DNA from: Paludibacteraceae bacterium
GTDB taxonomy: Bacteria; Bacteroidota; Bacteroidia; Bacteroidales; Paludibacteraceae
Assembly: GCA_024401435.1 (NCBI GenBank)
Contig: JAKSLB010000015.1
Span: 1 to 64,000, forward strand
Direction of reading: 5' to 3'
Length of the DNA stretch: 64,000 nucleotides
The position numbers and the translations under genes are program-made. This document shows positions 1 to 64,000 of the stretch, one piece after another. The notes under the pieces are model-generated. The model did not search any database, was not told the origin of the DNA, and saw only the letters and a program-made list of their open reading frames with translations. Position 1 is the stretch's first letter, and every line of letters starts with the position of its first letter.

Positions 1-58
1 CTTCTGTTTTCTGATGCTTAACAAAATATTTCATTAAAATTTAAACAGCTTCTTAGAC

Positions 59-75
59 AATTGATAGAAATCCCC
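59..75. repeat. Right end of a dispersed MITE-like repeat, cut by the window start
   Basis: The sequence AATTGATAGAAATCCCC abuts the folB stop codon. It matches, with one difference, the terminal repeat of the elements at 993-1132 and 6493-6588. The rest of the copy would lie in bases 1-58 or outside the window and is not clearly recognisable. Confidence 0.5.
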
Positions 76-437
76 TACAATTCCTGCGGATAATTCAACA
101 CAATCGTTGCACTATCCATTACACCTTCTATCGGAGGATTGTATTTAGTAACAGAAGTCTCCATCGTTTTAATCATAGGAAACTCCTTTACAATCCTATC
201 CTGAATTCTTTGAGCTAAATGCTCTATCAACCGAGAGGGCTGATTCATCTCCTCTTTCACAAGTTGATAGACATATCCATAATCAATGGCAGATTCAATG
301 TCATCCGTTTGAGCAGCCTTTGAAAAATCATAACCAATTTTAAAGGAAACACTATAATCACCCCCCACTAAACCTTCATTTGCCATCACACCATGAAAGG
401 CGTAAAACCTCATATTATTGATGAAAAGATAATTCAT
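75..437 (-). CDS. folB: Dihydroneopterin aldolase (FolB)
   Basis: Cytosolic folate enzyme that cleaves 7,8-dihydroneopterin to 6-hydroxymethyl-dihydropterin and glycolaldehyde. About 120 residues, normal for FolB. Visible family signatures are the N-terminal strand followed by RFYAFHGVMANEG, the helix segment IEHLAQRIQD and the C-terminal KYNPPIEG. An in-frame GTG lies two codons upstream (443), but the ATG at 437 gives the usual FolB start. It lies 10 bp after rsmD on the same strand, so the two are probably cotranscribed. Confidence 0.9.
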   Translation of the reverse strand: MNYLFINNMRFYAFHGVMANEGLVGGDYSVSFKIGYDFSKAAQTDDIESAIDYGYVYQLVKEEMNQPSRLIEHLAQRIQDRIVKEFPMIKTMETSVTKYNPPIEGVMDSATIVLNYPQEL

Positions 438-446
438 AATCACCTA

Positions 447-977
447 CTATTGAAAAAAAGTAAAATTAACATGACCATAATTACGATGTTCCATAAAATG
501 AGGATGATCAGAAAAATCATACTCTTTTGGATGTTCCAAGATGAACAAACCATCTTCATTCAAAAGTCCCTTTTCAAAAATCATATCTGGAATATTCGGT
601 AACTCCTTATGGTCATAAGGAGGATCTGCAAATATCAAATCGAACTTACTTTTACAAGAGTTGATATACTTAAACGTATCTGTCTTAAAAGTATGTACCG
701 TTTTCACTTGTAATTCATCAATCACCTTACGAATAAAAGCATAATTGATACTGTTCAACTCCAATAAGGTGACCTGCTGGCAACCTCTAGAAGCGAATTC
801 CAAACTGATGTTACCAGTTCCACCAAACATATCCAACACTGAAATGTCCTCAAAATCTATTCGATTACTCAAAATATCAAACAGACCCTCTTTGGCAATA
901 TCTGTTGTAGGACGTGCTTTCAAATTTTTAGGAGGAGAAAAATGTCTTCCTTTAAATTCACCGCTTACTATTCGCAT
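447..977 (-). CDS. rsmD: 16S rRNA (guanine(966)-N2)-methyltransferase RsmD
   Basis: SAM-dependent methyltransferase that modifies G966 (E. coli numbering) of 16S rRNA during 30S assembly. The 176 residues begin with MRIVSGEFKGR, carry RPT near residues 22-24, the SAM-binding loop LDMFGGTGNISLEF (48-61) and the catalytic DPPY (118-121), all diagnostic of RsmD. It lies downstream of a DUF3822 gene, a neighbourhood I recall from other Bacteroidales. A 140-bp repeat element separates the two genes. Confidence 0.93.
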   Translation of the reverse strand: MRIVSGEFKGRHFSPPKNLKARPTTDIAKEGLFDILSNRIDFEDISVLDMFGGTGNISLEFASRGCQQVTLLELNSINYAFIRKVIDELQVKTVHTFKTDTFKYINSCKSKFDLIFADPPYDHKELPNIPDMIFEKGLLNEDGLFILEHPKEYDFSDHPHFMEHRNYGHVNFTFFQ

Positions 978-992
978 ATTATTAAGAGATTA

Positions 993-1132
993 GGGGAATT
1001 CTATAAATTCCCCGATTTTTAAAATTTTTAAATAAGGATTATTCTTTCATCTTTTGTGTGCTTTTGAAATTTTCCCGCCATTTGTCTGACAAAATCCTTA
1101 AAATCACCACAAAGCAATTTATAGAAATCCCC
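993..1132. repeat. MITE-like repeat, copy with intact TIRs and ATTA target duplication
   Basis: The left end reads GGGGAATTCTATAAATT and the right end is the inverse of GGGGATTTCTATAAATT, so 16 of 17 bases match. ATTA flanks both sides (989-992 and 1133-1136), which looks like a 4-bp target duplication. The interior contains CATCTTTTGTGTGCTTTTGAA and TTTGTCTGACAAA, shared with the copy at 62354-62550. It sits between the DUF3822 stop and the rsmD start and is therefore probably transcribed. Confidence 0.7.
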
Positions 1133-1146
1133 ATTAGATACTAATT

Positions 1147-1953
1147 TTAAATTGCAAAAGGAGCATTAAACAATGTATATTGTCTCATATCCAGTTCATC
1201 TTTTTTCAGGGATTCTGCCATCTCTTTCAATAAAGGCTGTTGGTCATCCTGTACATTGCGAAGATATTTCGAAAGAAGTTCTTTCTCTTTACCCTCTGGG
1301 GCTCCTCCAATAATTACCTCCACCGCGTAACGATCCAATTTTAATTGCTCGAAAAGATTCAAAATATAATATAAAAATTCATCCTCTTTGTGATAATCAT
1401 ACGTATTTGCTAAAAGAATCTTTCCTTTTTCCATTAAAAGTACATCAAACGCATTCTCCAAAACATGAATATACAACTGTTGATGATTGCTTTGTTTGTT
1501 ACGCATTGTGGCAACACACATTTGAATGCTTTGGCGATGGATTAACTTAAGAGCAGGATATTGCTTTTTCAAATCAAGGTAACGCTGTTCTGATCCTAAA
1601 TAAGAATACAAATTAACGATATCTGTCAATCGTACATTGTCTGCTTGTAATTGATCAGTTGGCGACAGGAAACCAAAATTGAGGTTCCAATATTGTTCTT
1701 GTAATTCCGATTGAAAAACAAGATTTGGCAAAAGAGTGTAGGTATTAGAATCAACGCACAAAAGGACTTGAGCGAATGATTTTTGAAGGATTGCACTCTC
1801 AGTAGGGAATGCACCTTCACAACACGAATAATAAATCACTCTTTTTTCTTTGTCAGATATAGCAAAACAAAATCCACTCGGAATTAACCGAATGGATAAT
1901 GTATAAGTTTGTGTTTGAGATAAATCTAACGATGTGTCTGAAATCTCAATCAT
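1147..1953 (-). CDS. DUF3822 family protein
   Basis: A 268-residue protein of the Bacteroidetes DUF3822 family, thought to have an actin-like ATPase (ASKHA) fold. Its role is not established. There is no signal peptide or membrane segment, so it is presumably cytosolic. Its stop precedes the repeat element and rsmD, and its ATG is 1 bp after the stop of the upstream membrane-protein gene, so the three probably form an operon. The family call rests on size, the rsmD neighbourhood and overall sequence feel, not on a catalytic motif. Confidence 0.7.
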   Translation of the reverse strand: MIEISDTSLDLSQTQTYTLSIRLIPSGFCFAISDKEKRVIYYSCCEGAFPTESAILQKSFAQVLLCVDSNTYTLLPNLVFQSELQEQYWNLNFGFLSPTDQLQADNVRLTDIVNLYSYLGSEQRYLDLKKQYPALKLIHRQSIQMCVATMRNKQSNHQQLYIHVLENAFDVLLMEKGKILLANTYDYHKEDEFLYYILNLFEQLKLDRYAVEVIIGGAPEGKEKELLSKYLRNVQDDQQPLLKEMAESLKKDELDMRQYTLFNAPFAI

Positions 1954-1954
1954 A

Positions 1955-2635
1955 TTACTCCCAGTTACCTGCGTTATTATTAGGGTTTACTTTATCACCC
2001 ACTTTCAAACCTTCGTATTTACCAAGAGCAATTGCTTGTTTAGTTAGATTGATAATTTCTTGTCTATCCATACCTTCCAAATATGTTTTGTATGGAGTTC
2101 TTGCTTCAAACAATGGAATAACAATACCAGATTTAGTTTTGTTATCACCCGTTTCCATTTCGAATTTAACATTATTCAAATATGGAACATAAGCCAATGA
2201 ATCTACATTGTAACCTTCTCCATATAAGTTAACTAATACACTAACATAGCTAGTATCACGACGGAAATTCTCTTTAAAGTTATAATAATCCTCAATACCA
2301 TATTGAGCAGCATTTTCTTCTGTCAAAGCAACAGCAATTTCTTCTGTCAAACCTTTTTCCAATTGCTCATCAGTCAATTCACCTTTCTTAGAAATCATCA
2401 TTACACTATCTTCTTTAATGAAGTGCAACAATGTGTCAAAATTGTCTGTGTACACACCCTTTGCATCTTTGTATGCAATCTGTGCCTTACGGATGTCAAT
2501 TAATTTTGCGATTACGGCTTTGTCTCTTACTGCCTTTTCTCTGTCGAACTCAATAGGGTTCATAATACTTCTGTAACACATATACACTAAAAATACAGAA
2601 GTTAACACTAATAGGGTTTTAAATGCGATTCTCAT
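1955..2635 (-). CDS. Membrane-anchored protein of unknown function
   Basis: 226 residues. An N-terminal hydrophobic segment (about residues 7-24, LLVLTSVFLVYMCY) looks like an uncleaved anchor, followed by a soluble, charged domain that would face the periplasm. The segment after the anchor (DIRKAQIAYKDAKGVYTDNF) vaguely resembles the post-helix region of pilin or pseudopilin-like proteins, but no pilin cleavage site is visible. First gene of the putative operon with DUF3822 and rsmD. A minus-strand -7 box TATTTTTG lies at 2681-2674. Function unknown. Confidence 0.6.
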   Translation of the reverse strand: MRIAFKTLLVLTSVFLVYMCYRSIMNPIEFDREKAVRDKAVIAKLIDIRKAQIAYKDAKGVYTDNFDTLLHFIKEDSVMMISKKGELTDEQLEKGLTEEIAVALTEENAAQYGIEDYYNFKENFRRDTSYVSVLVNLYGEGYNVDSLAYVPYLNNVKFEMETGDNKTKSGIVIPLFEARTPYKTYLEGMDRQEIINLTKQAIALGKYEGLKVGDKVNPNNNAGNWE

Positions 2636-2730
2636 ATCGAATTAATTTTTTACTTTTGTTTCTAAGAATGTACAAAAATAAGAAAAAAGGTTGTATCGAC
2701 ACCTTTTCAATCGTTTTATTTTAAAAAAAA

Positions 2731-4125
2731 ATGAATAATTTTTTATTAGAGAAAGTAAAAACCCATTTTCCTCACATTCCGACCAACCAGCAGGAAGAAT
2801 TATTAGCGGCACTCTGTGATTTCGTTCTTGCTGCTAACGATACCATTTTTTTACTAAAAGGATATGCCGGAACAGGAAAAACATCTATCGTAAGTGCACT
2901 TATCCAAACTATGGATGAACTGAAACAACCTGTGATTTTAATGGCACCAACAGGTCGTGCTGCCAAAGTTTTATCTTCCTATTCCAATCATACGGCTTAT
3001 ACGATTCACAAAAAAATATACCGACAACAGACTGTGGGCGATCCAAATGGTTCCTTTTCACTGGATATCAACCTTCATAAACATACGCTCTTTATTGTCG
3101 ATGAAGCTTCGATGATTGCTAATTACAATGAAGGGAACTTTGGCTCTGGTAATGTCATGGAAGATTTAATCCAATATGTTTATGGTACAGAGGGATGCAG
3201 ACTTATACTCGTAGGTGATTCTGCCCAACTCCCTCCTGTCGGACAAGAAATCAGTCCAGCTCTCGACCCCGACTACTTTCGAGGTTCATATCTTAAAACG
3301 ATCTCTTATGAATTGACTGATGTCGTCCGTCAAGCAACCGAATCTGGCATTCTTTGGAACGCCACTCACCTTCGTCAATTAATCACAGAAGAACGTTTTT
3401 CAGAATTCCCAAAAATAAATTTCGAATTTCCTGACATTCAGAAAATAAGTGGAGAAGACCTTATTGAAGAGATCTCCACTGCCTACAATCACAATGGCGT
3501 CGATGATACCATTATCATCTCTCGTTCCAATAAACGTGCTAACATATTTAACGCAGGTGTACGAAATAGAATCCTTTATCGTGAAGAAGAATTATCTTCC
3601 GGTGATATGCTGATGATTGTGAAAAATAATTATTTCTGGTCCAAACAAACTGAAGGGAAACTTGATTTCATTGCCAACGGAGACGTAGCACAACTCAAAA
3701 GAATCCGTCACACCTATGAGATGTATGGATTCCGTTTCGCTGATGTCAATCTTTATTTGCCCGACTATGATTTAGAAATAGAAGCGCGTATTCTTATGGA
3801 TACGCTACAAAGTGAATCGCCATCTTTAACATACGAAGAAACCAATAAACTTTTCACAGCCGTACAAGAAGATTATATGCATATCGGGAACAAACGAGAA
3901 CGATTCAAACAGATGCGTGAAGATCCATGGCTCAATGCTCTACAGGTGAAATTTGCATACGCTGTCACTTGTCATAAAGCACAAGGTGGTCAATGGAGCA
4001 CTGTGTTTCTCGATCAAGGCTATATCACAGAAGAAATGCTTGGGAAAGAACACCTTCGATGGTTATACACCGCATTTACACGTGCTACACAAAAACTCTA
4101 TTTGGTCAACTGGAAAGAAGAATAA
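2731..4125 (+). CDS. RecD-like ATP-dependent DNA helicase (SF1B)
   Basis: 464-residue helicase of the stand-alone RecD-like/Dda type. The Walker A loop GYAGTGKT is at residues 44-51, Walker B reads FIVDEAS, LVGDSAQLPPVG is motif III, and the C-terminal UvrD_C_2 signature VTCHKAQGGQW is followed by motif VI YTAFTRATQKLYLV. Expected to unwind DNA 5'-3'. No RecB or RecC is nearby, so it is not a RecBCD subunit. It is transcribed away from the DUF3822 operon and converges with the Wzz-like gene across a shared terminator. Confidence 0.88.
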   Translation: MNNFLLEKVKTHFPHIPTNQQEELLAALCDFVLAANDTIFLLKGYAGTGKTSIVSALIQTMDELKQPVILMAPTGRAAKVLSSYSNHTAYTIHKKIYRQQTVGDPNGSFSLDINLHKHTLFIVDEASMIANYNEGNFGSGNVMEDLIQYVYGTEGCRLILVGDSAQLPPVGQEISPALDPDYFRGSYLKTISYELTDVVRQATESGILWNATHLRQLITEERFSEFPKINFEFPDIQKISGEDLIEEISTAYNHNGVDDTIIISRSNKRANIFNAGVRNRILYREEELSSGDMLMIVKNNYFWSKQTEGKLDFIANGDVAQLKRIRHTYEMYGFRFADVNLYLPDYDLEIEARILMDTLQSESPSLTYEETNKLFTAVQEDYMHIGNKRERFKQMREDPWLNALQVKFAYAVTCHKAQGGQWSTVFLDQGYITEEMLGKEHLRWLYTAFTRATQKLYLVNWKEE

Positions 4126-4151
4126 CAATTGCTTGAAAACCGTTCAAAAAC

Positions 4152-4181
4152 AAAGGGTCGCCAAACATTTGGCGACCCTTT
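4152..4181. terminator. Bidirectional intrinsic terminator
   Basis: Perfect 14-bp stem AAAGGGTCGCCAAA/TTTGGCGACCCTTT with a 2-base loop, A-rich before and T-rich after. It lies between the convergent RecD-like helicase (stop 4125) and the Wzz-like gene (stop 4202), so it can end both transcripts. Confidence 0.85.
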
Positions 4182-4201
4182 ATTATTCTTTAAACTCTTA
4201 T

Positions 4202-5206
4202 TTATTTACCCTCTTTTTTAGGTGATTCATTTTTTAAGAACGCTACAATATCTTTTTTCTTTTCCAAGATAATAGCAATAAGAGAGAATAATGCTAAACC
4301 TAAAATAGTATTGATAAGAATAATCTTCCATGTTGGATTATCTAACTTTTTCTCTGGTTGCAAATTCGAGATAACAGTTACAACTTCCAAATTAGTAGAC
4401 ATATCTTCAGCAATCTTCTGATTAATGTCAAACAAGTTTTCCATATCATTGTAATACATCTGACGCTTTGTTGTCATAAATGGTTTGTTTCTCTCCTTCT
4501 GTGAAGCAAATTCCATTGAATAGTTTGGACCTTGTAATAATTCGACTTTTTGCAAACTATCCAAATTCAACAACGCATTGTGGAACATCCATTCTTTCTC
4601 TTCCAAAGTAGTAAGACGAGAAATATTCAATGATGACAAATAACTATTGTTAGCAAAGTAACGTAACAAAGCGTCTTGTATTTCTGCACAATAACTTAAA
4701 TCACTCATTTTAACACAAATCACCATTTGGTTAGGGACTATCACATTGGAAGTATCTCCCATCTTAATATCATTGTCATAATCTACAAAATCCATAATAG
4801 AATCATTGTTGATGTCAATGACATGATAAGTCTCAAATCCAAAGATTTTCTGTGCAGCTTCGTTAGATATAACAGTATCCATTGCAGCCACCAATTCGTC
4901 TGGCTTCTCACGTTTTGGATACTCCGATAATTGATCCAATAACGCTTTATAGGTAAAAACATCACCATCATTAATCAAAATATGCATCTTGGCACGATAC
5001 ATTTTTGCATTTTCACGACGTTGATATACACTAAGCCCAATAATTAAAGCTAAAAAGATGACAAATAAATATTTGTACTTATATGCCAATTGAGCAATCT
5101 TACCGAAAATAGAGAGTATAGAACAAAAAAACTTACCAATAGAACGACCCACACGAGCCATAACTTGGAAAATATTCATTTCTTGCTGTTCAGTATTATC
5201 CATCAT
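4202..5206 (-). CDS. Wzz/chain-length-determinant-like inner-membrane protein
   Basis: 334 residues with the topology of polysaccharide co-polymerases: a cytoplasmic N-terminus, a membrane span near residues 46-62 (YLFVIFLALIIGLSVY), a long periplasmic domain of about 230 residues, and a second span near the C-terminus (ILINTILGLALFSLIAIIL) followed by a short basic tail. In Bacteroidales such proteins accompany surface-polysaccharide or unknown envelope functions. No glycosyltransferase genes are adjacent, so a role in chain-length control is inference. The start is ATGATG at 5206. Confidence 0.6.
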   Translation of the reverse strand: MMDNTEQQEMNIFQVMARVGRSIGKFFCSILSIFGKIAQLAYKYKYLFVIFLALIIGLSVYQRRENAKMYRAKMHILINDGDVFTYKALLDQLSEYPKREKPDELVAAMDTVISNEAAQKIFGFETYHVIDINNDSIMDFVDYDNDIKMGDTSNVIVPNQMVICVKMSDLSYCAEIQDALLRYFANNSYLSSLNISRLTTLEEKEWMFHNALLNLDSLQKVELLQGPNYSMEFASQKERNKPFMTTKRQMYYNDMENLFDINQKIAEDMSTNLEVVTVISNLQPEKKLDNPTWKIILINTILGLALFSLIAIILEKKKDIVAFLKNESPKKEGK

Positions 5207-5302
5207 AATAAAAATTTGTTTTAACAGAACAAAAATACAAATATTATCTCAAGCAACAAATAATTTGTAATTTTGTATTGATAAAAATTTGAAATTTTCT
5301 CT

Positions 5303-5773
5303 ATGAATATCGAAATTGAAAGAAAATTCTTGCTTAAAAATAACTCTTGGAAAGAGGGTGCAACAGGTGTACACTACAAGCAAGCCTATCTAAATGAAAA
5401 AGGTGACAACACCATCAGAGTCCGTATCGAAGGAGATGTGGCTAAACTAACCATCAAAAGCAAAGCTAAAAATATTTCCAGAATGGAATTTGAATACGAT
5501 ATTCCAATGGAAGATGCCGAACAACTTTTTACCATAGCCAAAACAAAAGCAGTGGAAAAATACCGCTACAAAATCATGTATGAAGGTAATTGTTGGGAAG
5601 TGGATGAATTTTTAGGTGATAACGAAGGACTGGTAGTGGCAGAAATAGAATTAAAAAGTGAAAACCAATCTTTCCTTAAACCCGATTGGATCGGTGAAGA
5701 AGTTTCCAACGATAACCGCTATACCAATGCAAGTTTGGCCCGAAATCCTTTTAAAGAATGGAATAAAAAGTAG
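5303..5773 (+). CDS. CYTH-domain triphosphate tunnel metalloenzyme
   Basis: 156-residue bacterial CYTH protein with the hallmark ExExK at residues 4-8 (EIERK) and alternating charged strands such as TIRVRIEGD, KLTIKSK and KYRYKI that line the triphosphate tunnel. Relatives act as inorganic triphosphatases or similar metal-dependent phosphohydrolases; the substrate here is unknown. A -7 box TAATTTTG at 5268-5275 precedes it. It converges with trmN6, whose stop is only 4 bp away. Confidence 0.85.
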   Translation: MNIEIERKFLLKNNSWKEGATGVHYKQAYLNEKGDNTIRVRIEGDVAKLTIKSKAKNISRMEFEYDIPMEDAEQLFTIAKTKAVEKYRYKIMYEGNCWEVDEFLGDNEGLVVAEIELKSENQSFLKPDWIGEEVSNDNRYTNASLARNPFKEWNKK

Positions 5774-5777
5774 ACTC

Positions 5778-6479
5778 TTATAAATAGAACTGCTCCGTCA
5801 ATTGTTTGTAATCATCTGAATACTGATGTCTACCTGCAGACTCTATTATCAAACTTTTCTGTTGACACTCTACCTGCTGAAATGAGAATTCCGCCATAAA
5901 ACGTTTCGGCGTTGAAATGGGTGTCGGTAACACCTCTGTTATACGTGCTGGATATAAATTGTATTGTTCTGCTAAGGTTACAAATCTCTCCTTTTCAGAA
6001 AACGGTAAGATGACAGAAAAAATTCCCTCCTCATCTAACAATCTAACAACTCCTTTCAATAAATCATCATAACTGAGTGTGTCTGTATGACGAGCCGTTG
6101 TCCTACCCTCTTTAGGCGATTTTAACGACTGATTGAAATAGGGCGGATTACTAATGATATGATCATATTTCATGAGAGAATCATATTCTTGTAGTGATAA
6201 GTTCACCACCTTGATTTTCTCATTCCACGGACTTCGTTCCACATTCTCCAATGCTTGTTTGGAAGCCTCAACATCCATTTCAAGTGCCGTCACAAAAGCT
6301 CCTGACCGCTGCGCAACCATCAACGCAATCAATCCTGTTCCCGTACCAATATCTAAAATAGAATGGGCAGACGAAACATCTGCCCAAGCTCCTAATAATA
6401 CACCATCCGTACCTACCTTCATTGCACATCTATCCTGATAAATCGTAAATTGCTTAAATTGAAAGTAGGGGTTTGACAT
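5778..6479 (-). CDS. trmN6: tRNA1(Val) (adenine(37)-N6)-methyltransferase TrmN6
   Basis: 233-residue SAM-dependent methyltransferase of the YfiC/TrmN6 family. It has the early FKQFTIYQDRCAMKVGTDG motif, SAM loop ILDIGTGTGLIALM (41-54) and catalytic NPPYF (111-115). Expected to methylate N6 of A37 in tRNA-Val. It lies after the DEDD exonuclease gene on the same strand, with a MITE-like element in the intergenic gap. Confidence 0.88.
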   Translation of the reverse strand: MSNPYFQFKQFTIYQDRCAMKVGTDGVLLGAWADVSSAHSILDIGTGTGLIALMVAQRSGAFVTALEMDVEASKQALENVERSPWNEKIKVVNLSLQEYDSLMKYDHIISNPPYFNQSLKSPKEGRTTARHTDTLSYDDLLKGVVRLLDEEGIFSVILPFSEKERFVTLAEQYNLYPARITEVLPTPISTPKRFMAEFSFQQVECQQKSLIIESAGRHQYSDDYKQLTEQFYL

Positions 6480-6492
6480 ATTTTTCTATTGA

Positions 6493-6588
6493 GGGGAATT
6501 CTATAAATTCCCCGATTTTTTAAGTTTTTACTTCGATCTTTTGTGCGCCTTTGAATAACTCACTACTAAGTAATTTATAAAAATCCCC
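6493..6588. repeat. MITE-like repeat, 96-bp copy
   Basis: The left end GGGGAATTCTATAAATT and right end AATTTATAAAAATCCCC are inverted copies with two differences. Interior GATCTTTTGTGCGCCTTTGAA is shared with the copies at 993-1132 and 62354-62550. Flanks are TTGA and GTGA, a possible decayed target duplication. It lies 5 bp beyond the exonuclease stop codon. Confidence 0.65.
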
Positions 6589-6593
6589 GTGAA

Positions 6594-7379
6594 TTATTTT
6601 AAACCGTATTTGAATCTCAATTGTGTCAAAACACGTTTAGTATCCAACGTGAAATCACTTTGCATAATCCATCCATAATAACCAGGATCTGTTAACAACA
6701 CCTCTGCTACCGCACGACCCTTGTATTTACCAAAATTGATAATCTCTTCTTTCTTGTCATTATAGATGAATCGACCCGCAAAATCCACATTACTATTATG
6801 TGCTGAATATTCTGATAAGAACTCAATATCGTTCTTTAAGTCAGGATAACGATCCAACTGAGCTTTCAAAACTTCATACGTGGCAGTAATATCTGCTTGA
6901 GCACCATGAGCGCCTTCCAAATCCTTATCACAATAGAACTTATAAGCAGCCGTTAGCGTACGTTGTTCCTTTTTATTGAAAATCACTTGTGCATCTACAA
7001 ATTTACTCTTACGTAAATCTATATCCACATCAGCACGAAGAAACTCCTCTGCCAATAACGGAATATCAAATCGATTGGAATTATAACCACCCAAATCACA
7101 TCCTTTCATCCATTCGGCCAACGACTTAGCAATCTCTCTGAACGTTGGCTTGTCAGCAAGATCTTCATCCGTGATATGAGTTAACTCAGACACCTCTTTA
7201 GATAATTTCATTTGCTTACCTTCATCATCAACAGGTTTCAATCGACGAGTTTTTACTTCCTGATCTCCATTGAGACAAATTTTGATGGCTGAAATTTCAA
7301 TGATACGATCTTTCGCAATATTCAATCCAGTCGTTTCTAAATCGAAGAAAATAATCGGTTTTTTTAAATTTAATTCCAT
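6594..7379 (-). CDS. DEDDh 3'-5' exonuclease (DnaQ/PolIII epsilon-like)
   Basis: 261 residues. ExoI motif FFDLETTGLN gives the metal-binding D13 and E15, ExoII is GGYNSNRFDIPLLAEEF, and ExoIII is GAHGAQADITATYEVL, placing it in the DEDDh group. The C-terminal 70 residues (NFGKYKGRAVAEVLLTDPGYYGWI) form the small domain that often follows DnaQ-like cores in Bacteroidetes. Likely a proofreading or repair exonuclease. It is downstream of dnaN, which suits a replication role, but a terminator separates them. Confidence 0.87.
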   Translation of the reverse strand: MELNLKKPIIFFDLETTGLNIAKDRIIEISAIKICLNGDQEVKTRRLKPVDDEGKQMKLSKEVSELTHITDEDLADKPTFREIAKSLAEWMKGCDLGGYNSNRFDIPLLAEEFLRADVDIDLRKSKFVDAQVIFNKKEQRTLTAAYKFYCDKDLEGAHGAQADITATYEVLKAQLDRYPDLKNDIEFLSEYSAHNSNVDFAGRFIYNDKKEEIINFGKYKGRAVAEVLLTDPGYYGWIMQSDFTLDTKRVLTQLRFKYGLK

Positions 7380-7390
7380 CGCTTTTATTC

Positions 7391-7425
7391 AAAAAAAGAG
7401 GAAGCGTACTATCTCATACGCTTCC
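7391..7425 (-). terminator. Intrinsic terminator after dnaN
   Basis: Stem GGAAGCGTA/TACGCTTCC with an 8-base loop, followed on the minus strand by a run of seven T (7397-7391). It lies between the dnaN stop (7450) and the exonuclease start (7379), so the exonuclease presumably needs its own promoter or readthrough. Confidence 0.75.
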
Positions 7426-7449
7426 ATATATTATTTAAAGTATTTTTTA

Positions 7450-8574
7450 TCAATCAGGTAATTGCATTGGCATAAGCAACATCAAAACATCTTCTGTTTC
7501 ATTTTGCTCTAATGGAATAATCAAACCAGCACGAATAGGATCTGACAATTCCATTACGACATTCTCTGAATTCAAATTATTAAGCATATCAATCAAGATT
7601 GAACACTTGAATCCAATGCATATTGGACTTCCTTCATAACTACAAGCCAATGATTCCGTAGCCGAAATAGAAAAGTCGAAATCTTGTGCAGAGATAGTCA
7701 ATTTACCCTCTTCAAATTCCAATTTTACCAAATTAGTGGATTGATTAGCATAGACAGAGATACGACGCAATGCATTTAAAAATCCGCTACGTTCAATGGT
7801 CGCTTTGTTAGGATTATTATTTGGAATAACAGAGTTGTAATTTGGATAATTCCCTTCTATCAATCTACAAACCATCTGATAATCTGATAGAGTGAAATAT
7901 ACATTCTTAGAATCAAATTGAACCTTCACATCTCCCGTTTCCTTTGGAAGGATGGCTTTTAAAAGAGAATAAGGTTTCTTAGGTAAAATAAAAGAATTGC
8001 CAGATTCACCTTTTGATGTTAAAGTTTTTATTTTTACCAACTTATGACCATCTGTAGCAACAAATGTTACATTTTCAGTTGTAATATCAAAATAGATACC
8101 ACCCATAACAGGTCTAAGCTCATCATCACTGGTAGCAAATGAAGTAGCAGTAATACCCATATTCAATACATTCGCTGGAACAATTATGGTAGAATTTGTT
8201 TCCTCCAACACACGCATCTTAGGGAATTCATCTGCATTTTGTCCTATAAAATTATATACACCTGAATTAGACTTGATTGTCATAGCATAACTATCATCAT
8301 TGATAGTGAATGTCAACGGTTCATCAGAAAACTCTTTCAAAGTATCCAACAAAATCTTTGCAGAAAGTGCAACTACTCCACTACCCTCAGAGCTATTTAA
8401 TTCCATCGTTGTTACCAAGGTAGTTTCCATATCAGCTGCCGTAATCGTCAAGACTCCATCATGCAAATTAAACAAGAAATTATCCAAGATTGGTAATGTG
8501 TTCTTGGAATTAATAACACGGCTAACTGTTTGTAAATGTGCTAATAAACTAGCACTTGAAACTGAAAATATCAT
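7450..8574 (-). CDS. dnaN: DNA polymerase III beta subunit (sliding clamp)
   Basis: 374 residues, the standard clamp length, with three repeated clamp domains. The N-terminal MIFSVSSASLLAHLQTVSRV, mid-protein TDGHKLVKIK and C-terminal MLLMPMQLPD are typical. It forms the ring dimer that tethers DNA polymerases. In many bacteria dnaN lies beside dnaA and oriC; here it does not, being preceded by gldG on the same strand. Confidence 0.95.
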   Translation of the reverse strand: MIFSVSSASLLAHLQTVSRVINSKNTLPILDNFLFNLHDGVLTITAADMETTLVTTMELNSSEGSGVVALSAKILLDTLKEFSDEPLTFTINDDSYAMTIKSNSGVYNFIGQNADEFPKMRVLEETNSTIIVPANVLNMGITATSFATSDDELRPVMGGIYFDITTENVTFVATDGHKLVKIKTLTSKGESGNSFILPKKPYSLLKAILPKETGDVKVQFDSKNVYFTLSDYQMVCRLIEGNYPNYNSVIPNNNPNKATIERSGFLNALRRISVYANQSTNLVKLEFEEGKLTISAQDFDFSISATESLACSYEGSPICIGFKCSILIDMLNNLNSENVVMELSDPIRAGLIIPLEQNETEDVLMLLMPMQLPD

Positions 8575-8609
8575 ATTGTATCTCTTTTTTAATTGTCATT
8601 TATGTTTTG

Positions 8610-8617
8610 CAAATATA
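8610..8617 (-). promoter_or_regulatory. Bacteroidetes -7 box upstream of dnaN
   Basis: Read on the minus strand the box is TATATTTG (TAnnTTTG), 36 bases before the dnaN ATG. No TTG box was seen at the usual 19-21 bp spacing. It gives dnaN a possible promoter separate from the gld genes. Confidence 0.55.
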
Positions 8618-8629
8618 ATAAAAAAAGTT

Positions 8630-10351
8630 TCATTCACTCTTCTTATCTTCCACTTGTTTACTAACAGATATTGCTCGTGTGTATTTCCATTTTCTAACAA
8701 AATAGAAAACAAGACCAAACAAAAGGATGGACAAAATAGGTACTACAATATTAAAGACCTTGAAAAATTGATGCATTCCTTTTACACGCGCTTTATTCAA
8801 CAAACGCATCTGTATTTCACGTGACCGTAATTGCATCCAACCGTCATCATCTGTCAAATAATTTACTGCATTTAACAAGAAGTCACCATTACCAAATCGT
8901 TGATTCATATAACGATCGTATCCCAAAGCCATTGGAATTGCATTGGAACCTTTTCCTTGAACCTCATTGCAGATCACATCTCCATCCGACACAATCACCA
9001 TCTTCGTGGGTTTACTTTCTGATATAATCTCCTTTGCACCCGTCACACCTTGCGGTACCATTCGATTCGTAAAGGCTGATGGGAAAACGCCCTCCATCAC
9101 AGCACCTGCCATTACATTTCGAGTGTTGAAATAAAATCCATTTTGTTCGATATTGATGACATCCATACTCACAATAGAAGGTACGTTCTGAATATGTGTT
9201 CCTGAAGAAGTAACCAACAAAGGTGTTTTTCTAATCTTTTCATTGTCATTCACAAAATCGATCGAACTAACAAACTCTGTTTTTACAGGAGCCACATTTT
9301 TTGAAATAGGATGTACAGGCACAGTCAACAAAAGCGGCGAATAATACCAAGGCATCGGTTCATACTTTGTTGCATCCCCTTCACGTGCCGTATTTACAGG
9401 TATCAATGAGCATTGAACATCTTGCAACAGATTTCCATTAATGCGAACTCCATATTTAAACAACATATCCGTTAAATTCACATCATTCTCTATACCAATT
9501 GTTCGAGAAGAGGTGGAGAGACTATCTAATGTAATACGAGCACCATCCATTATCCACAACACACGACCACCTTGCATAATATATTGGTCGATCACAAATT
9601 TATCCGACTCAGAGAATTTCTTCATTGGCGCTGCAATAATGACTGCCTCGTAATCTTTCAACTCTCCTATTTGTCCAGACATAACACCTCTATCCACACG
9701 ATAATAATGACTGAGTGTCTGCATAAAATCAGCCACTAACAATTCTGGATATTCATCATGTCCTTCCAAGAAAACCACCTTTGGAACCTTTGTGGTGGTT
9801 ATGATACGCAAAGCATCCGTTAATTCATATTCCAAAGTTTCGATTGAAATATTCAAATTTTCCTCTCCCGACTTATGCGGTATGTTCTTCAATAAATTAA
9901 TGTTTCTTGTCTTTCCTTTGTATGATATTTTTACCCATGGATACACGATTTTTTGGCGCGATTCACCCTCTTCCTCACGATCATACACCATAATACCACG
10001 AATACCCTCCTTTTCTAATTCCTCGTATTTCTTCTCTCGTTGCTCTTTGGTCGCACCTGCAGATGGATTATCAAAACGATATTTCACACTCTTACCAGCA
10101 TAGGCATCAAACTCATCAAGTAACTCCATTGTTGCCTTTCGAAGACGAAGAAATCCGGAATTCAAATCACCGTCTAAATAGATTGTGACGTCCAACTCCT
10201 CTTCTAATCCTTTCAAGAGATTTTTTGTGTTATCAGAAAGACTATAACGTTTTTCCGACGTTAAATCTAAACGGAAAAAATAGCGCTCTGATAAAAAATA
10301 GATTAAGGCAATAATACCTAAAAAAACAACGATATGAATTATCTTTTTCAT
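8630..10351 (-). CDS. gldG: Gliding motility-associated ABC transporter substrate-binding protein GldG
   Basis: About 573 residues with one N-terminal span (IIHIVVFLGIIALIYFLSERYFFRLDLT), a long periplasmic region beginning with the GldG-type SEKRYSLSDNTKNLLK, and a C-terminal span (VVPILSILLFGLVFYFVRKW). GldG works with GldA and GldF in an ABC complex needed for gliding in Flavobacterium, and homologues occur in non-gliding Bacteroidetes. The ATG at 10351 shares a base with the gldD stop (TAATG); an in-frame ATG at 10360 is possible. The usual partner gldF is not beside it. Confidence 0.85.
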   Translation of the reverse strand: MKKIIHIVVFLGIIALIYFLSERYFFRLDLTSEKRYSLSDNTKNLLKGLEEELDVTIYLDGDLNSGFLRLRKATMELLDEFDAYAGKSVKYRFDNPSAGATKEQREKKYEELEKEGIRGIMVYDREEEGESRQKIVYPWVKISYKGKTRNINLLKNIPHKSGEENLNISIETLEYELTDALRIITTTKVPKVVFLEGHDEYPELLVADFMQTLSHYYRVDRGVMSGQIGELKDYEAVIIAAPMKKFSESDKFVIDQYIMQGGRVLWIMDGARITLDSLSTSSRTIGIENDVNLTDMLFKYGVRINGNLLQDVQCSLIPVNTAREGDATKYEPMPWYYSPLLLTVPVHPISKNVAPVKTEFVSSIDFVNDNEKIRKTPLLVTSSGTHIQNVPSIVSMDVINIEQNGFYFNTRNVMAGAVMEGVFPSAFTNRMVPQGVTGAKEIISESKPTKMVIVSDGDVICNEVQGKGSNAIPMALGYDRYMNQRFGNGDFLLNAVNYLTDDDGWMQLRSREIQMRLLNKARVKGMHQFFKVFNIVVPILSILLFGLVFYFVRKWKYTRAISVSKQVEDKKSE

Positions 10352-10938
10352 TATTTCCATTCTAGTGATTCGATCAACTGAATAATGTCCTCTCGTATAT
10401 AATCAACCACTGGAGCAATGGAATCCTTCTTAGGATTTTCATTGATATAAAGTGCTCCACGAAGAAAGTGCTTCGTACTATCTGACATAACAAATTGAAT
10501 ATTAGAAGCAGTGTTTCCTTTCAACTCGTATAAGATACCATATACTTTTCGGTCGTCATTCAAATATAATTGTTCTGTAATAGCATCCGCTTTTGATGTA
10601 TGTGGTTTATAAACCAATCGACGAGAATCTTCAGAAAGTGCCTGATAGTTATCATGCAACGTACGATAGGTGCAATAAATTTGCGCATTGTATCGAGGAT
10701 AGACAACATCCAACCATACGGAATCCTGTTCCATCCCCTTAATTTTCACTTCAGCAACATTTTTTGCATAAATGAATTGGCATGGCAAATCATTACTAGA
10801 ATAGAGCGCATACTCTTTTTCTGGTAATTCAATTCTAAAATAACCCCTTGGTTTAGGCATTGAATTGCTACACGAAACTAAGAGCAAGAGTGCCGAAACA
10901 CCCCAAACCATATTCTTCAGTATCCTATTCTTACGCAT
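10351..10938 (-). CDS. gldD: Gliding motility lipoprotein GldD
   Basis: 195 residues. The signal peptide ends in the lipobox LLVSCS (cysteine near residue 23), so it is a lipoprotein. The sequence PKPRGYFRIELPEKEY after the lipobox is the conserved GldD opening. GldD is linked to gliding and type IX secretion assembly. Its ATG overlaps the end of gldE by 8 bp, implying translational coupling. Confidence 0.9.
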   Translation of the reverse strand: MRKNRILKNMVWGVSALLLLVSCSNSMPKPRGYFRIELPEKEYALYSSNDLPCQFIYAKNVAEVKIKGMEQDSVWLDVVYPRYNAQIYCTYRTLHDNYQALSEDSRRLVYKPHTSKADAITEQLYLNDDRKVYGILYELKGNTASNIQFVMSDSTKHFLRGALYINENPKKDSIAPVVDYIREDIIQLIESLEWK

Positions 10939-12250
10939 CTTTTATCGTCATTTTTACTTCCTTAATTCTTCGTTTATCATCTGATACGATTTCGAATAAA
11001 TATCGATCAACCTCTATTATCTCTCCCTTAGCCGGAATATAACCTTTTAATTCCAAAATCAAACCAGCTAAAGTATCCGCATCTCCTTCTAATGGTTCGA
11101 ATACCTCTTTATCAATTTTTTCTATTCGATAAAAGTCAGACAACAACAATTTTCCATCTAACATATAAGAAGAATCATCAATCTTAGTTACCTGTTTTTC
11201 CTCCTCATCATGCTCATCACAGATATCACCAACAATCACTTCAATAATATCTTCCATTGTCACAATTCCAGAGGTACCACCAAACTCATCTACGACAATT
11301 GCCATATGAATATGTTTCTGTTGGAACTCTTTAAACAGATCATCTATCTTCTTATTTTCTGGTACGAAATAAGCTTCTCGAATGAAGTTTTGCCACTGAA
11401 AATCTTTCTTTTGATCAGTATATTGAAGGAAATCTTTTATGAATAATATTCCCTTTACATAATCAATACTTTCATCATAAACAGGTAATCGAGAATATTC
11501 CGATTCACGTATAATCTTCAAGACGGTTTCAAAATCACTTTTATAATCGATATCAACAATATCCACACGAGGTTGCATAATCTCATCCACACTGGTCTTA
11601 CCAAAATTGACAACTCCTCGTAAAATCTCTTTTTCATCCGACTCCGCATCACCCATATTCAACGAATCGGAAATATCATCGATAGCAGCACTACGTTGGG
11701 TACGAGACTCCAAACGACGTTCTACTACTCCCGTTGAATTAATCAAAAGGCGAACTATGGGACAAAAGATAACAGCAAAAATAGAAATAATGGTTGCGCC
11801 ATGACAAATAGTTACCGGATTATCCTTACGCACCATACGATCTGGAATAAACTCAGCAAAAATGAAAAGAAATAGAATGGAGAGGAATACCTCAATCAAA
11901 CATATCCATCCATATGGCAAAGAGATGATCCGCAAACAATAAGCTATTAATAAAGAGCTTAATACAATAGATAATACAATGGTGAAATAACGTGCGACAA
12001 TCACACTACCCAATGTATTCAACGGATTTTCTGACAATGTCTTTAATCGTTTGAATTTAGGATCTGTCGAAATCTTCACCTCTGCCACTTCACTTGCAGT
12101 TAATGAAAAGAACTCCGACTCGAAAAAAGATATATACGAAAGTAAAATAAATGATATCGTTGCAACAAGTGCTGCTAAACCAAACAATATATAAGAACAC
12201 ACAGGTTCTTCAACTAGAATTTGAAAATAATTGAAAAGTGGAATATCCAA
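10931..12250 (-). CDS. gldE: Gliding motility-associated protein GldE (CNNM/CBS/CorC_HlyC)
   Basis: 439 residues: four hydrophobic spans of a CNNM/DUF21 membrane domain (about residues 15-185), a CBS pair (about 225-345, starting near MQPRVDIVDID) and a C-terminal CorC_HlyC domain. GldE is a paralogue of hemolysin/CorC ion-transport proteins and partners GldD. The order ssb-gldE-gldD is conserved in Bacteroidetes as I recall it. The best start is a TTG at 12250, since no ATG occurs near the N-terminus, and a hairpin lies 25 bases upstream. Confidence 0.88.
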   Translation of the reverse strand: MDIPLFNYFQILVEEPVCSYILFGLAALVATISFILLSYISFFESEFFSLTASEVAEVKISTDPKFKRLKTLSENPLNTLGSVIVARYFTIVLSIVLSSLLIAYCLRIISLPYGWICLIEVFLSILFLFIFAEFIPDRMVRKDNPVTICHGATIISIFAVIFCPIVRLLINSTGVVERRLESRTQRSAAIDDISDSLNMGDAESDEKEILRGVVNFGKTSVDEIMQPRVDIVDIDYKSDFETVLKIIRESEYSRLPVYDESIDYVKGILFIKDFLQYTDQKKDFQWQNFIREAYFVPENKKIDDLFKEFQQKHIHMAIVVDEFGGTSGIVTMEDIIEVIVGDICDEHDEEEKQVTKIDDSSYMLDGKLLLSDFYRIEKIDKEVFEPLEGDADTLAGLILELKGYIPAKGEIIEVDRYLFEIVSDDKRRIKEVKMTIKDA

Positions 12251-12274
12251 GGACGTACAATTTTGTTAAACAAA

Positions 12275-12299
12275 CAAGGACGGAAGTTTTCCGTCCTTG
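12275..12299 (-). terminator. Hairpin between ssb and gldE (possible attenuator)
   Basis: Stem CAAGGACGGAA/TTCCGTCCTTG with a 3-base loop, followed on the minus strand by TTTGTTTAAC. The tail is a weak T-run. It sits 25 bases before the gldE start, so it may partly separate gldE from ssb transcription. Confidence 0.55.
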
Positions 12300-12320
12300 C
12301 AAATATATGAAATATTATTG

Positions 12321-12424
12321 AGGGTAAATTCCTCTATTATTAAATATTTTCAAAAAAAGGTTATTCTCCAATCTTTTGTATGCTTTTTGAATTTCTCAAA
12401 CTCACCACAAAATAAATTGGATTT
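12321..12424. repeat. Decayed MITE-like repeat
   Basis: The ends (AGGGTAAATTCCTCTATTAT and AATAAATTGGATTT) are degenerate, but the interior CAATCTTTTGTATGCTTTTT and CTCACCACAAA match the element at 993-1132. It follows the ssb stop codon by 10 bp, the same placement as other copies. Confidence 0.5.
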
Positions 12425-12433
12425 AACTATCCA

Positions 12434-12886
12434 TTAAAATGGCAAATCATTTTCCGAATCAGCCTCTGTTGGCATTGGCGGAATAAGTTGCTGAACACCC
12501 TGTACACTATTCGTTTGTGTAGATGGTGCTAATGGTGCAACACCTCCTTCTGGACGTTTACCCAATAATTCCATTTGATCAGCAATTATTTCCGTCGCAT
12601 AACGAGTATTATTATTCTGATCTGTCCATGAACGTGTACGCAACCTACCTTCAATATAAAGAGATGTACCCTTACGAACATATGATTCAGCCACTTTAGC
12701 TAACCCTCTCCATACTACAATGTTGTGCCATTCTGTACGTTCCGGTACTTCTCTACCATCCTGACGTTTAAATCCGCGATCGGTTGTAGCTAATGAGAAA
12801 CTTGCAACAGGAATATCTTTTTCAACATACCTTACTTCGGGGTCTCTGCCCACATTTCCAACTAAAATTACTTTATTAACAGACAT
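12434..12886 (-). CDS. ssb: Single-stranded DNA-binding protein
   Basis: 150 residues: an N-terminal OB fold starting MSVNKVILVGNVGRDPEVRY, the strand HNIVVWRGLAKVAESYVRKG, a flexible linker rich in Pro, Ala and Gln, and the acidic tip ENDLPF that recruits replication and repair proteins. A minus-strand -7 box TATTTTTG lies at 12932-12925. Confidence 0.95.
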   Translation of the reverse strand: MSVNKVILVGNVGRDPEVRYVEKDIPVASFSLATTDRGFKRQDGREVPERTEWHNIVVWRGLAKVAESYVRKGTSLYIEGRLRTRSWTDQNNNTRYATEIIADQMELLGKRPEGGVAPLAPSTQTNSVQGVQQLIPPMPTEADSENDLPF

Positions 12887-12924
12887 AGATTATAAAATTA
12901 AATTGTTTATAAAAATTATCACCA

Positions 12925-12932
12925 CAAAAATA
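12925..12932 (-). promoter_or_regulatory. -7 box upstream of ssb
   Basis: TATTTTTG on the minus strand, 38 bases before the ssb ATG. It matches TAnnTTTG. It probably drives ssb and, if the hairpin at 12275-12299 is leaky, gldE-gldD-gldG. Confidence 0.5.
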
Positions 12933-12985
12933 AAAAAATAATCATAGGATTCTCTATCCTCAAAACAATTTTTTTCACAAAAATA

Positions 12986-13012
12986 GGCGAATGACATTCA
13001 TTATCATTCGCC
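12986..13012 (-). terminator. Intrinsic terminator after serB
   Basis: Stem GGCGAATGA/TCATTCGCC with a 9-base loop, followed on the minus strand by TATTTTTG. It lies 29 bases after the serB stop and separates it from ssb. The tail overlaps no gene. Confidence 0.7.
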
Positions 13013-13040
13013 CATACTATAAAAGGAATAAACCTTCTTA

Positions 13041-14261
13041 TCATATCGTATCCAAATGGACATCACGAAATCCTAAGAAATAAAGAATTCCATCCAATCC
13101 AATAGTAGAAAGAGACTGCTGTGCATTGGCTTTTACTTTTGGTTTCGCATGGAAAGCAATTCCCAATCCTGCCAAATTCAACATCGGAAGATCATTAGCT
13201 CCATCTCCAACAGCAATCACTTGCTCTAATTCAATCTTCTCAACTTGTGCTATCAAATTCAACAGTTCCGCCTTACGCTTACCATCTATAATATCTCCTA
13301 AATAGTTCCCTGTTAATTTTCCGTTTTGAATCTCCAATTGATTAGCATAAACATAATCAACACCAAAACGCTTTTGAAGATATTTACCGAAATAGGTAAA
13401 TCCTCCTGATAAGATAGCTATTTTAAATCCACATTTCTTTAAAACGGACATCAATCGATCTGCTCCATCCATGATTGGTAAGTTTTCTGCAATCTCACGC
13501 ATCACTGATTCATCCAATCCTTTCAACAAAGAGACGCGACGACGGAAACTCTCAGAGAAATCAATCTCTCCACGCATGGCTGATTCTGTGATTTTACGAA
13601 CTTGATCACCTACCCCAGCACGATCTGCCAATTCATCAATCACCTCTGTTTTTATCAATGTGGAATCCATATCAAAACAGATTAAACGACGGTTTCTTCG
13701 ATACAAATCATCCTTTTGAAAAGAGATATCCACATTCTCCTGAGATGAAATTTCCATAAACCGAGAAGACATCAAACTCTTATCTGCTAATTCTCCACGA
13801 ACAGAAAACTCGATGCATGAACGCTCATGCTCATAATCCTCGTTCAAAGACGGACGACCCGTCAAACGCTTAATAGAATCAATGTTCATAGATTGCTCTG
13901 CAACTGCTTTAGTAACCAATGCCATCTGTTTTGCAGTAATGACATGTCCTAACATCGTCACAACATAGCGACCCTTTCCTTGACGTTCTACCCAATTGTC
14001 ATATTCATTAAAAGTGACAGGTGAGAATCTAACTTGCACACCCAATTCATAACATTTAAAAAGAATATCCTTTAAAATGTAACCCGATTGTTCCGTGTCG
14101 TTGATTTTTACCATAAAGCCTAATGATAAATTATGATGGATATCAGCCTGACCCACATCCAAAATCGTCGCATCATATTTACCTAAAATCTCTGTAATAG
14201 AGGCTGTCACCCATGGCTTGTCCTCACCATGAATATTAATCAATATAACTTCACTTGACAT
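13041..14261 (-). CDS. serB: Phosphoserine phosphatase with ACT regulatory domains
   Basis: About 406 residues. The N-terminal half (about 1-180) holds two ACT-like domains; the C-terminal half is a HAD phosphatase with the nucleophile motif FDMDSTLIKTE, motif II LSGGFTYF and motif III GDGANDLPM. It makes serine from phosphoserine, with the ACT domains likely sensing an amino acid. An in-frame TTG at 14279 exists, but the ATG at 14261 sits better behind the promoter at 14321-14292. Confidence 0.92.
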   Translation of the reverse strand: MSSEVILINIHGEDKPWVTASITEILGKYDATILDVGQADIHHNLSLGFMVKINDTEQSGYILKDILFKCYELGVQVRFSPVTFNEYDNWVERQGKGRYVVTMLGHVITAKQMALVTKAVAEQSMNIDSIKRLTGRPSLNEDYEHERSCIEFSVRGELADKSLMSSRFMEISSQENVDISFQKDDLYRRNRRLICFDMDSTLIKTEVIDELADRAGVGDQVRKITESAMRGEIDFSESFRRRVSLLKGLDESVMREIAENLPIMDGADRLMSVLKKCGFKIAILSGGFTYFGKYLQKRFGVDYVYANQLEIQNGKLTGNYLGDIIDGKRKAELLNLIAQVEKIELEQVIAVGDGANDLPMLNLAGLGIAFHAKPKVKANAQQSLSTIGLDGILYFLGFRDVHLDTI

Positions 14262-14291
14262 ATAGTTCTTCGGTTTCAAAATTTAAAGTCG

Positions 14292-14321
14292 CAAAGATAA
14301 CACATTTAATTGTAAAGACAA
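14292..14321 (-). promoter_or_regulatory. serB promoter (TTG-N19-TATCTTTG)
   Basis: On the minus strand TTG (14321-14319) is followed after 19 bases by TATCTTTG (14299-14292), a full match to the Bacteroidetes primary-sigma consensus. The ATG at 14261 is 31 bases downstream of the box. Confidence 0.75.
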
Positions 14322-14467
14322 TCATTCAAACAATCTATTATTGTCATAAAACTTATCATTTAAATATTTTTCACATATGTTGTAAAACATATTTTTTTTA
14401 AAAAAGGAAATAGGAAGTGAAAGATAGAAATTGCAGTGATCGTGAAACGAAAAGAATTTTAATTCGC

Positions 14468-14498
14468 TTGGGATGTTATTTTGAAATTATTATTTTTG
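14468..14498 (+). promoter_or_regulatory. Promoter of the YhcG-like cassette (TTG-N20-TATTTTTG)
   Basis: TTG at 14468-14470 and TATTTTTG at 14491-14498 with 20 bp between them. It would give a leader of about 110 bases that contains the first 37-bp direct repeat before the ATG at 14619. The intergenic stretch 14322-14467 is AT-rich with nothing else recognised. Confidence 0.7.
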
Positions 14499-14573
14499 TA
14501 TTGTAGGAAATTTTATAACAAAATATTAATAAAAAATAGAATGTAAGTAGTTGAAACAGAAATAATTTTAGAC

Positions 14574-14610
14574 TAACATATTAACTAACAAGCGTTTGCT
14601 TATTATTCGG
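14574..14610. repeat. 37-bp direct repeat, left copy
   Basis: Identical over 37 bp to 15780-15816. It starts TAACATATTAACTAACAAGC and ends TGCTTATTATTCGG, with an internal AAGC/GCTT mini-hairpin. Weaker similarity extends about 20 bp upstream of both copies. The pair brackets the YhcG-like gene exactly. Confidence 0.85.
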
Positions 14611-14618
14611 GTAGACTA

Positions 14619-15743
14619 ATGAATTTTGACATATTAGTACATAAAATTTCAGTTGTTGAACAAGTCATGCTAAATGAAGTTGTTCATGCTATCAATGTGT
14701 CATTAACAGTGCGAAATTGGATATTGGGCTATTACATTGTAGAATTTGAGCAAAACGGCGAAGATAGAGCTGCTTACGGACAAAATCTCTTGAAAAATCT
14801 TGAACAAAGACTACAGAAAAAGGGATTGACGGAAAGACGCTTTAGGGAGTTTCGAAAATTTTATTTGACATATCCTCAATTAGAGCCAGAAATAAGATTG
14901 TACGTCGGAACAAATCTAAATCAAGAGATTCGGCAGATAGCATCCGCCGAATTGGATAGTCTTGGAAATCAAGATAATATGATTCGGCGGACGGCATCCG
15001 CCGAATTGGAACAATGGCAAACTGATCCACACAAAATCTTGTATAAAATTCCTTTTTCGCATTTGTTGATTTTATGCAAGATAGAAGATTCTTTGAAAAG
15101 AGCTTTTTATGAAAGCGAAATCATAAAAGGATGTTGGTCATGTTCTGAATTTGAAAGACAAGTAAACTCGCTTTATTTTGAGAGAACCGGATTGTCGAAA
15201 GACAAAAACAGACTTTCTGAAATTGTCAATCAAAAGTCAGTTTCTCTACGACCCAAAGACATAGTAAAGAATCCGCTGACGCTTGAGTTTCTAGGTTTGC
15301 AGGAGTCAAATGTGGTTATGGAAAATGATTTGGAGAATGCTATTTTAAATCATTTACAGCATTTCCTTCTCGAACTGGGTGACGGATTCTGCTATGAAGC
15401 GACTCAAAAGCGAATTCTTATCGACGACGAATACTTTAAGATAGACTTGGTATTTTACCATCGTATTTTGCATTGCCACGTTTTGGTAGAGTTGAAGACG
15501 GATAAGTTTAGGCATGAATATGCTTCGCAGTTGAACTTGTACCTGAATTATTACAAGAACGAAATTATGCAATCTTCCGACAATCCTCCTATAGGATTGT
15601 TGTTGTGTACTGATTACGGTGAAACAACTGTACAGTATGCAACCGCAGGATTAGATGAAAACTTGTTTGTTTCAAAATATTTGGTAAAGTTGCCGAGTGT
15701 AGATGAAATAAAGAAGTATATTATTGAAATAAATAAACGGTAA
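14619..15743 (+). CDS. YhcG/DUF1016-family PD-(D/E)XK nuclease
   Basis: 374 residues. The N-terminal DUF1016_N domain (about 1-170) shows ARNWxIGxYIVEFEQ-like features (VRNWILGYYIVEFEQNGEDR) and the helix RRFREFRKFYLTYPQ. The C-terminal PDDEXK nuclease domain has KIDLVFYHRILHCHVLVELK at about residues 274-293, giving the D and E-x-K metal ligands. Members are found beside type I restriction genes and in defence islands; the biochemical role is unsettled. Residues 103-130 contain two in-frame palindromic repeats. The gene is a one-gene cassette between 37-bp direct repeats. Confidence 0.82.
   Translation: MNFDILVHKISVVEQVMLNEVVHAINVSLTVRNWILGYYIVEFEQNGEDRAAYGQNLLKNLEQRLQKKGLTERRFREFRKFYLTYPQLEPEIRLYVGTNLNQEIRQIASAELDSLGNQDNMIRRTASAELEQWQTDPHKILYKIPFSHLLILCKIEDSLKRAFYESEIIKGCWSCSEFERQVNSLYFERTGLSKDKNRLSEIVNQKSVSLRPKDIVKNPLTLEFLGLQESNVVMENDLENAILNHLQHFLLELGDGFCYEATQKRILIDDEYFKIDLVFYHRILHCHVLVELKTDKFRHEYASQLNLYLNYYKNEIMQSSDNPPIGLLLCTDYGETTVQYATAGLDENLFVSKYLVKLPSVDEIKKYIIEINKR
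14928..15006 (+). repeat. Two in-frame palindromic repeats inside the YhcG-like gene
   Basis: 14982-15006 is a perfect hairpin, ATTCGGCGGA/TCCGCCGAAT with a 5-base loop; 14928-14952 is the same with one arm mismatch. They are 54 bp apart (18 codons) and both are read in the same frame, coding IRQIASAELD and IRRTASAELE. GC is clearly higher than in the surrounding gene. Confidence 0.8.
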
Positions 15744-15779
15744 AACGATATACAAGAAAAAAGAAATAGAATTTTAAAT

Positions 15780-15816
15780 TAACATATTAACTAACAAGCG
15801 TTTGCTTATTATTCGG
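15780..15816. repeat. 37-bp direct repeat, right copy
   Basis: Perfect copy of 14574-14610, 36 bp after the YhcG-like stop codon. It immediately precedes the long hairpin at 15822-15941, so both the nuclease gene and the hairpin follow the same leader sequence. Confidence 0.85.
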
Positions 15817-15821
15817 TAACT

Positions 15822-15972
15822 GTCCTGAAACCTCGAAAACTTTAGAAACAGAATCAACTCGAATAAGTCAAGTGAATGCCTGCGCTGTATGGCGTGGGCT
15901 TGACTTATCTGTTGATTCGGGCAGTTCGAGGGCCTCAGGACGTGGATAATGTTGAGTCCACGTTCTTTTTTT
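15822..15972 (+). ncRNA. Candidate structured RNA with terminator
   Basis: A nested imperfect palindrome: GTCCTGA (15822-15828) pairs with TCAGGAC (15935-15941), CCTCGAA (15831) with TTCGAGG (15925), GAATCAAC (15851) with GTTGATTC (15911), and ATAAGTCAAG (15863) with CTTGACTTAT (15899). The tip closes by ATGCC/GGCGT. A separate stem CGTGGA/TCCACG (15941-15962) follows, then TTCTTTTTTT, which reads as an intrinsic terminator. No clear TAnnTTTG box was seen, and no reverse transcriptase is nearby. Function unknown; it could be an RNA, a recombination site or a regulatory leader. Confidence 0.55.
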
Positions 15973-16039
15973 GCCCTAATGGAATGTCCGTAGAAAACCG
16001 ATGCAGATAAGTGAGGCGCACAATAATTGGCGCAAAAAA

Positions 16040-19000
16040 ATGATAACAAAAGATAATCTCAGAAAAGTACTTGACATATTAGGATTCAGAGACGATTCCA
16101 ATTCGGGAGTCTATATCCAAAAGTATTCGGATGATATGGTTTCCATTGAAGTTGATTTCAATGAGCAAAAAATCAAATACTTTCCTATGGACAATACTTT
16201 TAAGGAAGGAGAATTCCCTACCATAGCAAAGCCGTCTACTGGTTTTGTGGCTCATAGGGATACTACTTTCAATTTCGGTGCAAATGAGAATTTTGTTTGT
16301 CTCGTGTGCGCCGATTATCTTTTGAAAAAGGGATATAAGGCCAATCATATTGTTTTTGAACCTGCATTCAAGATAGGGCACGTCAATAAACCCTCCTACG
16401 GAGATATTCTGGTTTTCGACAAGGAATACAAGCCTCTGATACTTATAGAAAACAAGACTTATGGCAAGGAGTTCAATACAGAATGGAGCAATATGCAAAA
16501 GGATGGTGGTCAACTCTTTAGTTATATCAGTGGTATGAGTGGCAAACTCGGAGTATGTGAGAATATCGCTCTTTATGCCTGCGATGTAGATAGTCAGATT
16601 AATAGCAAGATACACATTGTTACATTGAAGGACAATGAAAATCGTCTAAAGGATCTTGATAATCCAATTTCGTTCAAGGATTGCAATGGCAAATATTTCG
16701 AAGTTTGGGACAAGACTTATGGAAAAAGTTTTGAGACCAAAGGCCTTTTCGAAGATGGCATTGAGCCATATACTATTGGTAAAAACAAATACACAATCAA
16801 GGATCTGAAAACGCTGTCTCATTCAGAGATAGGCTCTATCTATCACGCATTTGCAACTACGTTGAGATATCACGCCATTACTGATTTCGAGCATACATTT
16901 TATATCTTGATGGATCTGTTCTTGTGCAAGATTACAGATGAGAAGCACAATCCCGATGATTTGCAGTTTTATTACAAGGGTATTACACGCGACACACCAA
17001 AGGAATATTGCAACCGTCTTTTGAGGCTATATCAGCAAGGCAAGGACGACTTGTTCAATATCAAGGTTATAAACAAGGATCGTGAAGATATTACGCGTAT
17101 TTTTGAGGATACCAACCGTACTAAAAACGGCTTGTATGACGCCATTGTTGAATTGGTTGATGAGATCAAATTCTACAATATCAAGAAATTCAATTTTATA
17201 AGTGTGGAGAATAAGGAAGAGTTTGAGATTAATTTTCAGATTCTTATAAAAATAGCCTCACTTATCCAGGATATCAATTTGAGCAATAGCGAGACAAATC
17301 ACTTTTTCGGTGATTTGTTTGAGGGTTTGTTGTCGAAAAATGTTCATCAGACCGAGGGACAATTTTTCACACCTATGCCTATTACTAATTTCATTATCAA
17401 TTCGTTGCCCGATTTCAGCAAAGGTAGTCCCAAAATTCTTGATTTTGCCTGTGGTGCCGGACACTTTCTCACAGAGTTCGTTAAGCAATATCCAAATGCC
17501 AAACTTTATGGTATAGAGAAAAGTCAGACCTTGAGTCAGGTGGCCAAAATTGCAACTATTCTTAACGGTTGTCAGGATGCTCGTATTGTCTTCAAGGACT
17601 CGCTTTCTGATATCAATGTTATGGACAAACGTTATCAAGGTTTTGATGATGAGTCCTTTGATTGCATTATTGCCAATCCGCCATATTCTGTAAAGGGTTT
17701 TCTCGAGACACTTACCAAGAATGATATCGACCAATATACTCTCAAGAATTATGTGGACGAAAAAGCATACCCTACCAACAAATCCATAGAGTGTTTCTTT
17801 ATGGAAAAGGCGTACAAAATGCTCAAAAACAAGGGCTTCTTTGGTATTGTGTTACCCTCAAGTATGTTGAGCAACGACAATCTCTATGAATACACCAGAG
17901 CATTACTTTTCAGAAACTTCAATATAATGAGCGTCGTGTCGCTTAATAGCAGAACTTTTGGCTCTACTGGCACCAATACTATCATATTGTTCGCTCAAAA
18001 AATCAAGAAAAACGCTGATGGTCTTGTTGGTACTATGCTCAAAAAACAGGATATCACACAGTACAATACTTACGGTTTTGTGGAGGAATATTGTGACAAA
18101 CAGCAATATGACCGTAACGATTATTTTGCCTTGATGCAGGATAAGGTTTTGTCTGACAGCCTGAATCTTAATCCCATTATTCAGGAATACCGTAATAGTT
18201 TCAAGGCTCCCAAAATACCGGCAACGCTTCAGAAAAAGTGGTTTGAGGAATCTGATGGTTTTGATGCTGATTGGAAAGCCTCAAAACTATACAACAAGAA
18301 ATTTAAGGAGTTTGTAAATTCCGAGCAATACGTTATCAAAGAACAGGAATATTTTGAGCAAAAATTCATTGAATATGCAATAGAAATCGAAAAAGAAAAA
18401 CTGACCGTTTTCGTTGAGATAGCGGACAACAACGTTTTGTTGCTACAGAGTCCACCTGACAAAATCGGCTCTAAGAGTAACAAGGCGGGAATTGTAAATT
18501 TCCTTGGTTACGATTGGAGCAACCGAAAGGGAGACGAGGGTATCAAATATGTTACGGAGATGCCTGTGTATCAGCCTTCGGATGATGATGATGAAGATGC
18601 AGATGCTCAGGAACAGATAAACTCTATCAAATATATAAAAACACCATTGTATAATCCTCAGGATAAGGACGATAATACAAAACTTGCGTATAGAATCAGA
18701 GAACATATATGCGAGAATGCCCGAGGTATATCTCCATTGTCGGTGCCAAGTAATATTTCCGAGAATTTGGATTTGGTAAATATTTCCAAACTCACTGATT
18801 TAATCGATTTTTCACGTTCCACATTTGACAAGTCGATAAAGACAACTGCACCCAAAAATATTGTGCAAATCAAGTATAAGAAAGGAATTCCTGTTGTAAA
18901 GTTGGGAGAGGTATGTGATATTAAAATAGGTGGTACACCTGATAGGAACAATAATTCTTATTTTATTGGTAAAAATTTATGGGTTTCTATTTCAGAAATG

Positions 19001-20020
19001 AATGGACAATTAATAGTTGATACCAAAGAAAAAATTTCTGATGAAGGCGTAAAAAAATCCAATGTTAAACTAATAAAGAAGGGAACTACTTTGTTGAGTT
19101 TCAAATTGAGTATCGGTAAAACAGCCATAGCAGGAGTTGATTTATACACTAATGAAGCAATTGCAGGTTTGATACCGTTGTCCGATAATATAACTAACGA
19201 GTTTATTTTTGCCCTATTTAATAGTAGGATAATTGATTTGGATAATGTTGATTATAAGGCCTTTGGTAAAAGTTTGAATTCTACTTATTTAAAACAAGAT
19301 GTTCAAATTCCTTTGCCTTCTCTCGACGTTCAAAACGAAATTGTACGCAAATGTTCTGCGCTTGACAATCAACTTCAAGAGAGCAAAAGGAAGGTTGAGG
19401 TTTTGAAGGCGGAAATTGAGGAGAGGGCTGATATGTTATTTGATAAATATGAATTAAAAAGTATTGGATCTTTATGTGAATCACCAATGTATGGTGCTAA
19501 TGTGTCTGCAAAAGAAGGAAACAAAGATTCTGATTATCGTTATATAAGAATAACTGATATTACAGATGACGGTAATTTGAATGATGATTGGAAAACCGCG
19601 GAAGTGATTGAAGAAAAATATATCCTCAAAGAAGGTGATTTTTTATTTGCTAGAACAGGTGCGACAGCCGGTAAAACTTTTTGCTACAAAGCAGATTATG
19701 GCAAAGCGATATATGCTGGATATTTGATAAAATTTCGACCAAATGCAGAATTGTTACATTTTGATTACCTCAGAATTGTAACAAAATCAACTATATACAA
19801 AAAATGGGCTGAAAATACAAGAGGAGGTACCGCTCAACCCAATATTAATGCTCAGCAATATTCTGGCTATAAAATTCCCGTTCCGTCACTCTCTGTACAG
19901 CAAGAAATTGTTTCCAAAATAGAAACTATCGAACAACAGATATCAAAACTGAAGTCAGAAATCGAGAACATTCCACAGAAGAAAAAGGCAATATTGGAAG
20001 ATGCTTTGATAGAGAAATAA
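16040..20020 (+). CDS. Single-chain restriction-modification enzyme: nuclease, N6-adenine methylase and specificity domains
   Basis: About 1326 residues. An HsdR-like PD-(D/E)XK domain occupies the N-terminal 200 residues, with D122, E137-x-K139 (SYGDILVFD, LILIENKT) and a QxxxY motif (QLFSY, 158-162). The gamma-class methylase follows, with SAM motif ILDFACGAGHFLTEF near 465-479 and NPPY near 545. The C-terminal 380 residues hold two target-recognition domains (starting VVKLGEVCDIKIGGTP and KSIGSLCESPMYG), each followed by a coiled spacer, as in HsdS. No helicase/translocase is present, so type IIG-like cutting is expected. The ATG at 16040 (MITKDN) is preferred over 16001. Confidence 0.85.
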   Translation: MITKDNLRKVLDILGFRDDSNSGVYIQKYSDDMVSIEVDFNEQKIKYFPMDNTFKEGEFPTIAKPSTGFVAHRDTTFNFGANENFVCLVCADYLLKKGYKANHIVFEPAFKIGHVNKPSYGDILVFDKEYKPLILIENKTYGKEFNTEWSNMQKDGGQLFSYISGMSGKLGVCENIALYACDVDSQINSKIHIVTLKDNENRLKDLDNPISFKDCNGKYFEVWDKTYGKSFETKGLFEDGIEPYTIGKNKYTIKDLKTLSHSEIGSIYHAFATTLRYHAITDFEHTFYILMDLFLCKITDEKHNPDDLQFYYKGITRDTPKEYCNRLLRLYQQGKDDLFNIKVINKDREDITRIFEDTNRTKNGLYDAIVELVDEIKFYNIKKFNFISVENKEEFEINFQILIKIASLIQDINLSNSETNHFFGDLFEGLLSKNVHQTEGQFFTPMPITNFIINSLPDFSKGSPKILDFACGAGHFLTEFVKQYPNAKLYGIEKSQTLSQVAKIATILNGCQDARIVFKDSLSDINVMDKRYQGFDDESFDCIIANPPYSVKGFLETLTKNDIDQYTLKNYVDEKAYPTNKSIECFFMEKAYKMLKNKGFFGIVLPSSMLSNDNLYEYTRALLFRNFNIMSVVSLNSRTFGSTGTNTIILFAQKIKKNADGLVGTMLKKQDITQYNTYGFVEEYCDKQQYDRNDYFALMQDKVLSDSLNLNPIIQEYRNSFKAPKIPATLQKKWFEESDGFDADWKASKLYNKKFKEFVNSEQYVIKEQEYFEQKFIEYAIEIEKEKLTVFVEIADNNVLLLQSPPDKIGSKSNKAGIVNFLGYDWSNRKGDEGIKYVTEMPVYQPSDDDDEDADAQEQINSIKYIKTPLYNPQDKDDNTKLAYRIREHICENARGISPLSVPSNISENLDLVNISKLTDLIDFSRSTFDKSIKTTAPKNIVQIKYKKGIPVVKLGEVCDIKIGGTPDRNNNSYFIGKNLWVSISEMNGQLIVDTKEKISDEGVKKSNVKLIKKGTTLLSFKLSIGKTAIAGVDLYTNEAIAGLIPLSDNITNEFIFALFNSRIIDLDNVDYKAFGKSLNSTYLKQDVQIPLPSLDVQNEIVRKCSALDNQLQESKRKVEVLKAEIEERADMLFDKYELKSIGSLCESPMYGANVSAKEGNKDSDYRYIRITDITDDGNLNDDWKTAEVIEEKYILKEGDFLFARTGATAGKTFCYKADYGKAIYAGYLIKFRPNAELLHFDYLRIVTKSTIYKKWAENTRGGTAQPNINAQQYSGYKIPVPSLSVQQEIVSKIETIEQQISKLKSEIENIPQKKKAILEDALIEK

Positions 20021-20027
20021 TATATTT

Positions 20028-20516
20028 GTGAAATTAAATTTAAACGACATGCCACTAAAAGGAATAGGAAACAAAAAATATCATCAGAGAATCATTTCTG
20101 ATTTGATATTTGCAATCAGAAAGAATTTTGCAAAAAAGAGAATCAAGGGAATGGAAGTTTTGCCGGAAATATCCATTTCTTCATTAGAGTGTTACGAATA
20201 TGCTCAATGCGGAACGGTAGTAAAGGATTACAATTTCGATATAGCAATAATTGACAATGACGACAATTTGTTGATGATAATCGAAGTGGAAGGAGGCAAA
20301 AGGAACAAAACTGAGATTAATAAAAAATTGGAAGATTGCCTAAAGAATATTGACGACTTGCAAGAGATAATGTCAATAGAGTATAATAAGGATGGTGATT
20401 TGAAGTTTTATCATTATTCATTGCAAAGAGGTAAATTGGTAAAACAAGAGACAACTTCTCATTGCGAATTGCTCAATATGAACTTCAAAACGTCGCTTGT
20501 CTCGTTGAAGAAGTGA
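20028..20516 (+). CDS. Small protein, possible PD-(D/E)XK nuclease fold, partner of the restriction enzyme
   Basis: 162 residues starting at GTG (20028) or 155 from the ATG at 20049. It begins 7 bp after the restriction-enzyme stop, so it is probably in the same operon. The central stretch YNFDIAIIDND then LLMIIEVEGGKR has the D...E-x-E pattern of degenerate restriction-like folds, preceded by a helix with basic residues (AIRKNFAKKRIKG). I do not recognise a named family. A role as accessory nuclease or modulator is inference. Confidence 0.6.
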   Translation: MKLNLNDMPLKGIGNKKYHQRIISDLIFAIRKNFAKKRIKGMEVLPEISISSLECYEYAQCGTVVKDYNFDIAIIDNDDNLLMIIEVEGGKRNKTEINKKLEDCLKNIDDLQEIMSIEYNKDGDLKFYHYSLQRGKLVKQETTSHCELLNMNFKTSLVSLKK

Positions 20517-20881
20517 TATAATACTATTAACAAACCGACAGTATCTCCGTCGCAGATGTTGCCGGTTAAACGTAGTGTGGGAGAAGTATCTTCACTTAAA
20601 CAACTACCCATTCCCCTCAATGAGTGACGAAAAACATAAAAATTCATCCTCATTAGGAAATGTTTTTTCGTTTGATTTTTCATATAAAAAGGATAAAAAC
20701 GCTCGAATCCTTGACAAGATAAAATTTTTTAGTTACATATTGCAACCAATATGACCTCCCACGCTTCTCATAAGAACAGCGCACCCGGGGAGGTCTTCGA
20801 GTTTTATATGGAATACCAAAATTCTGTGATTTTTTGTAAAGGTTTCGTTTTTAAACGAATCTTTTTGACCTATAGGACAAA
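20517..20881 (+). other. Intergenic region with two hairpins, possible RNA
   Basis: No credible gene. GACCTCCC (20753-20760) pairs with GGGAGGTC (20788-20795) across a 27-base loop, and TTCGTTT/AAACGAA followed by TCTTTTT (about 20846-20870) looks like an intrinsic terminator. Together they could mark the 3' part of a short RNA, but no good promoter was found. Confidence 0.35.
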
Positions 20882-20951
20882 ATTTAGACAAAATATTACG
20901 TTGATTATTTATGCAAAATAGAAGTCGGGCTTCTATTTTGCATAATTTTTT
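20882..20951. repeat. Duplicated 3' end of the downstream ATPase gene, with its terminator
   Basis: Forty-five bases (20882-20926) are identical to 22126-22170, including the last codons of the ATPase (NLDKILR-stop). The terminator hairpin ATGCAAAATAGAAG/CTTCTATTTTGCAT is present in both, differing only in the loop. The copy is a tail without a gene, left upstream of the ATPase. Confidence 0.85.
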
Positions 20952-20952
20952 C

Positions 20953-20960
20953 TACATTTG
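20953..20960 (+). promoter_or_regulatory. -7 box for the DUF4143 ATPase
   Basis: TACATTTG fits TAnnTTTG and lies 22 bases before the ATG at 20983. It starts right after the T-run of the duplicated terminator. Confidence 0.55.
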
Positions 20961-20982
20961 CAATGTGTAAAATTCAGATGTT

Positions 20983-22149
20983 ATGGTAAAGTTTATCCGT
21001 AGAGAAATAGAAACGTCAATAATAGATGCAAGCAAGTATTTTTCAGTTATTAGTGTGATTGGCCCCCGTCAATCGGGTAAAACAACGCTTATCAAGAATT
21101 TGTTCTCTACATTGCCATACTATTCTTTAGAAGATTTAGATGTGCGTAATGTTGCCAAGGAAGATCCACGAGGTTTCTTGGCTAAGTTCCCCAATGGAGC
21201 CGTTTTAGATGAGGTGCATAATGCGCCGGAATTGCTATCATATATTCAAGGAATAGTTGACAACGACGAATCGGTTCGATTTGTATTGTCTGGCAGTTCA
21301 CAATTTTCTATGCTACAGTCCGTAACGCAGTCGTTGGCTGGGCGTACTGCGATATTTGAATTGATGCCGTTTTCCTATTCGGAGCTACACGATGAGTTAG
21401 CAAATAAATCGTTGGATACAATTCTTTATAATGGCTTTTATCCAGCTATTCACAGTGGTAGAAACAAAGCCGAATATCTTTACCAAAGTTATGTGAAAAC
21501 GTATTTGGAGCGTGATGTTAGACAACTGCTCAATATAGGCGATATGGATGCGTTTCAAAAGTTTTTGCGTGTGTGCGCAAGCCGCATAGGAAGCATTTTT
21601 AAAGCGGTAGATATTGCAAATGAAATAGGCGTTTCTTATAAAACTATACAATCATGGATGTCGGTTCTTCAAGCGTCATACGTAATAATATTACTTCAAC
21701 CTTTTTCCACTAATACGGAAAAACGTCTCACAAAATCGCCCAAAATCTATTTTGTAGATACAGGGTTGGCTTGTTATCTTTTAGGAATTGAAAACGAAAG
21801 TCAACTATCTCGAGATCGTATGCGAGGAAATTTGTTTGAGAATTTTGTAGTTATGGAGGCATTAAAAAAACGCTATAACCAAGGCAAAGAAAGCAATTTG
21901 TATTTTTATAGAGATAGTAATCAGAATGAAGTTGATTTGTTGGTGAAAAAAGCAAACGTATATGATGCGATTGAAATAAAATCATCGCAAACATTTCATC
22001 CCGAATTTGAAAAAGGACTAAAGATGTTTAAGCAAAATTTCGAATCCCATACTGCAAATTGTTCAGTCATATATACGGGAGATTTGGAGGTTGATACCAA
22101 GGAAATTAAACTCTATAATTATAAGAATTTAGACAAAATATTACGTTGA
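20983..22149 (+). CDS. AAA_14/DUF4143 family ATPase
   Basis: 388 residues. Walker A GPRQSGKTT (27-35), Walker B AVLDEVHN, sensor VLSGSSQF, and a C-terminal DUF4143 region with a nuclease-like NEVDLLVKKANVYDAIEIKS (D, E-x-K) near residues 327-346. Such ATPases are very common in Bacteroidetes accessory DNA; their function is unknown. It is a single-gene unit bounded by direct repeats made of its own 3' end plus terminator. Confidence 0.85.
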   Translation: MVKFIRREIETSIIDASKYFSVISVIGPRQSGKTTLIKNLFSTLPYYSLEDLDVRNVAKEDPRGFLAKFPNGAVLDEVHNAPELLSYIQGIVDNDESVRFVLSGSSQFSMLQSVTQSLAGRTAIFELMPFSYSELHDELANKSLDTILYNGFYPAIHSGRNKAEYLYQSYVKTYLERDVRQLLNIGDMDAFQKFLRVCASRIGSIFKAVDIANEIGVSYKTIQSWMSVLQASYVIILLQPFSTNTEKRLTKSPKIYFVDTGLACYLLGIENESQLSRDRMRGNLFENFVVMEALKKRYNQGKESNLYFYRDSNQNEVDLLVKKANVYDAIEIKSSQTFHPEFEKGLKMFKQNFESHTANCSVIYTGDLEVDTKEIKLYNYKNLDKILR

Positions 22150-22196
22150 TTATTTATGCAAAATAGAAGTTCGACTTCTATTTTGCATAATTTTTT
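22126..22196 (+). terminator. ATPase 3' end and terminator (right copy of the direct repeat)
   Basis: The last codons of the ATPase are followed by a hairpin with 14-bp arms ATGCAAAATAGAAG/CTTCTATTTTGCAT and a T-run. It is the right-hand partner of 20882-20951. Confidence 0.85.
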
Positions 22197-22249
22197 GAAA
22201 GAGGATGAGAATGGTTGATCGCAGCTTTATTAGTTTTGACAGGTCTCAT

Positions 22250-22465
22250 TTAGTAATTCATTCCAAACATCCATAGTGGGACGATGTTAGCATGTCCGGT
22301 TTCAATGTCATCTTTTACCACTATGCCAAAAGGGAGTTCTTCTGTCTGCTTTTGTCCTTTTTTCTTGCCGCCTGTTTCAAACGTGTATTTATCGATGCAG
22401 AAATCAGACTGCTTAGAGGCTGTCAGTTTGTTCTTTAAAATGATTGGTGTGCTATCATACGCCCT
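22250..22465 (-). pseudogene. 3' fragment of a lost gene, possibly another ATPase
   Basis: On the minus strand a clean open frame of 70 codons reads toward a stop at 22250. It starts in the middle of the palindromic repeat at 22461 and ends with DDIETGHANIVPLWMFGMNY. The NIVPLW-x-FG ending resembles the NIEVVPLYAWGNY ending of the DUF4143 ATPase at 24119-25453, so it may be the tail of a relative. No start codon or ATPase core remains. Confidence 0.6.
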
Positions 22466-22585
22466 GAAAGGGCAAAAGAATAATACGGGAAAGTGCTTTT
22501 GCCCCTTCAGGGCGGAATGTCTTTCGTCGTTATTTTTACCTAGGACGTTGCCCTAGGCTGTATAATGTTGCCCTTTCAGGGCGTG
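22461..22585. repeat. Cluster of GCCCTGAAAGGGC palindromes
   Basis: GCCCTGAAAGGGCAAAAG (22461-22478) and the inverse CTTTTGCCCCTTCAGGGC (22496-22513) pair at 17 of 18 positions. TTGCCCTAGG and GCCCTTTCAGGGC (22570-22582) follow. Similar sequences are common between genes in Bacteroidales, from memory. The cluster breaks the pseudogene at 22250-22465. Confidence 0.75.
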
Positions 22586-22690
22586 GACTTATCTTTTATG
22601 TTCAATGATTCCTATAACATTCATAGAAAGACTTTGACTATTTTGTAGAGGACGTTATAAAAAAGGTTCCCAAACAATCGTGTTTTTCGA

Positions 22691-22778
22691 GCAGGGACTT
22701 GTCTCAAACTTTTATCTCTTCATTCGCTGTTTTTCAATGTGTTATAATTTTGTTTTTGCGTTTAGCGGACACCAATAA
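22691..22778 (+). repeat. Dispersed repeat shared with 46772-46858
   Basis: Both copies begin CAGGG(A)CTTGTCTCAA, continue with TTTTA and CGCT blocks, and end GTTTAGCGGAC then AATAA. The middle has diverged. Each stands just upstream of the promoter of an accessory gene. Confidence 0.6.
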
Positions 22779-22815
22779 AAAAATATAAATTTGATATGTA
22801 ACAAAACCTATTTTC

Positions 22816-22846
22816 TTGTCTCTATAGAATAGATAATATATTTTTG
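22816..22846 (+). promoter_or_regulatory. Promoter of the Uma2-like gene (TTG-N20-TATTTTTG)
   Basis: TTG at 22816-22818 and TATTTTTG at 22839-22846, 20 bp apart. The predicted transcript starts after 22850, so an upstream in-frame start at 22844 is excluded and ATG 22865 or 22871 is used. Confidence 0.7.
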
Positions 22847-22864
22847 AATATAACAAATAACAAA

Positions 22865-23323
22865 ATGACAATGAAAGAAAACAAAAACACACAATTGCAA
22901 ACTGCCAAAGGACTTGGCATGCCTGCGCCGACACAGACTCACCAAAAGATTGTAGCAAGAATTTACAAAAATTACTTGAAGAAATTCAAGAAGGAGAACA
23001 TGATGATGGGGGTCGCCGTGATAGAAGAGCCCGAAAGAATTCCCGACATATCCATTTGGAAAAATATGGGCGGTATAAAGGACGATGCGACCAATCCGTT
23101 ACTAACAATAGAGATCACACACAATTCAAGAAACGACCTATATTCGATGACAAGCATTCGGGAGACATTCGACTATCTGCCCACACTTTGCGAAGCATTT
23201 GTCTATAACTATACGACAGACACGTGGACACGCTTCCGCAGAGAAAAGGACGAGATAGTGAAAGAAGCAGATCAAGACTATTCTCAGATTTTACGTTGTT
23301 ACCTGCATACACTACTGAAATAA
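22865..23323 (+). CDS. Uma2-like PD-(D/E)XK family protein
   Basis: About 152 residues. RIPDISIWKN followed by LLTIEITHNSRNDLYSMTS gives the PD...E-x-T pattern of Uma2/DUF820 restriction-like folds, here with Thr instead of Lys in the third position. The segment FDYLPTLCEAFVYNYTTDTW matches the post-catalytic strand-helix arrangement. Function unknown; relatives are abundant in accessory DNA. It is isolated between repeats. Confidence 0.55.
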   Translation: MTMKENKNTQLQTAKGLGMPAPTQTHQKIVARIYKNYLKKFKKENMMMGVAVIEEPERIPDISIWKNMGGIKDDATNPLLTIEITHNSRNDLYSMTSIRETFDYLPTLCEAFVYNYTTDTWTRFRREKDEIVKEADQDYSQILRCYLHTLLK

Positions 23324-23374
23324 TCTCAAAAGCGAGGGTTAACAACCATCCCAACAGGGATACAATATGAACAA

Positions 23375-23463
23375 TGAGGGTGTATCAAAACTAAACTTCC
23401 TAAATTTTGAACTATCAAAATGTAAGTGGTAAATTTCATGCTTTACACTTTGATACACCCTCA
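23375..23463. mobile_element. Solo IS-like or MITE element with 15-bp terminal inverted repeats
   Basis: TGAGGGTGTATCAAA (23375-23389) and its exact inverse TTTGATACACCCTCA (23449-23463) enclose 59 bp without coding capacity. Ends of the form GAGGGTGT-TCAAA resemble those of some IS families in Bacteroidetes (from memory, perhaps IS1182-like). Flanks ACAA and ATTGT extend the symmetry after a short gap. Confidence 0.65.
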
Positions 23464-24118
23464 ATTGTTATCTACAGCGTAGGTTAGCAAACTTCTCGCT
23501 AAGGATATACCTTACACTATTTTACAAAAACTATACAGTTTGTTTCATCCTCCAATAATTATTCATTTTATCTTTACAGATATGGATACAAACCTATATC
23601 TTTGCCACGTTGTGAAAGAACGAACTACCTTGCATAACATCGATTTTCTATCTGAATTTCACCTAAGACTTTTGTTAGTTCTACATCTTACTGATAAAAT
23701 TTATATTGTGATGATCTATTCTTTTCTAATTAAGAAAATAGCTCCTAATAGTTAGGCCTAAAGGGGACTTATATAAATTCGATTATAAATAATCTACATT
23801 CAATTATATAAGGATTTTATTCCTTCGTAAGATCATGCGATTTCTCGCATAATCCGATAGGCTATAGCATGTTTTTACGTATAAACAACCTATCAAACCC
23901 GAAAAGATTATAATTATTCTTTGTACAGGCCACTCAGTAGGGTTTGATAGGTTTCCTTTTGAATCATAATGACACTATTCAATACATGACTGTTAATATT
24001 CTAAACCACTATGCTTAAATCTTCTGTTTTGTTTTTAAATAGGTTCAATAAACTGATTTCAAAGTCTTGAAAAGTTCATATCAACCATTTCGTTACATTT
24101 ATATCTCAAATGATCGAT
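23464..24118. other. Gene-free stretch with small palindromes and an orphan -7 box
   Basis: No convincing gene in about 650 bp. TATCTTTG at 23597-23604 is an orphan promoter-like box. ATGCGA/TCGCAT (23835-23850) is a small hairpin, and AACCTATCAAACCC (23887-23900) pairs with GGGTTTGATAGGTT (23940-23953) across 39 bases. Open frames here lack family features. Confidence 0.5.
23763..23816. repeat. Short decayed MITE-like repeat
   Basis: Begins GGGGACTTATATAAATTCGA and is close to the right end (inverse) of the copy at 62354-62550, GGGGACTTCTATAAATTCCC. The other end AATTATATAAGGATTTT is degenerate. Confidence 0.5.
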
Positions 24119-25453
24119 TTACAATGTATGATTCTTACCTCTAATGTAGTTGCCCCAAGCGTATAGTGGAACCACTTCTATGTTGTCGTATTTAGAGAAA
24201 TTTTCCAGGGAGGTGCGTACTCCTAATGAGAGTTTTTTTGCCTTCATAAAATAACGAAGACTCTGCATAGACCCAGTAGTGCCAGCTTTTACTTCTATAG
24301 GGAGGACTCTTCCATCTCTTTCAATCAAGTAATCAATTTCTGCATTTCCGTCTTTCTCTTCCCGGTGCCAGCAATATAACGATGGTTTGGAATATGGAGA
24401 AGCATTTTTAATGATTTCTTGTCCTACAAATTGTTCTGCTAATGCTCCTCGGTTAATTGCTTTTGTGTCTTCCGAAGAAATGTAATCAACAACATTTAAT
24501 CCCAACATTTTTTGTGCGATACCCGTATCGAGCATTATCATACGTGTGTACTTGCGATTAACCTCTGCACCTAATGGCAATCCATTCCCAGAAGTGTGAA
24601 CAACAGGCAGTACCAATCCTGCTAAAACTAGCGTTTCAACCGCTCGTTTGATTACTTCGGTTCGTAGTTCTCCATTTACACGTGAATAAATAAATTTGCC
24701 TTGACCTTGCTCCGCAACAGAAAGCCATGCGTCCGCTATGAGACTAGAATTTATTCTCCTCCTATATTTGACAAAATCGTCCTTGTAGGAATCGACCAAA
24801 GTGCTTAATACTTTCTGGCATTCAAATAAACTTTGTGTGTTTACGTATGTAGCCACAACCTCTGGCATACCTCCTATTGCTAAAAATAATCTCAACAATT
24901 CATTTGCCTTGGCATGAACGACGTCATGCAAAGGTTTATCTATGGATGCTGCTTCTATCGCAGAAGAAAGCTGTACGTTGCCTGTGGCATTAGTAAACTC
25001 ATTGAATGAAAAAGGATACATATATACGGATTCAACTCTCCCTACCCCAAAGGAAGGAAGATCCTCTAATGCGAATTCCAACAAAGATCCAGTGGCTATT
25101 ATATGTTGCTCGGGGTATTTCTCGTAAAAATACCTTAGTTTGTTGATTGCATCTGGACACGACTGTATTTCATCCAAAAGAAGGAGCGTTTTCCCAGGAA
25201 TAACTGATATACCTGTGATAACACTTATGTTGTCACATATCTGCTGAGGAGTGAATCTTGAATCAAATAGATAGTGAAGGTCTGTTCTCTCGTTCAAATC
25301 AATTTCAACATAGTTTTCAAACCTTTTCCCTAAATTACGAACTGCGCTAGTCTTCCCTACTTGTCTGGCTCCTCGTAACAATAATGGTTTTCTATTGTAT
25401 GAGTTTGCCCAAGCTTGCAACACATTATCGATTGTTCTTTTTATGTAATTCAT
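24119..25453 (-). CDS. AAA_14/DUF4143 family ATPase
   Basis: 444 residues. Walker A RGARQVGKTSA near residues 27-37, Walker B LLLLDEIQSC, sensor IIATGSLLEF, and a C-terminal DUF4143 domain with AEIDYLIERDGRVLPIEVKA (D, E-x-K). It belongs to a different subfamily from the ATPase at 20983. The start ATG at 25453 is 21 bases after a minus-strand TATATTTG box, and two 24-bp direct repeats cover the upstream region. Confidence 0.87.
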   Translation of the reverse strand: MNYIKRTIDNVLQAWANSYNRKPLLLRGARQVGKTSAVRNLGKRFENYVEIDLNERTDLHYLFDSRFTPQQICDNISVITGISVIPGKTLLLLDEIQSCPDAINKLRYFYEKYPEQHIIATGSLLEFALEDLPSFGVGRVESVYMYPFSFNEFTNATGNVQLSSAIEAASIDKPLHDVVHAKANELLRLFLAIGGMPEVVATYVNTQSLFECQKVLSTLVDSYKDDFVKYRRRINSSLIADAWLSVAEQGQGKFIYSRVNGELRTEVIKRAVETLVLAGLVLPVVHTSGNGLPLGAEVNRKYTRMIMLDTGIAQKMLGLNVVDYISSEDTKAINRGALAEQFVGQEIIKNASPYSKPSLYCWHREEKDGNAEIDYLIERDGRVLPIEVKAGTTGSMQSLRYFMKAKKLSLGVRTSLENFSKYDNIEVVPLYAWGNYIRGKNHTL

Positions 25454-25473
25454 AACTATTTGTATTTTAGATG

Positions 25474-25541
25474 CAAATATAAATAAAATGTAAAAAGAGT
25501 AGGCAAGATTTAATGCGAAAATGTAAAAAGAGTAGGCAAGA
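25474..25541 (-). promoter_or_regulatory. Promoter with tandem 24-bp direct repeats
   Basis: Minus-strand TATATTTG at 25481-25474. The sequence AAAATGTAAAAAGAGTAGGC plus AAGA occurs at 25485-25508 and again at 25518-25541, a 33-bp period (about three helical turns). On the minus strand each copy carries a TTG; the nearer one is 22 bp from the box. This arrangement suits operator sites or a duplicated -33 region. Confidence 0.55.
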
Positions 25542-25880
25542 GGCTGAAACTTCTATTTTCTCATACTGACTTATACCTAATGATGCAGGTCATCACATAC
25601 ACATACAATGAACAATGAACGATTTATCCTGATAAAAATCTATCTTGACAAAAATGAAAAAACATAAGGTAAGCATTTCTCATACAGAGAAATGTTGAAT
25701 TTTAAAAATTCCCCTTTTATAATTGCATAGATTGTTGTAATATTGCATATTAAATTTAGGATTCAATGTGATTTTGCGTGCTTTTAATCTTGTCATTACC
25801 CTACAATGTCGGTATACCTCTCAAGACATTAGCATAAGAATCATTAAGACACCTCATTATAATCATCAAAATAAAGTTCA
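25542..25880. other. Intergenic stretch without recognised features
   Basis: AT-rich. A segment around 25700-25790 (AATTCCCCTTTTATAATT, then TTTTGCGTGCTTTTAATCTT) faintly recalls the MITE-like family but is too degraded to call. Confidence 0.3.
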
Positions 25881-27131
25881 ATGAAAGAACTGGTTATAGG
25901 CATTCAAGACTATTTATTTAACATCGGACTTTTAAATGGCGATGGTAGTATTCATGACAAATTAATTGGTCTACTCATCATCATCATTTTGACAGCTATC
26001 TGCGATATTGTTTGTCGACAGATCGCCATGCTTGTTTTACATATTCATTCCAAACTAAAAAAGAAAACAGAAGAGGAATCCACACAACATAAGAAACTGC
26101 TGAAATCTGTTGCTGCCATCTTCCCCGCTTTTGTCATCAATATATTCCTTCCTCTTGCTTTTGAAGAAGGTTCTGATTGGTATCGTTGGATCAACAAGCT
26201 TTGCAACATTTACATATTAGTAATGATTGCTCTCTTCCTATCTTCGTTAGTTTCCTTCATACGCATCAAATATACCACCAAAAATGATACACAAAGGAAT
26301 AATAACAATATCCCTCTCACCATCCTATATCAAATTATAAAGTATATCATTGTTATTATCTCCATCATTATCGGTGCCAGCATTCTACTCGACAAATCAC
26401 CACAAGCCTTTCTAACAGGATTAGGTGCTTCTGCTGCCGTATTGACCTTTATCTTTAAAGATACCATTTTAAGTTTGGTAGCTGGTATTCAATTGATTAG
26501 CAATAAAATGTTGCAACCTGGCGATTGGATTACCATTCCTAAACATAATATTAATGGTAGGGTTAAAAAAATAACTATCAATACTGTAAAGATTAAAAAT
26601 TTCGATAACACAACCATTACTATTCCACCTTCTACTTTGCTGAACGACTCGTTTCAAAACTGGAAAACAATGGAGAAATCAGGAGCAAGAAGAATTATGC
26701 GTTCGATTAATATCGATATGCACAGTATCCATTTCTGCTCGGCTGATGAACTGAAAAAAATAAAATCTATTTCTCTGATGAAACCCTACCTTGAGAAACT
26801 GAATAAAAATATTGTTCCATCAACCAATAAAGGAAAAAACAAGTCTAACGAAGAGGTTGCAATAGATCAAAATCCAACTAATCTTGAACTATTCACCTAC
26901 TATTTGGAAACATATATTACACAAATACCCTCTTTTGTTACTGATAACGATAATGAACTATTGCATATGGTCCGTCAACTCCAACCAACTGAAAACGGGC
27001 TCCCTATCGAAATCTATTTTTTCACTTCAGAATATAAGTGGAAAAGATATGAAAAAGTACAATCTGATACCTTTGCCCATATTTTAGCTATGGTCAATTA
27101 TTTCGGATTGTCTGTTGTTCAACGAGTATAA
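25881..27131 (+). CDS. Mechanosensitive channel of the MscS superfamily (YbdG-like)
   Basis: 416 residues, nearly the length of E. coli YbdG. Several N-terminal spans (about residues 25-180) lead to the pore helix GLGASAAVLTFIFKDTILSL and the beta-domain start NKMLQPGDWITIPKHNINGRVK, the MscS signature. It should open in the inner membrane under tension during osmotic downshock. A cytosolic C-terminal domain with an acidic/basic insert follows. It stands alone between the ATPase and glnS. Confidence 0.87.
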   Translation: MKELVIGIQDYLFNIGLLNGDGSIHDKLIGLLIIIILTAICDIVCRQIAMLVLHIHSKLKKKTEEESTQHKKLLKSVAAIFPAFVINIFLPLAFEEGSDWYRWINKLCNIYILVMIALFLSSLVSFIRIKYTTKNDTQRNNNNIPLTILYQIIKYIIVIISIIIGASILLDKSPQAFLTGLGASAAVLTFIFKDTILSLVAGIQLISNKMLQPGDWITIPKHNINGRVKKITINTVKIKNFDNTTITIPPSTLLNDSFQNWKTMEKSGARRIMRSINIDMHSIHFCSADELKKIKSISLMKPYLEKLNKNIVPSTNKGKNKSNEEVAIDQNPTNLELFTYYLETYITQIPSFVTDNDNELLHMVRQLQPTENGLPIEIYFFTSEYKWKRYEKVQSDTFAHILAMVNYFGLSVVQRV

Positions 27132-27132
27132 G

Positions 27133-27182
27133 AGACTTCTATCAATTCCCAGATTCTTAAAATTTTCAATTGATAGAAATCT
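27133..27182. repeat. Short decayed MITE-like repeat after the channel gene
   Basis: The ends AGACTTCTATCAATT and AATTGATAGAAATCT are inverted copies with one difference and resemble the family TIR with GGGG eroded. The copy abuts the channel stop codon (27131), the usual position for this family. Confidence 0.5.
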
Positions 27183-27235
27183 ATATAAGGAATGTTTTGT
27201 CTATCAAAATCTCCTATAAAAACAATCGTTTATGA

Positions 27236-27265
27236 TTGTAAATTCATACGAAACATTTAAATTTG
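27236..27265 (+). promoter_or_regulatory. glnS promoter (TTG-N19-TAAATTTG)
   Basis: TTG at 27236-27238 and TAAATTTG at 27258-27265, 19 bp apart, matching the Bacteroidetes consensus. The start codon is 26 bases downstream. Confidence 0.78.
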
Positions 27266-27291
27266 CACAATAAATTTAAAACGAAAGTTCT

Positions 27292-28983
27292 ATGGCTGAA
27301 AATATTCAGGAAAATGAAGAAAAAAAATCATTAAACTTCATTGAAGAAATTGTAGAAGAAGATTTAAAAGAAGGTCGCAACGGTGGTAGAATTCAAACCC
27401 GTTTTCCTCCTGAACCTAACGGATACTTACATATTGGTCACGCAAAAGCTATTTGTATGGATTTTGGTATCGCAAAAAATTATAACGGTATCTGTAATCT
27501 ACGCTTTGATGACACCAACCCTGTGAAGGAAGATGTTGAATATGTTGATTCTATTAAAGAAGATATTCAATGGCTCGGTTTTCAATGGGCTAATGTTTAT
27601 TACGCTTCTGACTATTTCCAGCAATTATGGGACTTAGCTGTTCGTTTCATCAAAGAGGGTAAAGCTTATGTTGATGAACAAACCGCTGAAGAGATTGCCA
27701 AACAAAAAGGAACTCCTACCACACCAGGTATTGAAAGTCCTTTCCGTAATCGTTCCATAGAAGAAAACCTTCGTCTCTTTATGGAGATGAGCGAAGGTAA
27801 AATCGAAGATGGTAAAATGGTACTTCGTGCAAAGATTGATATGGCTAACCCTAATATGCATTTCCGTGACCCAATCATCTACCGTATCATTACGACCCAT
27901 CCTCACCATCGTACAGGTACCAAGTGGAAAGTTTATCCAATGTACGATTTCGCACATGGTCAGTCTGACTACTTTGAAGGTGTAACTCACTCATTGTGCA
28001 CACTTGAATTTGAAGTTCACCGTCCTCTATATGAATGGTTTATAGACCAATTTGCAGATAGCGATTATCGCCCTAAACAACGTGAGTTCAACCGTTTGAA
28101 CATTACCTACACAGTAATGAGTAAACGTAAGATGTTGCAACTTGTTCAAGAGGGATTGGTTCGCGGCTGGGACGATCCTCGTATGCCAACCATCTGCGGA
28201 CTTCGTCGCCGTGGTTACACACCATCTTCCATTCGCAACTTCATTAAACGCATCGGATATACCAAATATGATGGTGTTATTGATGTTTCGCTTTTGGAAG
28301 CAACTATTCGTGAAGAATTGAATGCAACAGCCATGCGTGTTAGTGCAGTCATCAACCCAATCAAACTTATCCTTACCAACTATCCAGAAGGTAAAGTAGA
28401 GATGTTGGAAGCAATCAACAATCCAGAAGATGAAAGCATGGGTAGCCGTGAAATACAATTCTCACGTGAATTGTATATTGAAAGCGATGACTTTATGGAA
28501 GATGCTCCAAAGAAATATTTCCGTTTAACACCAGGTAACGAAGTTCGTTTGAAAAACGCATATATTATCAAATGTACAGGTTGCAAAAAAGATGCTAACG
28601 GAAATGTGACGGAAGTATATGCTGAATATGATCCAGAAACAAAAAGCGGAATGCCAGGCAGCGATCGTAAAGTGAAAGGAACCATACATTGGGTATCTGT
28701 ACAACACGCTGTTCCTGCCGAGGTTCGCTTGTATGATAGACTATTCAATGTTGAAAATCCAGGTGATGAAAAAGAGAAGGACTTCCGCGAATTGCTAAAT
28801 CCAAATTCTCTTACCATCGCACATGCTATGGTTGAACCATGGTTGAAGAATGCCAAAACCTTGCAAAACTTCCAATTCCAACGTATTGGTTACTTCAATG
28901 TAGACCCTGATTCTACACCAGACAAATTAGTCTTCAACCGTACTGTTGCATTGAAAGACAGTTGGGCTAAAATAGCTAAATAA
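27292..28983 (+). CDS. glnS: Glutaminyl-tRNA synthetase
   Basis: 563 residues, class I. The HIGH motif appears in [15 protein letters not shown], the KMSKS-equivalent is VMSKRKM, and FDDTNP belongs to the glutamine/ATP site. The C-terminal half is the two beta-barrel anticodon-binding region ([34 protein letters not shown]). It charges tRNA-Gln with glutamine. Single gene with a strong promoter and a terminator. Confidence 0.95.
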
Positions 28984-29000
28984 CAAGCAATAAATAGATT

Positions 29001-29038
29001 AAAAAATCCTCGAAGATAATCACCTTCGAGGATTTTTT
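29001..29038. terminator. Bidirectional terminator between glnS and the rhodanese gene
   Basis: Stem AATCCTCGAAG/CTTCGAGGATT with A-run before and T-run after, 20 bases after the glnS stop and 26 before the end of the opposite-strand rhodanese gene. Confidence 0.82.
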
Positions 29039-29063
29039 GTAAGTATATTTTTGATTCTAAACT

Positions 29064-29435
29064 CTACTTTTCTACTTCGTATTTTTGTCCCCAAACAAGA
29101 ATACCACCCTCCATATTATAGGTCTCTTTAAATCCTAATTCCATCATTTTATTCATTGCAGATAAACTACGACGACCTGAACGACAATAAATTAGCACTG
29201 GTTTCTTTTTCTTTATCTGTTCAATATTTTTAGCAAAATCAGGACTTTTCCAATCAATATTGATAGCGCCTTTAATATGACCCGCCTCAAACTCTTGTGC
29301 AGTACGAACATCTACAATTTGCAATTTTTCATTTTCATCTATCATCTTTTTTGCCTCATCCACACTAATATTTTTCTGTCCAAAACAGAAAATAGGAGCA
29401 AAAGCGAATACAAACAATAATAATTTCTTCTTCAT
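29064..29435 (-). CDS. Exported rhodanese-like protein
   Basis: About 123 residues from the ATG at 29435 (MKKKLLLFVFAFAPIFCFGQ), a clear signal peptide with cleavage after FGQ. The longer upstream frame is rejected because the leader starts here. Single rhodanese domain with VDVRTAQEFEAGHIKGAINI and the active-site loop YCRSGRRS; the cysteine is the sulfur carrier. Periplasmic, possibly in sulfur or redox handling. The ATG faces the divergent ychF gene. Confidence 0.85.
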   Translation of the reverse strand: MKKKLLLFVFAFAPIFCFGQKNISVDEAKKMIDENEKLQIVDVRTAQEFEAGHIKGAINIDWKSPDFAKNIEQIKKKKPVLIYCRSGRRSLSAMNKMMELGFKETYNMEGGILVWGQKYEVEK

Positions 29436-29471
29436 CTTTTTAAATTTGAATTTTAAATTAAAGTATTTGCA

Positions 29472-29490
29472 CAAAAATAGAGTATCTTTG
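29472..29490. promoter_or_regulatory. Divergent -7 boxes for rhodanese and ychF genes
   Basis: Minus-strand TATTTTTG at 29479-29472 and plus-strand TATCTTTG at 29483-29490 lie only 3 bp apart. The two polymerases would compete. No TTG box is at the standard spacing for either. Confidence 0.55.
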
Positions 29491-29525
29491 CAAAATTAAA
29501 AAGTAAAATTACAAAATATAATATC

Positions 29526-30626
29526 ATGGCATTACAATGTGGTATAGTGGGTTTGCCAAACGTAGGGAAATCCACCCTTTTCAATTGCTTATCAAACGCT
29601 AAGGCTCAAGCAGCCAATTTTCCATTTTGTACTATTGAACCTAATGTAGGTGTGATTACAGTTCCTGATGAACGTTTAAATAAATTAGCAGAAATAGATC
29701 ATCCTCAACGCGTTATTCCAACCACAGTTGAAATTGTCGATATCGCTGGATTAGTAAAAGGAGCCAGTAAAGGTGAAGGTTTAGGTAATAAGTTTTTAGC
29801 TAATATTCGTGAAACAGATGCAATTCTTCATGTATTACGTTGTTTTGATGATGATAACGTAACACACGTTGATGGTTCTATCGATCCTGTTCGTGATAAG
29901 GAAATCATTGATATGGAACTTCAAATGAAGGATCTTGAAACTGTTGAAAGCCGTATTAATAAGACTGAAAAGCAAGCTAAAGCAGGTGGTGATAAAACAG
30001 CCAAAGCTCTTTTAGATATACTTGTTCGTTACAAAGATGCTCTTTTAGCTGGAAAATCAGCTCGTACTGTGGAACTAACAAAAGAGGAAAAACCTTTGGC
30101 TAAAGATCTTTTCTTATTGACTACCAAACCTGTACTTTATGTATGTAATGTAGACGAGGGTAGTGCAGTTAGTGGAAACAAATACACACAAGCTGTAGCT
30201 GAAGCTATCAAAGAAGAGAATGCCGAAATGTTAATAGTAGCTGCAGCCACTGAAGCTGATATTGCAGAATTAGAAACTTACGAGGAACGTCAAATGTTCC
30301 TTGAAGAAGTAGGATTAAAAGAATCAGGCGTTTCACGTTTAATCAAATCTGCTTATAAATTACTTGATTTACAAACATTCTTCACTTCTGGTGCTGACGA
30401 AACAAGAGCATGGACTTTCCGTCGTGGTATGAAAGCTCCTCAATGTGCAGGTATTATTCACACAGACTTCGAAAAAGGCTTTATTCGCGCTGAAGTTATT
30501 AAATATGAAGATTATATCAATCTTGGATCTGAAGCAGCTTGTCGTGAAGCAGGTAAGATTTCTATCGAAGGAAAAGATTATATCGGACAAGATGGTGATA
30601 TTATGCACTTTAGATTTAACGTATAA
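29526..30626 (+). CDS. ychF: Redox-regulated ATPase YchF
   Basis: 366 residues, OBG-family P-loop protein. G1 GLPNVGKST, G3 DIAGLVKG and the G4-equivalent CNVDE (Asn-x-x-Glu, which explains ATP rather than GTP preference in YchF/Ola1), followed by a TGS domain at the C-terminus (TFFTSGADETRAWTFRRG). Ribosome-associated and linked to oxidative-stress regulation in E. coli. Own promoter and terminator. Confidence 0.94.
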   Translation: MALQCGIVGLPNVGKSTLFNCLSNAKAQAANFPFCTIEPNVGVITVPDERLNKLAEIDHPQRVIPTTVEIVDIAGLVKGASKGEGLGNKFLANIRETDAILHVLRCFDDDNVTHVDGSIDPVRDKEIIDMELQMKDLETVESRINKTEKQAKAGGDKTAKALLDILVRYKDALLAGKSARTVELTKEEKPLAKDLFLLTTKPVLYVCNVDEGSAVSGNKYTQAVAEAIKEENAEMLIVAAATEADIAELETYEERQMFLEEVGLKESGVSRLIKSAYKLLDLQTFFTSGADETRAWTFRRGMKAPQCAGIIHTDFEKGFIRAEVIKYEDYINLGSEAACREAGKISIEGKDYIGQDGDIMHFRFNV

Positions 30627-30646
30627 TAGAAAATTAAAATAATGTT

Positions 30647-30678
30647 AAAAAAAGATAGCCTCATAGCTATCTTTTTTT
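30647..30678 (+). terminator. ychF terminator
   Basis: AAAAAAGATAGC/GCTATCTTTTTT stem with a 6-base loop and a T-run, 21 bases after the ychF stop. Confidence 0.82.
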
Positions 30679-30781
30679 ATGAAATTTTTTTAGATTTGGA
30701 ATATTAATCTGTAAAAAGGGTTCTAATACAGAATAATATTACTATAAAACACATAGAACCTTCACAAAAATTTAGAAGAAA

Positions 30782-31372
30782 ATGAAAAAGTTATTTTCAA
30801 TTGTAGCTATATTATTAGCTTGCGTATTCACAACATCTTCAAAAGATAAATTAGCAGTAGGTGTATTTGAAGATTGGTTCGACGAAATCGATTCAGTGGC
30901 AGTAAAAGAGATTTTTAAGTTAGCCGATTACAATACAATTTATCTTCTTCCATTTGATGAATCAAAAATTGAATGGCCCGATAAAAGTGATAATCGTTAT
31001 GATGAACTTAAAAGTGCTCTTCAAGAAATACGTTATATTGTAAAAGAAAAACTTGAAAGAAAAGTTAAAACAGCTAATGTTATCATTGCCAGCGAAGATC
31101 AAAAGTTTGAAGCTAATTCATTAAAAATTAAGATTTGTATAGATGAACTAAATATGGGTAGCCGTGCTCTACGTGCATGGGTAGGTTTTGGCGCTGGTGG
31201 TCAACGTATCAAAATCACATGTACTATTTCTGATAACAACGATAAACAATTTGTTATTTTCACTCATAAGAGAGCTTCAACAAACAGTAGAAGTTACGAG
31301 GATTGCGTGAAAGGTGAATTCGAATACTTTGGTGAAGATGTAGCTTTTGTATTGAATAAGTTCAAAAAATAA
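30782..31372 (+). CDS. Exported protein, DUF4410-like
   Basis: 196 residues. Signal peptide MKKLFSIVAILLACVFTTSS at the N-terminus; a cysteine lies in it but without a clear lipobox. The segment LNMGSRALRAWVGFGAGGQR followed by beta-strands resembles the central glycine-rich motif of DUF4410/LPS-assembly-like lipoproteins. Function unknown, presumably periplasmic. Single gene with its own terminator. Confidence 0.6.
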   Translation: MKKLFSIVAILLACVFTTSSKDKLAVGVFEDWFDEIDSVAVKEIFKLADYNTIYLLPFDESKIEWPDKSDNRYDELKSALQEIRYIVKEKLERKVKTANVIIASEDQKFEANSLKIKICIDELNMGSRALRAWVGFGAGGQRIKITCTISDNNDKQFVIFTHKRASTNSRSYEDCVKGEFEYFGEDVAFVLNKFKK

Positions 31373-31393
31373 TCTATCATTAGTATTGAAGAG

Positions 31394-31416
31394 GGGCGCT
31401 GAAAGCGCCCTTTTTT
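31394..31416 (+). terminator. Terminator after the DUF4410-like gene
   Basis: GGGCGCT/AGCGCCC with a GAA loop and six T, 21 bases after the stop. Confidence 0.85.
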
Positions 31417-31842
31417 ATTTTTACTTTGTTTATAACACTATTGAAAACCCTGTTAATAACTTGTAAATTCACTGAAAGAAAAAATTAAAAAATAAAATTT
31501 CATATTTCAAAAATTGATATATACAATCTACTACCAATATCTTCCAAATTATTTATCTTTATTTTTATCGAAAGTTTTAACCACTTATTTACAATTTTCA
31601 ACCGTCTTTTTCTTTTAATAATTTGTATATTTGCCTAAATGTTAAAAGTGTTAGTAAACTAACTAAATTACTGAATACCAATAATTATTTACTAACATTG
31701 TATTTTATTTTATGTGGATGAATTTTTAAAATCGATATATACAAGTTTATTTTAAATATTGTTTAAACGATACTAACAACCTATTATAATATTCATCTCT
31801 ATTTTATTTATTAATATTAAATTTAAGAAATAGAAAAATAAT
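31417..31842 (+). promoter_or_regulatory. Long AT-rich leader of nadA
   Basis: A -7 box TATATTTG at 31626-31633 would give a leader of about 200 bases. GTTAGT/ACTAAC (31650-31663) forms a small hairpin, with another TTACTAAC copy 30 bases further on. No known riboswitch was recognised. The rest is extremely AT-rich with no gene. Confidence 0.4.
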
Positions 31843-32778
31843 ATGGATATAAAAGAGGAAATTTTAAAATTAAAAAAAGAGAGAAATGCTGTAATCATGG
31901 CTCACTACTATACAAATGGTGAGATTCAAGATATAGCTGATTGTATTGGTGACAGTTTATATTTAGCGCAACAAGCTGCTAAAACAGATGCTGATGTGAT
32001 TGTACTTTGTGGCGTTCATTTTATGGGTGAGACAGCTAAAGTTTTATGTCCTAATAAAACTGTTTTAGTTCCCGATATGAATGCTGGTTGTTCTTTAGCT
32101 GATAGTTGCAAAGCTTCTGACTTTGCACGTTTTATTCAAGAACATCCAGGTTATAAAGTAATTTCTTATGTTAATACAACTGCTGCTGTGAAAGCTTTAA
32201 CTGATGTAGTTGTTACTTCCTCTAATGCCATTCAAATAGTAGAAAGTTTTCCGAAAGATGAAAAAATAATTTTCGGACCTGATCATAATCTTGGTAACTA
32301 TATCAACTCTGTTACAGGAAGAAATATGTTACTATGGAATGGATCTTGTCATGTTCATGAACAGTTTTCTCTTTCAAAATTAAAGGCTTTAAAAGAGATT
32401 TATCCGAATGCTAAAGTTTTAGTTCATCCAGAATGTAAAGGTTCTATTGTTGAATTAGCAGATAAAGTTGGTTCTACTGCTGCTTTACTTAATTATTCTA
32501 TAAAATCTGATGCGACAGAATTTCTCGTGGCTACTGAAAGTGGTATTCTTCATGAAATGAAAAAGAAAGCGCCTAATAAGGTCTTTATCCCTGTTCCACC
32601 AGATGATAGTAAGTCTGCATGTAATAGTTGTTCATATATGAAATTAAACACGTTAGAAAATTTATTGGCTTGCTTAAAAAATAATGCTCCTAAAGTTGAA
32701 GTCGATCCATCTATTATTGAACGCGCTAAGTTACCTATCGTTCGTATGCTTGAAATCAGTCAAAAATTAGGTTTGTAG
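31843..32778 (+). CDS. nadA: Quinolinate synthase A
   Basis: 311 residues of the NadA family, which condenses iminoaspartate with dihydroxyacetone phosphate to quinolinate for NAD synthesis. Three conserved [4Fe-4S] cysteines are visible in NAGCSLADSC, VHPECKG and ACNSCSYMK. The N-terminal NAVIMAHYYTNGEIQDIAD is typical. It leads an operon with a MazG-like gene (3 bp away) and deoC. nadB and nadC are not nearby. Confidence 0.94.
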   Translation: MDIKEEILKLKKERNAVIMAHYYTNGEIQDIADCIGDSLYLAQQAAKTDADVIVLCGVHFMGETAKVLCPNKTVLVPDMNAGCSLADSCKASDFARFIQEHPGYKVISYVNTTAAVKALTDVVVTSSNAIQIVESFPKDEKIIFGPDHNLGNYINSVTGRNMLLWNGSCHVHEQFSLSKLKALKEIYPNAKVLVHPECKGSIVELADKVGSTAALLNYSIKSDATEFLVATESGILHEMKKKAPNKVFIPVPPDDSKSACNSCSYMKLNTLENLLACLKNNAPKVEVDPSIIERAKLPIVRMLEISQKLGL

Positions 32779-32781
32779 TAT

Positions 32782-33108
32782 ATGACATTAGATGAATTAC
32801 AATCTACTGTTGATCAGTGGATTAAACAATATGGAGTTCGATATTTTAGTGAACTTACCAATACTGCTGTTTTGATGGAAGAGGTTGGTGAGTTAGCACG
32901 TGTTATGGCACGTAAATATGGTGATCAATCCTATAAATCTTCTGATTTAAATTACTCTTTGCAAGATGAAATGGCTGATGTTTTATGGGTGTTAGTTTGT
33001 CTTGCTAATCAAACAGGCGTAAATTTGGAAGAGGCTTTTGCTGCTAATCTAAAGAAAAAAACTGAAAGAGATTCTACTCGTCATTTAAATAATGAAAAAC
33101 TTAAATAA
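32782..33108 (+). CDS. MazG-like nucleotide pyrophosphohydrolase
   Basis: 108 residues, all-alpha NTP-PPase. The metal-binding EExxE...ExxD pattern is MEEVGELARVMARK followed by LQDEMADVLWVLVCLAN. Expected to hydrolyse non-canonical nucleoside triphosphates to monophosphates. Sits between nadA and deoC in the same operon. Confidence 0.88.
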   Translation: MTLDELQSTVDQWIKQYGVRYFSELTNTAVLMEEVGELARVMARKYGDQSYKSSDLNYSLQDEMADVLWVLVCLANQTGVNLEEAFAANLKKKTERDSTRHLNNEKLK

Positions 33109-33125
33109 TTAAATAATAACTACTT

Positions 33126-34004
33126 ATGGATAGATTTGATGAACTTTTCTCAAAATATGATTTTTCAAATTTAGAAAAAGACAAAGTTACTTTAGAGGTT
33201 GAACGTTTAATTGCTGATAATTTTAAGATTTACAATATCAATGCTGTTTATAGTAATATTCTTAGTTGCATAGATTTAACTTCTTTAAATTCAGATGACA
33301 CGTTTGCAAAAATTACATCTTTAGTTGATTTAGTAAATGGTTTTGATGATGAGTTTGAAATTATGCCTCATCCTGCTGCTATATGTGTCTATCCTTCATT
33401 TATTAGTACTGTAAAAGATAATCTTCAGGAAGATCTTGATATTGCAACAGTTGTTGGTTTCCCACATTCAAATACGTTTATTGAAGTAAAAATAGCCGAA
33501 GTTGGAATGTCTGTCATGGAAGGTGCTACAGAAATTGATGTTGTTATGCCTTTATCTCAATTCTGCTCGCAAAATTATGATGAAGTATACGATGAATTGG
33601 TTGAAATAAAATCAGCGTGTCAGGGCGCTAAATTAAAGGTGATTTTGGAAACTGGTTTATTGGATGATCCTGTTTTAATTAAAAAAGCTTCTATCATCGC
33701 TATGGCGGCTGGAGCTGATTTTATTAAAACGTCAACAGGTAAGGTTTCTAAAGGTGCTACATACGAAGCTGTATATGTAATGGCAAATGCTATTAAAGAA
33801 TTTAATGAGTTAAACAATCGTAAAGTAGGATTAAAGGTTGCTGGTGGTGTTTCTGATACTCCAACTGCTGTTAAATTTTATACGATAGTTGCTTCTATCT
33901 TAGGTGAGGAATGGATGAATAGTTCATTATTTAGAATAGGAACTAGTCGTTTGATTAACAATCTTTTATCATCATTAGCAGGTAAAGAAATTACTTATTT
34001 TTAA
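33126..34004 (+). CDS. deoC: Deoxyribose-phosphate aldolase
   Basis: 292 residues, class I aldolase with a TIM barrel. The Schiff-base lysine is in GADFIKTSTG; the second conserved lysine is in LKVAGGV. It splits 2-deoxyribose-5-phosphate to glyceraldehyde-3-phosphate and acetaldehyde. About 30 residues longer at the N-terminus than E. coli DeoC. Last gene of the nadA operon. Confidence 0.93.
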   Translation: MDRFDELFSKYDFSNLEKDKVTLEVERLIADNFKIYNINAVYSNILSCIDLTSLNSDDTFAKITSLVDLVNGFDDEFEIMPHPAAICVYPSFISTVKDNLQEDLDIATVVGFPHSNTFIEVKIAEVGMSVMEGATEIDVVMPLSQFCSQNYDEVYDELVEIKSACQGAKLKVILETGLLDDPVLIKKASIIAMAAGADFIKTSTGKVSKGATYEAVYVMANAIKEFNELNNRKVGLKVAGGVSDTPTAVKFYTIVASILGEEWMNSSLFRIGTSRLINNLLSSLAGKEITYF

Positions 34005-34024
34005 TTGATCAATAGTAAACAAAA

Positions 34025-34052
34025 AAAGGACGAACAAAAATTCGTCCTTTTT
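34025..34052. terminator. Bidirectional terminator between deoC and the polyprenyl synthase
   Basis: AAAGGACGAA/TTCGTCCTTT with A-run and T-run on opposite sides, lying between the two convergent stops. Confidence 0.83.
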
Positions 34053-34053
34053 T

Positions 34054-35025
34054 TTATTCTTCTCTTTCGATTGTATGTTGTAAAACTAATTCCAACGATT
34101 TTTTTATCTCTTCTTTTTCTATTGTTTCAATTACTTTAAGTGCCTTTTCTTTATATTCTTTCATTTTCTGATTTGCATATTCAATTCCATTATTATCAAT
34201 TGCAAATTGAATAATTTTTTGAATATTTTCTTTCGTAAAGTCCTTATTTCTAATTATTTCTAAGTACTTATCTTTTTCAGAACTATGATTTAATGCATAA
34301 AGTAATGGAAGCGTAATTTTTCCTTCATGAATATCATTTCCAACAGGTTTTCCTATTTTTTTCTCTGTGGATATATAATCGAATATATCATCTTTAATTT
34401 GAAAACATATACCATATATTTCACCAAAAGTTCTTAATTTTTCAGCTTGTTCATCATTTGCTTTCACTGATATTGCACCTGAGTAAGTACATGTTTCAAA
34501 TAATGTAGCTGTTTTCTTTTTGATTACTTCTATATATTTTTCTTCAATGCAATTAACTTCTTTAGCATTAGCCATTTGTATCAGCTCTCCTTCAGAAAGT
34601 TGCTTACCTAAATTAGTGATTTTGTCAAGTATTTTTGTATTTTTTGTTTGATTGGCTATAGATAAAGATTGTGACAGTAAATAGTCGCCAATTAAAACTG
34701 AAATTTTGTTATTCCATTTTGCATTGATAGATTTTTGACCTCTTCTTTCATTACTTTCGTCTACTACATCATCATGAATTAAACTTGCTGTATGAAGCAT
34801 TTCCATGGCAATTGCACATCTGTATGTATCTTCATTAATTTCACCTAAACCTTTGGCAGCCAGTAAAGTAAGTATTGGTCTAATCTGTTTTCCTGTTCTT
34901 TGAAGTATATATTTATTTACACCGCTGATAAGTTCATTATTGCTTTGAAAAGCTTCTAAGAATCTAATCTTAAATTCTTCGTATTCTTTTTGAATTGGTT
35001 TTGTTATTTGATCGATACTTATCAT
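34054..35025 (-). CDS. Polyprenyl (probably octaprenyl) diphosphate synthase
   Basis: 323 residues, trans-isoprenyl diphosphate synthase. First aspartate-rich motif IHDDVVDESNERRG, second FQIKDDIFDY. The region before the first motif (AIAMEMLHTASL) has no bulky block, which suits a long-chain product as in menaquinone side chains of Bacteroidales. Divergent from polA, sharing a promoter region. Confidence 0.9.
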   Translation of the reverse strand: MISIDQITKPIQKEYEEFKIRFLEAFQSNNELISGVNKYILQRTGKQIRPILTLLAAKGLGEINEDTYRCAIAMEMLHTASLIHDDVVDESNERRGQKSINAKWNNKISVLIGDYLLSQSLSIANQTKNTKILDKITNLGKQLSEGELIQMANAKEVNCIEEKYIEVIKKKTATLFETCTYSGAISVKANDEQAEKLRTFGEIYGICFQIKDDIFDYISTEKKIGKPVGNDIHEGKITLPLLYALNHSSEKDKYLEIIRNKDFTKENIQKIIQFAIDNNGIEYANQKMKEYKEKALKVIETIEKEEIKKSLELVLQHTIEREE

Positions 35026-35047
35026 CGTTATTTTTTCTATTTTTTTG

Positions 35048-35129
35048 CAAAATTAGTAATATTTTTCCATTTTTTTTACTCCTTTTACGCTTTCCGTTAT
35101 CTTTCTTTATAATTACTTTGTTATCTTTG
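35048..35129. promoter_or_regulatory. Divergent promoter region for polyprenyl synthase and polA
   Basis: Minus-strand TAATTTTG (35055-35048) precedes the synthase; plus-strand TATCTTTG (35122-35129) precedes polA by 18 bases. Each fits TAnnTTTG; neither has a TTG at 19-21 bp. Confidence 0.55.
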
Positions 35130-35147
35130 TTTAGTTAAATATGAAAT

Positions 35148-37907
35148 ATGGAAAAAAAACTTTTTTTATTGGATGCTTACGCTATTATCTATCGTGCGTA
35201 TTATGCATTAATCAAAAGTCCAAGAATTAATTCTAAAGGCTTTAACACTTCTGCTGTTTTAGGTTTTGTTAATACATTGGAGGATGTTCTAAAAACTTGT
35301 AAACCAACACATTTTGCAGTTTGTTTTGATCCTTCTGGCCCTACTTTCAGACATCGTATGTATGAACCTTATAAAGCTCAAAGACAAGCTACTCCTGAAG
35401 ATATTAAGCTTTCTGTTCCTATTATCAAACAATTATTAGAGGCTTATAATATTCCTATAATAGAAGTTTCAGATTTTGAAGCTGATGATGTTATTGGAAC
35501 AGTTTCACATTTAGCTGAGAAAGAGGGTTTTGATGTTTATATGGTTACCCCTGATAAGGATTATGCACAATTAGTTACCGATCATATATTTATGTATCGT
35601 CCTCGTCATGGTGTTGGATATGATACCATGGGTGTTGAAGAAGTAAAAGAAAAATGGTCTGTTTCATCTACTAATCAAATTATTGATTTGTTAGGTTTAA
35701 TGGGTGATAGTTCTGATAACATTCCAGGTTGTCCTGGGGTAGGGGAAAAGACTGCTATTAAGTTACTTCAAGATTTTGAATCGATCGAAAATTTACTTTC
35801 TTCAACAGATCAGTTAAAAGGAGCACTTAAAACTAAAATTGAAACGAATGTTGAAAATATAAAATTGTCTCAATTTTTAGCAACCATTCGATTAGATGTT
35901 CCTTATGAATTTCATGAAGAGGATTTAATTTTAAAATCTCCATCATTGGAAAAATTAATTCCGATTTTTAAAGAATTAGAATTTAAATCACTTCTTTCAA
36001 AATATGATAGTGTTAAGATAAAATCTCAACCTACTCAACTCTCGCTCTTTGATGAATTCACCTCCGAGAGTACGGAAGAAAAAAAATTTTCAATTCTCAG
36101 CGAGTTAACTTCTATCAAACATAACTATCAATTAATTGAAAATCAAGAAGATATATCTAAAATTTTACCATTTTTTGATAGTCATGATTTTTTCTGTTTT
36201 GATACAGAAACTACTGGAATTTCACCTTTAAGTGATCAATTGGTTGGAATTTCATTTTGTTTTCAGGAAGGTGAAGCATTTTTTGTATATTTACCAGTTG
36301 ATCGAGAAAAAGCGCTTGAATATTTATCCTATTTCAAACCTTATTTAGAAAATCCATCTATCATTAAAATTGGACAAAATATAAAGTTTGATATTTTGTT
36401 TTTAAAAGCATATGGTATCAATGTTCAAGGTCCTTTGTTTGATACTATGATTGCACATTATTTATTGCAACCAGAGTTAAAACATAATATGGATTATTTA
36501 GCTGAAGTTTATTTGAACTATAAGACGATAACGTATGAAGATATTTGTGGTGCTAAAGGAAAAGGACAATTACCGATTCGACAAGTAAATCATTCTCTTC
36601 TTTCAGATTATGCATGTGAGGATGTTGATGTAACGTTAAAGTTAAAGAATATTTTATCACCGTTAATTTCAGAAAATTCATTAGACTATTTATTTAATGA
36701 GATAGAGATGCCTCTTATCTATGTATTAGCCAGTATGGAGTGGGAGGGAGTTCGTATTGATGTTGACGCACTACATACAATTTCAATCAATTTAACACAA
36801 AAGCTTTCTGAAATAGAAAATAAAGTTTATGAGATAGTAGGATCACCTTTTAATCTTAGTTCGCCTAAGCAAGTAGGGGAGATTATCTTTGATAAATTAC
36901 AGTTAGATGAAAAAGCTCGTAAAACTAAAACAGGTCAGTATTCTACTTCTGAAGAGGTACTAGAGTCTTTAAGAGGTAAACATCCTGTTATAGATTTAAT
37001 TCTTGAATATAGAGGAATCAAAAAATTATTATCAACTTATGTTGATACTTTGCCTACTTTGATTCATCCTGTTACTGGAAAGGTTCATACAAGTTTTAAT
37101 CAAGCAGTAACAGCAACAGGAAGATTGAGTTCATCCAATCCTAATCTTCAAAATATTCCAGTAAGAGATGAATTAGGAAAAGAGATTCGAAAAGCATTTA
37201 TAGCAGATAAAGATTGTAAGTTTGTTTCTGCCGATTACTCTCAAATTGAATTACGATTATTAGCACATTTAAGTAAAGATGAAAATATGGTGAATGCGTT
37301 CAATTCGGATTCAGATATACATTCATCAACAGCATCAAAAATTTTTAAGGTCGATATATCTGAAGTAACATCTGATATGAGACGTAAAGCTAAAACAGCT
37401 AATTTTGGAATTATCTATGGTATTTCCATTTTCGGTTTAGCAGAACGATTGAGTATACCTCGTGCAGAAGCAAAAACATTGATTGAAGATTATTATGCTA
37501 CTTATCCTACGATTCAATCTTATATGACATCAGTTATTGAACAAGCACGTCAATCAGGATATGTGGAAACACTATTTCATCGTAAAAGATTTTTACCAGA
37601 TATTAATTCTCGTAATGCCACTGTTCGTGGTTTTGCAGAGCGAAATGCTATTAATGCACCTATACAAGGAACGGCAGCTGATATTATAAAAATAGCAATG
37701 GTTAAAATTTATAATCGCATACAAAAAGAAAATTTACAATCCAAGATGATCTTACAAATCCATGACGAATTAAATTTTAATGTACCAAATTATGAAGTAG
37801 ATCAATTAACTACTATTATTAAAGAAGAAATGGAATCAGCTATTCAATTGGTTGTTCCATTAATTGCAGATTGTGGAGTAGGTAATAATTGGTTAGAAGC
37901 TCATTAA
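35148..37907 (+). CDS. polA: DNA polymerase I
   Basis: 919 residues with all three activities. The N-terminal 5' nuclease (about 1-290; LLDAYAIIYRAYYAL, DFEADDVIGT) is followed by a 3'-5' exonuclease with intact DTE (FCFDTETTGIS near residues 348-358), and a polymerase domain with motif A SADYSQIELRLLAHLS, motif B RRKAKTANFGIIYG and motif C LQIHDELNF. Functions in Okazaki fragment processing and repair. Confidence 0.96.
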   Translation: MEKKLFLLDAYAIIYRAYYALIKSPRINSKGFNTSAVLGFVNTLEDVLKTCKPTHFAVCFDPSGPTFRHRMYEPYKAQRQATPEDIKLSVPIIKQLLEAYNIPIIEVSDFEADDVIGTVSHLAEKEGFDVYMVTPDKDYAQLVTDHIFMYRPRHGVGYDTMGVEEVKEKWSVSSTNQIIDLLGLMGDSSDNIPGCPGVGEKTAIKLLQDFESIENLLSSTDQLKGALKTKIETNVENIKLSQFLATIRLDVPYEFHEEDLILKSPSLEKLIPIFKELEFKSLLSKYDSVKIKSQPTQLSLFDEFTSESTEEKKFSILSELTSIKHNYQLIENQEDISKILPFFDSHDFFCFDTETTGISPLSDQLVGISFCFQEGEAFFVYLPVDREKALEYLSYFKPYLENPSIIKIGQNIKFDILFLKAYGINVQGPLFDTMIAHYLLQPELKHNMDYLAEVYLNYKTITYEDICGAKGKGQLPIRQVNHSLLSDYACEDVDVTLKLKNILSPLISENSLDYLFNEIEMPLIYVLASMEWEGVRIDVDALHTISINLTQKLSEIENKVYEIVGSPFNLSSPKQVGEIIFDKLQLDEKARKTKTGQYSTSEEVLESLRGKHPVIDLILEYRGIKKLLSTYVDTLPTLIHPVTGKVHTSFNQAVTATGRLSSSNPNLQNIPVRDELGKEIRKAFIADKDCKFVSADYSQIELRLLAHLSKDENMVNAFNSDSDIHSSTASKIFKVDISEVTSDMRRKAKTANFGIIYGISIFGLAERLSIPRAEAKTLIEDYYATYPTIQSYMTSVIEQARQSGYVETLFHRKRFLPDINSRNATVRGFAERNAINAPIQGTAADIIKIAMVKIYNRIQKENLQSKMILQIHDELNFNVPNYEVDQLTTIIKEEMESAIQLVVPLIADCGVGNNWLEAH

Positions 37908-37940
37908 AAGATCATAAAAACTTATACATTCTAATTGAAT

Positions 37941-37967
37941 AAAAACCGAGTTTATCTCGGTTTTTTT
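37941..37967 (+). terminator. polA terminator
   Basis: AAACCGAG/CTCGGTTT with a 5-base loop and T-run, 34 bases after the stop. Confidence 0.8.
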
Positions 37968-38023
37968 GTTTTTAATATATAGAATAAATTTATAATAAAG
38001 TTTTTAAGAAAAATGTGATAAAA

Positions 38024-38377
38024 GTTCCACGTGGAACATCACCTTAAACATTCTTTATTATATAAATAATTATTATTTTCTACTAAAACCCCCGTAGGGG
38101 TTTCATATTGGTAGAACAATGAATTTATATCCCCATTTACACATAACACCATAGAGGTTGCATATAACATAAACACGATAAAAGTGATAAAAAGTTCCAC
38201 GTGGAACGTCACCTTAAACATTCTTCATTATATAAAATAATTATTATTTTCTACTAAAACCTCGTAGGGGTTTCATATTGGTAGAACAATGATTTTATAC
38301 CCCCGTTCATAAACAACCCTATAAGGGTTTTATATAACATAAACACGATAAAAGCGATAAAAAGTTCCACGTGGAAC
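38024..38377. repeat. parS: Three parS-like sites in tandem 170-bp repeats
   Basis: GTTCCACGTGGAAC occurs at 38024-38037, 38194-38207 and 38364-38377, exactly 170 bp apart. This 14-bp palindrome fits the bacterial ParB-binding core GTTnCACGTGnAAC. Each is followed by ACCTTAAACAT, and the first two by a REP-like block (CCCCGTAGGGGTTTCATATT, GGTAGAACAATGA). Two and a quarter repeat units are present. Likely centromere for chromosome partition. A 60-codon open frame across the repeat is a by-product. Confidence 0.8.
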
Positions 38378-38421
38378 ACTACCTTAAACATCTTTTTATT
38401 TTAATCTAATACCTATAAAAT

Positions 38422-38457
38422 AAAAACGCTCTAAGGTTAAAGCCTTAGAGCGTTTTT
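38422..38457. terminator. Bidirectional terminator before the dusB stop
   Basis: 15-bp arms AAAAACGCTCTAAGG/CCTTAGAGCGTTTTT with a 6-base loop. It ends the mnmG-to-dusB operon and shields the parS repeats from transcription. Confidence 0.85.
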
Positions 38458-38499
38458 TATTATTTTGCAATTTATTCAATGAAGATTTTTTTGTATAAA

Positions 38500-39483
38500 C
38501 TATAAACCGTATTCTTTTTCAATACTATCCAGTGTTTCAAATAATTCTTCTTTTGATTCTGTTCGAAGAATTTTTATTCTTGTTTGTTTGAAGTTGTTCA
38601 ATCCTTTTAATATAGGTGATGCTGCTAAATGTCTTCTTGTATGATGAATTCCCCTGATTTCATCTAACATTTCGATATTGTTGTTTACTTGTTCTTTGAG
38701 TATATCCAGATAAAATCTAAAACTTTCTTTTTTACTTTTTTCTCCTGTTAGTAGATATTCTTTTATTTCTTTAAATATCCATGGTTGACCAATGCTTCCT
38801 CTACCAATCATTACTGCATCAACTCCGTATTGATCGAAACATTCTTTTGCTCTTTCTGGTGTTGTTACATCTCCATTACCTATAATGGGTATATGTATTC
38901 TTGGGTTATTTTTCACTTCACCAATTAATGTCCAATCTGCTGAACCTGTATACATTTGTGCTCTTGTCCTACCATGAATTGCTAATGCTTGTGCACCACA
39001 ATCTTGTATTTGTTCCGCTAAAGTAGTGATGATTTTATTATTTTCATCCCAGCCTAATCTTGTTTTTACAGTAACTGGTTTCTTCACTGCTTTTACTACC
39101 TCCGTGATGATTTCAAGCATTTTTGGTATGTCTTTTAATAATCCAGCTCCTCCACCTTTTCCTGCAACCTTTTTAACAGGACATCCAAAATTTAAATCTA
39201 TAATATCTGGATTTGCTTCTTCTGCAATGATTGCTGCATCTCTGATAGGTTCTGGTTCCCTTCCATATAACTGAATTGCAACAGGTCTTTCTTTATCATA
39301 TATTGTAAGTTTCTTAGCTGAACTCTCTATACTTCTAATCAAAGCATCAGCTGATATAAATTCTGAATATACCATATCTGCTCCAAATCTTTTGCATAAT
39401 AATCTAAATGCAGGATCTGTTACATCCTCCATCGGAGCTAAAAATAATGGATACTCTTTAAATTCTATATTTCCTATCTTCAT
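38500..39483 (-). CDS. dusB: tRNA-dihydrouridine synthase (DusB-like)
   Basis: 327 residues, FMN-dependent TIM barrel. Start LAPMEDVTDPAFRLLCK, active-site NFGCPVKKVAGKGGGAGLL with the catalytic cysteine, then VKTRLGW and HGRTRAQMY. It reduces specific uridines in the tRNA D-loop. Last gene of the minus-strand operon; a parS-like palindrome lies in the 24-bp gap from the U32 gene. Confidence 0.92.
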   Translation of the reverse strand: MKIGNIEFKEYPLFLAPMEDVTDPAFRLLCKRFGADMVYSEFISADALIRSIESSAKKLTIYDKERPVAIQLYGREPEPIRDAAIIAEEANPDIIDLNFGCPVKKVAGKGGGAGLLKDIPKMLEIITEVVKAVKKPVTVKTRLGWDENNKIITTLAEQIQDCGAQALAIHGRTRAQMYTGSADWTLIGEVKNNPRIHIPIIGNGDVTTPERAKECFDQYGVDAVMIGRGSIGQPWIFKEIKEYLLTGEKSKKESFRFYLDILKEQVNNNIEMLDEIRGIHHTRRHLAASPILKGLNNFKQTRIKILRTESKEELFETLDSIEKEYGL

Positions 39484-39492
39484 TTCTTTGAT

Positions 39493-39506
39493 GTTTCACG
39501 TGGAAC
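39493..39506. promoter_or_regulatory. parS: Fourth parS-like site
   Basis: GTTTCACGTGGAAC matches the palindrome of the 170-bp repeats with one base changed and again fits GTTnCACGTGnAAC. It lies inside the mnmG-dusB operon, between the U32 peptidase-like gene and dusB. Confidence 0.65.
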
Positions 39507-39507
39507 A

Positions 39508-40776
39508 TTATTGATTGTTTGGTACCTCAGATGCATCTACTATCTTGTATAATTTATCTGAAGGTCGAATCTTTTCTGGCACTTTTATCGAGAATAATTC
39601 ACCTCTTTCACAACTATCAGCAGATTTACAATCTACTTGTATCTCATCTGCTTTCAATTCAATCACACCTGTTGTCGGTCCTGTTATGATTAATTCATCA
39701 CCTTTCTTTACTCCATATTTTGTCTCAACTAAAAATTCAGCCACACCTAACTTAGAATAATATTTCATTCCTTTTCCAACATAAACTTTTCGTTTCGTTG
39801 ATTCAGATCCATAGGTTGAACTCCATTCTCCTAATCGCTGTCCTAAATAATATCCATTCCAAAATCCTCGATTAAATACCGTTTTTAATCGTTCATCCCA
39901 TTCAACTATTTTCTCTTCCGAAAAGGTTCCGTCTATGTAAGATAGTATAGCTTCATTGTAACATTCTACCACTGTCTTTACATATTCAGGTCCTCTTGCT
40001 CTTCCCTCAATCTTAAATACTCTTACTCCTGAATCCATCAACTTATTCAAAAAGTGTATCGTCTTTAAATCTTTTGGAGACATCAAATATTGATTGTCTA
40101 CTTTTATTTCTATGTCCCTTTCATCGTCAATTAATCGATATCCATGACGACATACTTGATAACATGCTCCTCGATTCGCTGAAGCATTTAACTCATGCAA
40201 ACTCAAATAACATTTACCAGATACTGCCATACATAACGCTCCATGACAGAACATCTCTATCTTGATTAATTCTCCTTTCGGACCACATATATTTTCCGAT
40301 TTTATCGCTTGATAGATAGCTTTTACTTGATCTATGTTACATTCTCTTGCTAATACAACTACATCTGCATATCGTGCATAAAACTTTAACGCCTCTACAT
40401 TCGCTATATTCAATTGTGTTGATAGGTGAACTTCTACACCTCTCTCATACGCATATAACATCACAGCTACATCCGCTGCAATAATCGCACTTACACCTAC
40501 CTCCTTGGCTGTATCAACAATCTCATGCATCAACTCAATGTCATCGTTGTAAATCACTGTGTTGACTGTCAAATAACTTTTTACTCGATTCTCTTTGCAT
40601 ATCTTTACAATCTCACGCAAATCTTCTGTCGTGAAATTACTTGCAGATCGCGATCGCATATTCAACTTTTCAATTCCAAAATAGACGGAATTCGCTCCTG
40701 CATGAATCGCTGCCATCAGACTCTCATATGAGCCTACTGGCGCCATTATCTCAAATTCTTCTCTTCTGTAATTCAT
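39508..40776 (-). CDS. Peptidase U32 family protein (TrhP/RlhA-like)
   Basis: 422 residues. The N-terminal barrel (FEIMAPVGSYESLMAAIHAG, YFGIEKLNMR) leads to the cysteine-rich signature FCHGALCMAVSGKCYLS then NRGACYQVCRHGY. In E. coli such proteins act in RNA hydroxylation (TrhP for 5-hydroxyuridine at wobble position 34, RlhA for 23S rRNA) rather than proteolysis. The C-terminal small domain and setting among tRNA-modification genes (mnmG, dusB) favour a TrhP-like role, by inference. Confidence 0.8.
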   Translation of the reverse strand: MNYRREEFEIMAPVGSYESLMAAIHAGANSVYFGIEKLNMRSRSASNFTTEDLREIVKICKENRVKSYLTVNTVIYNDDIELMHEIVDTAKEVGVSAIIAADVAVMLYAYERGVEVHLSTQLNIANVEALKFYARYADVVVLARECNIDQVKAIYQAIKSENICGPKGELIKIEMFCHGALCMAVSGKCYLSLHELNASANRGACYQVCRHGYRLIDDERDIEIKVDNQYLMSPKDLKTIHFLNKLMDSGVRVFKIEGRARGPEYVKTVVECYNEAILSYIDGTFSEEKIVEWDERLKTVFNRGFWNGYYLGQRLGEWSSTYGSESTKRKVYVGKGMKYYSKLGVAEFLVETKYGVKKGDELIITGPTTGVIELKADEIQVDCKSADSCERGELFSIKVPEKIRPSDKLYKIVDASEVPNNQ

Positions 40777-40791
40777 ATCGTATTCTATTTT

Positions 40792-41244
40792 TTATTCTTT
40801 ATTTTGTGAGTCAATCCATATGGTTACTGGTCCATCATTCAAAAGCCTTACTTTCATATCTGCTCCAAATTCACCTGTTTTTACCTCTTGACCTAAAAGC
40901 TCACTTACTTTATGACAAAATTTCTCATACATCGGTATCGCAAAATCTGCTTTCGACGCTTTTATATAGGATGGACGATTTCCTTTTTTTGTTTGCGCTT
41001 GTAATGTAAATTGACTTACGACCAATATTTCTCCATTCACATCCATAACAGATTTATTCATAACTCCGTTTTCATCGTCAAAAATACGTATGTTGACAAT
41101 CTTTCCTGCCAACCATTCAATGTCTTCATCTGTATCTCTATCTTCAATTCCGACTAATACTAATAACCCTTTTTGAATCTCAGATTTTAATTTTCCATTA
41201 ATGGTTACAGATGCTTCTGTTACTCGTTGAATTACTATTCTCAT
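40792..41244 (-). CDS. dtd: D-aminoacyl-tRNA deacylase
   Basis: 150 residues, standard Dtd. MRIVIQRVTEASVTI at the N-terminus, the SQFTLQA active-site motif near residue 78 and the NDGPVTI Gly-Pro motif near the C-terminus. Removes D-amino acids and glycine mischarged on tRNA. 3 bp after uvrC. Confidence 0.94.
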   Translation of the reverse strand: MRIVIQRVTEASVTINGKLKSEIQKGLLVLVGIEDRDTDEDIEWLAGKIVNIRIFDDENGVMNKSVMDVNGEILVVSQFTLQAQTKKGNRPSYIKASKADFAIPMYEKFCHKVSELLGQEVKTGEFGADMKVRLLNDGPVTIWIDSQNKE

Positions 41245-41247
41245 ATC

Positions 41248-43065
41248 CTATTTATTTTCGTTTTCATCGTGAAAATATCGGTAAATTATCATTCCTTTAT
41301 CTTCTCCGATTAATTGAGTAAGTGTCTCTTTATCAGCCTCTTTGATCCTTTTTACACTCTTCAATTCTTTCAATAACTTCTCTTGTGTCTTCGGACCTAT
41401 TCCTTTAATTTCTAACTCACTGTGTAACTGATTCTTACTTCTTTTTTCACGGTGAAATTTAATGGCAAAACGATGCACTTCATCTTGAATGGAACCGAAG
41501 AAACGGAACGTTTCATCACTCGGATCCATTCCAATTACTTGTGGTGGAAAACCAAACAATAACTCTTTTGTTCGATGTTTCTCGTTTTTTGCTAATCCTG
41601 CAATTGGAATCGTTAAATGTAATTCATCTTCAACCACTTCACGAATTACCTCCATCTGACCAATACCACCATCTGCGATAATTAATTGTGGTAGAGGACT
41701 TTCCTCTTCCATCAAACGTGTATATCGTCTTCTGACCACCTCTTTCATGGATGCATAATCATCGGGTCCTTCAACGGTTTTTATGTTATATTTCCGATAA
41801 TCATTCTTGGATGGTTTTGCCATTTTGTAAACAACACATGCTGCTACTGCATCGCTACCTTGAATGTTGGAGTTATCAAAACACTCTATTTGTATCGGTA
41901 ATTTGTCAAGTTTTAAAAGATCTTGTATTGCTTTCAAAAGCCTTGTTGCCCTTTGTTCTGGATTGAATTTTTCCATCTGTTTCATTCGATCAAAACGATA
42001 TTGTTTTACATTTTGAATCGAAAGATCTAATAGTTTCTTTTTCTCTCCTCTTTGGGGAATGGTAATGATAGCGTCTCCTAAATTATATCCGATATCAAAT
42101 GGCAATAAAATTTCTTTTGATTGACTTTTGAATCTTTCACGAAGCTCAATCACAGCACTGGCTAAAATATCTTCTTTTTCTTCGTCTGTACGTATTTTAT
42201 ACTCCAAAGTGTATGCTTGCGTTATTGTACCGTTTGTAACCTTTAAATAATTGATAAAAGCGTCATTTTCGTCGATTTCTATGGCGAATGTATCAATGTT
42301 GGTTAGCAAAGGGTTGACAATGGTAGATTTTGATTTGTATTGGCTTAAAATGTATAATTTTTCTTTGATAGCTTGTGCCTCTTCAAATTTCAAATCTTCG
42401 GCACATTGTATCATCTCTTTTTCAAGATTTTTTTCGATTTCACCGATTTCACCTTTCAGAATTTGTTTGATTTCATCGATGTTTTTTTTGTACTCTTCCC
42501 AACTTTGTAAGCCTTCGCAACATCCTTTGCATTTCTTGATGTGATATTGTAAGCAAACCTTGTATTTGTTTTGTTGAATCACTTCTGGAGTTAGGTTTAA
42601 TTTACAATTTCGAAGAGGATACAATTGTTCAATAAGTTCAAGAATTGTTTTCAAGGCAGGTGCATACGTATAGGGTCCATAGTATTTTGAACCATCTCTT
42701 ACAATGTTTCTTGTTTTGAAAACTCTTGGAAAATATTCGTTTTTAATGCAGATGGAAGGGTATGTTTTGTCATCTTTCAGTAAGATGTTATACCGAGGCT
42801 GATGTTTTTTAATCAGACTATTTTCCAATAGCAAGGCATCTTGTTCAGTGTCAACAACAATGTATTTGATATCTACAATCTGTTTGACAAGCACTTTTGT
42901 TTTGATGCTTTGCTGCTCTTTATTGAAATAGGAAGAGACTCTTCTTTTAAGATTTTTAGCCTTTCCAACGTAAATAATCTCATCTTTGTTATTGAGGTAT
43001 TGATAAACTCCCGGTTTTTCTGGAAGTGATAATACGATTTGTTTTAGATGAGAAACTTCTTGCAT
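41248..43065 (-). CDS. uvrC: UvrABC nuclease subunit C
   Basis: 605 residues. GIY-YIG domain (PGVYQYLNNKDEIIYVGKAK) for 3' incision, a cysteine cluster CLQYHIKKCKGCCEG, UVR motif (CAEDLKFEEAQAIKEKL), an RNase H-like domain for 5' incision (IECFDNSNIQGSDAVAA, IADGGIGQM) and a C-terminal helix-hairpin-helix (IKGIGPKTQEKLL). Nucleotide excision repair. 2 bp after mnmG. Confidence 0.95.
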   Translation of the reverse strand: MQEVSHLKQIVLSLPEKPGVYQYLNNKDEIIYVGKAKNLKRRVSSYFNKEQQSIKTKVLVKQIVDIKYIVVDTEQDALLLENSLIKKHQPRYNILLKDDKTYPSICIKNEYFPRVFKTRNIVRDGSKYYGPYTYAPALKTILELIEQLYPLRNCKLNLTPEVIQQNKYKVCLQYHIKKCKGCCEGLQSWEEYKKNIDEIKQILKGEIGEIEKNLEKEMIQCAEDLKFEEAQAIKEKLYILSQYKSKSTIVNPLLTNIDTFAIEIDENDAFINYLKVTNGTITQAYTLEYKIRTDEEKEDILASAVIELRERFKSQSKEILLPFDIGYNLGDAIITIPQRGEKKKLLDLSIQNVKQYRFDRMKQMEKFNPEQRATRLLKAIQDLLKLDKLPIQIECFDNSNIQGSDAVAACVVYKMAKPSKNDYRKYNIKTVEGPDDYASMKEVVRRRYTRLMEEESPLPQLIIADGGIGQMEVIREVVEDELHLTIPIAGLAKNEKHRTKELLFGFPPQVIGMDPSDETFRFFGSIQDEVHRFAIKFHREKRSKNQLHSELEIKGIGPKTQEKLLKELKSVKRIKEADKETLTQLIGEDKGMIIYRYFHDENENK

Positions 43066-43067
43066 AT

Positions 43068-44942
43068 TTATCGGCCTAAAAGGATCAGAAGAATATTGAT
43101 ATCGCTTGGAGAAATACCCGGAATTCTACTTGCCTGACCAATTGTTTCAGGATTGATTCGTTCCAATTTTTGACGGGCTTCTGTAGAGAGCGATTGAATG
43201 GTTTTATAATCGAACTTACCTTTAATTTTGATATTTTCCAATCGATGTAATTTATTGGCTATCAATGTTTCTCGTTCGATATAACCTTTGTATTTAATAT
43301 TGATTTCAGCTGCTTCAACGATTTCTTCTTTTCGGGAGGTAATCTTGTCTACTGCATTTTTTAATGCGGGAATACCCTCTTTCATAAGATCAATTGTCAA
43401 TTGAGGTCGAGTGATTAAATCTACAAGCTTACAACCGTTTTTCAATTCAGACGTTCCATGTTGTGTAAGGAAGTCATTTATATAAGCTGTTTTGATAGAA
43501 TAATTTTCGATGAAATCTGATAATTTTTTCACCTCTTCCTCTTTTGTTTTATACAAGTCATAACGTTCTTTTGTCGCTAATCCGATTTCATAACCTTTAG
43601 GTGTTAAACGTGCATCGGCATCATCTTGACGAAGAAGAATTCTGTATTCTGCGCGAGATGTAAACATACGGTATGGCTCATCTACGCCTTTTGTAACTAA
43701 ATCGTCGATTAAAACTCCTATATATGCTTCGTCACGACTTAAAACAAATTCTTGTTTGCCCCAACATTTTTGGTGGGCATTGATACCTGCGATGATACCT
43801 TGACCAGCTGCTTCTTCGTAACCGGTTGTACCATTTACCTGTCCTGCAAAGAATAGATTTTCAACAACTTTTGACTCCAACGTATGTTTGAGTTGTGTAG
43901 GATCGAAGTAGTCGTATTCGATGGCATATCCAGGTCGGTATATATTTGCATTTTCTAACCCTTTGATGGTTTTCAACGCTTTTACTTGAATATCTAAAGG
44001 AAGAGAAGATGAGAATCCGTTCAAATAATATTCTTGGGTGGTTTCTCCTTCAGGCTCTAGGAAAAGTTGATGTCTCTCTTTTTCAGCAAATGTGACGATT
44101 TTTGTTTCGATACTTGGACAGTAGCGAGGACCTATACTTTTAATTTGTCCGTTGAAAAGGGGAGAATCTGGTAATCCTTCGCGTAAGATTCTGTGTGTCT
44201 CCTCGTTGGTATAGGTAATGAAACAACTTTTTTGTTGAAGTGGTCTTGGTTTAAAATCAAGGAAAGAAAATTTATGGAAATCATCTTCTCCATCTTGAAC
44301 CGTCATTACGGAAAAGTCAATCGTACGTCCGTCGATACGAACTGGAGTACCTGTTTTCATTCTGCCTGTAGTGATTCCCAACTCCTTCAATTGTTCGGTC
44401 AGACCATAGGAAGCGGGTTCGGAAATACGACCTGCGTTGATTTGAGTTCTACCGCAGTGGATAAGTCCTGTAAGAAAAGTACCAGCGGTAAGGACAACGG
44501 CGTTAGCTTCAAAAGTAGCTCCCATAGCTGTCTTGACCCCCTTCACACGTTTGCCTTCCATCACAAATTCAGTAGCAGAGTCTTGCCACATACTGAGGTT
44601 AGGTGTATTTTCGAGAATGTTCCTCCATTTTTCGCTAAATTTTTGTCGATCCGCTTGAGAACGTGGACTCCACATGGCAGGACCTTTTGAACGGTTCAGC
44701 ATTCTATATTGAATCGCTGTCATATCAGTCACGATACCACAGAAACCGCCTAACGCATCTATTTCACGGACAATTTGACCCTTTGCAATTCCTCCAATTG
44801 CAGGATTGCAACTCATTTGCGCAATTTTGTGCATATCCATTGTAATCAAAAGTGTTTTTGATCCAAGGTTTGCTGCCGCTGCTGCTGCTTCACAGCCAGC
44901 ATGACCAGCACCAATAACGATAACGTCGAATTTAAAATTCAT
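43068..44942 (-). CDS. mnmG: tRNA uridine-5-carboxymethylaminomethyl(34) synthesis enzyme MnmG
   Basis: 624 residues. FAD-binding [39 protein letters not shown] and [14 protein letters not shown] are hallmark MnmG/GidA sequences. With MnmE it makes cmnm5U at wobble uridines. First gene of the mnmG-uvrC-dtd-U32-dusB operon. The promoter has TAATTTTG at 44969-44962, and unusually for this phylum the gene has a Shine-Dalgarno-like AGGAGAAG just before the ATG. Confidence 0.96.
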
Positions 44943-44944
44943 AA

Positions 44945-44969
44945 CTTCTCCTAATTTAGTGCAAAATTA
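44945..44969 (-). promoter_or_regulatory. mnmG -7 box and Shine-Dalgarno-like sequence
   Basis: Minus-strand TAATTTTG (44969-44962) then TTAGGAGAAG (44954-44945) immediately before the ATG at 44942. Purine-rich sites of this kind are rare in Bacteroidetes. Confidence 0.6.
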
Positions 44970-45032
44970 CTATTTTTTACAGATTTAGATGCTATGAATC
45001 ACGGCAATTTCACTTTTATAGCTACTTTTTTA

Positions 45033-45040
45033 TATCTTTG
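45033..45040 (+). promoter_or_regulatory. -7 box upstream of the metallophosphoesterase gene
   Basis: TATCTTTG matches TAnnTTTG. It implies a leader of about 110 bases before the ATG at 45158. Confidence 0.5.
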
Positions 45041-45157
45041 AAATGAAGTTTTAGTGGATTCCTTAAATTGATTCCAGAGAATTTTGGATTTCTTTTTGCA
45101 TTGGATTTAAGGACAAAGAAGATATGTATTATTTGATACACAAGAGAATATTATAAT

Positions 45158-46174
45158 ATGGTTGCTACTTTGAAAGCGATGATCATCTCTCCTTTTATCA
45201 TCGCAATTTTCTTTACAATTGTTATTCGTTTATTGTGGAGAATATGCCATTTCATCGTAAAATTTTACCATATCACGTTATCGTATACTCCATGGATGTG
45301 GACCACGATAGGTTTGATATTGTTATGTTGGATATTAATGGCGTATGGTTTCTTCATTGGAAGATTCAAATTAGAGGTGAATTCGTTTGATTATTGTCAT
45401 GAGAGTATACCCCAGGAGTTTGACGGATATAAGATAGTTCATATATCAGATGTGCATTTGTCTACTTTTGATGATCGTCCGACTGAGTTGCAACGTTTTG
45501 TCGATAGTGTAAATGCACAAAATCCTGATTTGATTTGTTTTACAGGTGATTTAGTCACTATTGGTGTGGAGGAAGCTTTACCTTATACAGAAATTTTACA
45601 GCAGATAAAGGCAAAGGATGGTATAATTTCCATTTTGGGTAATCATGATTTTTTGATTTATAATAGATCTTTCAAAAGTGAAGAAGATCGAATGATGGCA
45701 GTCGATAGACTTGCTGAATACGAGCAAGATAAATTAAATTGGATCCTTTTGCGAAATGCTAATCACACGCTTTATCGTCAGAATTCACATATTACCCTTG
45801 TTGGAGTGAATAATCATTCTTGTACGAATGAAGGATTTAAAACGGTCATGTATGGAGACTTGAATAAAGCGATGGAAGGGACAAAAGGATTTCGAATTTT
45901 GTTGAGTCATGACCCAACACATTGGAAGGGTGAAGTGTTAGGGAAAGTTGATATTCCTTTGATGTTGAGCGGACATACGCATGCAGCGCAGATAAAAATT
46001 GGGAAGTGGACGCCTGCGACTTGGTTGTTTAAGGAGTCAAAAGGAATGTATAACGAAGAAACAAAATTTGGGAAGCAATCTATGTATGTCAATGCTGGGT
46101 TGGGGTGTACATTACCGATTCGTATTGGAGCAGATGCTGAAATTACAGTGATTACACTGAAAACAGGAAAATAA
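45158..46174 (+). CDS. Membrane-anchored metallophosphoesterase
   Basis: 338 residues with two N-terminal spans (about 10-30 and 47-70), then a calcineurin-like phosphoesterase domain: HISDVHLSTFDD, CFTGDLVT, ILGNHDF, LLSHDP and SGHTHAAQ supply all metal ligands. Similar to YkuE/LpxG-type membrane-facing enzymes, which act on lipid phosphates or UDP-diacylglucosamine; the exact substrate is not evident. Monocistronic. Confidence 0.88.
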   Translation: MVATLKAMIISPFIIAIFFTIVIRLLWRICHFIVKFYHITLSYTPWMWTTIGLILLCWILMAYGFFIGRFKLEVNSFDYCHESIPQEFDGYKIVHISDVHLSTFDDRPTELQRFVDSVNAQNPDLICFTGDLVTIGVEEALPYTEILQQIKAKDGIISILGNHDFLIYNRSFKSEEDRMMAVDRLAEYEQDKLNWILLRNANHTLYRQNSHITLVGVNNHSCTNEGFKTVMYGDLNKAMEGTKGFRILLSHDPTHWKGEVLGKVDIPLMLSGHTHAAQIKIGKWTPATWLFKESKGMYNEETKFGKQSMYVNAGLGCTLPIRIGADAEITVITLKTGK

Positions 46175-46297
46175 TCCGCTTTATTCGTAGAAAAAATGGA
46201 TAATTGAGAAAATCTGTAACAGAATTAAATGGGGAAATGTAACTAAATTTACCATTTTTTGAACTATTATTCTCCGTTTCGATAGTAAGATAAGCTC

Positions 46298-46407
46298 TAT
46301 CTTTGCTTCATAAACGGAAAAGAAAATAATTTCGTTCTCAGGAAACATTTATACTTTAAAATAGTAACCACAATCACTCTGTGAAGAGTCAGTTGTGGTT
46401 TTTTTTT
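46298..46407 (+). ncRNA. Candidate small RNA (promoter box plus terminator)
   Basis: TATCTTTG (46298-46305) is followed about 60 bases later by a hairpin AACCACAA/TTGTGGTT (46366-46400) and a run of T. The predicted transcript is about 95 bases with no start codon in a convincing frame. The surrounding 46175-46909 is gene-free. No match to a known RNA family was recognised. Confidence 0.45.
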
Positions 46408-46481
46408 ATTACTACCTTTTTTAATGGGGATTTCATCAAAAAATCAATGATAAAATGAATTATGCGTAATAAATTAATGTG

Positions 46482-46764
46482 CAACCCCTTTGTGGTTGTA
46501 TGCGCGTGTTACGAATCTATTCTTCTACAGATATGCAACCCCTCTGTTTTTTGCATGGCACAAAATGGAATAGGATTTCGGATGTGGTGTGAAAAGAATG
46601 TGTGATTACCCCCTGTAGAGACGCAATATTTTGCGTCTCTACCCGCAACACATGGCAATCACGCCCAATGCAGTTATCGTGATGCATCCCCGAACCCCAG
46701 CGGGGTTCCATATCTATAGCAATGATTCGTAACGTGATGTTTCACAACCTCAGCGGGGTTGCAT
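46482..46764. repeat. Cluster of REP-like palindromes
   Basis: Includes AACCCCTTTGTGGTT (46482), GTAGAGACGCAA/TTGCGTCTCTAC (46615-46642, 4-base loop), AACCCCAGCGGGGTT (46693-46707) and AACCTCAGCGGGGTTGCAT (46746-46764). The CCCC-GGGG-TT-CATAT-TAG-CAATGA arrangement also occurs inside the parS repeats. Such units are scattered in Bacteroidales genomes. Confidence 0.7.
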
Positions 46765-46771
46765 GATTTGA

Positions 46772-46858
46772 ACAGGGCTTGTCTCAAGTTTTTAGGTTCG
46801 TATCCGCTATATTTCTGTATGTTAGGATTTTTATTTTCATGTTTAGCGGACAGTAATA
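46772..46858 (+). repeat. Dispersed repeat shared with 22691-22778
   Basis: CAGGGCTTGTCTCAA, then TTTTTA and GCTAT blocks, ending GTTTAGCGGACAGTAATAA. It stands directly before the promoter of the first Rhs tip. Confidence 0.6.
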
Positions 46859-46879
46859 ATTATTTTCCCCAAATAGTTA

Positions 46880-46887
46880 TATATTTG
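46880..46887 (+). promoter_or_regulatory. -7 box of the first Rhs tip
   Basis: TATATTTG fits TAnnTTTG and lies 22 bases before the ATG at 46910. It argues that the truncated Rhs gene is expressed as such. Confidence 0.6.
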
Positions 46888-46909
46888 TCCCTAAATCAAC
46901 ACGTCAGTT

Positions 46910-47962
46910 ATGACAGTAAATCGTTCCGATATAGGTTACGCTAAGATAAACTTCTTCTATCACCCCGATCACTTGGGAAGCACCTCTATGGTGACCGATG
47001 CAGAGGGATATATCACGCAGAATGTAAGTTACATCCCCTACGGTGAAGTCTTCGTCGAGGAGCGCAACGGTGTATGGAACACCCCATACCTCTTCAATGC
47101 CAAGGAGTTGGACGGGGAGACTGGCTTGTACTACTACGGTGCTCGCTACTTGAACCCTAAAGACACTCGCTGGATGAGCGTCGATCCGCTGTTTGAGAAG
47201 TATGTGGGGATGAGTCCGTATGGGTATTGTGCGGGGAATCCGGTAAGGTTGGTGGATGTGGATGGAAGAAGGACGTTCAATGTAACCAATGAAGACGGGA
47301 CAACTCAAGTTAAAGAAATTAATGGTGGAATTAACAAAACATACGATATAATGCAATTTGATTTTGCCCTTGTACAATGGGCATTTGATTCTGATGAGTC
47401 TAGTGATAAAAGTGATTATAATGCATTTGTTTCAAGGCTTTCTCTCGATACTAAAGGTTATCAATTGGCGGTTTCGGCTAGATCTTTCAATGGTAAGACG
47501 GGATATGGATACGAAGATTATTGGAATCCTAATAATAAATCAGGAAAAAACACTTGGAAGTGTAATAAGTTTGTCTATGACAGATTGAAGTCTCTCAATT
47601 TATTAAATGGATATAATAACTCCTCGTGTCCTCCCCAAGCGGGTACATATTTTAATTTAAAAAATAATCTCAATGGAAGTCCTCTTATTGGTTTAAAAGC
47701 TGAAGGAAGTGAAACACACTTGGGTGATGTTATTGAGGGTTCTTGTAGTCAATATCAAACAGCATCTGGACATGTAGAGATAGTAACGACTATTTATCCT
47801 AAAGGATATAATAACCATTCGGATAATTATTTTTTATCAACAGGAGCACATTATGATCTTGTTACTGAAAGTTCTTCATTTTTTTATAAACAATATGGGG
47901 ATCCAAATAATAATAATACAATAGAATTTGATAGAGGAGTTTCAATAAGAAGGCCAAAATGA
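46910..47962 (+). CDS. Orphan Rhs tip A with a putative Cys/His peptidase-type toxin domain
   Basis: 350 residues. Residues 1-115 are only the last part of an Rhs core: FYHPDHLGSTSMVTDAEGY, GLYYYGARYLNP, DTRWMSVDPL, and SPYGYCAGNPVRLVDVDG. A full Rhs protein would have over 1000 residues before this. Residues 116-350 are an AT-rich, unrelated domain with CNKF (Cys218) and GHVEIVT (His288), a spacing seen in papain-fold/CHAP/NlpC-type peptidoglycan amidases. The stop overlaps the ATG of a lipoprotein gene. Toxin function is inferred. Confidence 0.75.
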   Translation: MTVNRSDIGYAKINFFYHPDHLGSTSMVTDAEGYITQNVSYIPYGEVFVEERNGVWNTPYLFNAKELDGETGLYYYGARYLNPKDTRWMSVDPLFEKYVGMSPYGYCAGNPVRLVDVDGRRTFNVTNEDGTTQVKEINGGINKTYDIMQFDFALVQWAFDSDESSDKSDYNAFVSRLSLDTKGYQLAVSARSFNGKTGYGYEDYWNPNNKSGKNTWKCNKFVYDRLKSLNLLNGYNNSSCPPQAGTYFNLKNNLNGSPLIGLKAEGSETHLGDVIEGSCSQYQTASGHVEIVTTIYPKGYNNHSDNYFLSTGAHYDLVTESSSFFYKQYGDPNNNNTIEFDRGVSIRRPK

Positions 47963-48507
47963 AAAATTTTTTTATTATATGCTTAACAAGTATATCATTA
48001 TTGTCATGTTCTTCCTCAGAACGTTTATATCATTATTATTTATTGGACGAGAGAGAAAGTTCAGACATTGACTATAATGCTATTCAAAATATCGATTCAC
48101 TCACAAATTATCATAAAGATACAATTCTTGCTGTATTTGAGCCTGTCCATGGTGAATATAAAGTGGTGAGATTCTTGTCGGAGGATTATGTACATTGTGC
48201 AGCTGATTACTGGGATAACATAAGAAAAATAGTAGTGCTGAAAATCGATGAAAAAAATAATGTTGTAGACGGATTTCAATCAAATGATTTTATGTATGAG
48301 TCAGTTCCTTTGTCACAAACATTATTGAGAATAAGTAATCATAATGTAAAGTACAGGAAACGAATGAAAATAAAACATTTTAAATTTGATTATTGGAGTC
48401 TAGACGTAGACACTGATGAATGCGAATGCAAATACGATCAAGATTTACTTGAAGATGTTATAACCCAAAATCGTACAAAGGGAATTATTTATAGAAAGAG
48501 AAAATAA
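47959..48507 (+). CDS. Lipoprotein, putative immunity protein for tip A
   Basis: 182 residues. Signal peptide with lipobox LLSCSSS (cysteine near residue 17). No known domain. The ATG overlaps the toxin stop (ATGA), so translation is coupled. A periplasm-facing lipoprotein is where a neutraliser of a peptidoglycan-cutting enzyme would be needed. Immunity is inferred from context only. Confidence 0.6.
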   Translation: MKNFFIICLTSISLLSCSSSERLYHYYLLDERESSDIDYNAIQNIDSLTNYHKDTILAVFEPVHGEYKVVRFLSEDYVHCAADYWDNIRKIVVLKIDEKNNVVDGFQSNDFMYESVPLSQTLLRISNHNVKYRKRMKIKHFKFDYWSLDVDTDECECKYDQDLLEDVITQNRTKGIIYRKRK

Positions 48508-48689
48508 TGGTTGATGATATGGTTTTAGGACATGTTAAAGCATTGTATTATAATACTGTCCAAATTTTGACCCGCTTGCCCAATAAAGAAAATAAACCTA
48601 ACTTAGCAAACACGAAAAGTAAGTTCGAAAGTTGGAAAAACAGCGAAAGTCAGTTGACCCCTATGTTACTGACAAGGACGAAGCCGTGA
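48507..48689 (+). CDS. Small open reading frame, uncertain
   Basis: 60 codons. Its ATG shares a base with the upstream stop (TAATG), so it could be translated, but the sequence has no family features. It may be residual toxin-region DNA. Kept at low confidence. Confidence 0.2.
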   Translation: MVDDMVLGHVKALYYNTVQILTRLPNKENKPNLANTKSKFESWKNSESQLTPMLLTRTKP

Positions 48690-48746
48690 GAAAAGGTAAA
48701 TTATTTATAAAAACACAAATCCACGAATCCATTCATAAAGTACATT

Positions 48747-48776
48747 TTGCGAAATCGAATGAAAATTTTACTTTTG
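48747..48776 (+). promoter_or_regulatory. Promoter of the second Rhs tip (TTG-N19-TACTTTTG)
   Basis: TTG at 48747-48749 and TACTTTTG at 48769-48776, 19 bp apart. The ATG of tip B at 48796 follows by 19 bases, so the tip has a dedicated promoter. Confidence 0.72.
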
Positions 48777-48795
48777 CAATAAACTAATAAAAAAC

Positions 48796-49293
48796 ATGGT
48801 GACCGATGCAGAGGGATATATCACGCAGAATGTAAGTTACATCCCATACGGAGAAGTCTTCGTCGAGGAGCGTAACGGCGTATGGAACACCCCATACCTT
48901 TTCAACGCCAAAGAATTGGACGAGGAGACTGGCATGTACTACTACGGTGCTCGCTACTTGAATCCTAAAGACACTCGCTGGCTGAGCGTCGATCCGCTGT
49001 TCGAGAATTATGATCGTTTGGGAGCTTGTGGTCCTGATGATGCTGTTTTTAACACAGCTACAATAGGGGAGGATATGAAATTGAGCTTGAGATGTTTTAA
49101 GGAATACTGCACAGGAGGTATTAAAAATCCATATAAAAATGTTGCGTCTATAGGCACTGGTACGGCTTTTGGTTTAATTGCTGCTTTTAAGTGTTTGAAG
49201 AAAATTGATGAAAAAGTTGCTGAAGGTATATATACTCGTATGTCTCAAGCAAGTCAGAGCCTTCTAAATTCTATGTGGTCAGTTTATAAATGA
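48796..49293 (+). CDS. Orphan Rhs tip B
   Basis: 165 residues. Residues 1-73 are the same Rhs core segment as in tip A, beginning exactly at the internal Met of GSTSMVTDAEG and ending at DPLFE; nucleotide identity to 46988-47212 is very high, with differences mostly at third positions. After DPLFE a different domain of about 92 residues follows (YDRLGACGPDDAVFNTATIG...), with several cysteines and no recognised family. The normal SPYxYxxNNP end of the core is missing. Putative toxin tip. Confidence 0.65.
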   Translation: MVTDAEGYITQNVSYIPYGEVFVEERNGVWNTPYLFNAKELDEETGMYYYGARYLNPKDTRWLSVDPLFENYDRLGACGPDDAVFNTATIGEDMKLSLRCFKEYCTGGIKNPYKNVASIGTGTAFGLIAAFKCLKKIDEKVAEGIYTRMSQASQSLLNSMWSVYK

Positions 49294-49299
49294 TTTTGT

Positions 49300-49884
49300 A
49301 TGAAAAAACTTGTTTTTCTCTTTGGCCTTTGGGGCTTTGCTTTTGTTATTTTGTATTCTTTTCAACCTCAAAAAGGTTTGATTTATGAATCAAGAACGGC
49401 AAGATATGAGGTTGTTAAACATGATTTTTTCAGAGTCATGGGTGATGATAACTTTATGTTTGAAGATGTGCATGAATTTAATGATATGACCAGACTCAAT
49501 GTTTTTGTTAAAGAACTATCCATGAGTGTTGATTTGATTATTAGAAAATATGGTAATATTTGTCAGATTGAATTCCTCAGGTATGAAAAAAAGGGGATTA
49601 AAGAGAGTGAAAATGTTAGAGATATTTTAGTTATGTCTAAAAAAGATATACTTGAATTTAGAAATTATATGGAAGAGAATCTTTTGGCACAAGTAGATAA
49701 TGGTTTTATATTATTAGATGAAGAAAATATACCAAGATTAAGGAAAAAAGCATTTTTGGCAGAGTATGCTCCATTCTTCATATGGGGTTCTGGTATTTTG
49801 CTTTTCATTTTTGGTTTAATCTTAATAATTAAGAAAAGCAAAAGTCTTTATAACTCTTGTATTGTGAGTGAAAAGAAGCAGTAA
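49300..49884 (+). CDS. Two-span membrane protein, putative immunity protein for tip B
   Basis: 194 residues. N-terminal span (LVFLFGLWGFAFVILYSF) and a second near the C-terminus (FFIWGSGILLFIFGLILIIK), with a soluble region of about 130 residues between them, presumably periplasmic. It starts 6 bp after tip B. Membrane immunity proteins are common for membrane- or envelope-active toxins. No homologue recognised. Confidence 0.55.
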   Translation: MKKLVFLFGLWGFAFVILYSFQPQKGLIYESRTARYEVVKHDFFRVMGDDNFMFEDVHEFNDMTRLNVFVKELSMSVDLIIRKYGNICQIEFLRYEKKGIKESENVRDILVMSKKDILEFRNYMEENLLAQVDNGFILLDEENIPRLRKKAFLAEYAPFFIWGSGILLFIFGLILIIKKSKSLYNSCIVSEKKQ

Positions 49885-50397
49885 AAGATTATTGTGTATA
49901 AAAAATCCCGTTCATCAAACGATTATTATATGACAGGTGTTCAACTAGTGTACAATAGACCTGAGGTTGATTTGGGAAGGTATAGAGAAGAGTTATGAGA
50001 TTATGTGTGAACTGAGTTCCAAACTTTGAATCTATCTTCTGAGGACAAAAGTTTTTGGATATACAGAAGGTAAGACTATTATACTCCTCAAAATTTAGAC
50101 AACAGCTATAATACATTTCTTTTTTCAACCCATAAAATTGAAACCATCAATTATCAACCATAATTTGTGTCAGTCTTTTGTTATTGACACGAATGAGGTT
50201 TGCAAAGTCCAGCTAACTCTTGTGGGTTAGCTACGGTGCAATCTTCATCGAGGAACAGTATAGCGGGTGGTTCTCAACACAAAAAACATGTCCCAGAGAC
50301 CCATCTTCCCTTCTGCGGAGTAGTGACAGAAAGCCGCTGCGCATGAAATCTTCGCAAACCCCCAATCCTACCGATGCAAAAAATCAGAAAAAATAAT
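49885..50397. other. Degraded stretch between toxin modules
   Basis: No intact gene in about 510 bp. It contains the Rhs remnant at 50226-50279 and a short open stretch GVQLVYNRPEVDLGRYREEL before a stop near 49997 that could be another gene tail. Confidence 0.45.
50226..50279 (+). pseudogene. Rhs core remnant
   Basis: Codons for VSYGAIFIEEQYSGWFST align with VSYIPYGEVFVEERNGVWNT of tips A and B, with a two-residue gap. The flanks do not continue the homology. A third, decayed Rhs fragment. Confidence 0.6.
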
Positions 50398-50405
50398 TAT
50401 CTTTG
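50398..50405 (+). promoter_or_regulatory. -7 box of the Rpn-type gene
   Basis: TATCTTTG, 57 bases before the ATG at 50463. No TTG at 19-21 bp. Confidence 0.5.
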
Positions 50406-50462
50406 CGCTTGCATGTTAAGCTTTGCAAAGATGATTCTTTAAAATAAAAAATAGAAAATACT

Positions 50463-51425
50463 ATGAAAGAAAACGACTACATCAGATTCGACTGGGCCAT
50501 CAAACGGATACTGCGGGACAAGGCAAACTTTGCCATTCTCGAGGGACTCTTTTCCGTTTTGTTGGGCAAACCCATCACAATCATCGAGGTGCTGGAGAGC
50601 GAAAGCAACCAGCAGACTCTGGAGGACAAGTTCAACCGCGTGGACATGATGGTGAAATCCGAAAACGACGAGATATTCATCGTCGAGGTGCAACTCACCC
50701 GTGACCTCCACTTCATGAAACGCATTCTCTACGGAACCAGCAAGGCCATCACGGAACACATCAAACTGGGTGACTCCTACAAGAACGTGAAGAAAATCTA
50801 CTCCATCAACGTGCTCTACTTCGACTTGGGCAAGGGCGAGGATTATCTCTACCACGGCAGGACAACCTTCACCGGCTGCTTCAAAAAGGACGAGCTGAAG
50901 ATAAAGAAAAGAGAACTGGATGCGTTGGAAGGAAAGGACCGTTATGTCGAAACAGACATATTCCCGGAATATTATCTCATCAGGGTGAACCATTTCAACG
51001 AGGTGGCCAAGACACCGATAGAGGAGTGGATGTCATTCCTGAAAGACGGAAAGATCAGCAAGGACACTACCACGCCAGGACTGAAGGAAGCCGAGGAAAA
51101 ACTCCGTGTGGCCAATATGGACGATTCGGAGAGAAAGGAGTATTTCTCCCACATCGACGCCATCATGTCGCAAAATGACACGATAGAAACCTACAGGTTG
51201 GAAGGTAGAGCTGCAGGGATAGCAGAGGGCAGAGCAGTGGGTATAGTGGAAGGTGAAGCAATCGGTTTGAAAAGAGGCGAAGCTATTGGCTTAGAGAAAG
51301 GCGAAGCCATCGGTTTGAAAAAGAAAGCAATCGAAATGGCAAGAAGTCTGAAAAGCCAAGGTGTGGATAATTTGATTATTTCCAAAGCCAGTGGCTTGAC
51401 GGTTGACGAGATAGAAAAATTATGA
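50463..51425 (+). CDS. Rpn/PD-(D/E)XK family putative transposase-nuclease
   Basis: 320 residues. The N-terminus DYIRFDWAIKRILRDKANF and nuclease core FNRVDMMV then IFIVEVQLTRD (D61, E75-x-Q77) match the Rpn/PDDEXK_2 family, which promotes recombination in E. coli. The C-terminal part carries six short EG/GxAxGL-type repeats (EGRAVGIVEGEAIGL), a length-variable feature of the family. Codon use is more GC-rich than its neighbours. Its stop overlaps the next gene by 4 bp. Confidence 0.82.
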   Translation: MKENDYIRFDWAIKRILRDKANFAILEGLFSVLLGKPITIIEVLESESNQQTLEDKFNRVDMMVKSENDEIFIVEVQLTRDLHFMKRILYGTSKAITEHIKLGDSYKNVKKIYSINVLYFDLGKGEDYLYHGRTTFTGCFKKDELKIKKRELDALEGKDRYVETDIFPEYYLIRVNHFNEVAKTPIEEWMSFLKDGKISKDTTTPGLKEAEEKLRVANMDDSERKEYFSHIDAIMSQNDTIETYRLEGRAAGIAEGRAVGIVEGEAIGLKRGEAIGLEKGEAIGLKKKAIEMARSLKSQGVDNLIISKASGLTVDEIEKL

Positions 51426-52171
51426 GCATTGCAGTTCCAAATGATATTTTTGTGGAAATTGCTATAAAAGGCCTTGGCTGGAAGCCAATTATTGAATTGC
51501 CAAGATTATGGGGAGATGAAGGTGTGGAAGAAACGAAAGAGGATGATAAGACACAAATAAAGATTGAAAAATCAGAATTTTTAAAAATGGCAAAGGAAGG
51601 TGTTGAAATTGCAAAAATATCTAATCCTTCTGGTAGCGCTTGTAATATTTGTTCTCGTAATACTTTGTATTTGCTAACACGTGATTCCGTACTTTTCCCT
51701 TATGAAGGTTCTGAATACCATATTCCAGAAAAGAATTACGAGAAAGTATACATAAAGGGATTAACAACAAATGATGGTAGGGCAAAAAAAATTAAAGAAG
51801 ACTTTGAGAAACCAACAGTTCCATATTCACAGAGATTTGATTTGATTGAGAAACAAGAAGAGGAAACATGGCAAGATTTTCTTGCAAGAATTCAAGATGA
51901 AGCAAACAATGGGTGTATTATAATTGGTGCAATGGTGGATTCTCATAATAATAGTGGTCATATTATGGTTGTTGTGCCTGGCGAAATGATTGATACTGAA
52001 AATGAGAATAAGTGGGGTGATAGTTTCAAAAAGCGTAATATAACAAAAGTTCCAATTGTTGTGGAATGTGGTCAAGGAGTCCGGAATTTTGCGGCTCCAT
52101 TATGTAAAAATGTTGATGCACGAGGTGCTATAGAAAGGTTAAAATGGTATAAATATAAATTAGCAAAATGA
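51422..52171 (+). CDS. Orphan toxin-like protein C (putative Cys/His amidase)
   Basis: 249 residues, AT-rich, no signal peptide. ACNICSRNT (Cys74, Cys77) and SGHIMVVVPGE (His180) resemble the Cys and GH-hydrophobic motifs of NlpC/P60- or Tae-like peptidoglycan amidases. It overlaps the Rpn stop (ATGA) and in turn overlaps a lipoprotein start by 4 bp. Order and overlap mirror the tip A pair. Function inferred. Confidence 0.55.
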   Translation: MSIAVPNDIFVEIAIKGLGWKPIIELPRLWGDEGVEETKEDDKTQIKIEKSEFLKMAKEGVEIAKISNPSGSACNICSRNTLYLLTRDSVLFPYEGSEYHIPEKNYEKVYIKGLTTNDGRAKKIKEDFEKPTVPYSQRFDLIEKQEEETWQDFLARIQDEANNGCIIIGAMVDSHNNSGHIMVVVPGEMIDTENENKWGDSFKKRNITKVPIVVECGQGVRNFAAPLCKNVDARGAIERLKWYKYKLAK

Positions 52172-53079
52172 AAAAAAAAGATTTTATTTGTATTTTTATA
52201 TTCTTTATTTCGATTTTTTCTTCATGTTCTATATCTGTTAAAGAATATAGGAAAATAGAGTTTATAAAAGAAACTATTGTAAAAAATAAAGATTCAGAGT
52301 CTCATAAAAAAATAAGAGGAAAAGAAGATTGGTATGAAACGAAATTTTTCCAAGGTAATGTCTTTTATCAGACAGTAACTAACGATGAAATAAAGGGTGA
52401 ATCATATAGTTTTTTCCATTTTGAAACACCTGACACTTCATTTGTATTTTGGACTATCCCCAATTTTGACATTGTTCCTTATGTAACATTCCCAGAAGAT
52501 ACGTCTTTAATGATAATCAACACATTACAGGAAGAACCTTCTTATTATGATTCTAAATATGATGACTATATATGGAAGTTCGATCTTGAAAATTTAAAAA
52601 GAGGAATCGTAAAAAAAGATTCTGTATTTTGTAAATATTGCAGATCGTGTTTTGAAGCCAACCATAAGTGGATATTCACGAAATCGAATGAAAGAGATGA
52701 TTTATATGATGGATTTTCGTTGACTGATGTTTACGTCTCTTCCACCTCGGATTTGTCTGATTCGGTGAAAGTAGCTGTGAAATTTAATGTCTGTTCGGTT
52801 AGCGAGGACGGAAGATACATTTTTGCGGTAAAGAATTACGTTTCGTCGGAAAGGGCTTGTGTAATAATTGATTCAGAAGAAAGAAAATATCAAATCATAT
52901 TGGGTAGAGATTATTCTTTCATGAATCCGTTTTACTCTAAAGAGGAAAAGAAGTTCGGATTCGATAACGGGGATTGTGTGATTTATATAGATATGCCACA
53001 AAAATTTCCATTTGATGCCTTGAATGATGAATTTCCATATGTGGAAGATGAAATATTGGAAATGTATAAGAAAAAATAA
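52168..53079 (+). CDS. Lipoprotein, putative immunity protein for protein C
   Basis: 303 residues. Signal peptide IFIFFISIFSSCS with a lipobox-like FSSC. No known domain; mostly beta-rich. ATGA overlap with the upstream toxin-like gene suggests a coupled toxin-immunity pair. It is much longer than the tip A lipoprotein and not visibly related. Confidence 0.55.
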   Translation: MKKKDFICIFIFFISIFSSCSISVKEYRKIEFIKETIVKNKDSESHKKIRGKEDWYETKFFQGNVFYQTVTNDEIKGESYSFFHFETPDTSFVFWTIPNFDIVPYVTFPEDTSLMIINTLQEEPSYYDSKYDDYIWKFDLENLKRGIVKKDSVFCKYCRSCFEANHKWIFTKSNERDDLYDGFSLTDVYVSSTSDLSDSVKVAVKFNVCSVSEDGRYIFAVKNYVSSERACVIIDSEERKYQIILGRDYSFMNPFYSKEEKKFGFDNGDCVIYIDMPQKFPFDALNDEFPYVEDEILEMYKKK

Positions 53080-53241
53080 CAGGTTGATTCCTTTCCCTAA
53101 AAATACGTACCAGATTACTAGGATAATTACATTCAATCACGAAAATACTTGGCTGGAAGCCAATAATCGGGTAACCCGTGACGCAGTCCCAGTTTCAGCG
53201 AAGCAGTTGTTATGATGAATATTCTCCCATTCCGCCTCTTT

Positions 53242-55318
53242 GTTTTTGCCGCCCTAATTTTTCTTCATCCGACAAAATAATCCTATTTTTGTGTGTAAAT
53301 CAATTCGAAAATATATGGACGGAAAGAAAATGAAAAAGATACCCTACGGAATGGGGAACTTTGCGGATATCATCCTCGACAACTACTACTATGTCGACAA
53401 AACAAGGTTTATCGCGGAGGTGGAACAGTCTGCCCGTTTTTTCTTTTTCATCCGTCCGCGCCGTTTCGGCAAGAGCCTCTTCCTCTCCATGCTGGAGAAC
53501 TACTACGATATGAACCGCAGGGAAAAGTTCGACGCCCTCTTCGGTGACCTCTGGATCGGTCAGCACCCTACGGAACTGCGTAACAGTTATGCGGTGTTGA
53601 AACTGAATTTCTCCAAGGTCTCATCCAATCTTGATGAGTGTGAGGAGTCGTTTAATGCTATTTGCTACTTGGCATACCAGGCTTTCTGCGATTATTATAA
53701 AGATTTGCTCCCTGACAATGCTTCGGACGCACTGTCAAAAGATGCCAGTGCCGTCATAAATTTTGAGTCGATTGTGAACTTATGTAATAAGAAAGGACTC
53801 AATCTTTATCTCCTCATCGACGAATACGACAACTTCACCAACACGGTGCTGAGTGACGTTGCCTCGTTGAATAAATATGAGAGCATAACTCACAAGGATG
53901 GATTCTATCGAAACTTCTTTGCGACACTGAAAGCAGCCACCGATTCGTGCCTGAAGAAAATCTTCATCACGGGCGTCAGTCCGGTGACACTCGATGACCT
54001 CACCTCCGGCTTCAACATCAACTTCAACTACACAAGCTATGCCGCCTTCAACGAGATGATGGGTTTCACCGAGGTGGAGGTGCGCGCCATACTCGACTAC
54101 TACCGCCAGTTCCATCCGTTCAACCACACGACGGACGAACTGATCGACATCATCAAACCTTGGTATGACAATTATTGCTTCTCAAAAAAATCTTTAGGAA
54201 GAGAGACCCTATATAATAGTGACATGGTTTTCTATTTCGTCAATGCCTATATAGGATATGAGTGTCAGATTCCAACCGATATGCTGGATGCCAACATCCG
54301 CATCGACTACAAGAAACTGATGATGCTGGTAAGGAAAGACCACGACTTGCAAACGTCTGTCATACAGGAGATCGTCAAGGAGGGCAGAATAACATCCGAA
54401 CTGAACGATAATTTCCCCGCAAAGAATATAAGTGACAGGAACAATTTCATCAGTCTGTTGTATTATTTTGGTCTGTTGACTGTAGAGGGGACGTTTCTCA
54501 ACAAACTGATTTTCAAGATACCGAACCAGGTGGTGAGGGAACAAATGTTTGACTATCTGGTAAGGACATACGACGAGGTGGATTTGCGCCTCGACTACTA
54601 CAAGAAGGACGAGTTGGGTGTCGACATGGCACTGAATGGCAACTGGCGTCCCTATTTTCAGGCTATCGCGGATGCGATCATGAGCTATTCATCGCAGCGA
54701 GACAAGATAAAGGGTGAATATTATGTCCATGGCTTCACCTTCGCGATGACATTGCAGAATCCGCTTTATCTGCCCGTTTCGGAGAACGATACAGCTACGG
54801 GTTATTCCGACGTCTACCTACAGCCCCGTCTTGTCAACTATCCGGAGTTGCAGCACTCCTACATCGTGGAGTTCAAATACGTGAAGAGCAGCGAGCCGGA
54901 CAGTGAAGTGGAGGCGAAACGTGCGGCAGCAATAGAACAAATCAACAATTACGCCCAGACAGCGCAAGTGCGAGAGACCATCGGTCATACCACCCTGCAT
55001 AAGATAGTCCAGGTTTACAAAGGGTTTGAACTGAAGGTGCTGGAGGAGATTGAATAAGGACGTGAAGTCCAGAATGTTGCAAAATGTGTTATGACATTTA
55101 ACGTAAAATTCTTCAACCGTACCTTGGCGCACGAACTCGGACATGGTGCCTTCACCTATGAACACCCGTTCGACAACGCGGCGTATAAGACAGAACAGGG
55201 AGCCACCCGCAACCTGATGGACTACGTCACAGACGATGACCTCGCCTACTTCCAGTGGCAATCCACCCTCGGATTGAACCTCACTTGGGGATTCTTGGAG
55301 GGGGATGAGGATGCGATG
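53242..55318 (+). repeat. Long direct repeat, copy 1 (partner 58222-60289)
   Basis: A 2.1-kb unit covering the promoter, AAA-ATPase/PDDEXK_9 gene and metallopeptidase segment recurs 4980 bp downstream. Bases 53975-55123 read as identical to 58955-60103 (1149 bp). Divergence is confined to about 53350-53430, 53590-53800 and part of 53840-53974. Confidence 0.9.
53315..55057 (+). CDS. AAA-ATPase-like / PDDEXK_9 protein, copy 1
   Basis: 580 residues from MDGKKMKKIPYG. N-terminal AAA-ATPase_like domain with the characteristic YYVDKT, P-loop IRPRRFGKSLF (46-56) and Walker B LYLLIDEYDNF; C-terminal PDDEXK_9 nuclease-like domain with YIVEFKYVKS. Very numerous in Bacteroidales; function unknown. A -7 box TATTTTTG (53284-53291) lies over the upstream in-frame start at 53291, so 53315 is the start. 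Near-duplicate of 58295-60037. Confidence 0.85.
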   Translation: MDGKKMKKIPYGMGNFADIILDNYYYVDKTRFIAEVEQSARFFFFIRPRRFGKSLFLSMLENYYDMNRREKFDALFGDLWIGQHPTELRNSYAVLKLNFSKVSSNLDECEESFNAICYLAYQAFCDYYKDLLPDNASDALSKDASAVINFESIVNLCNKKGLNLYLLIDEYDNFTNTVLSDVASLNKYESITHKDGFYRNFFATLKAATDSCLKKIFITGVSPVTLDDLTSGFNINFNYTSYAAFNEMMGFTEVEVRAILDYYRQFHPFNHTTDELIDIIKPWYDNYCFSKKSLGRETLYNSDMVFYFVNAYIGYECQIPTDMLDANIRIDYKKLMMLVRKDHDLQTSVIQEIVKEGRITSELNDNFPAKNISDRNNFISLLYYFGLLTVEGTFLNKLIFKIPNQVVREQMFDYLVRTYDEVDLRLDYYKKDELGVDMALNGNWRPYFQAIADAIMSYSSQRDKIKGEYYVHGFTFAMTLQNPLYLPVSENDTATGYSDVYLQPRLVNYPELQHSYIVEFKYVKSSEPDSEVEAKRAAAIEQINNYAQTAQVRETIGHTTLHKIVQVYKGFELKVLEEIE

Positions 55319-56542
55319 AAATTAGTCACTGATGCAAAGAAGAAGAGGGTGACTTCCGTGAAAAAGGATGAATATTTTATTGTTGCAGATGATGATGCTA
55401 GGGAAAAAGATGCTACTACATTAGCAGATGTAAAACCTAAGAAAAAATTGCCAGTTGGGGCAGAACTGCAAGCACAAGAAGATAAAGATGGAGGAGGTGT
55501 CGCTAAATTTAAATTTGTGGCTATAGTGGCAGATGCGGCAAATAATCCGAATAGATATGTGGCGGACGGTAACAACAGTACCGTTGTTTATACCTCTATG
55601 GGAAATCTTCTCAAAGTTCATTCATGTAGTAAAAAAATGAAGCTTACTAAAAATTTAACGACATCAGACATTTACAAGTTACCTTATTCCAATGTTAATG
55701 TAGCGTCGGATTTGGATGTTTCCAGTTACACAAAAGGCTCTTATGTAGATGTCGATTATAAGTGTGAGGACTATTTCCGAATTAAAGAGAATAATGCTTC
55801 TGAGGGCTCTGGTCATGTCGAGAAATGGGTAAAAAGCAGTTCGTTGTTGGAACAAATATTTTATGTGCTTTCAGAAGATGCTGACGTTTATGATGCAACG
55901 TATAAGGCATTAGCTGATCAATCTAAGGTTACGAAGTCTACATGTGTGACAATGAAGGAAATGTCAAATAAAAATTATGTAAGTGTAAAGTCTATAAGTG
56001 ATGATGATGAAGAGTCCAATTGGAAGTGTATTAAGAATCAAAATCTTCAACTTGTGATATTTTATCAATCTGCGGAAGAGTATACTTTTAAGTCTGATTT
56101 AAAGGTTTCTGACTTTTTAGAGTTACCATATTCTACATCGCAATCAACTAATGCTTTGGATGAAAGTAATTGTAAAAAGGGCTCGAAAGTTAATATTATT
56201 GCATCCTGTGGATCCTCTGTGTTGGTAGAAAATACTTTATATGATGGAGAAATTGTTAAAGGAGCATGGGTGAAATATGATAAATTTAATTATCATGTTT
56301 CTGTTGAAGATATTGAAAATATTCTTACTTCATTAAAGGTGACAGATTTCACAATACCAGACAAAGACAGTAGGGATTATAATACTCTTAATGAATTGGT
56401 TGATTCGGATCCGAATTTCTCAGATGAGACCATAAAAATGGTTGGAGGTGCTGTGAATAGAGGAGGAATTAAAAAAGAACCCATTGAGGGACCAGACAGA
56501 AAAAAGAAAACAGAAGCTGTAAAAAATGTTTTAATTAAATAG
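55091..56542 (+). CDS. Orphan metallopeptidase-type toxin module D
   Basis: 483 residues. It starts within a zinc peptidase segment: HELGHGAFTYEH (H14, E15, H18) and NLMDYV, a Met-turn-like motif, as in the pre-toxin peptidase of Bacteroidetes polymorphic toxins. After FLEGDEDAM the sequence turns AT-rich, with SH3-like stretches around residues 170-260 and 310-400 (SYVDVDYKCEDYFRIKE, WVKSSSLL). The reading frame is that of the upstream ATPase, 33 bases after its stop. Probably a recombination-ready tip, not a full toxin. Confidence 0.6.
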   Translation: MTFNVKFFNRTLAHELGHGAFTYEHPFDNAAYKTEQGATRNLMDYVTDDDLAYFQWQSTLGLNLTWGFLEGDEDAMKLVTDAKKKRVTSVKKDEYFIVADDDAREKDATTLADVKPKKKLPVGAELQAQEDKDGGGVAKFKFVAIVADAANNPNRYVADGNNSTVVYTSMGNLLKVHSCSKKMKLTKNLTTSDIYKLPYSNVNVASDLDVSSYTKGSYVDVDYKCEDYFRIKENNASEGSGHVEKWVKSSSLLEQIFYVLSEDADVYDATYKALADQSKVTKSTCVTMKEMSNKNYVSVKSISDDDEESNWKCIKNQNLQLVIFYQSAEEYTFKSDLKVSDFLELPYSTSQSTNALDESNCKKGSKVNIIASCGSSVLVENTLYDGEIVKGAWVKYDKFNYHVSVEDIENILTSLKVTDFTIPDKDSRDYNTLNELVDSDPNFSDETIKMVGGAVNRGGIKKEPIEGPDRKKKTEAVKNVLIK

Positions 56543-56549
56543 TTTAGCA

Positions 56550-57263
56550 ATGAATAGGTTTGTAATTTATATTTTACTTTTTCTCCCTACGGGATGTCTA
56601 TTTGCACAGAAGATGAATTCAAGGGATAAATTACAGGGAGTATGGGAAATTACCTCTATTAGAGCATTTGATTATCAAGATAGTCATTCTTATGAGTACG
56701 AAGTTTATAGAAATAACGATAAACTATATTTACATTTTCAATCAGACACGTTGGATGCGTGTTATTCATCAAAATTCGGTTTTAGTCCCAAAGATTTAAA
56801 AGGTATTGATTCCGTACCATTGGATTCATTGTCAGATTATGATGGATTTGTCCTTGTTGAGTATGATGATCCTATAGTCGATTCTTTAGGTGTTATACAT
56901 GGATTCGTTTTAGAATATGAATTCAAAAACTATGATAATTATTATCGTTGCTCATCTGATATTTGTTGTTATAGAAAATCGGCTATTCCAACCCCGTATT
57001 TAGTTCTCGTTAAAGAGGCTGGAACAAAAGATGGTATTGATTATCTGAAAAAATATTTCGGAACAAGCTTGTTAAAAGTTTCGGTGCAAAAGGCAGCTGT
57101 TTTTGATAATTCTTTTCATCAAACAAAAAAATTTTTTTATAAAAATGATGTTGTTGAATTGGTAAAAGAGGAGGGGCAATTCTTTAAAATTTTTTATCGT
57201 TCTAAAGACGACCATATTGTTGAGGGCTTTATAAAGAAAAATAATGTTTATATGAAATGGTAG
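56550..57263 (+). CDS. Exported protein with C-terminal SH3-like domain, putative immunity protein
   Basis: 237 residues. Signal peptide IYILLFLPTGCLFAQ; a GC pair inside it lies before the likely FAQ cleavage. The C-terminal 65 residues (VSVQKAAVFDNSFHQTKKFF ... EGFIKKNNV) align with those of the gene at 57394. Starts 7 bp after module D. Role as immunity protein inferred. Confidence 0.55.
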   Translation: MNRFVIYILLFLPTGCLFAQKMNSRDKLQGVWEITSIRAFDYQDSHSYEYEVYRNNDKLYLHFQSDTLDACYSSKFGFSPKDLKGIDSVPLDSLSDYDGFVLVEYDDPIVDSLGVIHGFVLEYEFKNYDNYYRCSSDICCYRKSAIPTPYLVLVKEAGTKDGIDYLKKYFGTSLLKVSVQKAAVFDNSFHQTKKFFYKNDVVELVKEEGQFFKIFYRSKDDHIVEGFIKKNNVYMKW

Positions 57264-57370
57264 ATGAGGCCTTATTCAAAGATGTATTTATTAGAAGTTG
57301 TTTAGGTCTTATTAATGGTGGCAGTAATGAGGAAGACACAAGACTAGAAATGACTAAAAAAAGCATATAA
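57257..57370 (+). pseudogene. 37-codon open remnant
   Basis: Starts ATG overlapping the upstream stop and reads VDEALFKDVFIRSCLGLING then a charged tail to TAA. It looks like a C-terminal scrap of a lost protein; translation is possible but unproven. Confidence 0.25.
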
Positions 57371-57393
57371 GGAGCTAAATAAATGAGATTATT

Positions 57394-58071
57394 ATGAGAA
57401 GTAGGTTGTTGATATTATTTATTTTGTTAGCAAATTATCTATATGCGGGTGATTTGCAATGTCTTCAAGGCGTTTGGAAAGAATTTGATATGACTCCTGA
57501 TAAAAGTATGAGTTCTGTTAATGAATTGTATTTAATTGTTAAGAACAGACAAATGCTATCTGTATGGGTCGAGCAAGGAAATGTTACGCATGTGCAACTA
57601 GAATATATGTGTTTTATTCCCGATGAACAACAAAATAAAAATGTCCGATATAAGGATATCAAAAATAATGAAAGTGGTGACGTTTATTTGGCGAAACATC
57701 CTTTAAATGATACAGCTATGATTAATAGTGAATGTTCTCCGGAGATGATAAGCTGTGGAGAAGAAGATTTGTTTGTGTCATCTGCAATGTATAGAAGAGG
57801 TAATTTAAATTTTGCATTAAAGGAATCGATATTTTATAATGATCCTGATTTTGGATATTTTGTAAATTGTGCAAGAATAAAGGTAGATAAGGCATATATA
57901 TATGATTCTACAATGCATAAAACGAATGAGTTCCTTACAAAAGAAAAAGAATGTTTTGTCATTGAATCAAATGGCAAATATGTGAAAATGGAATGTAGGG
58001 GAAAAAGTGGGAAGGTAATTGTCGGTTATCTAAGAAAGGAAGATATCGTCTTCGATAAATTCATTGAATGA
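57394..58071 (+). CDS. Exported protein, paralogue of the 56550 gene
   Basis: 225 residues. Signal peptide LLILFILLANYLYAGDLQ with cleavage after YAG. The start LQGVWKEFD resembles KLQGVWEITS of the upstream gene, and the C-terminal SH3-like stretch (IKVDKAYIYDSTMHKTNEFL ... VGYLRKEDI) is clearly related. Probably a second, diverged immunity-type gene. Confidence 0.55.
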   Translation: MRSRLLILFILLANYLYAGDLQCLQGVWKEFDMTPDKSMSSVNELYLIVKNRQMLSVWVEQGNVTHVQLEYMCFIPDEQQNKNVRYKDIKNNESGDVYLAKHPLNDTAMINSECSPEMISCGEEDLFVSSAMYRRGNLNFALKESIFYNDPDFGYFVNCARIKVDKAYIYDSTMHKTNEFLTKEKECFVIESNGKYVKMECRGKSGKVIVGYLRKEDIVFDKFIE

Positions 58072-58096
58072 TTTACGAAATAAATAACACAAACAT

Positions 58097-58195
58097 ATGC
58101 GAAAACCTTTTTCAATCCTATTAATTCTTCTCCTGTCGTCGTTTCAGTTTGCGATGGCGGATGCGGTGTCGGTGGCGGCGAAGCATCCGAAATAG
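58097..58195 (+). pseudogene. Signal-peptide-only remnant of a large exported protein
   Basis: 32 codons: MRKPFSILLILLLSSFQFAM followed by ADAVSVAAKHPK and a stop. It is a textbook signal peptide with nothing after it. It ends 27 bp before the second long direct repeat. It likely marks the 5' end of a former full-length toxin gene. Confidence 0.5.
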
Positions 58196-58221
58196 AGAAT
58201 ATTCCCCACACCCGTATCTTC

Positions 58222-60289
58222 GTTTTTGCCGCCCTAATTTTTCTTCATCCGACAAAATAATCCTATTTTTGCGTGTAAATCAATTCGAAAATATATGGAC
58301 GGAAAGAAAATGAAAAAGATACCCTACGGCAAATGTAACTTTGAGGACATCAGACTTCAAAACATGTATTATGTGGATAAGAGCCGTTACATAAGAGAGG
58401 TGGAAGATTCCAGCGACTTCTTTTTCTTCATCCGTCCGCGCCGTTTCGGCAAGAGCCTCTTCCTCTCCATGCTGGAGAACTACTACGATATGAACCGCAG
58501 GGAGAAGTTCGACTCCCTCTTCGGTGACCTCTGGATCGGTCAACACCCCACGGAACAACGCAACAGTTATGCGGTGATGACGTTGGACTTTTCATGCATT
58601 ACAGCAGGTTTGGATAGATGTGAAGAGAATTTCAACACATACTGCCGTGAAGTTTTCGTCAAATTCTGTGACTTCTATAAAAATGTCTTGCCAGAAGGAA
58701 CTTCAAAGTTGATGAGAGAAGATAATAGTGCGACAGAAAACTTTATACGTTTAGTAAATATTTGTTCGTCAAAAAATATTCAACTTTATCTTCTCATCGA
58801 CGAATACGACAACTTCACCAACACGGTGCTGAGTGATGTTGCGGCATTGAACAAATATGAGAGCATCACCCACAAGGATGGTTTCTACCGAAATTTCTTC
58901 GCAACATTGAAAGCTGCGACAAGGTCTTGTTTGAAGAAAATCTTCCTTACGGGTGTCAGTCCGGTGACACTCGATGACCTCACCTCCGGCTTCAACATCA
59001 ACTTCAACTACACAAGCTATGCCGCCTTCAACGAGATGATGGGTTTCACCGAGGTGGAGGTGCGCGCCATACTCGACTACTACCGCCAGTTCCATCCGTT
59101 CAACCACACGACGGACGAACTGATCGACATCATCAAACCTTGGTATGACAATTATTGCTTCTCAAAAAAATCTTTAGGAAGAGAGACCCTATATAATAGT
59201 GACATGGTTTTCTATTTCGTCAATGCCTATATAGGATATGAGTGTCAGATTCCAACCGATATGCTGGATGCCAACATCCGCATCGACTACAAGAAACTGA
59301 TGATGCTGGTAAGGAAAGACCACGACTTGCAAACGTCTGTCATACAGGAGATCGTCAAGGAGGGCAGAATAACATCCGAACTGAACGATAATTTCCCCGC
59401 AAAGAATATAAGTGACAGGAACAATTTCATCAGTCTGTTGTATTATTTTGGTCTGTTGACTGTAGAGGGGACGTTTCTCAACAAACTGATTTTCAAGATA
59501 CCGAACCAGGTGGTGAGGGAACAAATGTTTGACTATCTGGTAAGGACATACGACGAGGTGGATTTGCGCCTCGACTACTACAAGAAGGACGAGTTGGGTG
59601 TCGACATGGCACTGAATGGCAACTGGCGTCCCTATTTTCAGGCTATCGCGGATGCGATCATGAGCTATTCATCGCAGCGAGACAAGATAAAGGGTGAATA
59701 TTATGTCCATGGCTTCACCTTCGCGATGACATTGCAGAATCCGCTTTATCTGCCCGTTTCGGAGAACGATACAGCTACGGGTTATTCCGACGTCTACCTA
59801 CAGCCCCGTCTTGTCAACTATCCGGAGTTGCAGCACTCCTACATCGTGGAGTTCAAATACGTGAAGAGCAGCGAGCCGGACAGTGAAGTGGAGGCGAAAC
59901 GTGCGGCAGCAATAGAACAAATCAACAATTACGCCCAGACAGCGCAAGTGCGAGAGACCATCGGTCATACCACCCTGCATAAGATAGTCCAGGTTTACAA
60001 AGGGTTTGAACTGAAGGTGCTGGAGGAGATTGAATAAGGACGTGAAGTCCAGAATGTTGCAAAATGTGTTATGACATTTAACGTAAAATTCTTCAACCGT
60101 ACCATGACGCACGAGCTCGGACATGGCGCTTTCGCATGGCAACACCCATTCGATTTGACCGAGGAAAAAATTTCCACGAACAACCTGATGGACTACGTCA
60201 AAGACGATGACCTCGCCTACTTCCAGTGGCAATCCACCCTCGGGTTGAACCTCACTTGGGGATTCTTGGAGGGGGATGAGGATGGGATG
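58222..60289 (+). repeat. Long direct repeat, copy 2
   Basis: Partner of 53242-55318; see there. The right boundary coincides with the end of the metallopeptidase segment (FLEGDED), after which the two modules have unrelated sequence. Confidence 0.9.
58295..60037 (+). CDS. AAA-ATPase-like / PDDEXK_9 protein, copy 2
   Basis: 580 residues, same architecture as 53315-55057. From GVSPVTLDDL to the C-terminus the two proteins are identical. They differ in residues about 13-42 (KCNFEDIRLQNMYYVDKSRY against MGNFADIILDNYYYVDKTRF) and about 94-160. The P-loop block between these is conserved. -7 box TATTTTTG at 58264-58271. Confidence 0.85.
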   Translation: MDGKKMKKIPYGKCNFEDIRLQNMYYVDKSRYIREVEDSSDFFFFIRPRRFGKSLFLSMLENYYDMNRREKFDSLFGDLWIGQHPTEQRNSYAVMTLDFSCITAGLDRCEENFNTYCREVFVKFCDFYKNVLPEGTSKLMREDNSATENFIRLVNICSSKNIQLYLLIDEYDNFTNTVLSDVAALNKYESITHKDGFYRNFFATLKAATRSCLKKIFLTGVSPVTLDDLTSGFNINFNYTSYAAFNEMMGFTEVEVRAILDYYRQFHPFNHTTDELIDIIKPWYDNYCFSKKSLGRETLYNSDMVFYFVNAYIGYECQIPTDMLDANIRIDYKKLMMLVRKDHDLQTSVIQEIVKEGRITSELNDNFPAKNISDRNNFISLLYYFGLLTVEGTFLNKLIFKIPNQVVREQMFDYLVRTYDEVDLRLDYYKKDELGVDMALNGNWRPYFQAIADAIMSYSSQRDKIKGEYYVHGFTFAMTLQNPLYLPVSENDTATGYSDVYLQPRLVNYPELQHSYIVEFKYVKSSEPDSEVEAKRAAAIEQINNYAQTAQVRETIGHTTLHKIVQVYKGFELKVLEEIE

Positions 60290-60693
60290 TATGATTCTTC
60301 TTCGCTTATTTCAGGTTATTATTTTACGTGGTTGGGAGATGACCTAAAAGGATGGTATCCAGATGAATTAGAATCAAAAGTTCAGTCTGATAAAGAGGAT
60401 TTCAAAAATTTAAAATTTCATTAAATATGTAAAAAATGAAACCGAGAATATTTTACTTAAGAAAAATATTGAAAAAGAAGAAGTTTTAACAGGAAAAATT
60501 AGATGTACGTCTTTGTATTTAGGTACGAAATCAATTCAAATAGTTCCCTAATTATCGATCGGTAGGTTTTGGTTATAATTTTGATCGAAAAGCAAATTAT
60601 TCAATTCCTATAATCGAAGGAGAAAGATTGGGTGTTCCAAAAATGATAATCAAACATCCTTTGATTGTTGGTTTCCATTGGGCATTCAGTTGA
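60071..60693 (+). pseudogene. Orphan metallopeptidase-type module E, frameshifted
   Basis: The first frame (60071-60424, 117 codons) has HELGHGAFAWQH and NLMDYV as in module D, then new sequence and a stop. Homologous-looking coding text continues in the +1 frame (from about 60423: KYVKNETENILLKKNIEKEE ... SIQIVP) and again in the next frame from about 60544 (NYRSVGFGYNFDRKANYSIP ... VGFHWAFS) to TGA at 60691. Two frameshifts therefore broke a gene of about 205 codons. No immunity gene follows. Confidence 0.6.
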
Positions 60694-60775
60694 AAATTCT
60701 GATGTGTAGGTCAAAAATCAGGCTGCAATGTATTGAAATGCCTGATGACATAAGGGTTGAGATGCGATTTAAAAC

Positions 60776-62206
60776 TCACTCAATCTTCACATCCCCGCCA
60801 CTAATCCAGTTGGGAAACAATACTCGAATTGTCAATTTCGTTGCTTCCTCCCATCCATAACAGGCTGCTACATGGAAATGACGACTAATGCCGTTGAACC
60901 GACCCAGTGCTTTGATGCTATAGGGAGGACAGACGGTTGTCGTATTATCTATCCATTGTTGATATCCTGCTAAGATACTGTATTGCTTCCCGCCATTTGT
61001 AATGACGTTTATGCGTAGTAAATCATTCTCTGTTTCAATTTGTATCTTTTCCCATTCTAATTTGTTTTGAGGATCTAATGTGATTGTTTTGTTTTTGATT
61101 TCTTCAAAATGAGATGAATTTTTCTCTCCCTGTACGACTGGAAGTGTGTATCTCTTCTCTTTCAATTGTGTATATGCTTCTCCTTCTAGTAACTTTTGGT
61201 CTGACACTTTCGAGAATATCTTATCATATACCAAGAGTTGTTCATATACTCCATTCCCTTTGTTGTCTTGAGTAATGGCAACTACCATGTCGGTACTTGG
61301 TGATATGATGATGTATTGTCCGAAGGCTCCGTCGGCTCTGTATGTTTTCGTTTTAGCCTGATACCAGATTTGGTAACCATAATCTGATAACATACCTGTT
61401 TTTTTCTGAATACTCATCATCTCATCGACCCACTTGGAAGATACTAATTGTTCTCCATTCCATTTCCCGTGATTGAGAAGTAACTGCCCCACTTTCGCCA
61501 TTGATTCTACTTGCATATAGAGTCCCCAACCTCCTGTGTTAATACCTTCCGGACTCTCTTCCCATTCCACTTGGGTGATATGCATAGGATTGAAAATTTT
61601 CTCTTTTAGATAATCTAACAGCTTTTTCCCTGTTACTTGTTGAAGAATGGCAGAAAGAAGATAACTGACCATTGAATCGTATTGAAATTGAGTCCCTGGC
61701 TGTTTTACTTCTTTTCGAAGCAATTGTTGAATCCATTGAGTTTGATGATTCCGTAGGTTCCAATCGGGTTGAATACCCGAACACATAGTCAGTAGGTGCT
61801 GAATTGTCATTTGAGAAAGACCTTCAGAAAGTGTGTCGGGGAGTAGATGAGGGAAAAACGAGATGACCTGGTCGGAAATATGAAGACGTTGCTCGTCAAT
61901 CGCGATACCGATGGCAATGGCTACTAATGTTTTGGAGGCAGAGTAGAGTGTATGAGAATAATCAGCCTGTATGGGTTGAGGGTATAGCTCTCCAATCACT
62001 TTCCCGTGACGCAGAATCATGATACCATGTGTATTCCCTTTTTCAAGGTGCATCATCTCGTCAAAATATTCTTGAATGCAAGTGGAGGAGAGACCTTCTG
62101 ATTCCGGTGAAACCCTCTCAAGGTCATTGATCTGTGCAAATCCCATACAACAAGAGAATATCCACAATACTAATCCGCTAACGATTTGTTTTTTATTCAT
62201 TGCCAT
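60776..62206 (-). CDS. Exported serine hydrolase, class C beta-lactamase/esterase fold
   Basis: About 476 residues. Signal peptide MNKKQIVSGLVLWIFSCCMG then FAQ. Active-site SxxK is in YSASKTLVAIAIG, with a Tyr motif in QFQYDSMVSYLL. The C-terminal 120 residues form an extra beta domain. Relatives are D,D-peptidase- or esterase-like rather than resistance enzymes. The in-frame TTG at 62218 lies in the -7 box TATATTTG (62223-62216), so ATG 62206 or 62200 is the start. Confidence 0.8.
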   Translation of the reverse strand: MAMNKKQIVSGLVLWIFSCCMGFAQINDLERVSPESEGLSSTCIQEYFDEMMHLEKGNTHGIMILRHGKVIGELYPQPIQADYSHTLYSASKTLVAIAIGIAIDEQRLHISDQVISFFPHLLPDTLSEGLSQMTIQHLLTMCSGIQPDWNLRNHQTQWIQQLLRKEVKQPGTQFQYDSMVSYLLSAILQQVTGKKLLDYLKEKIFNPMHITQVEWEESPEGINTGGWGLYMQVESMAKVGQLLLNHGKWNGEQLVSSKWVDEMMSIQKKTGMLSDYGYQIWYQAKTKTYRADGAFGQYIIISPSTDMVVAITQDNKGNGVYEQLLVYDKIFSKVSDQKLLEGEAYTQLKEKRYTLPVVQGEKNSSHFEEIKNKTITLDPQNKLEWEKIQIETENDLLRINVITNGGKQYSILAGYQQWIDNTTTVCPPYSIKALGRFNGISRHFHVAACYGWEEATKLTIRVLFPNWISGGDVKIE

Positions 62207-62353
62207 CTTTTTTTGCAAATATAATTAATTTTGTGAGTTCCTATCTATATCATGACAGATCCAACGCATTCATTCCCTTCCCATCATACCACTTAAATTT
62301 TAGCTCTTAATTGCCTATGTTGTTTTTTTTTATTACTATTGCGCGCGATTTAA

Positions 62354-62550
62354 GGGGATTTCTATAAATTGCTTTGTAGCGATTTTGAAAGTTTTGTCAG
62401 ACAGATTGTTGATTTGAACGAAGGAGCAGTGCGGGCACTGTGACTGAGTGAAAATCAGCAAGATGGCGACAAAAGTTCAAAAGCGCACAAAAGATTAAAG
62501 AAACCTATATAAAAAAATATTTAATAATCGGGGAATTTATAGAAGTCCCC
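62354..62550. repeat. MITE-like repeat, longest copy, TTAA target duplication
   Basis: 197 bp. Ends GGGGATTTCTATAAATT and inverse of GGGGACTTCTATAAATT; TTAA flanks both sides (62350-62353, 62551-62554). Inside, TTTTGTCAGACAGA and TTCAAAAGCGCACAAAAGAT (inverse of the other copies), plus a central GC-rich segment AGTGCGGGCACTGTGACTGA absent from the shorter copies. Orientation is opposite to 993-1132. Confidence 0.72.
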
Positions 62551-62573
62551 TTAAGATTTTAAAACTGGCAGAT

Positions 62574-64000
62574 ATGGCTGAGATGAAAAATTTGGCGAAA
62601 CAAACCGCCATCTATGGTATTAGTAGTATTTTAGGTAAGTTTCTTAATTGGTGTTTAGTTCCCTTATATACGTATATTTTAACAAGTTCAGCTGAGTATG
62701 GCGTTGTGACCAACCTCTATGCATGGACTGCTTTGTTATTAGTGCTGTTGACCTATGGAATGGAAACAGGTTTTTTCCGTTTTGCCAATAAATCGGATGA
62801 GGACCCTCAGAAGGTCTATAGTTCTGTTTTGTGTTGTGTTGGGGCAACCTCTCTTTTTTTTGCTATAGTTGCCTTCATCTTTTCACAGTCAATTGCCAAT
62901 ATATTGGGCTATCCTTCACATCCTGAATATATTACAATGATGGCAGTAATTGTTGCCATGGATGCTTTTGGGTGCATCCCATTCGCCTATTTGCGTTATC
63001 AAAACAAGGCAGCAAGATTTGCTATCATTAAGATGATAATGATTATCATCAATATCTTTTTCAATATTTTCTTCTTGCTGATTTGTCCATGGTTGATGCA
63101 AAAAGCACCTTCCTTGGTTGATTGGTTTTATAATCCGAACTATGGAGTAGGGTATGTGTTTGTTTCCAATCTGTTCTCCACGATTTCGGTCACTTTAATG
63201 TTGATGCCACAGATATTGAAAGCTCAATGTAAGATTGATAAAGTCTTATTGAAACGTATTTTATCTTATTCATTGCCATTGTTGATCTTGGGTATAGCGG
63301 GCATTATGAATCAGACCATCGATAAGATTATTTTCCCTTATTTAATGCCAGATCGTTTAGTGGCTGAAACTCAGTTGGGTATCTATGGTGCCTGTTTTAA
63401 AGTCGCTATGGTGATGATGGTCTTTACACAAGCTTTCCGGTATGCATACGAACCGTTTGTATTTGCTCAAAATAAAAATGGGGACAAGAAAAAAGAGTAT
63501 GCAGATGCGATGAAATTCTTTGTCATTTTCTCTTTGCTGATTGTGTTGGGTATGATTTTCTTCTTGGATATTTTGAAATATTTAATCCGAAGTGATTATT
63601 GGGAAGGATTGAAGGTTGTTCCGATTATCTTGTTCTCCTATTTGTTCCAAGGAATATTCTTTAATTTGTCATTATGGTACAAATTAATTGATAAAACACA
63701 CTATGGAGCCATTCTGTCTGTGATAGGATTGATTATCACATTGGCAATCAATATTATATTTGTTCCAAAGTATGGATATATGGCATCAGCGGCTGCTTCG
63801 TTATGTTGCTATTTTGTCATTATGCTGATATCCTATTTCTTAGGTCAGAAATATTATGCCATACAATATGATTTGAAGTCGATTGGATTGTATTTGGTGG
63901 TAACGGTGGCTCTGTTAGCAATTGAGCATTATTCTCCATTGGAGGGAGTTTTGAAATATCTTCAGAATATCGTTTTATTAGGTTTGTTTATCTTCCTGAT
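62574..64000 (+). CDS. Oligosaccharide flippase (Wzx/MOP family), 3' end outside the window
   Basis: Open from ATG 62574 to the window end, about 475 codons without a stop. Begins MAEMKNLAKQTAIYGISSIL and contains about a dozen hydrophobic spans, as in polysaccharide-biosynthesis flippases of the MOP superfamily; FRYAYEPFVFAQNKN lies between spans. It should move lipid-linked sugars across the inner membrane. The family's usual length is about 480-500, so little is missing. ATG 62583 is an alternative start. Confidence 0.85.
   Translation, partial: MAEMKNLAKQTAIYGISSILGKFLNWCLVPLYTYILTSSAEYGVVTNLYAWTALLLVLLTYGMETGFFRFANKSDEDPQKVYSSVLCCVGATSLFFAIVAFIFSQSIANILGYPSHPEYITMMAVIVAMDAFGCIPFAYLRYQNKAARFAIIKMIMIIINIFFNIFFLLICPWLMQKAPSLVDWFYNPNYGVGYVFVSNLFSTISVTLMLMPQILKAQCKIDKVLLKRILSYSLPLLILGIAGIMNQTIDKIIFPYLMPDRLVAETQLGIYGACFKVAMVMMVFTQAFRYAYEPFVFAQNKNGDKKKEYADAMKFFVIFSLLIVLGMIFFLDILKYLIRSDYWEGLKVVPIILFSYLFQGIFFNLSLWYKLIDKTHYGAILSVIGLIITLAINIIFVPKYGYMASAAASLCCYFVIMLISYFLGQKYYAIQYDLKSIGLYLVVTVALLAIEHYSPLEGVLKYLQNIVLLGLFIFL

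What the first reader, a model, noticed from the sequence alone, without database searches (positions are those of the whole stretch)
46910..60693. Array of orphan polymorphic-toxin tips with paired candidate immunity genes
Four modules (A 46910, B 48796, D 55091, E 60071) consist of a short conserved pre-toxin segment joined to an unrelated C-terminal domain; a fifth (C 51422) has only the C-terminal domain. A to C are followed by lipoprotein or membrane genes and D by exported ones. No full-length carrier is present. Orphan tips are known for Rhs and CDI systems, where they recombine into a parent gene. Here the mixture of two carrier types, with own promoters and interspersed ATPase-nuclease genes, suggests an organised reservoir.
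Basis: partly seen in the sequence, partly recalled or inferred. Interest (0 to 1): 0.85.

Follow-up and report, generated by a model that had tools for sequence, protein, structure and literature searches.

The report
Toxin-tip cassette array with hairpin elements
This bacterium keeps dozens of spare tips for its large toxins, many with a probable antidote gene beside them and many marked by a shared DNA hairpin, and a DNA-recombining enzyme next to the full-length toxin gene may move them, which would explain how such weapons are swapped.

Summary
A, B and D are tips with partner genes. C is a real tip: relatives end HELGH-type proteins elsewhere, one with a homologous partner gene. E is probably a remnant. 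The draft genome (3.83 Mb, 204 contigs; same genus as Paludibacteraceae MAGs) also holds a 3115-aa Rhs carrier and, besides A and B, 33 Rhs segments in short frames on other contigs. Related toxins recur on different carrier classes and on full-length carriers in other genomes.

Three features go further. (1) A hairpin element (TGTCAG-N-TGTyACTGACAAnGGCGAAGCCGTG) precedes many cassettes; all 12 copies in this genome lie on tip-array contigs, mostly with unrelated flanks. (2) A tyrosine recombinase is found in 5 of 120 genomes; it heads the Rhs-carrier operon in the 4 whose contigs continue, and faces away from an orphan tip in the 4 that show that side. (3) All 5 AAA-ATPase_like genes of the genome lie in tip arrays.

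Best reading: an orphan-tip reservoir built as a recombinase-associated cassette array, closest to rAID and Rhs/CDI orphan modules. The reservoir is well supported; recombinase action on the element is inferred. Toxicity, protection and recombination are untested.

The parts
46910..47962 (+). Module A tip: Rhs core segment plus a unique C-terminal domain with Cys-Asn and Ser-Gly-His motifs, perhaps a cysteine peptidase or amidase (motif reading recalled, not tested)
   Evidence: C-terminal domain found in 1 of 393 order genomes, its own; no credible PDB sequence relative
47959..48507 (+). Module A candidate immunity gene, lipoprotein-like signal
   Evidence: overlaps A by 4 nt; signal read by eye
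48563..48693 (+). Array element: conserved left block and hairpin core (core match 48669-48688, 2 mismatches)
48694..48795 (+). Leader shared with the Rpn-type gene on C137 (about 90%); homology ends at the first base of tip B; likely promoter and 5' UTR
   Evidence: 48563-48796 against C137 13626-13857
48796..49293 (+). Module B tip: Rhs core segment plus a short C-terminal domain with a hydrophobic stretch, perhaps membrane-active (inference)
49300..49884 (+). Module B candidate immunity gene, membrane protein
   Evidence: 55% identical homologue near full-length carriers in G010
50150..50320 (+). Decayed element and type-I Rhs tip start
   Evidence: three of four references
50463..51425 (+). 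Rpn-like PD-(D/E)XK gene (PF12784), overlaps tip C by 4 nt
51422..52171 (+). Module C tip, conserved segment missing; C74-N75, H180 and E215 invariant in five sequences
52168..53079 (+). Module C candidate immunity gene, lipoprotein-like; homologue (33%) behind the C relative in G317
53291..55057 (+). AAA-ATPase_like + PDDEXK_9 gene; repeat block 53192-55081 shared with C150 (92%)
55091..56542 (+). Module D tip: HELGH segment plus unique C-terminal domain
56550..57263 (+). Module D candidate immunity gene 1, exported; weak C-terminal match to a gene behind the C174 tip
57394..58071 (+). Module D candidate immunity gene 2, exported; weakly related to gene 1
58295..60037 (+). Second AAA-ATPase_like gene, 90% identical to the first
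60071..60424 (+). Module E: HELGH segment with truncated C-terminus, no partner gene; probable remnant

Best explanation
The window holds one of many arrays of orphan tip-immunity cassettes for large Rhs-type and HELGH-type polymorphic toxins of a Paludibacteraceae-related bacterium. The arrays store spare toxin tips with their immunity genes. A tip is loaded onto a full-length carrier by homologous recombination through the conserved pre-toxin segment (inferred; the model in print for Rhs and CDI). Cassettes are gained, lost and reordered at a short double-hairpin element between them, probably by a tyrosine recombinase encoded at the head of the Rhs-carrier operon (inferred from location, layout and repeats). 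The ATPase/nuclease genes are array-bound passengers or helpers that supply leaders and long homology blocks (inferred). Immunity genes may also protect against neighbours on their own (inferred).
For: Full-length carrier in the same genome (C143, 3115 aa; SpvB, TcdB-mid, RHS repeats, Rhs core). 38 Rhs-segment matches in the genome, 35 of them (A and B included) in frames of 62-586 aa, some cut by contig ends. Tip relatives on other carrier classes or on full-length carriers. Element: 12 of 12 copies (up to 3 mismatches, reversed control 0) on tip-array contigs, array DNA being about 3% of the genome by my estimate; matches in 11 of 16 genus genomes, reversed control 0 in all 16, one of the 11 (G015) being a chance match inside a coding gene. 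Flanks: of 55 own-genome pairs compared, 2 share both flanks, 4 the left, 7 the right, 42 neither; of 5 own-genome alignments that cross the window's element, 4 stop within 5 bp of the core. Left arm in 39 of 43 copies against 0 of 43 in a control stretch (pattern written after seeing the copies). Recombinase: 5 of 120 genomes, one strong copy each. Downstream, the carrier is seen in G000, G002 and G010, the operon and the first 95 aa of the carrier in G013, and in G006 the contig ends. A divergent tip is seen in the 4 genomes whose contig reaches that far. Three 11-bp repeats upstream in 5 of 5, 0 of 20000 base shuffles (pattern also written after seeing them). PF09820: 5 of 5 in arrays.
Against: Element and recombinase are not strictly paired: of the 11 genomes with a core match only G000, G002 and G010 have the recombinase; G006 has a variant element, and on the one G013 contig examined none was found. 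Between recombinase and divergent tip an element is seen in G010 and as a variant in G006, not in G000 or G002. Only 27 of 44 element copies examined have a recognisable tip within 700 bp; 4 belong to one non-tip locus found in four genomes and 2 precede small exported-protein genes without a tip. In G010 the right flank is shared in 104 of 120 pairs, so flank independence there is on the left only. RNAalifold finds no compensatory pair, and single-strand folds of six copies are only moderately better than shuffles (z -1.2 to -3.2). The window has one intact element, without a full left arm by my pattern, and one decayed; none was recognised before A, D or E. Copies were collected with the core pattern, so core identity is partly by construction. 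The arrays of G034 and G019 have other leaders, and no recombinase of the strong class was found in those genomes. No swap was seen directly; nothing is tested experimentally.
Confidence: 0.6

Rival explanations
1. A passive graveyard: tips are left behind each time a new tip displaces the old one on a carrier, and spread by ordinary homologous recombination and duplication. The element is only a conserved leader (terminator, translation hairpin or promoter part) inherited with the tips.
For: Decayed modules (50150-50320; E; truncated tips behind elements in G010 and G001). The element often stands just before a start codon with a ribosome-binding-like stretch (G010 and G006, by eye). Displacement by recombination is the printed source of such modules (PMC3482391 and PMC3150448, passages seen).
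Against: Core conserved while both flanks differ (42 of 55 own-genome pairs; 639 of 820 pairs over all genomes), in front of several tip classes, an Rpn gene and tip-less genes; spread over many contigs; a locus-bound recombinase.
Confidence: 0.27
2. The element is a REP-like repeat that happens to prefer these regions, spread by its own transposase.
For: Short, double hairpin, mostly intergenic, many copies with unrelated flanks.
Against: All 12 copies in the genome lie on tip-array contigs; no Rfam family at the gathering score in the three sources scanned. A RAYT-type transposase was not searched for.
Confidence: 0.08
3. The array is mainly defensive, a store of orphan immunity genes like rAID, with toxin tips as hitchhikers.
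For: rAID is described by a predicted tyrosine recombinase, co-oriented orphan immunity genes and conserved intergenic motifs (PMC12247911, passages seen); G014 has elements with small exported-protein genes and no tip.
Against: Most own-genome cassettes keep a tip, and a full carrier sits at the recombinase locus.
Confidence: 0.15
4. The ATPase/nuclease genes, not the tyrosine recombinase, drive cassette movement, by cutting near tips and promoting RecA-independent exchange as proposed for Rpn proteins.
For: 5 of 5 PF09820 matches in arrays; in 6 of 7 evaluable own-genome cases the gene directly precedes a tip on the same strand; Rpn proteins are linked to RecA-independent transfer in E. coli (PMC5350276, title and abstract start in the listing).
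Against: The C150 copy is not followed by a tip; the two G019 Rpn genes lie on the opposite strand; only 2 of 6 PF12784 matches lie in arrays; Rpn proteins are also reported as anti-phage toxin-antitoxin systems (PMC10327210, listing).
Confidence: 0.1

Closest known systems
Orphan rhs-CT/rhsI and cdiA-CT/cdiI modules (PMC3150448, passages seen)
   Same: Truncated carrier segment plus unrelated toxin tip plus partner gene, in arrays, with relatives on full-length carriers elsewhere.
   Different: Here 35 Rhs segments in short frames plus HELGH tips in one genome, several carrier classes mixed, many contigs, a shared hairpin element, a locus-bound recombinase and array-bound ATPase/nuclease genes. 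In G010 and G006 tips behind elements have a start codon (by eye); most cdiA-CT orphans are said to lack initiation signals. Those arrays reach eleven pairs in one E. coli strain.
rAID, recombinase-associated acquired interbacterial defence (PMC12247911, passages seen)
   Same: Predicted tyrosine recombinase, short co-oriented genes, conserved intergenic motifs, Bacteroidales.
   Different: Cassettes carry toxin tips as well as partner genes, and the recombinase heads the operon of a full-length Rhs carrier. Sequence kinship of the two recombinases was not tested.
Integrons (recalled)
   Same: Recombinase gene divergent from the first cassette, hairpin site between cassettes.
   Different: Recombinase is far below the integron-integrase cut-off (TIGR02249 47.9 of 265 bits); I saw no attC consensus by eye (consensus recalled); no activity shown.
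Polymorphic toxin systems (PMC3482391, passages seen) and TANFOR toxins of Bacteroidetes (PMC7073777, passages and outline seen)
   Same: Recombining standalone cassettes in toxin-immunity order; large Bacteroidetes carriers with exchangeable C-termini.
   Different: No Pfam or NCBIfam model matched the two HELGH-bearing frames examined, so kinship with TANFOR proteins is open; the word integrase does not occur in the held text of PMC3482391.

Membership tests
Orphan Rhs tip-immunity modules | Segment homologous to the conserved part of a full-length carrier, then an unrelated C-terminus | tested here: met
   A's segment against the C143 carrier, 76% over 106 residues; B's segment among the matches
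Orphan Rhs tip-immunity modules | Partner gene directly downstream, conserved with the tip | tested here: met
   Shown for C with its partner in G317. For A and D only adjacency; B's partner has a homologue in G010 without the tip
Orphan Rhs tip-immunity modules | Tip domain toxic and partner protective | not testable with these tools
   needs expression tests
Orphan Rhs tip-immunity modules | Same toxin family found on full-length carriers | tested here: met
   C157 orphan and G034 carrier 32% over 213 aa; G006 orphan and G010 carrier 38% over 188 aa; C on HELGH frames of 489-679 aa in G317 and G284. Not for A: own genome only, 1 of 393
rAID | Tyrosine recombinase at the cluster | tested here: met
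   Phage_integrase and Phage_int_SAM_5, 5 genomes; at the carrier locus, not in the window
rAID | Array of orphan immunity genes without toxins | tested here: not met
   cassettes carry tips
rAID | Conserved intergenic motifs | tested here: met
   whether they are the rAID motifs was not tested
rAID | Recombinase homologous to the B. fragilis rAID recombinase | not tested
   reference sequence not at hand
Integron | IntI-family integrase above cut-off | tested here: not met
   TIGR02249 47.9 bits, cut-off 265
Integron | attC sites recombined by the integrase | not testable with these tools
   hairpin element present; activity needs an assay
Rpn / PD-(D/E)XK (PF12784) and AAA-ATPase_like + PDDEXK_9 | Family profile above cut-off | tested here: met

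The most novel reading that the evidence does not exclude
A weapons integron: a dedicated tyrosine recombinase at the carrier locus captures, shuffles and releases toxin-tip/immunity cassettes at a double-hairpin site, so that a bacterium can reorder its arsenal by site-specific recombination and then load a tip onto the carrier through the shared segment. The 11-bp GTnACT repeats beside the recombinase and the GTyACTG in the element would be its binding sites.
Probability: 0.38. Interest if true: 0.88.

Novelty: new variant of a known kind. Interest (0 to 1): 0.7.

Why it matters
How orphan toxin tips gather and change places is an open question: the 2011 CDI/Rhs paper says the mechanisms of exchange are unknown (passage), and the 2025 rAID preprint calls the mechanism of rAID biogenesis an area of active research (passage). 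Here a candidate enzyme, a candidate site and, by my rough estimate, about 120 kb of natural arrays in one genome occur together in one genus, so the question becomes testable with a simple recombination assay.

Tried and rejected
Rfam search of the window and two array stretches: no family at the gathering score. RNAalifold on 16 element copies: no compensatory pair, and MAFFT misplaced the left arm in copies with longer spacing; a compensatory outer pair is seen only in one of the two G006 variant copies. Further elements before A and before the two ATPase genes: not better than shuffles in 8 of 9 comparisons; the ninth (58068-58300 against the C2 block) scored 27 against a best of 22 in 200 shuffles and was not followed. 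A first alignment for the decayed tip was not significant (31 against a best of 32 in 500 shuffles); a scoring suited to weaker identity was, for three of four references. PADLOC: no hit for four proteins (two ATPases, Rpn, recombinase). PDB sequence search for A and C: best E 0.24 and 0.047, nothing credible. Export of the carrier operon by T9SS: tails of partner proteins look like T9SS tails by eye, but Pfam reported none, so not claimed. Literature searches for such a system; listings (titles and abstract starts of at most 15 papers each), apart from passages in four papers. None of what I saw describes tip cassettes with a recombinase, but most subscription papers, including the original rAID paper (recalled, not read), are not held.

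Element tally: one search lists 48 places; 44 were examined. Left out: G010:C1:18263 (held as L126, where one search shows a tip frame, but not in the script), G010:C34:40311 (outside the stretch fetched) and two of G011 (not held). One of the 44 (L115, inside a coding gene) was dropped, leaving 43. In one search pairs with C143 or L128 could not be scored (flank cut by the contig), leaving 55 of 66 own-genome pairs and 820 of 903 in all.
Full report
WHAT IS IN THE WINDOW. The five modules are open frames at the stated places. A and B carry the C-terminal Rhs core (NCBIfam TIGR03696) and then part ways. D and E carry a HELGH segment that no model names: D was scanned against Pfam and NCBIfam, E against NCBIfam only. 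The gene at 50463 is an Rpn-like PD-(D/E)XK protein and that at 53291 an AAA-ATPase_like + PDDEXK_9 protein; the one at 58295 is 90% identical to it. D and E start 33 nt behind the ATPase stop codons over an identical joint. E is cut short and has no partner.

THE REST OF THE GENOME. The window is contig C57 of a 3.83-Mb draft in 204 contigs. A's Rhs segment has 38 matches. Two lie in frames over 1000 aa, one is a stop-broken 38-aa frame, and 35, A and B included, lie in frames of 62 to 586 aa, several of them cut by contig ends. The HELGH segment has 6 matches: two in the window, one in a 1313-aa frame on C1, and three (C193, C174, C150) whose frames run off a contig end, so a full carrier there is possible. 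C143 carries a full Rhs carrier of 3115 aa with SpvB, TcdB-mid and RHS repeats. In the arrays tip and partner gene mostly alternate on one strand (by eye).

RELATIVES. With the Rhs segment, 38 of 61 genomes searched have a match, 15 of 16 in the genus, own included. G034 has a 3496-aa carrier followed by some 35 kb of tips and small genes. G010 has a 3073-aa carrier followed by 6 tips and a further one at the end of the stretch, with two more on the other side.

TIP EXCHANGE. 75 tip frames were picked by pattern; their C-termini, those under 40 aa left out, were compared with each other and with the other frames. 20 tip-tip pairs passed E 1e-4; some reflect shared segment rather than toxin, for example those with B or G034_36472. 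Clear cases of one toxin family on two carrier classes in this genome are C178_1477 (class I) with C2_9103 (class IV), 42% over 199 aa, and C137_16326 (IV) with C184_744 (IIb), 37% over 135 aa. Orphan against full carrier: C157_4190 with the G034 carrier, 32% over 213 aa; the G006 orphan beside the recombinase with the G010 carrier, 38% over 188 aa. Toxin C has relatives in 3 of the other 392 order genomes. In G317 it ends a HELGH-type frame and is followed by a homologue of C's partner. In G284 (5 matches) two of the three frames read are HELGH-type. In G153 a weak match ends an Rhs frame. So C looks like a tip that lost its segment, and the Rpn gene now stands in that place. Toxin A is private to this genome among 393 searched. 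B, D and E were not searched beyond the fetched arrays.

THE ELEMENT. Between partner genes and following tips I noticed a conserved stretch. The pattern TGACAACGGCGAAGCCGTG with up to 3 mismatches occurs 12 times in the genome, all on tip-array contigs; the reversed control occurs 0 times. Array DNA is roughly 3% of the genome (my estimate). In the genus 11 of 16 genomes have a match at up to 2 mismatches, reversed control 0 in all 16; the one in G015 lies inside a coding gene and is taken as chance. Outside the pattern used for collection, TG..A on its left is conserved, and a left arm T[GC][TC]CAG stands 8 to 26 bases before the core in 39 of 43 copies against 0 of 43 in a control stretch (pattern chosen after seeing the copies; the window's copy has only GTCAG). 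The arms can pair (TGTCAG with CTGACA), then a second small hairpin ACGGC-GAA-GCCGT follows; folds of six copies give z-scores from -1.2 to -3.2, the window's copy -2.1, and one copy (G005) folds otherwise. The G006 variant CGTCAG...CTGACG keeps the outer pair through a double change, in one of its two copies.

WHY IT LOOKS LIKE A JOINT. In this genome 42 of 55 scored pairs of copies share neither flank, 7 share the right only, 4 the left only, 2 both. In G010, where one tip class dominates, 83 of 120 pairs share the right flank only, 21 both, 1 the left only, 15 neither. Over all 43 copies 639 of 820 scored pairs share neither, many of them between species. Seven places in this genome's other array contigs match the window's left block; five cross the element, of which four stop within 5 bp of the core and one runs on to the first base of tip B; two (C174, C2) stop before the core. 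The element stands before tip classes I, IIb, IV and B's class, before an Rpn gene (C137), and in G014 before small exported-protein genes without a tip. A recognisable tip lies within 700 bp in 27 of 44 copies. The other 17, by eye: one contig-end tip, five truncated tip starts (C2:4041, three in C34 of G010, L116), one Rpn gene, two tip-less cassettes (G014), four copies of one non-tip locus (L117, L120, L127, L131), three unclear (L119, L124, L134) and one chance match (L115).

THE RECOMBINASE. Upstream of the carrier operon on C143 lies a 385-aa tyrosine recombinase (Phage_integrase, Phage_int_SAM_5). A two-sequence profile against 120 genomes finds it in five, one copy each at E below 1e-160, with a drop to 6e-60 for the next best (listed to 1e-40). 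Downstream, G000, G002 and G010 show the operon up to the carrier (cut at 2802 aa by the contig in G002), G013 the operon and the first 95 aa of the carrier, and in G006 the contig ends just behind the recombinase. On the other side, G000, G002, G006 and G010 show an orphan tip pointing away from the recombinase (in G000 and G002 only its first bases, read by eye); the G013 contig starts too close to tell. An element lies between recombinase and tip in G010 and, as a variant, in G006, but not in G000 or G002. About 95 to 100 bp before the start codon all five have three 11-bp repeats GT[TG]ACTNNNNN (the middle one degenerate in G000), which 0 of 20000 base shuffles gave; the pattern was written after seeing the sequences, and G006 and G013 are nearly identical there, so this is four independent sequences rather than five. 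This is the layout of an integron or of rAID; function is inferred.

THE NUCLEASE GENES. PF09820 has 5 matches in the genome, all in tip arrays (C57 twice, C150, C2, and a contig-end piece on C193). PF12784 has 6, of which 2 lie in arrays. In 6 of 7 evaluable own-genome cases, an AAA_14 gene of C137 included, the gene directly precedes a tip on the same strand; C150 is the exception. In G019 two Rpn genes lie on the strand opposite to a tip array, one inside and one at its end.

LIMITS. Draft genomes break at repeats, so carrier counts and array lengths are lower bounds, and contigs need not be separate arrays. All function is inferred from sequence.

VERDICT. The orphan-tip reservoir is a known kind at unusual scale. 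The hairpin joint with a locus-bound recombinase is a new variant that I did not find described in the searches listed, and it can be tested.

Noticed in passing
window 46480-46764: Repeat region with hairpins (GTAGAGACGCAA...TTGCGTCTCTAC type), also matched in C204 and C2; a second repeat family that may be genome-wide.
   Followed up: no
G034:C18 (L102-L103), tips on the far side from the carrier: A different leader of about 200 bp ending in AGTTCCCCCTTCAGGGGGCTAGGGGGCTTG precedes several tips: an array in another genus has its own shared leader.
   Followed up: partly
L117, L120, L127, L131 (G005, G012, G001, G007): One element-like copy in each of four genomes before a pair of small genes at what looks like one shared locus; possible immunity genes or an unrelated use of the site.
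   Followed up: no
L118 (G001:C49) and L124 (G002:C62): Element, in L118 with a tip fragment, beside housekeeping-like genes (carbamoyltransferase-like, nitrilase-like; named by eye), as if cassettes insert at scattered places.
   Followed up: no
C143 carrier operon (L044): The 3115-aa carrier has a SpvB / TcdB-mid / RHS make-up in one chain, behind a second Rhs protein of 1704 aa and two proteins of 763 and 808 aa without clear families.
   Followed up: partly
window 50463-51425: The Rpn-like protein ends in GEAIGL-type repeats (46-nt DNA repeat), a C-terminus that recalls the separately made small Rpn product mentioned in a listing.
   Followed up: no
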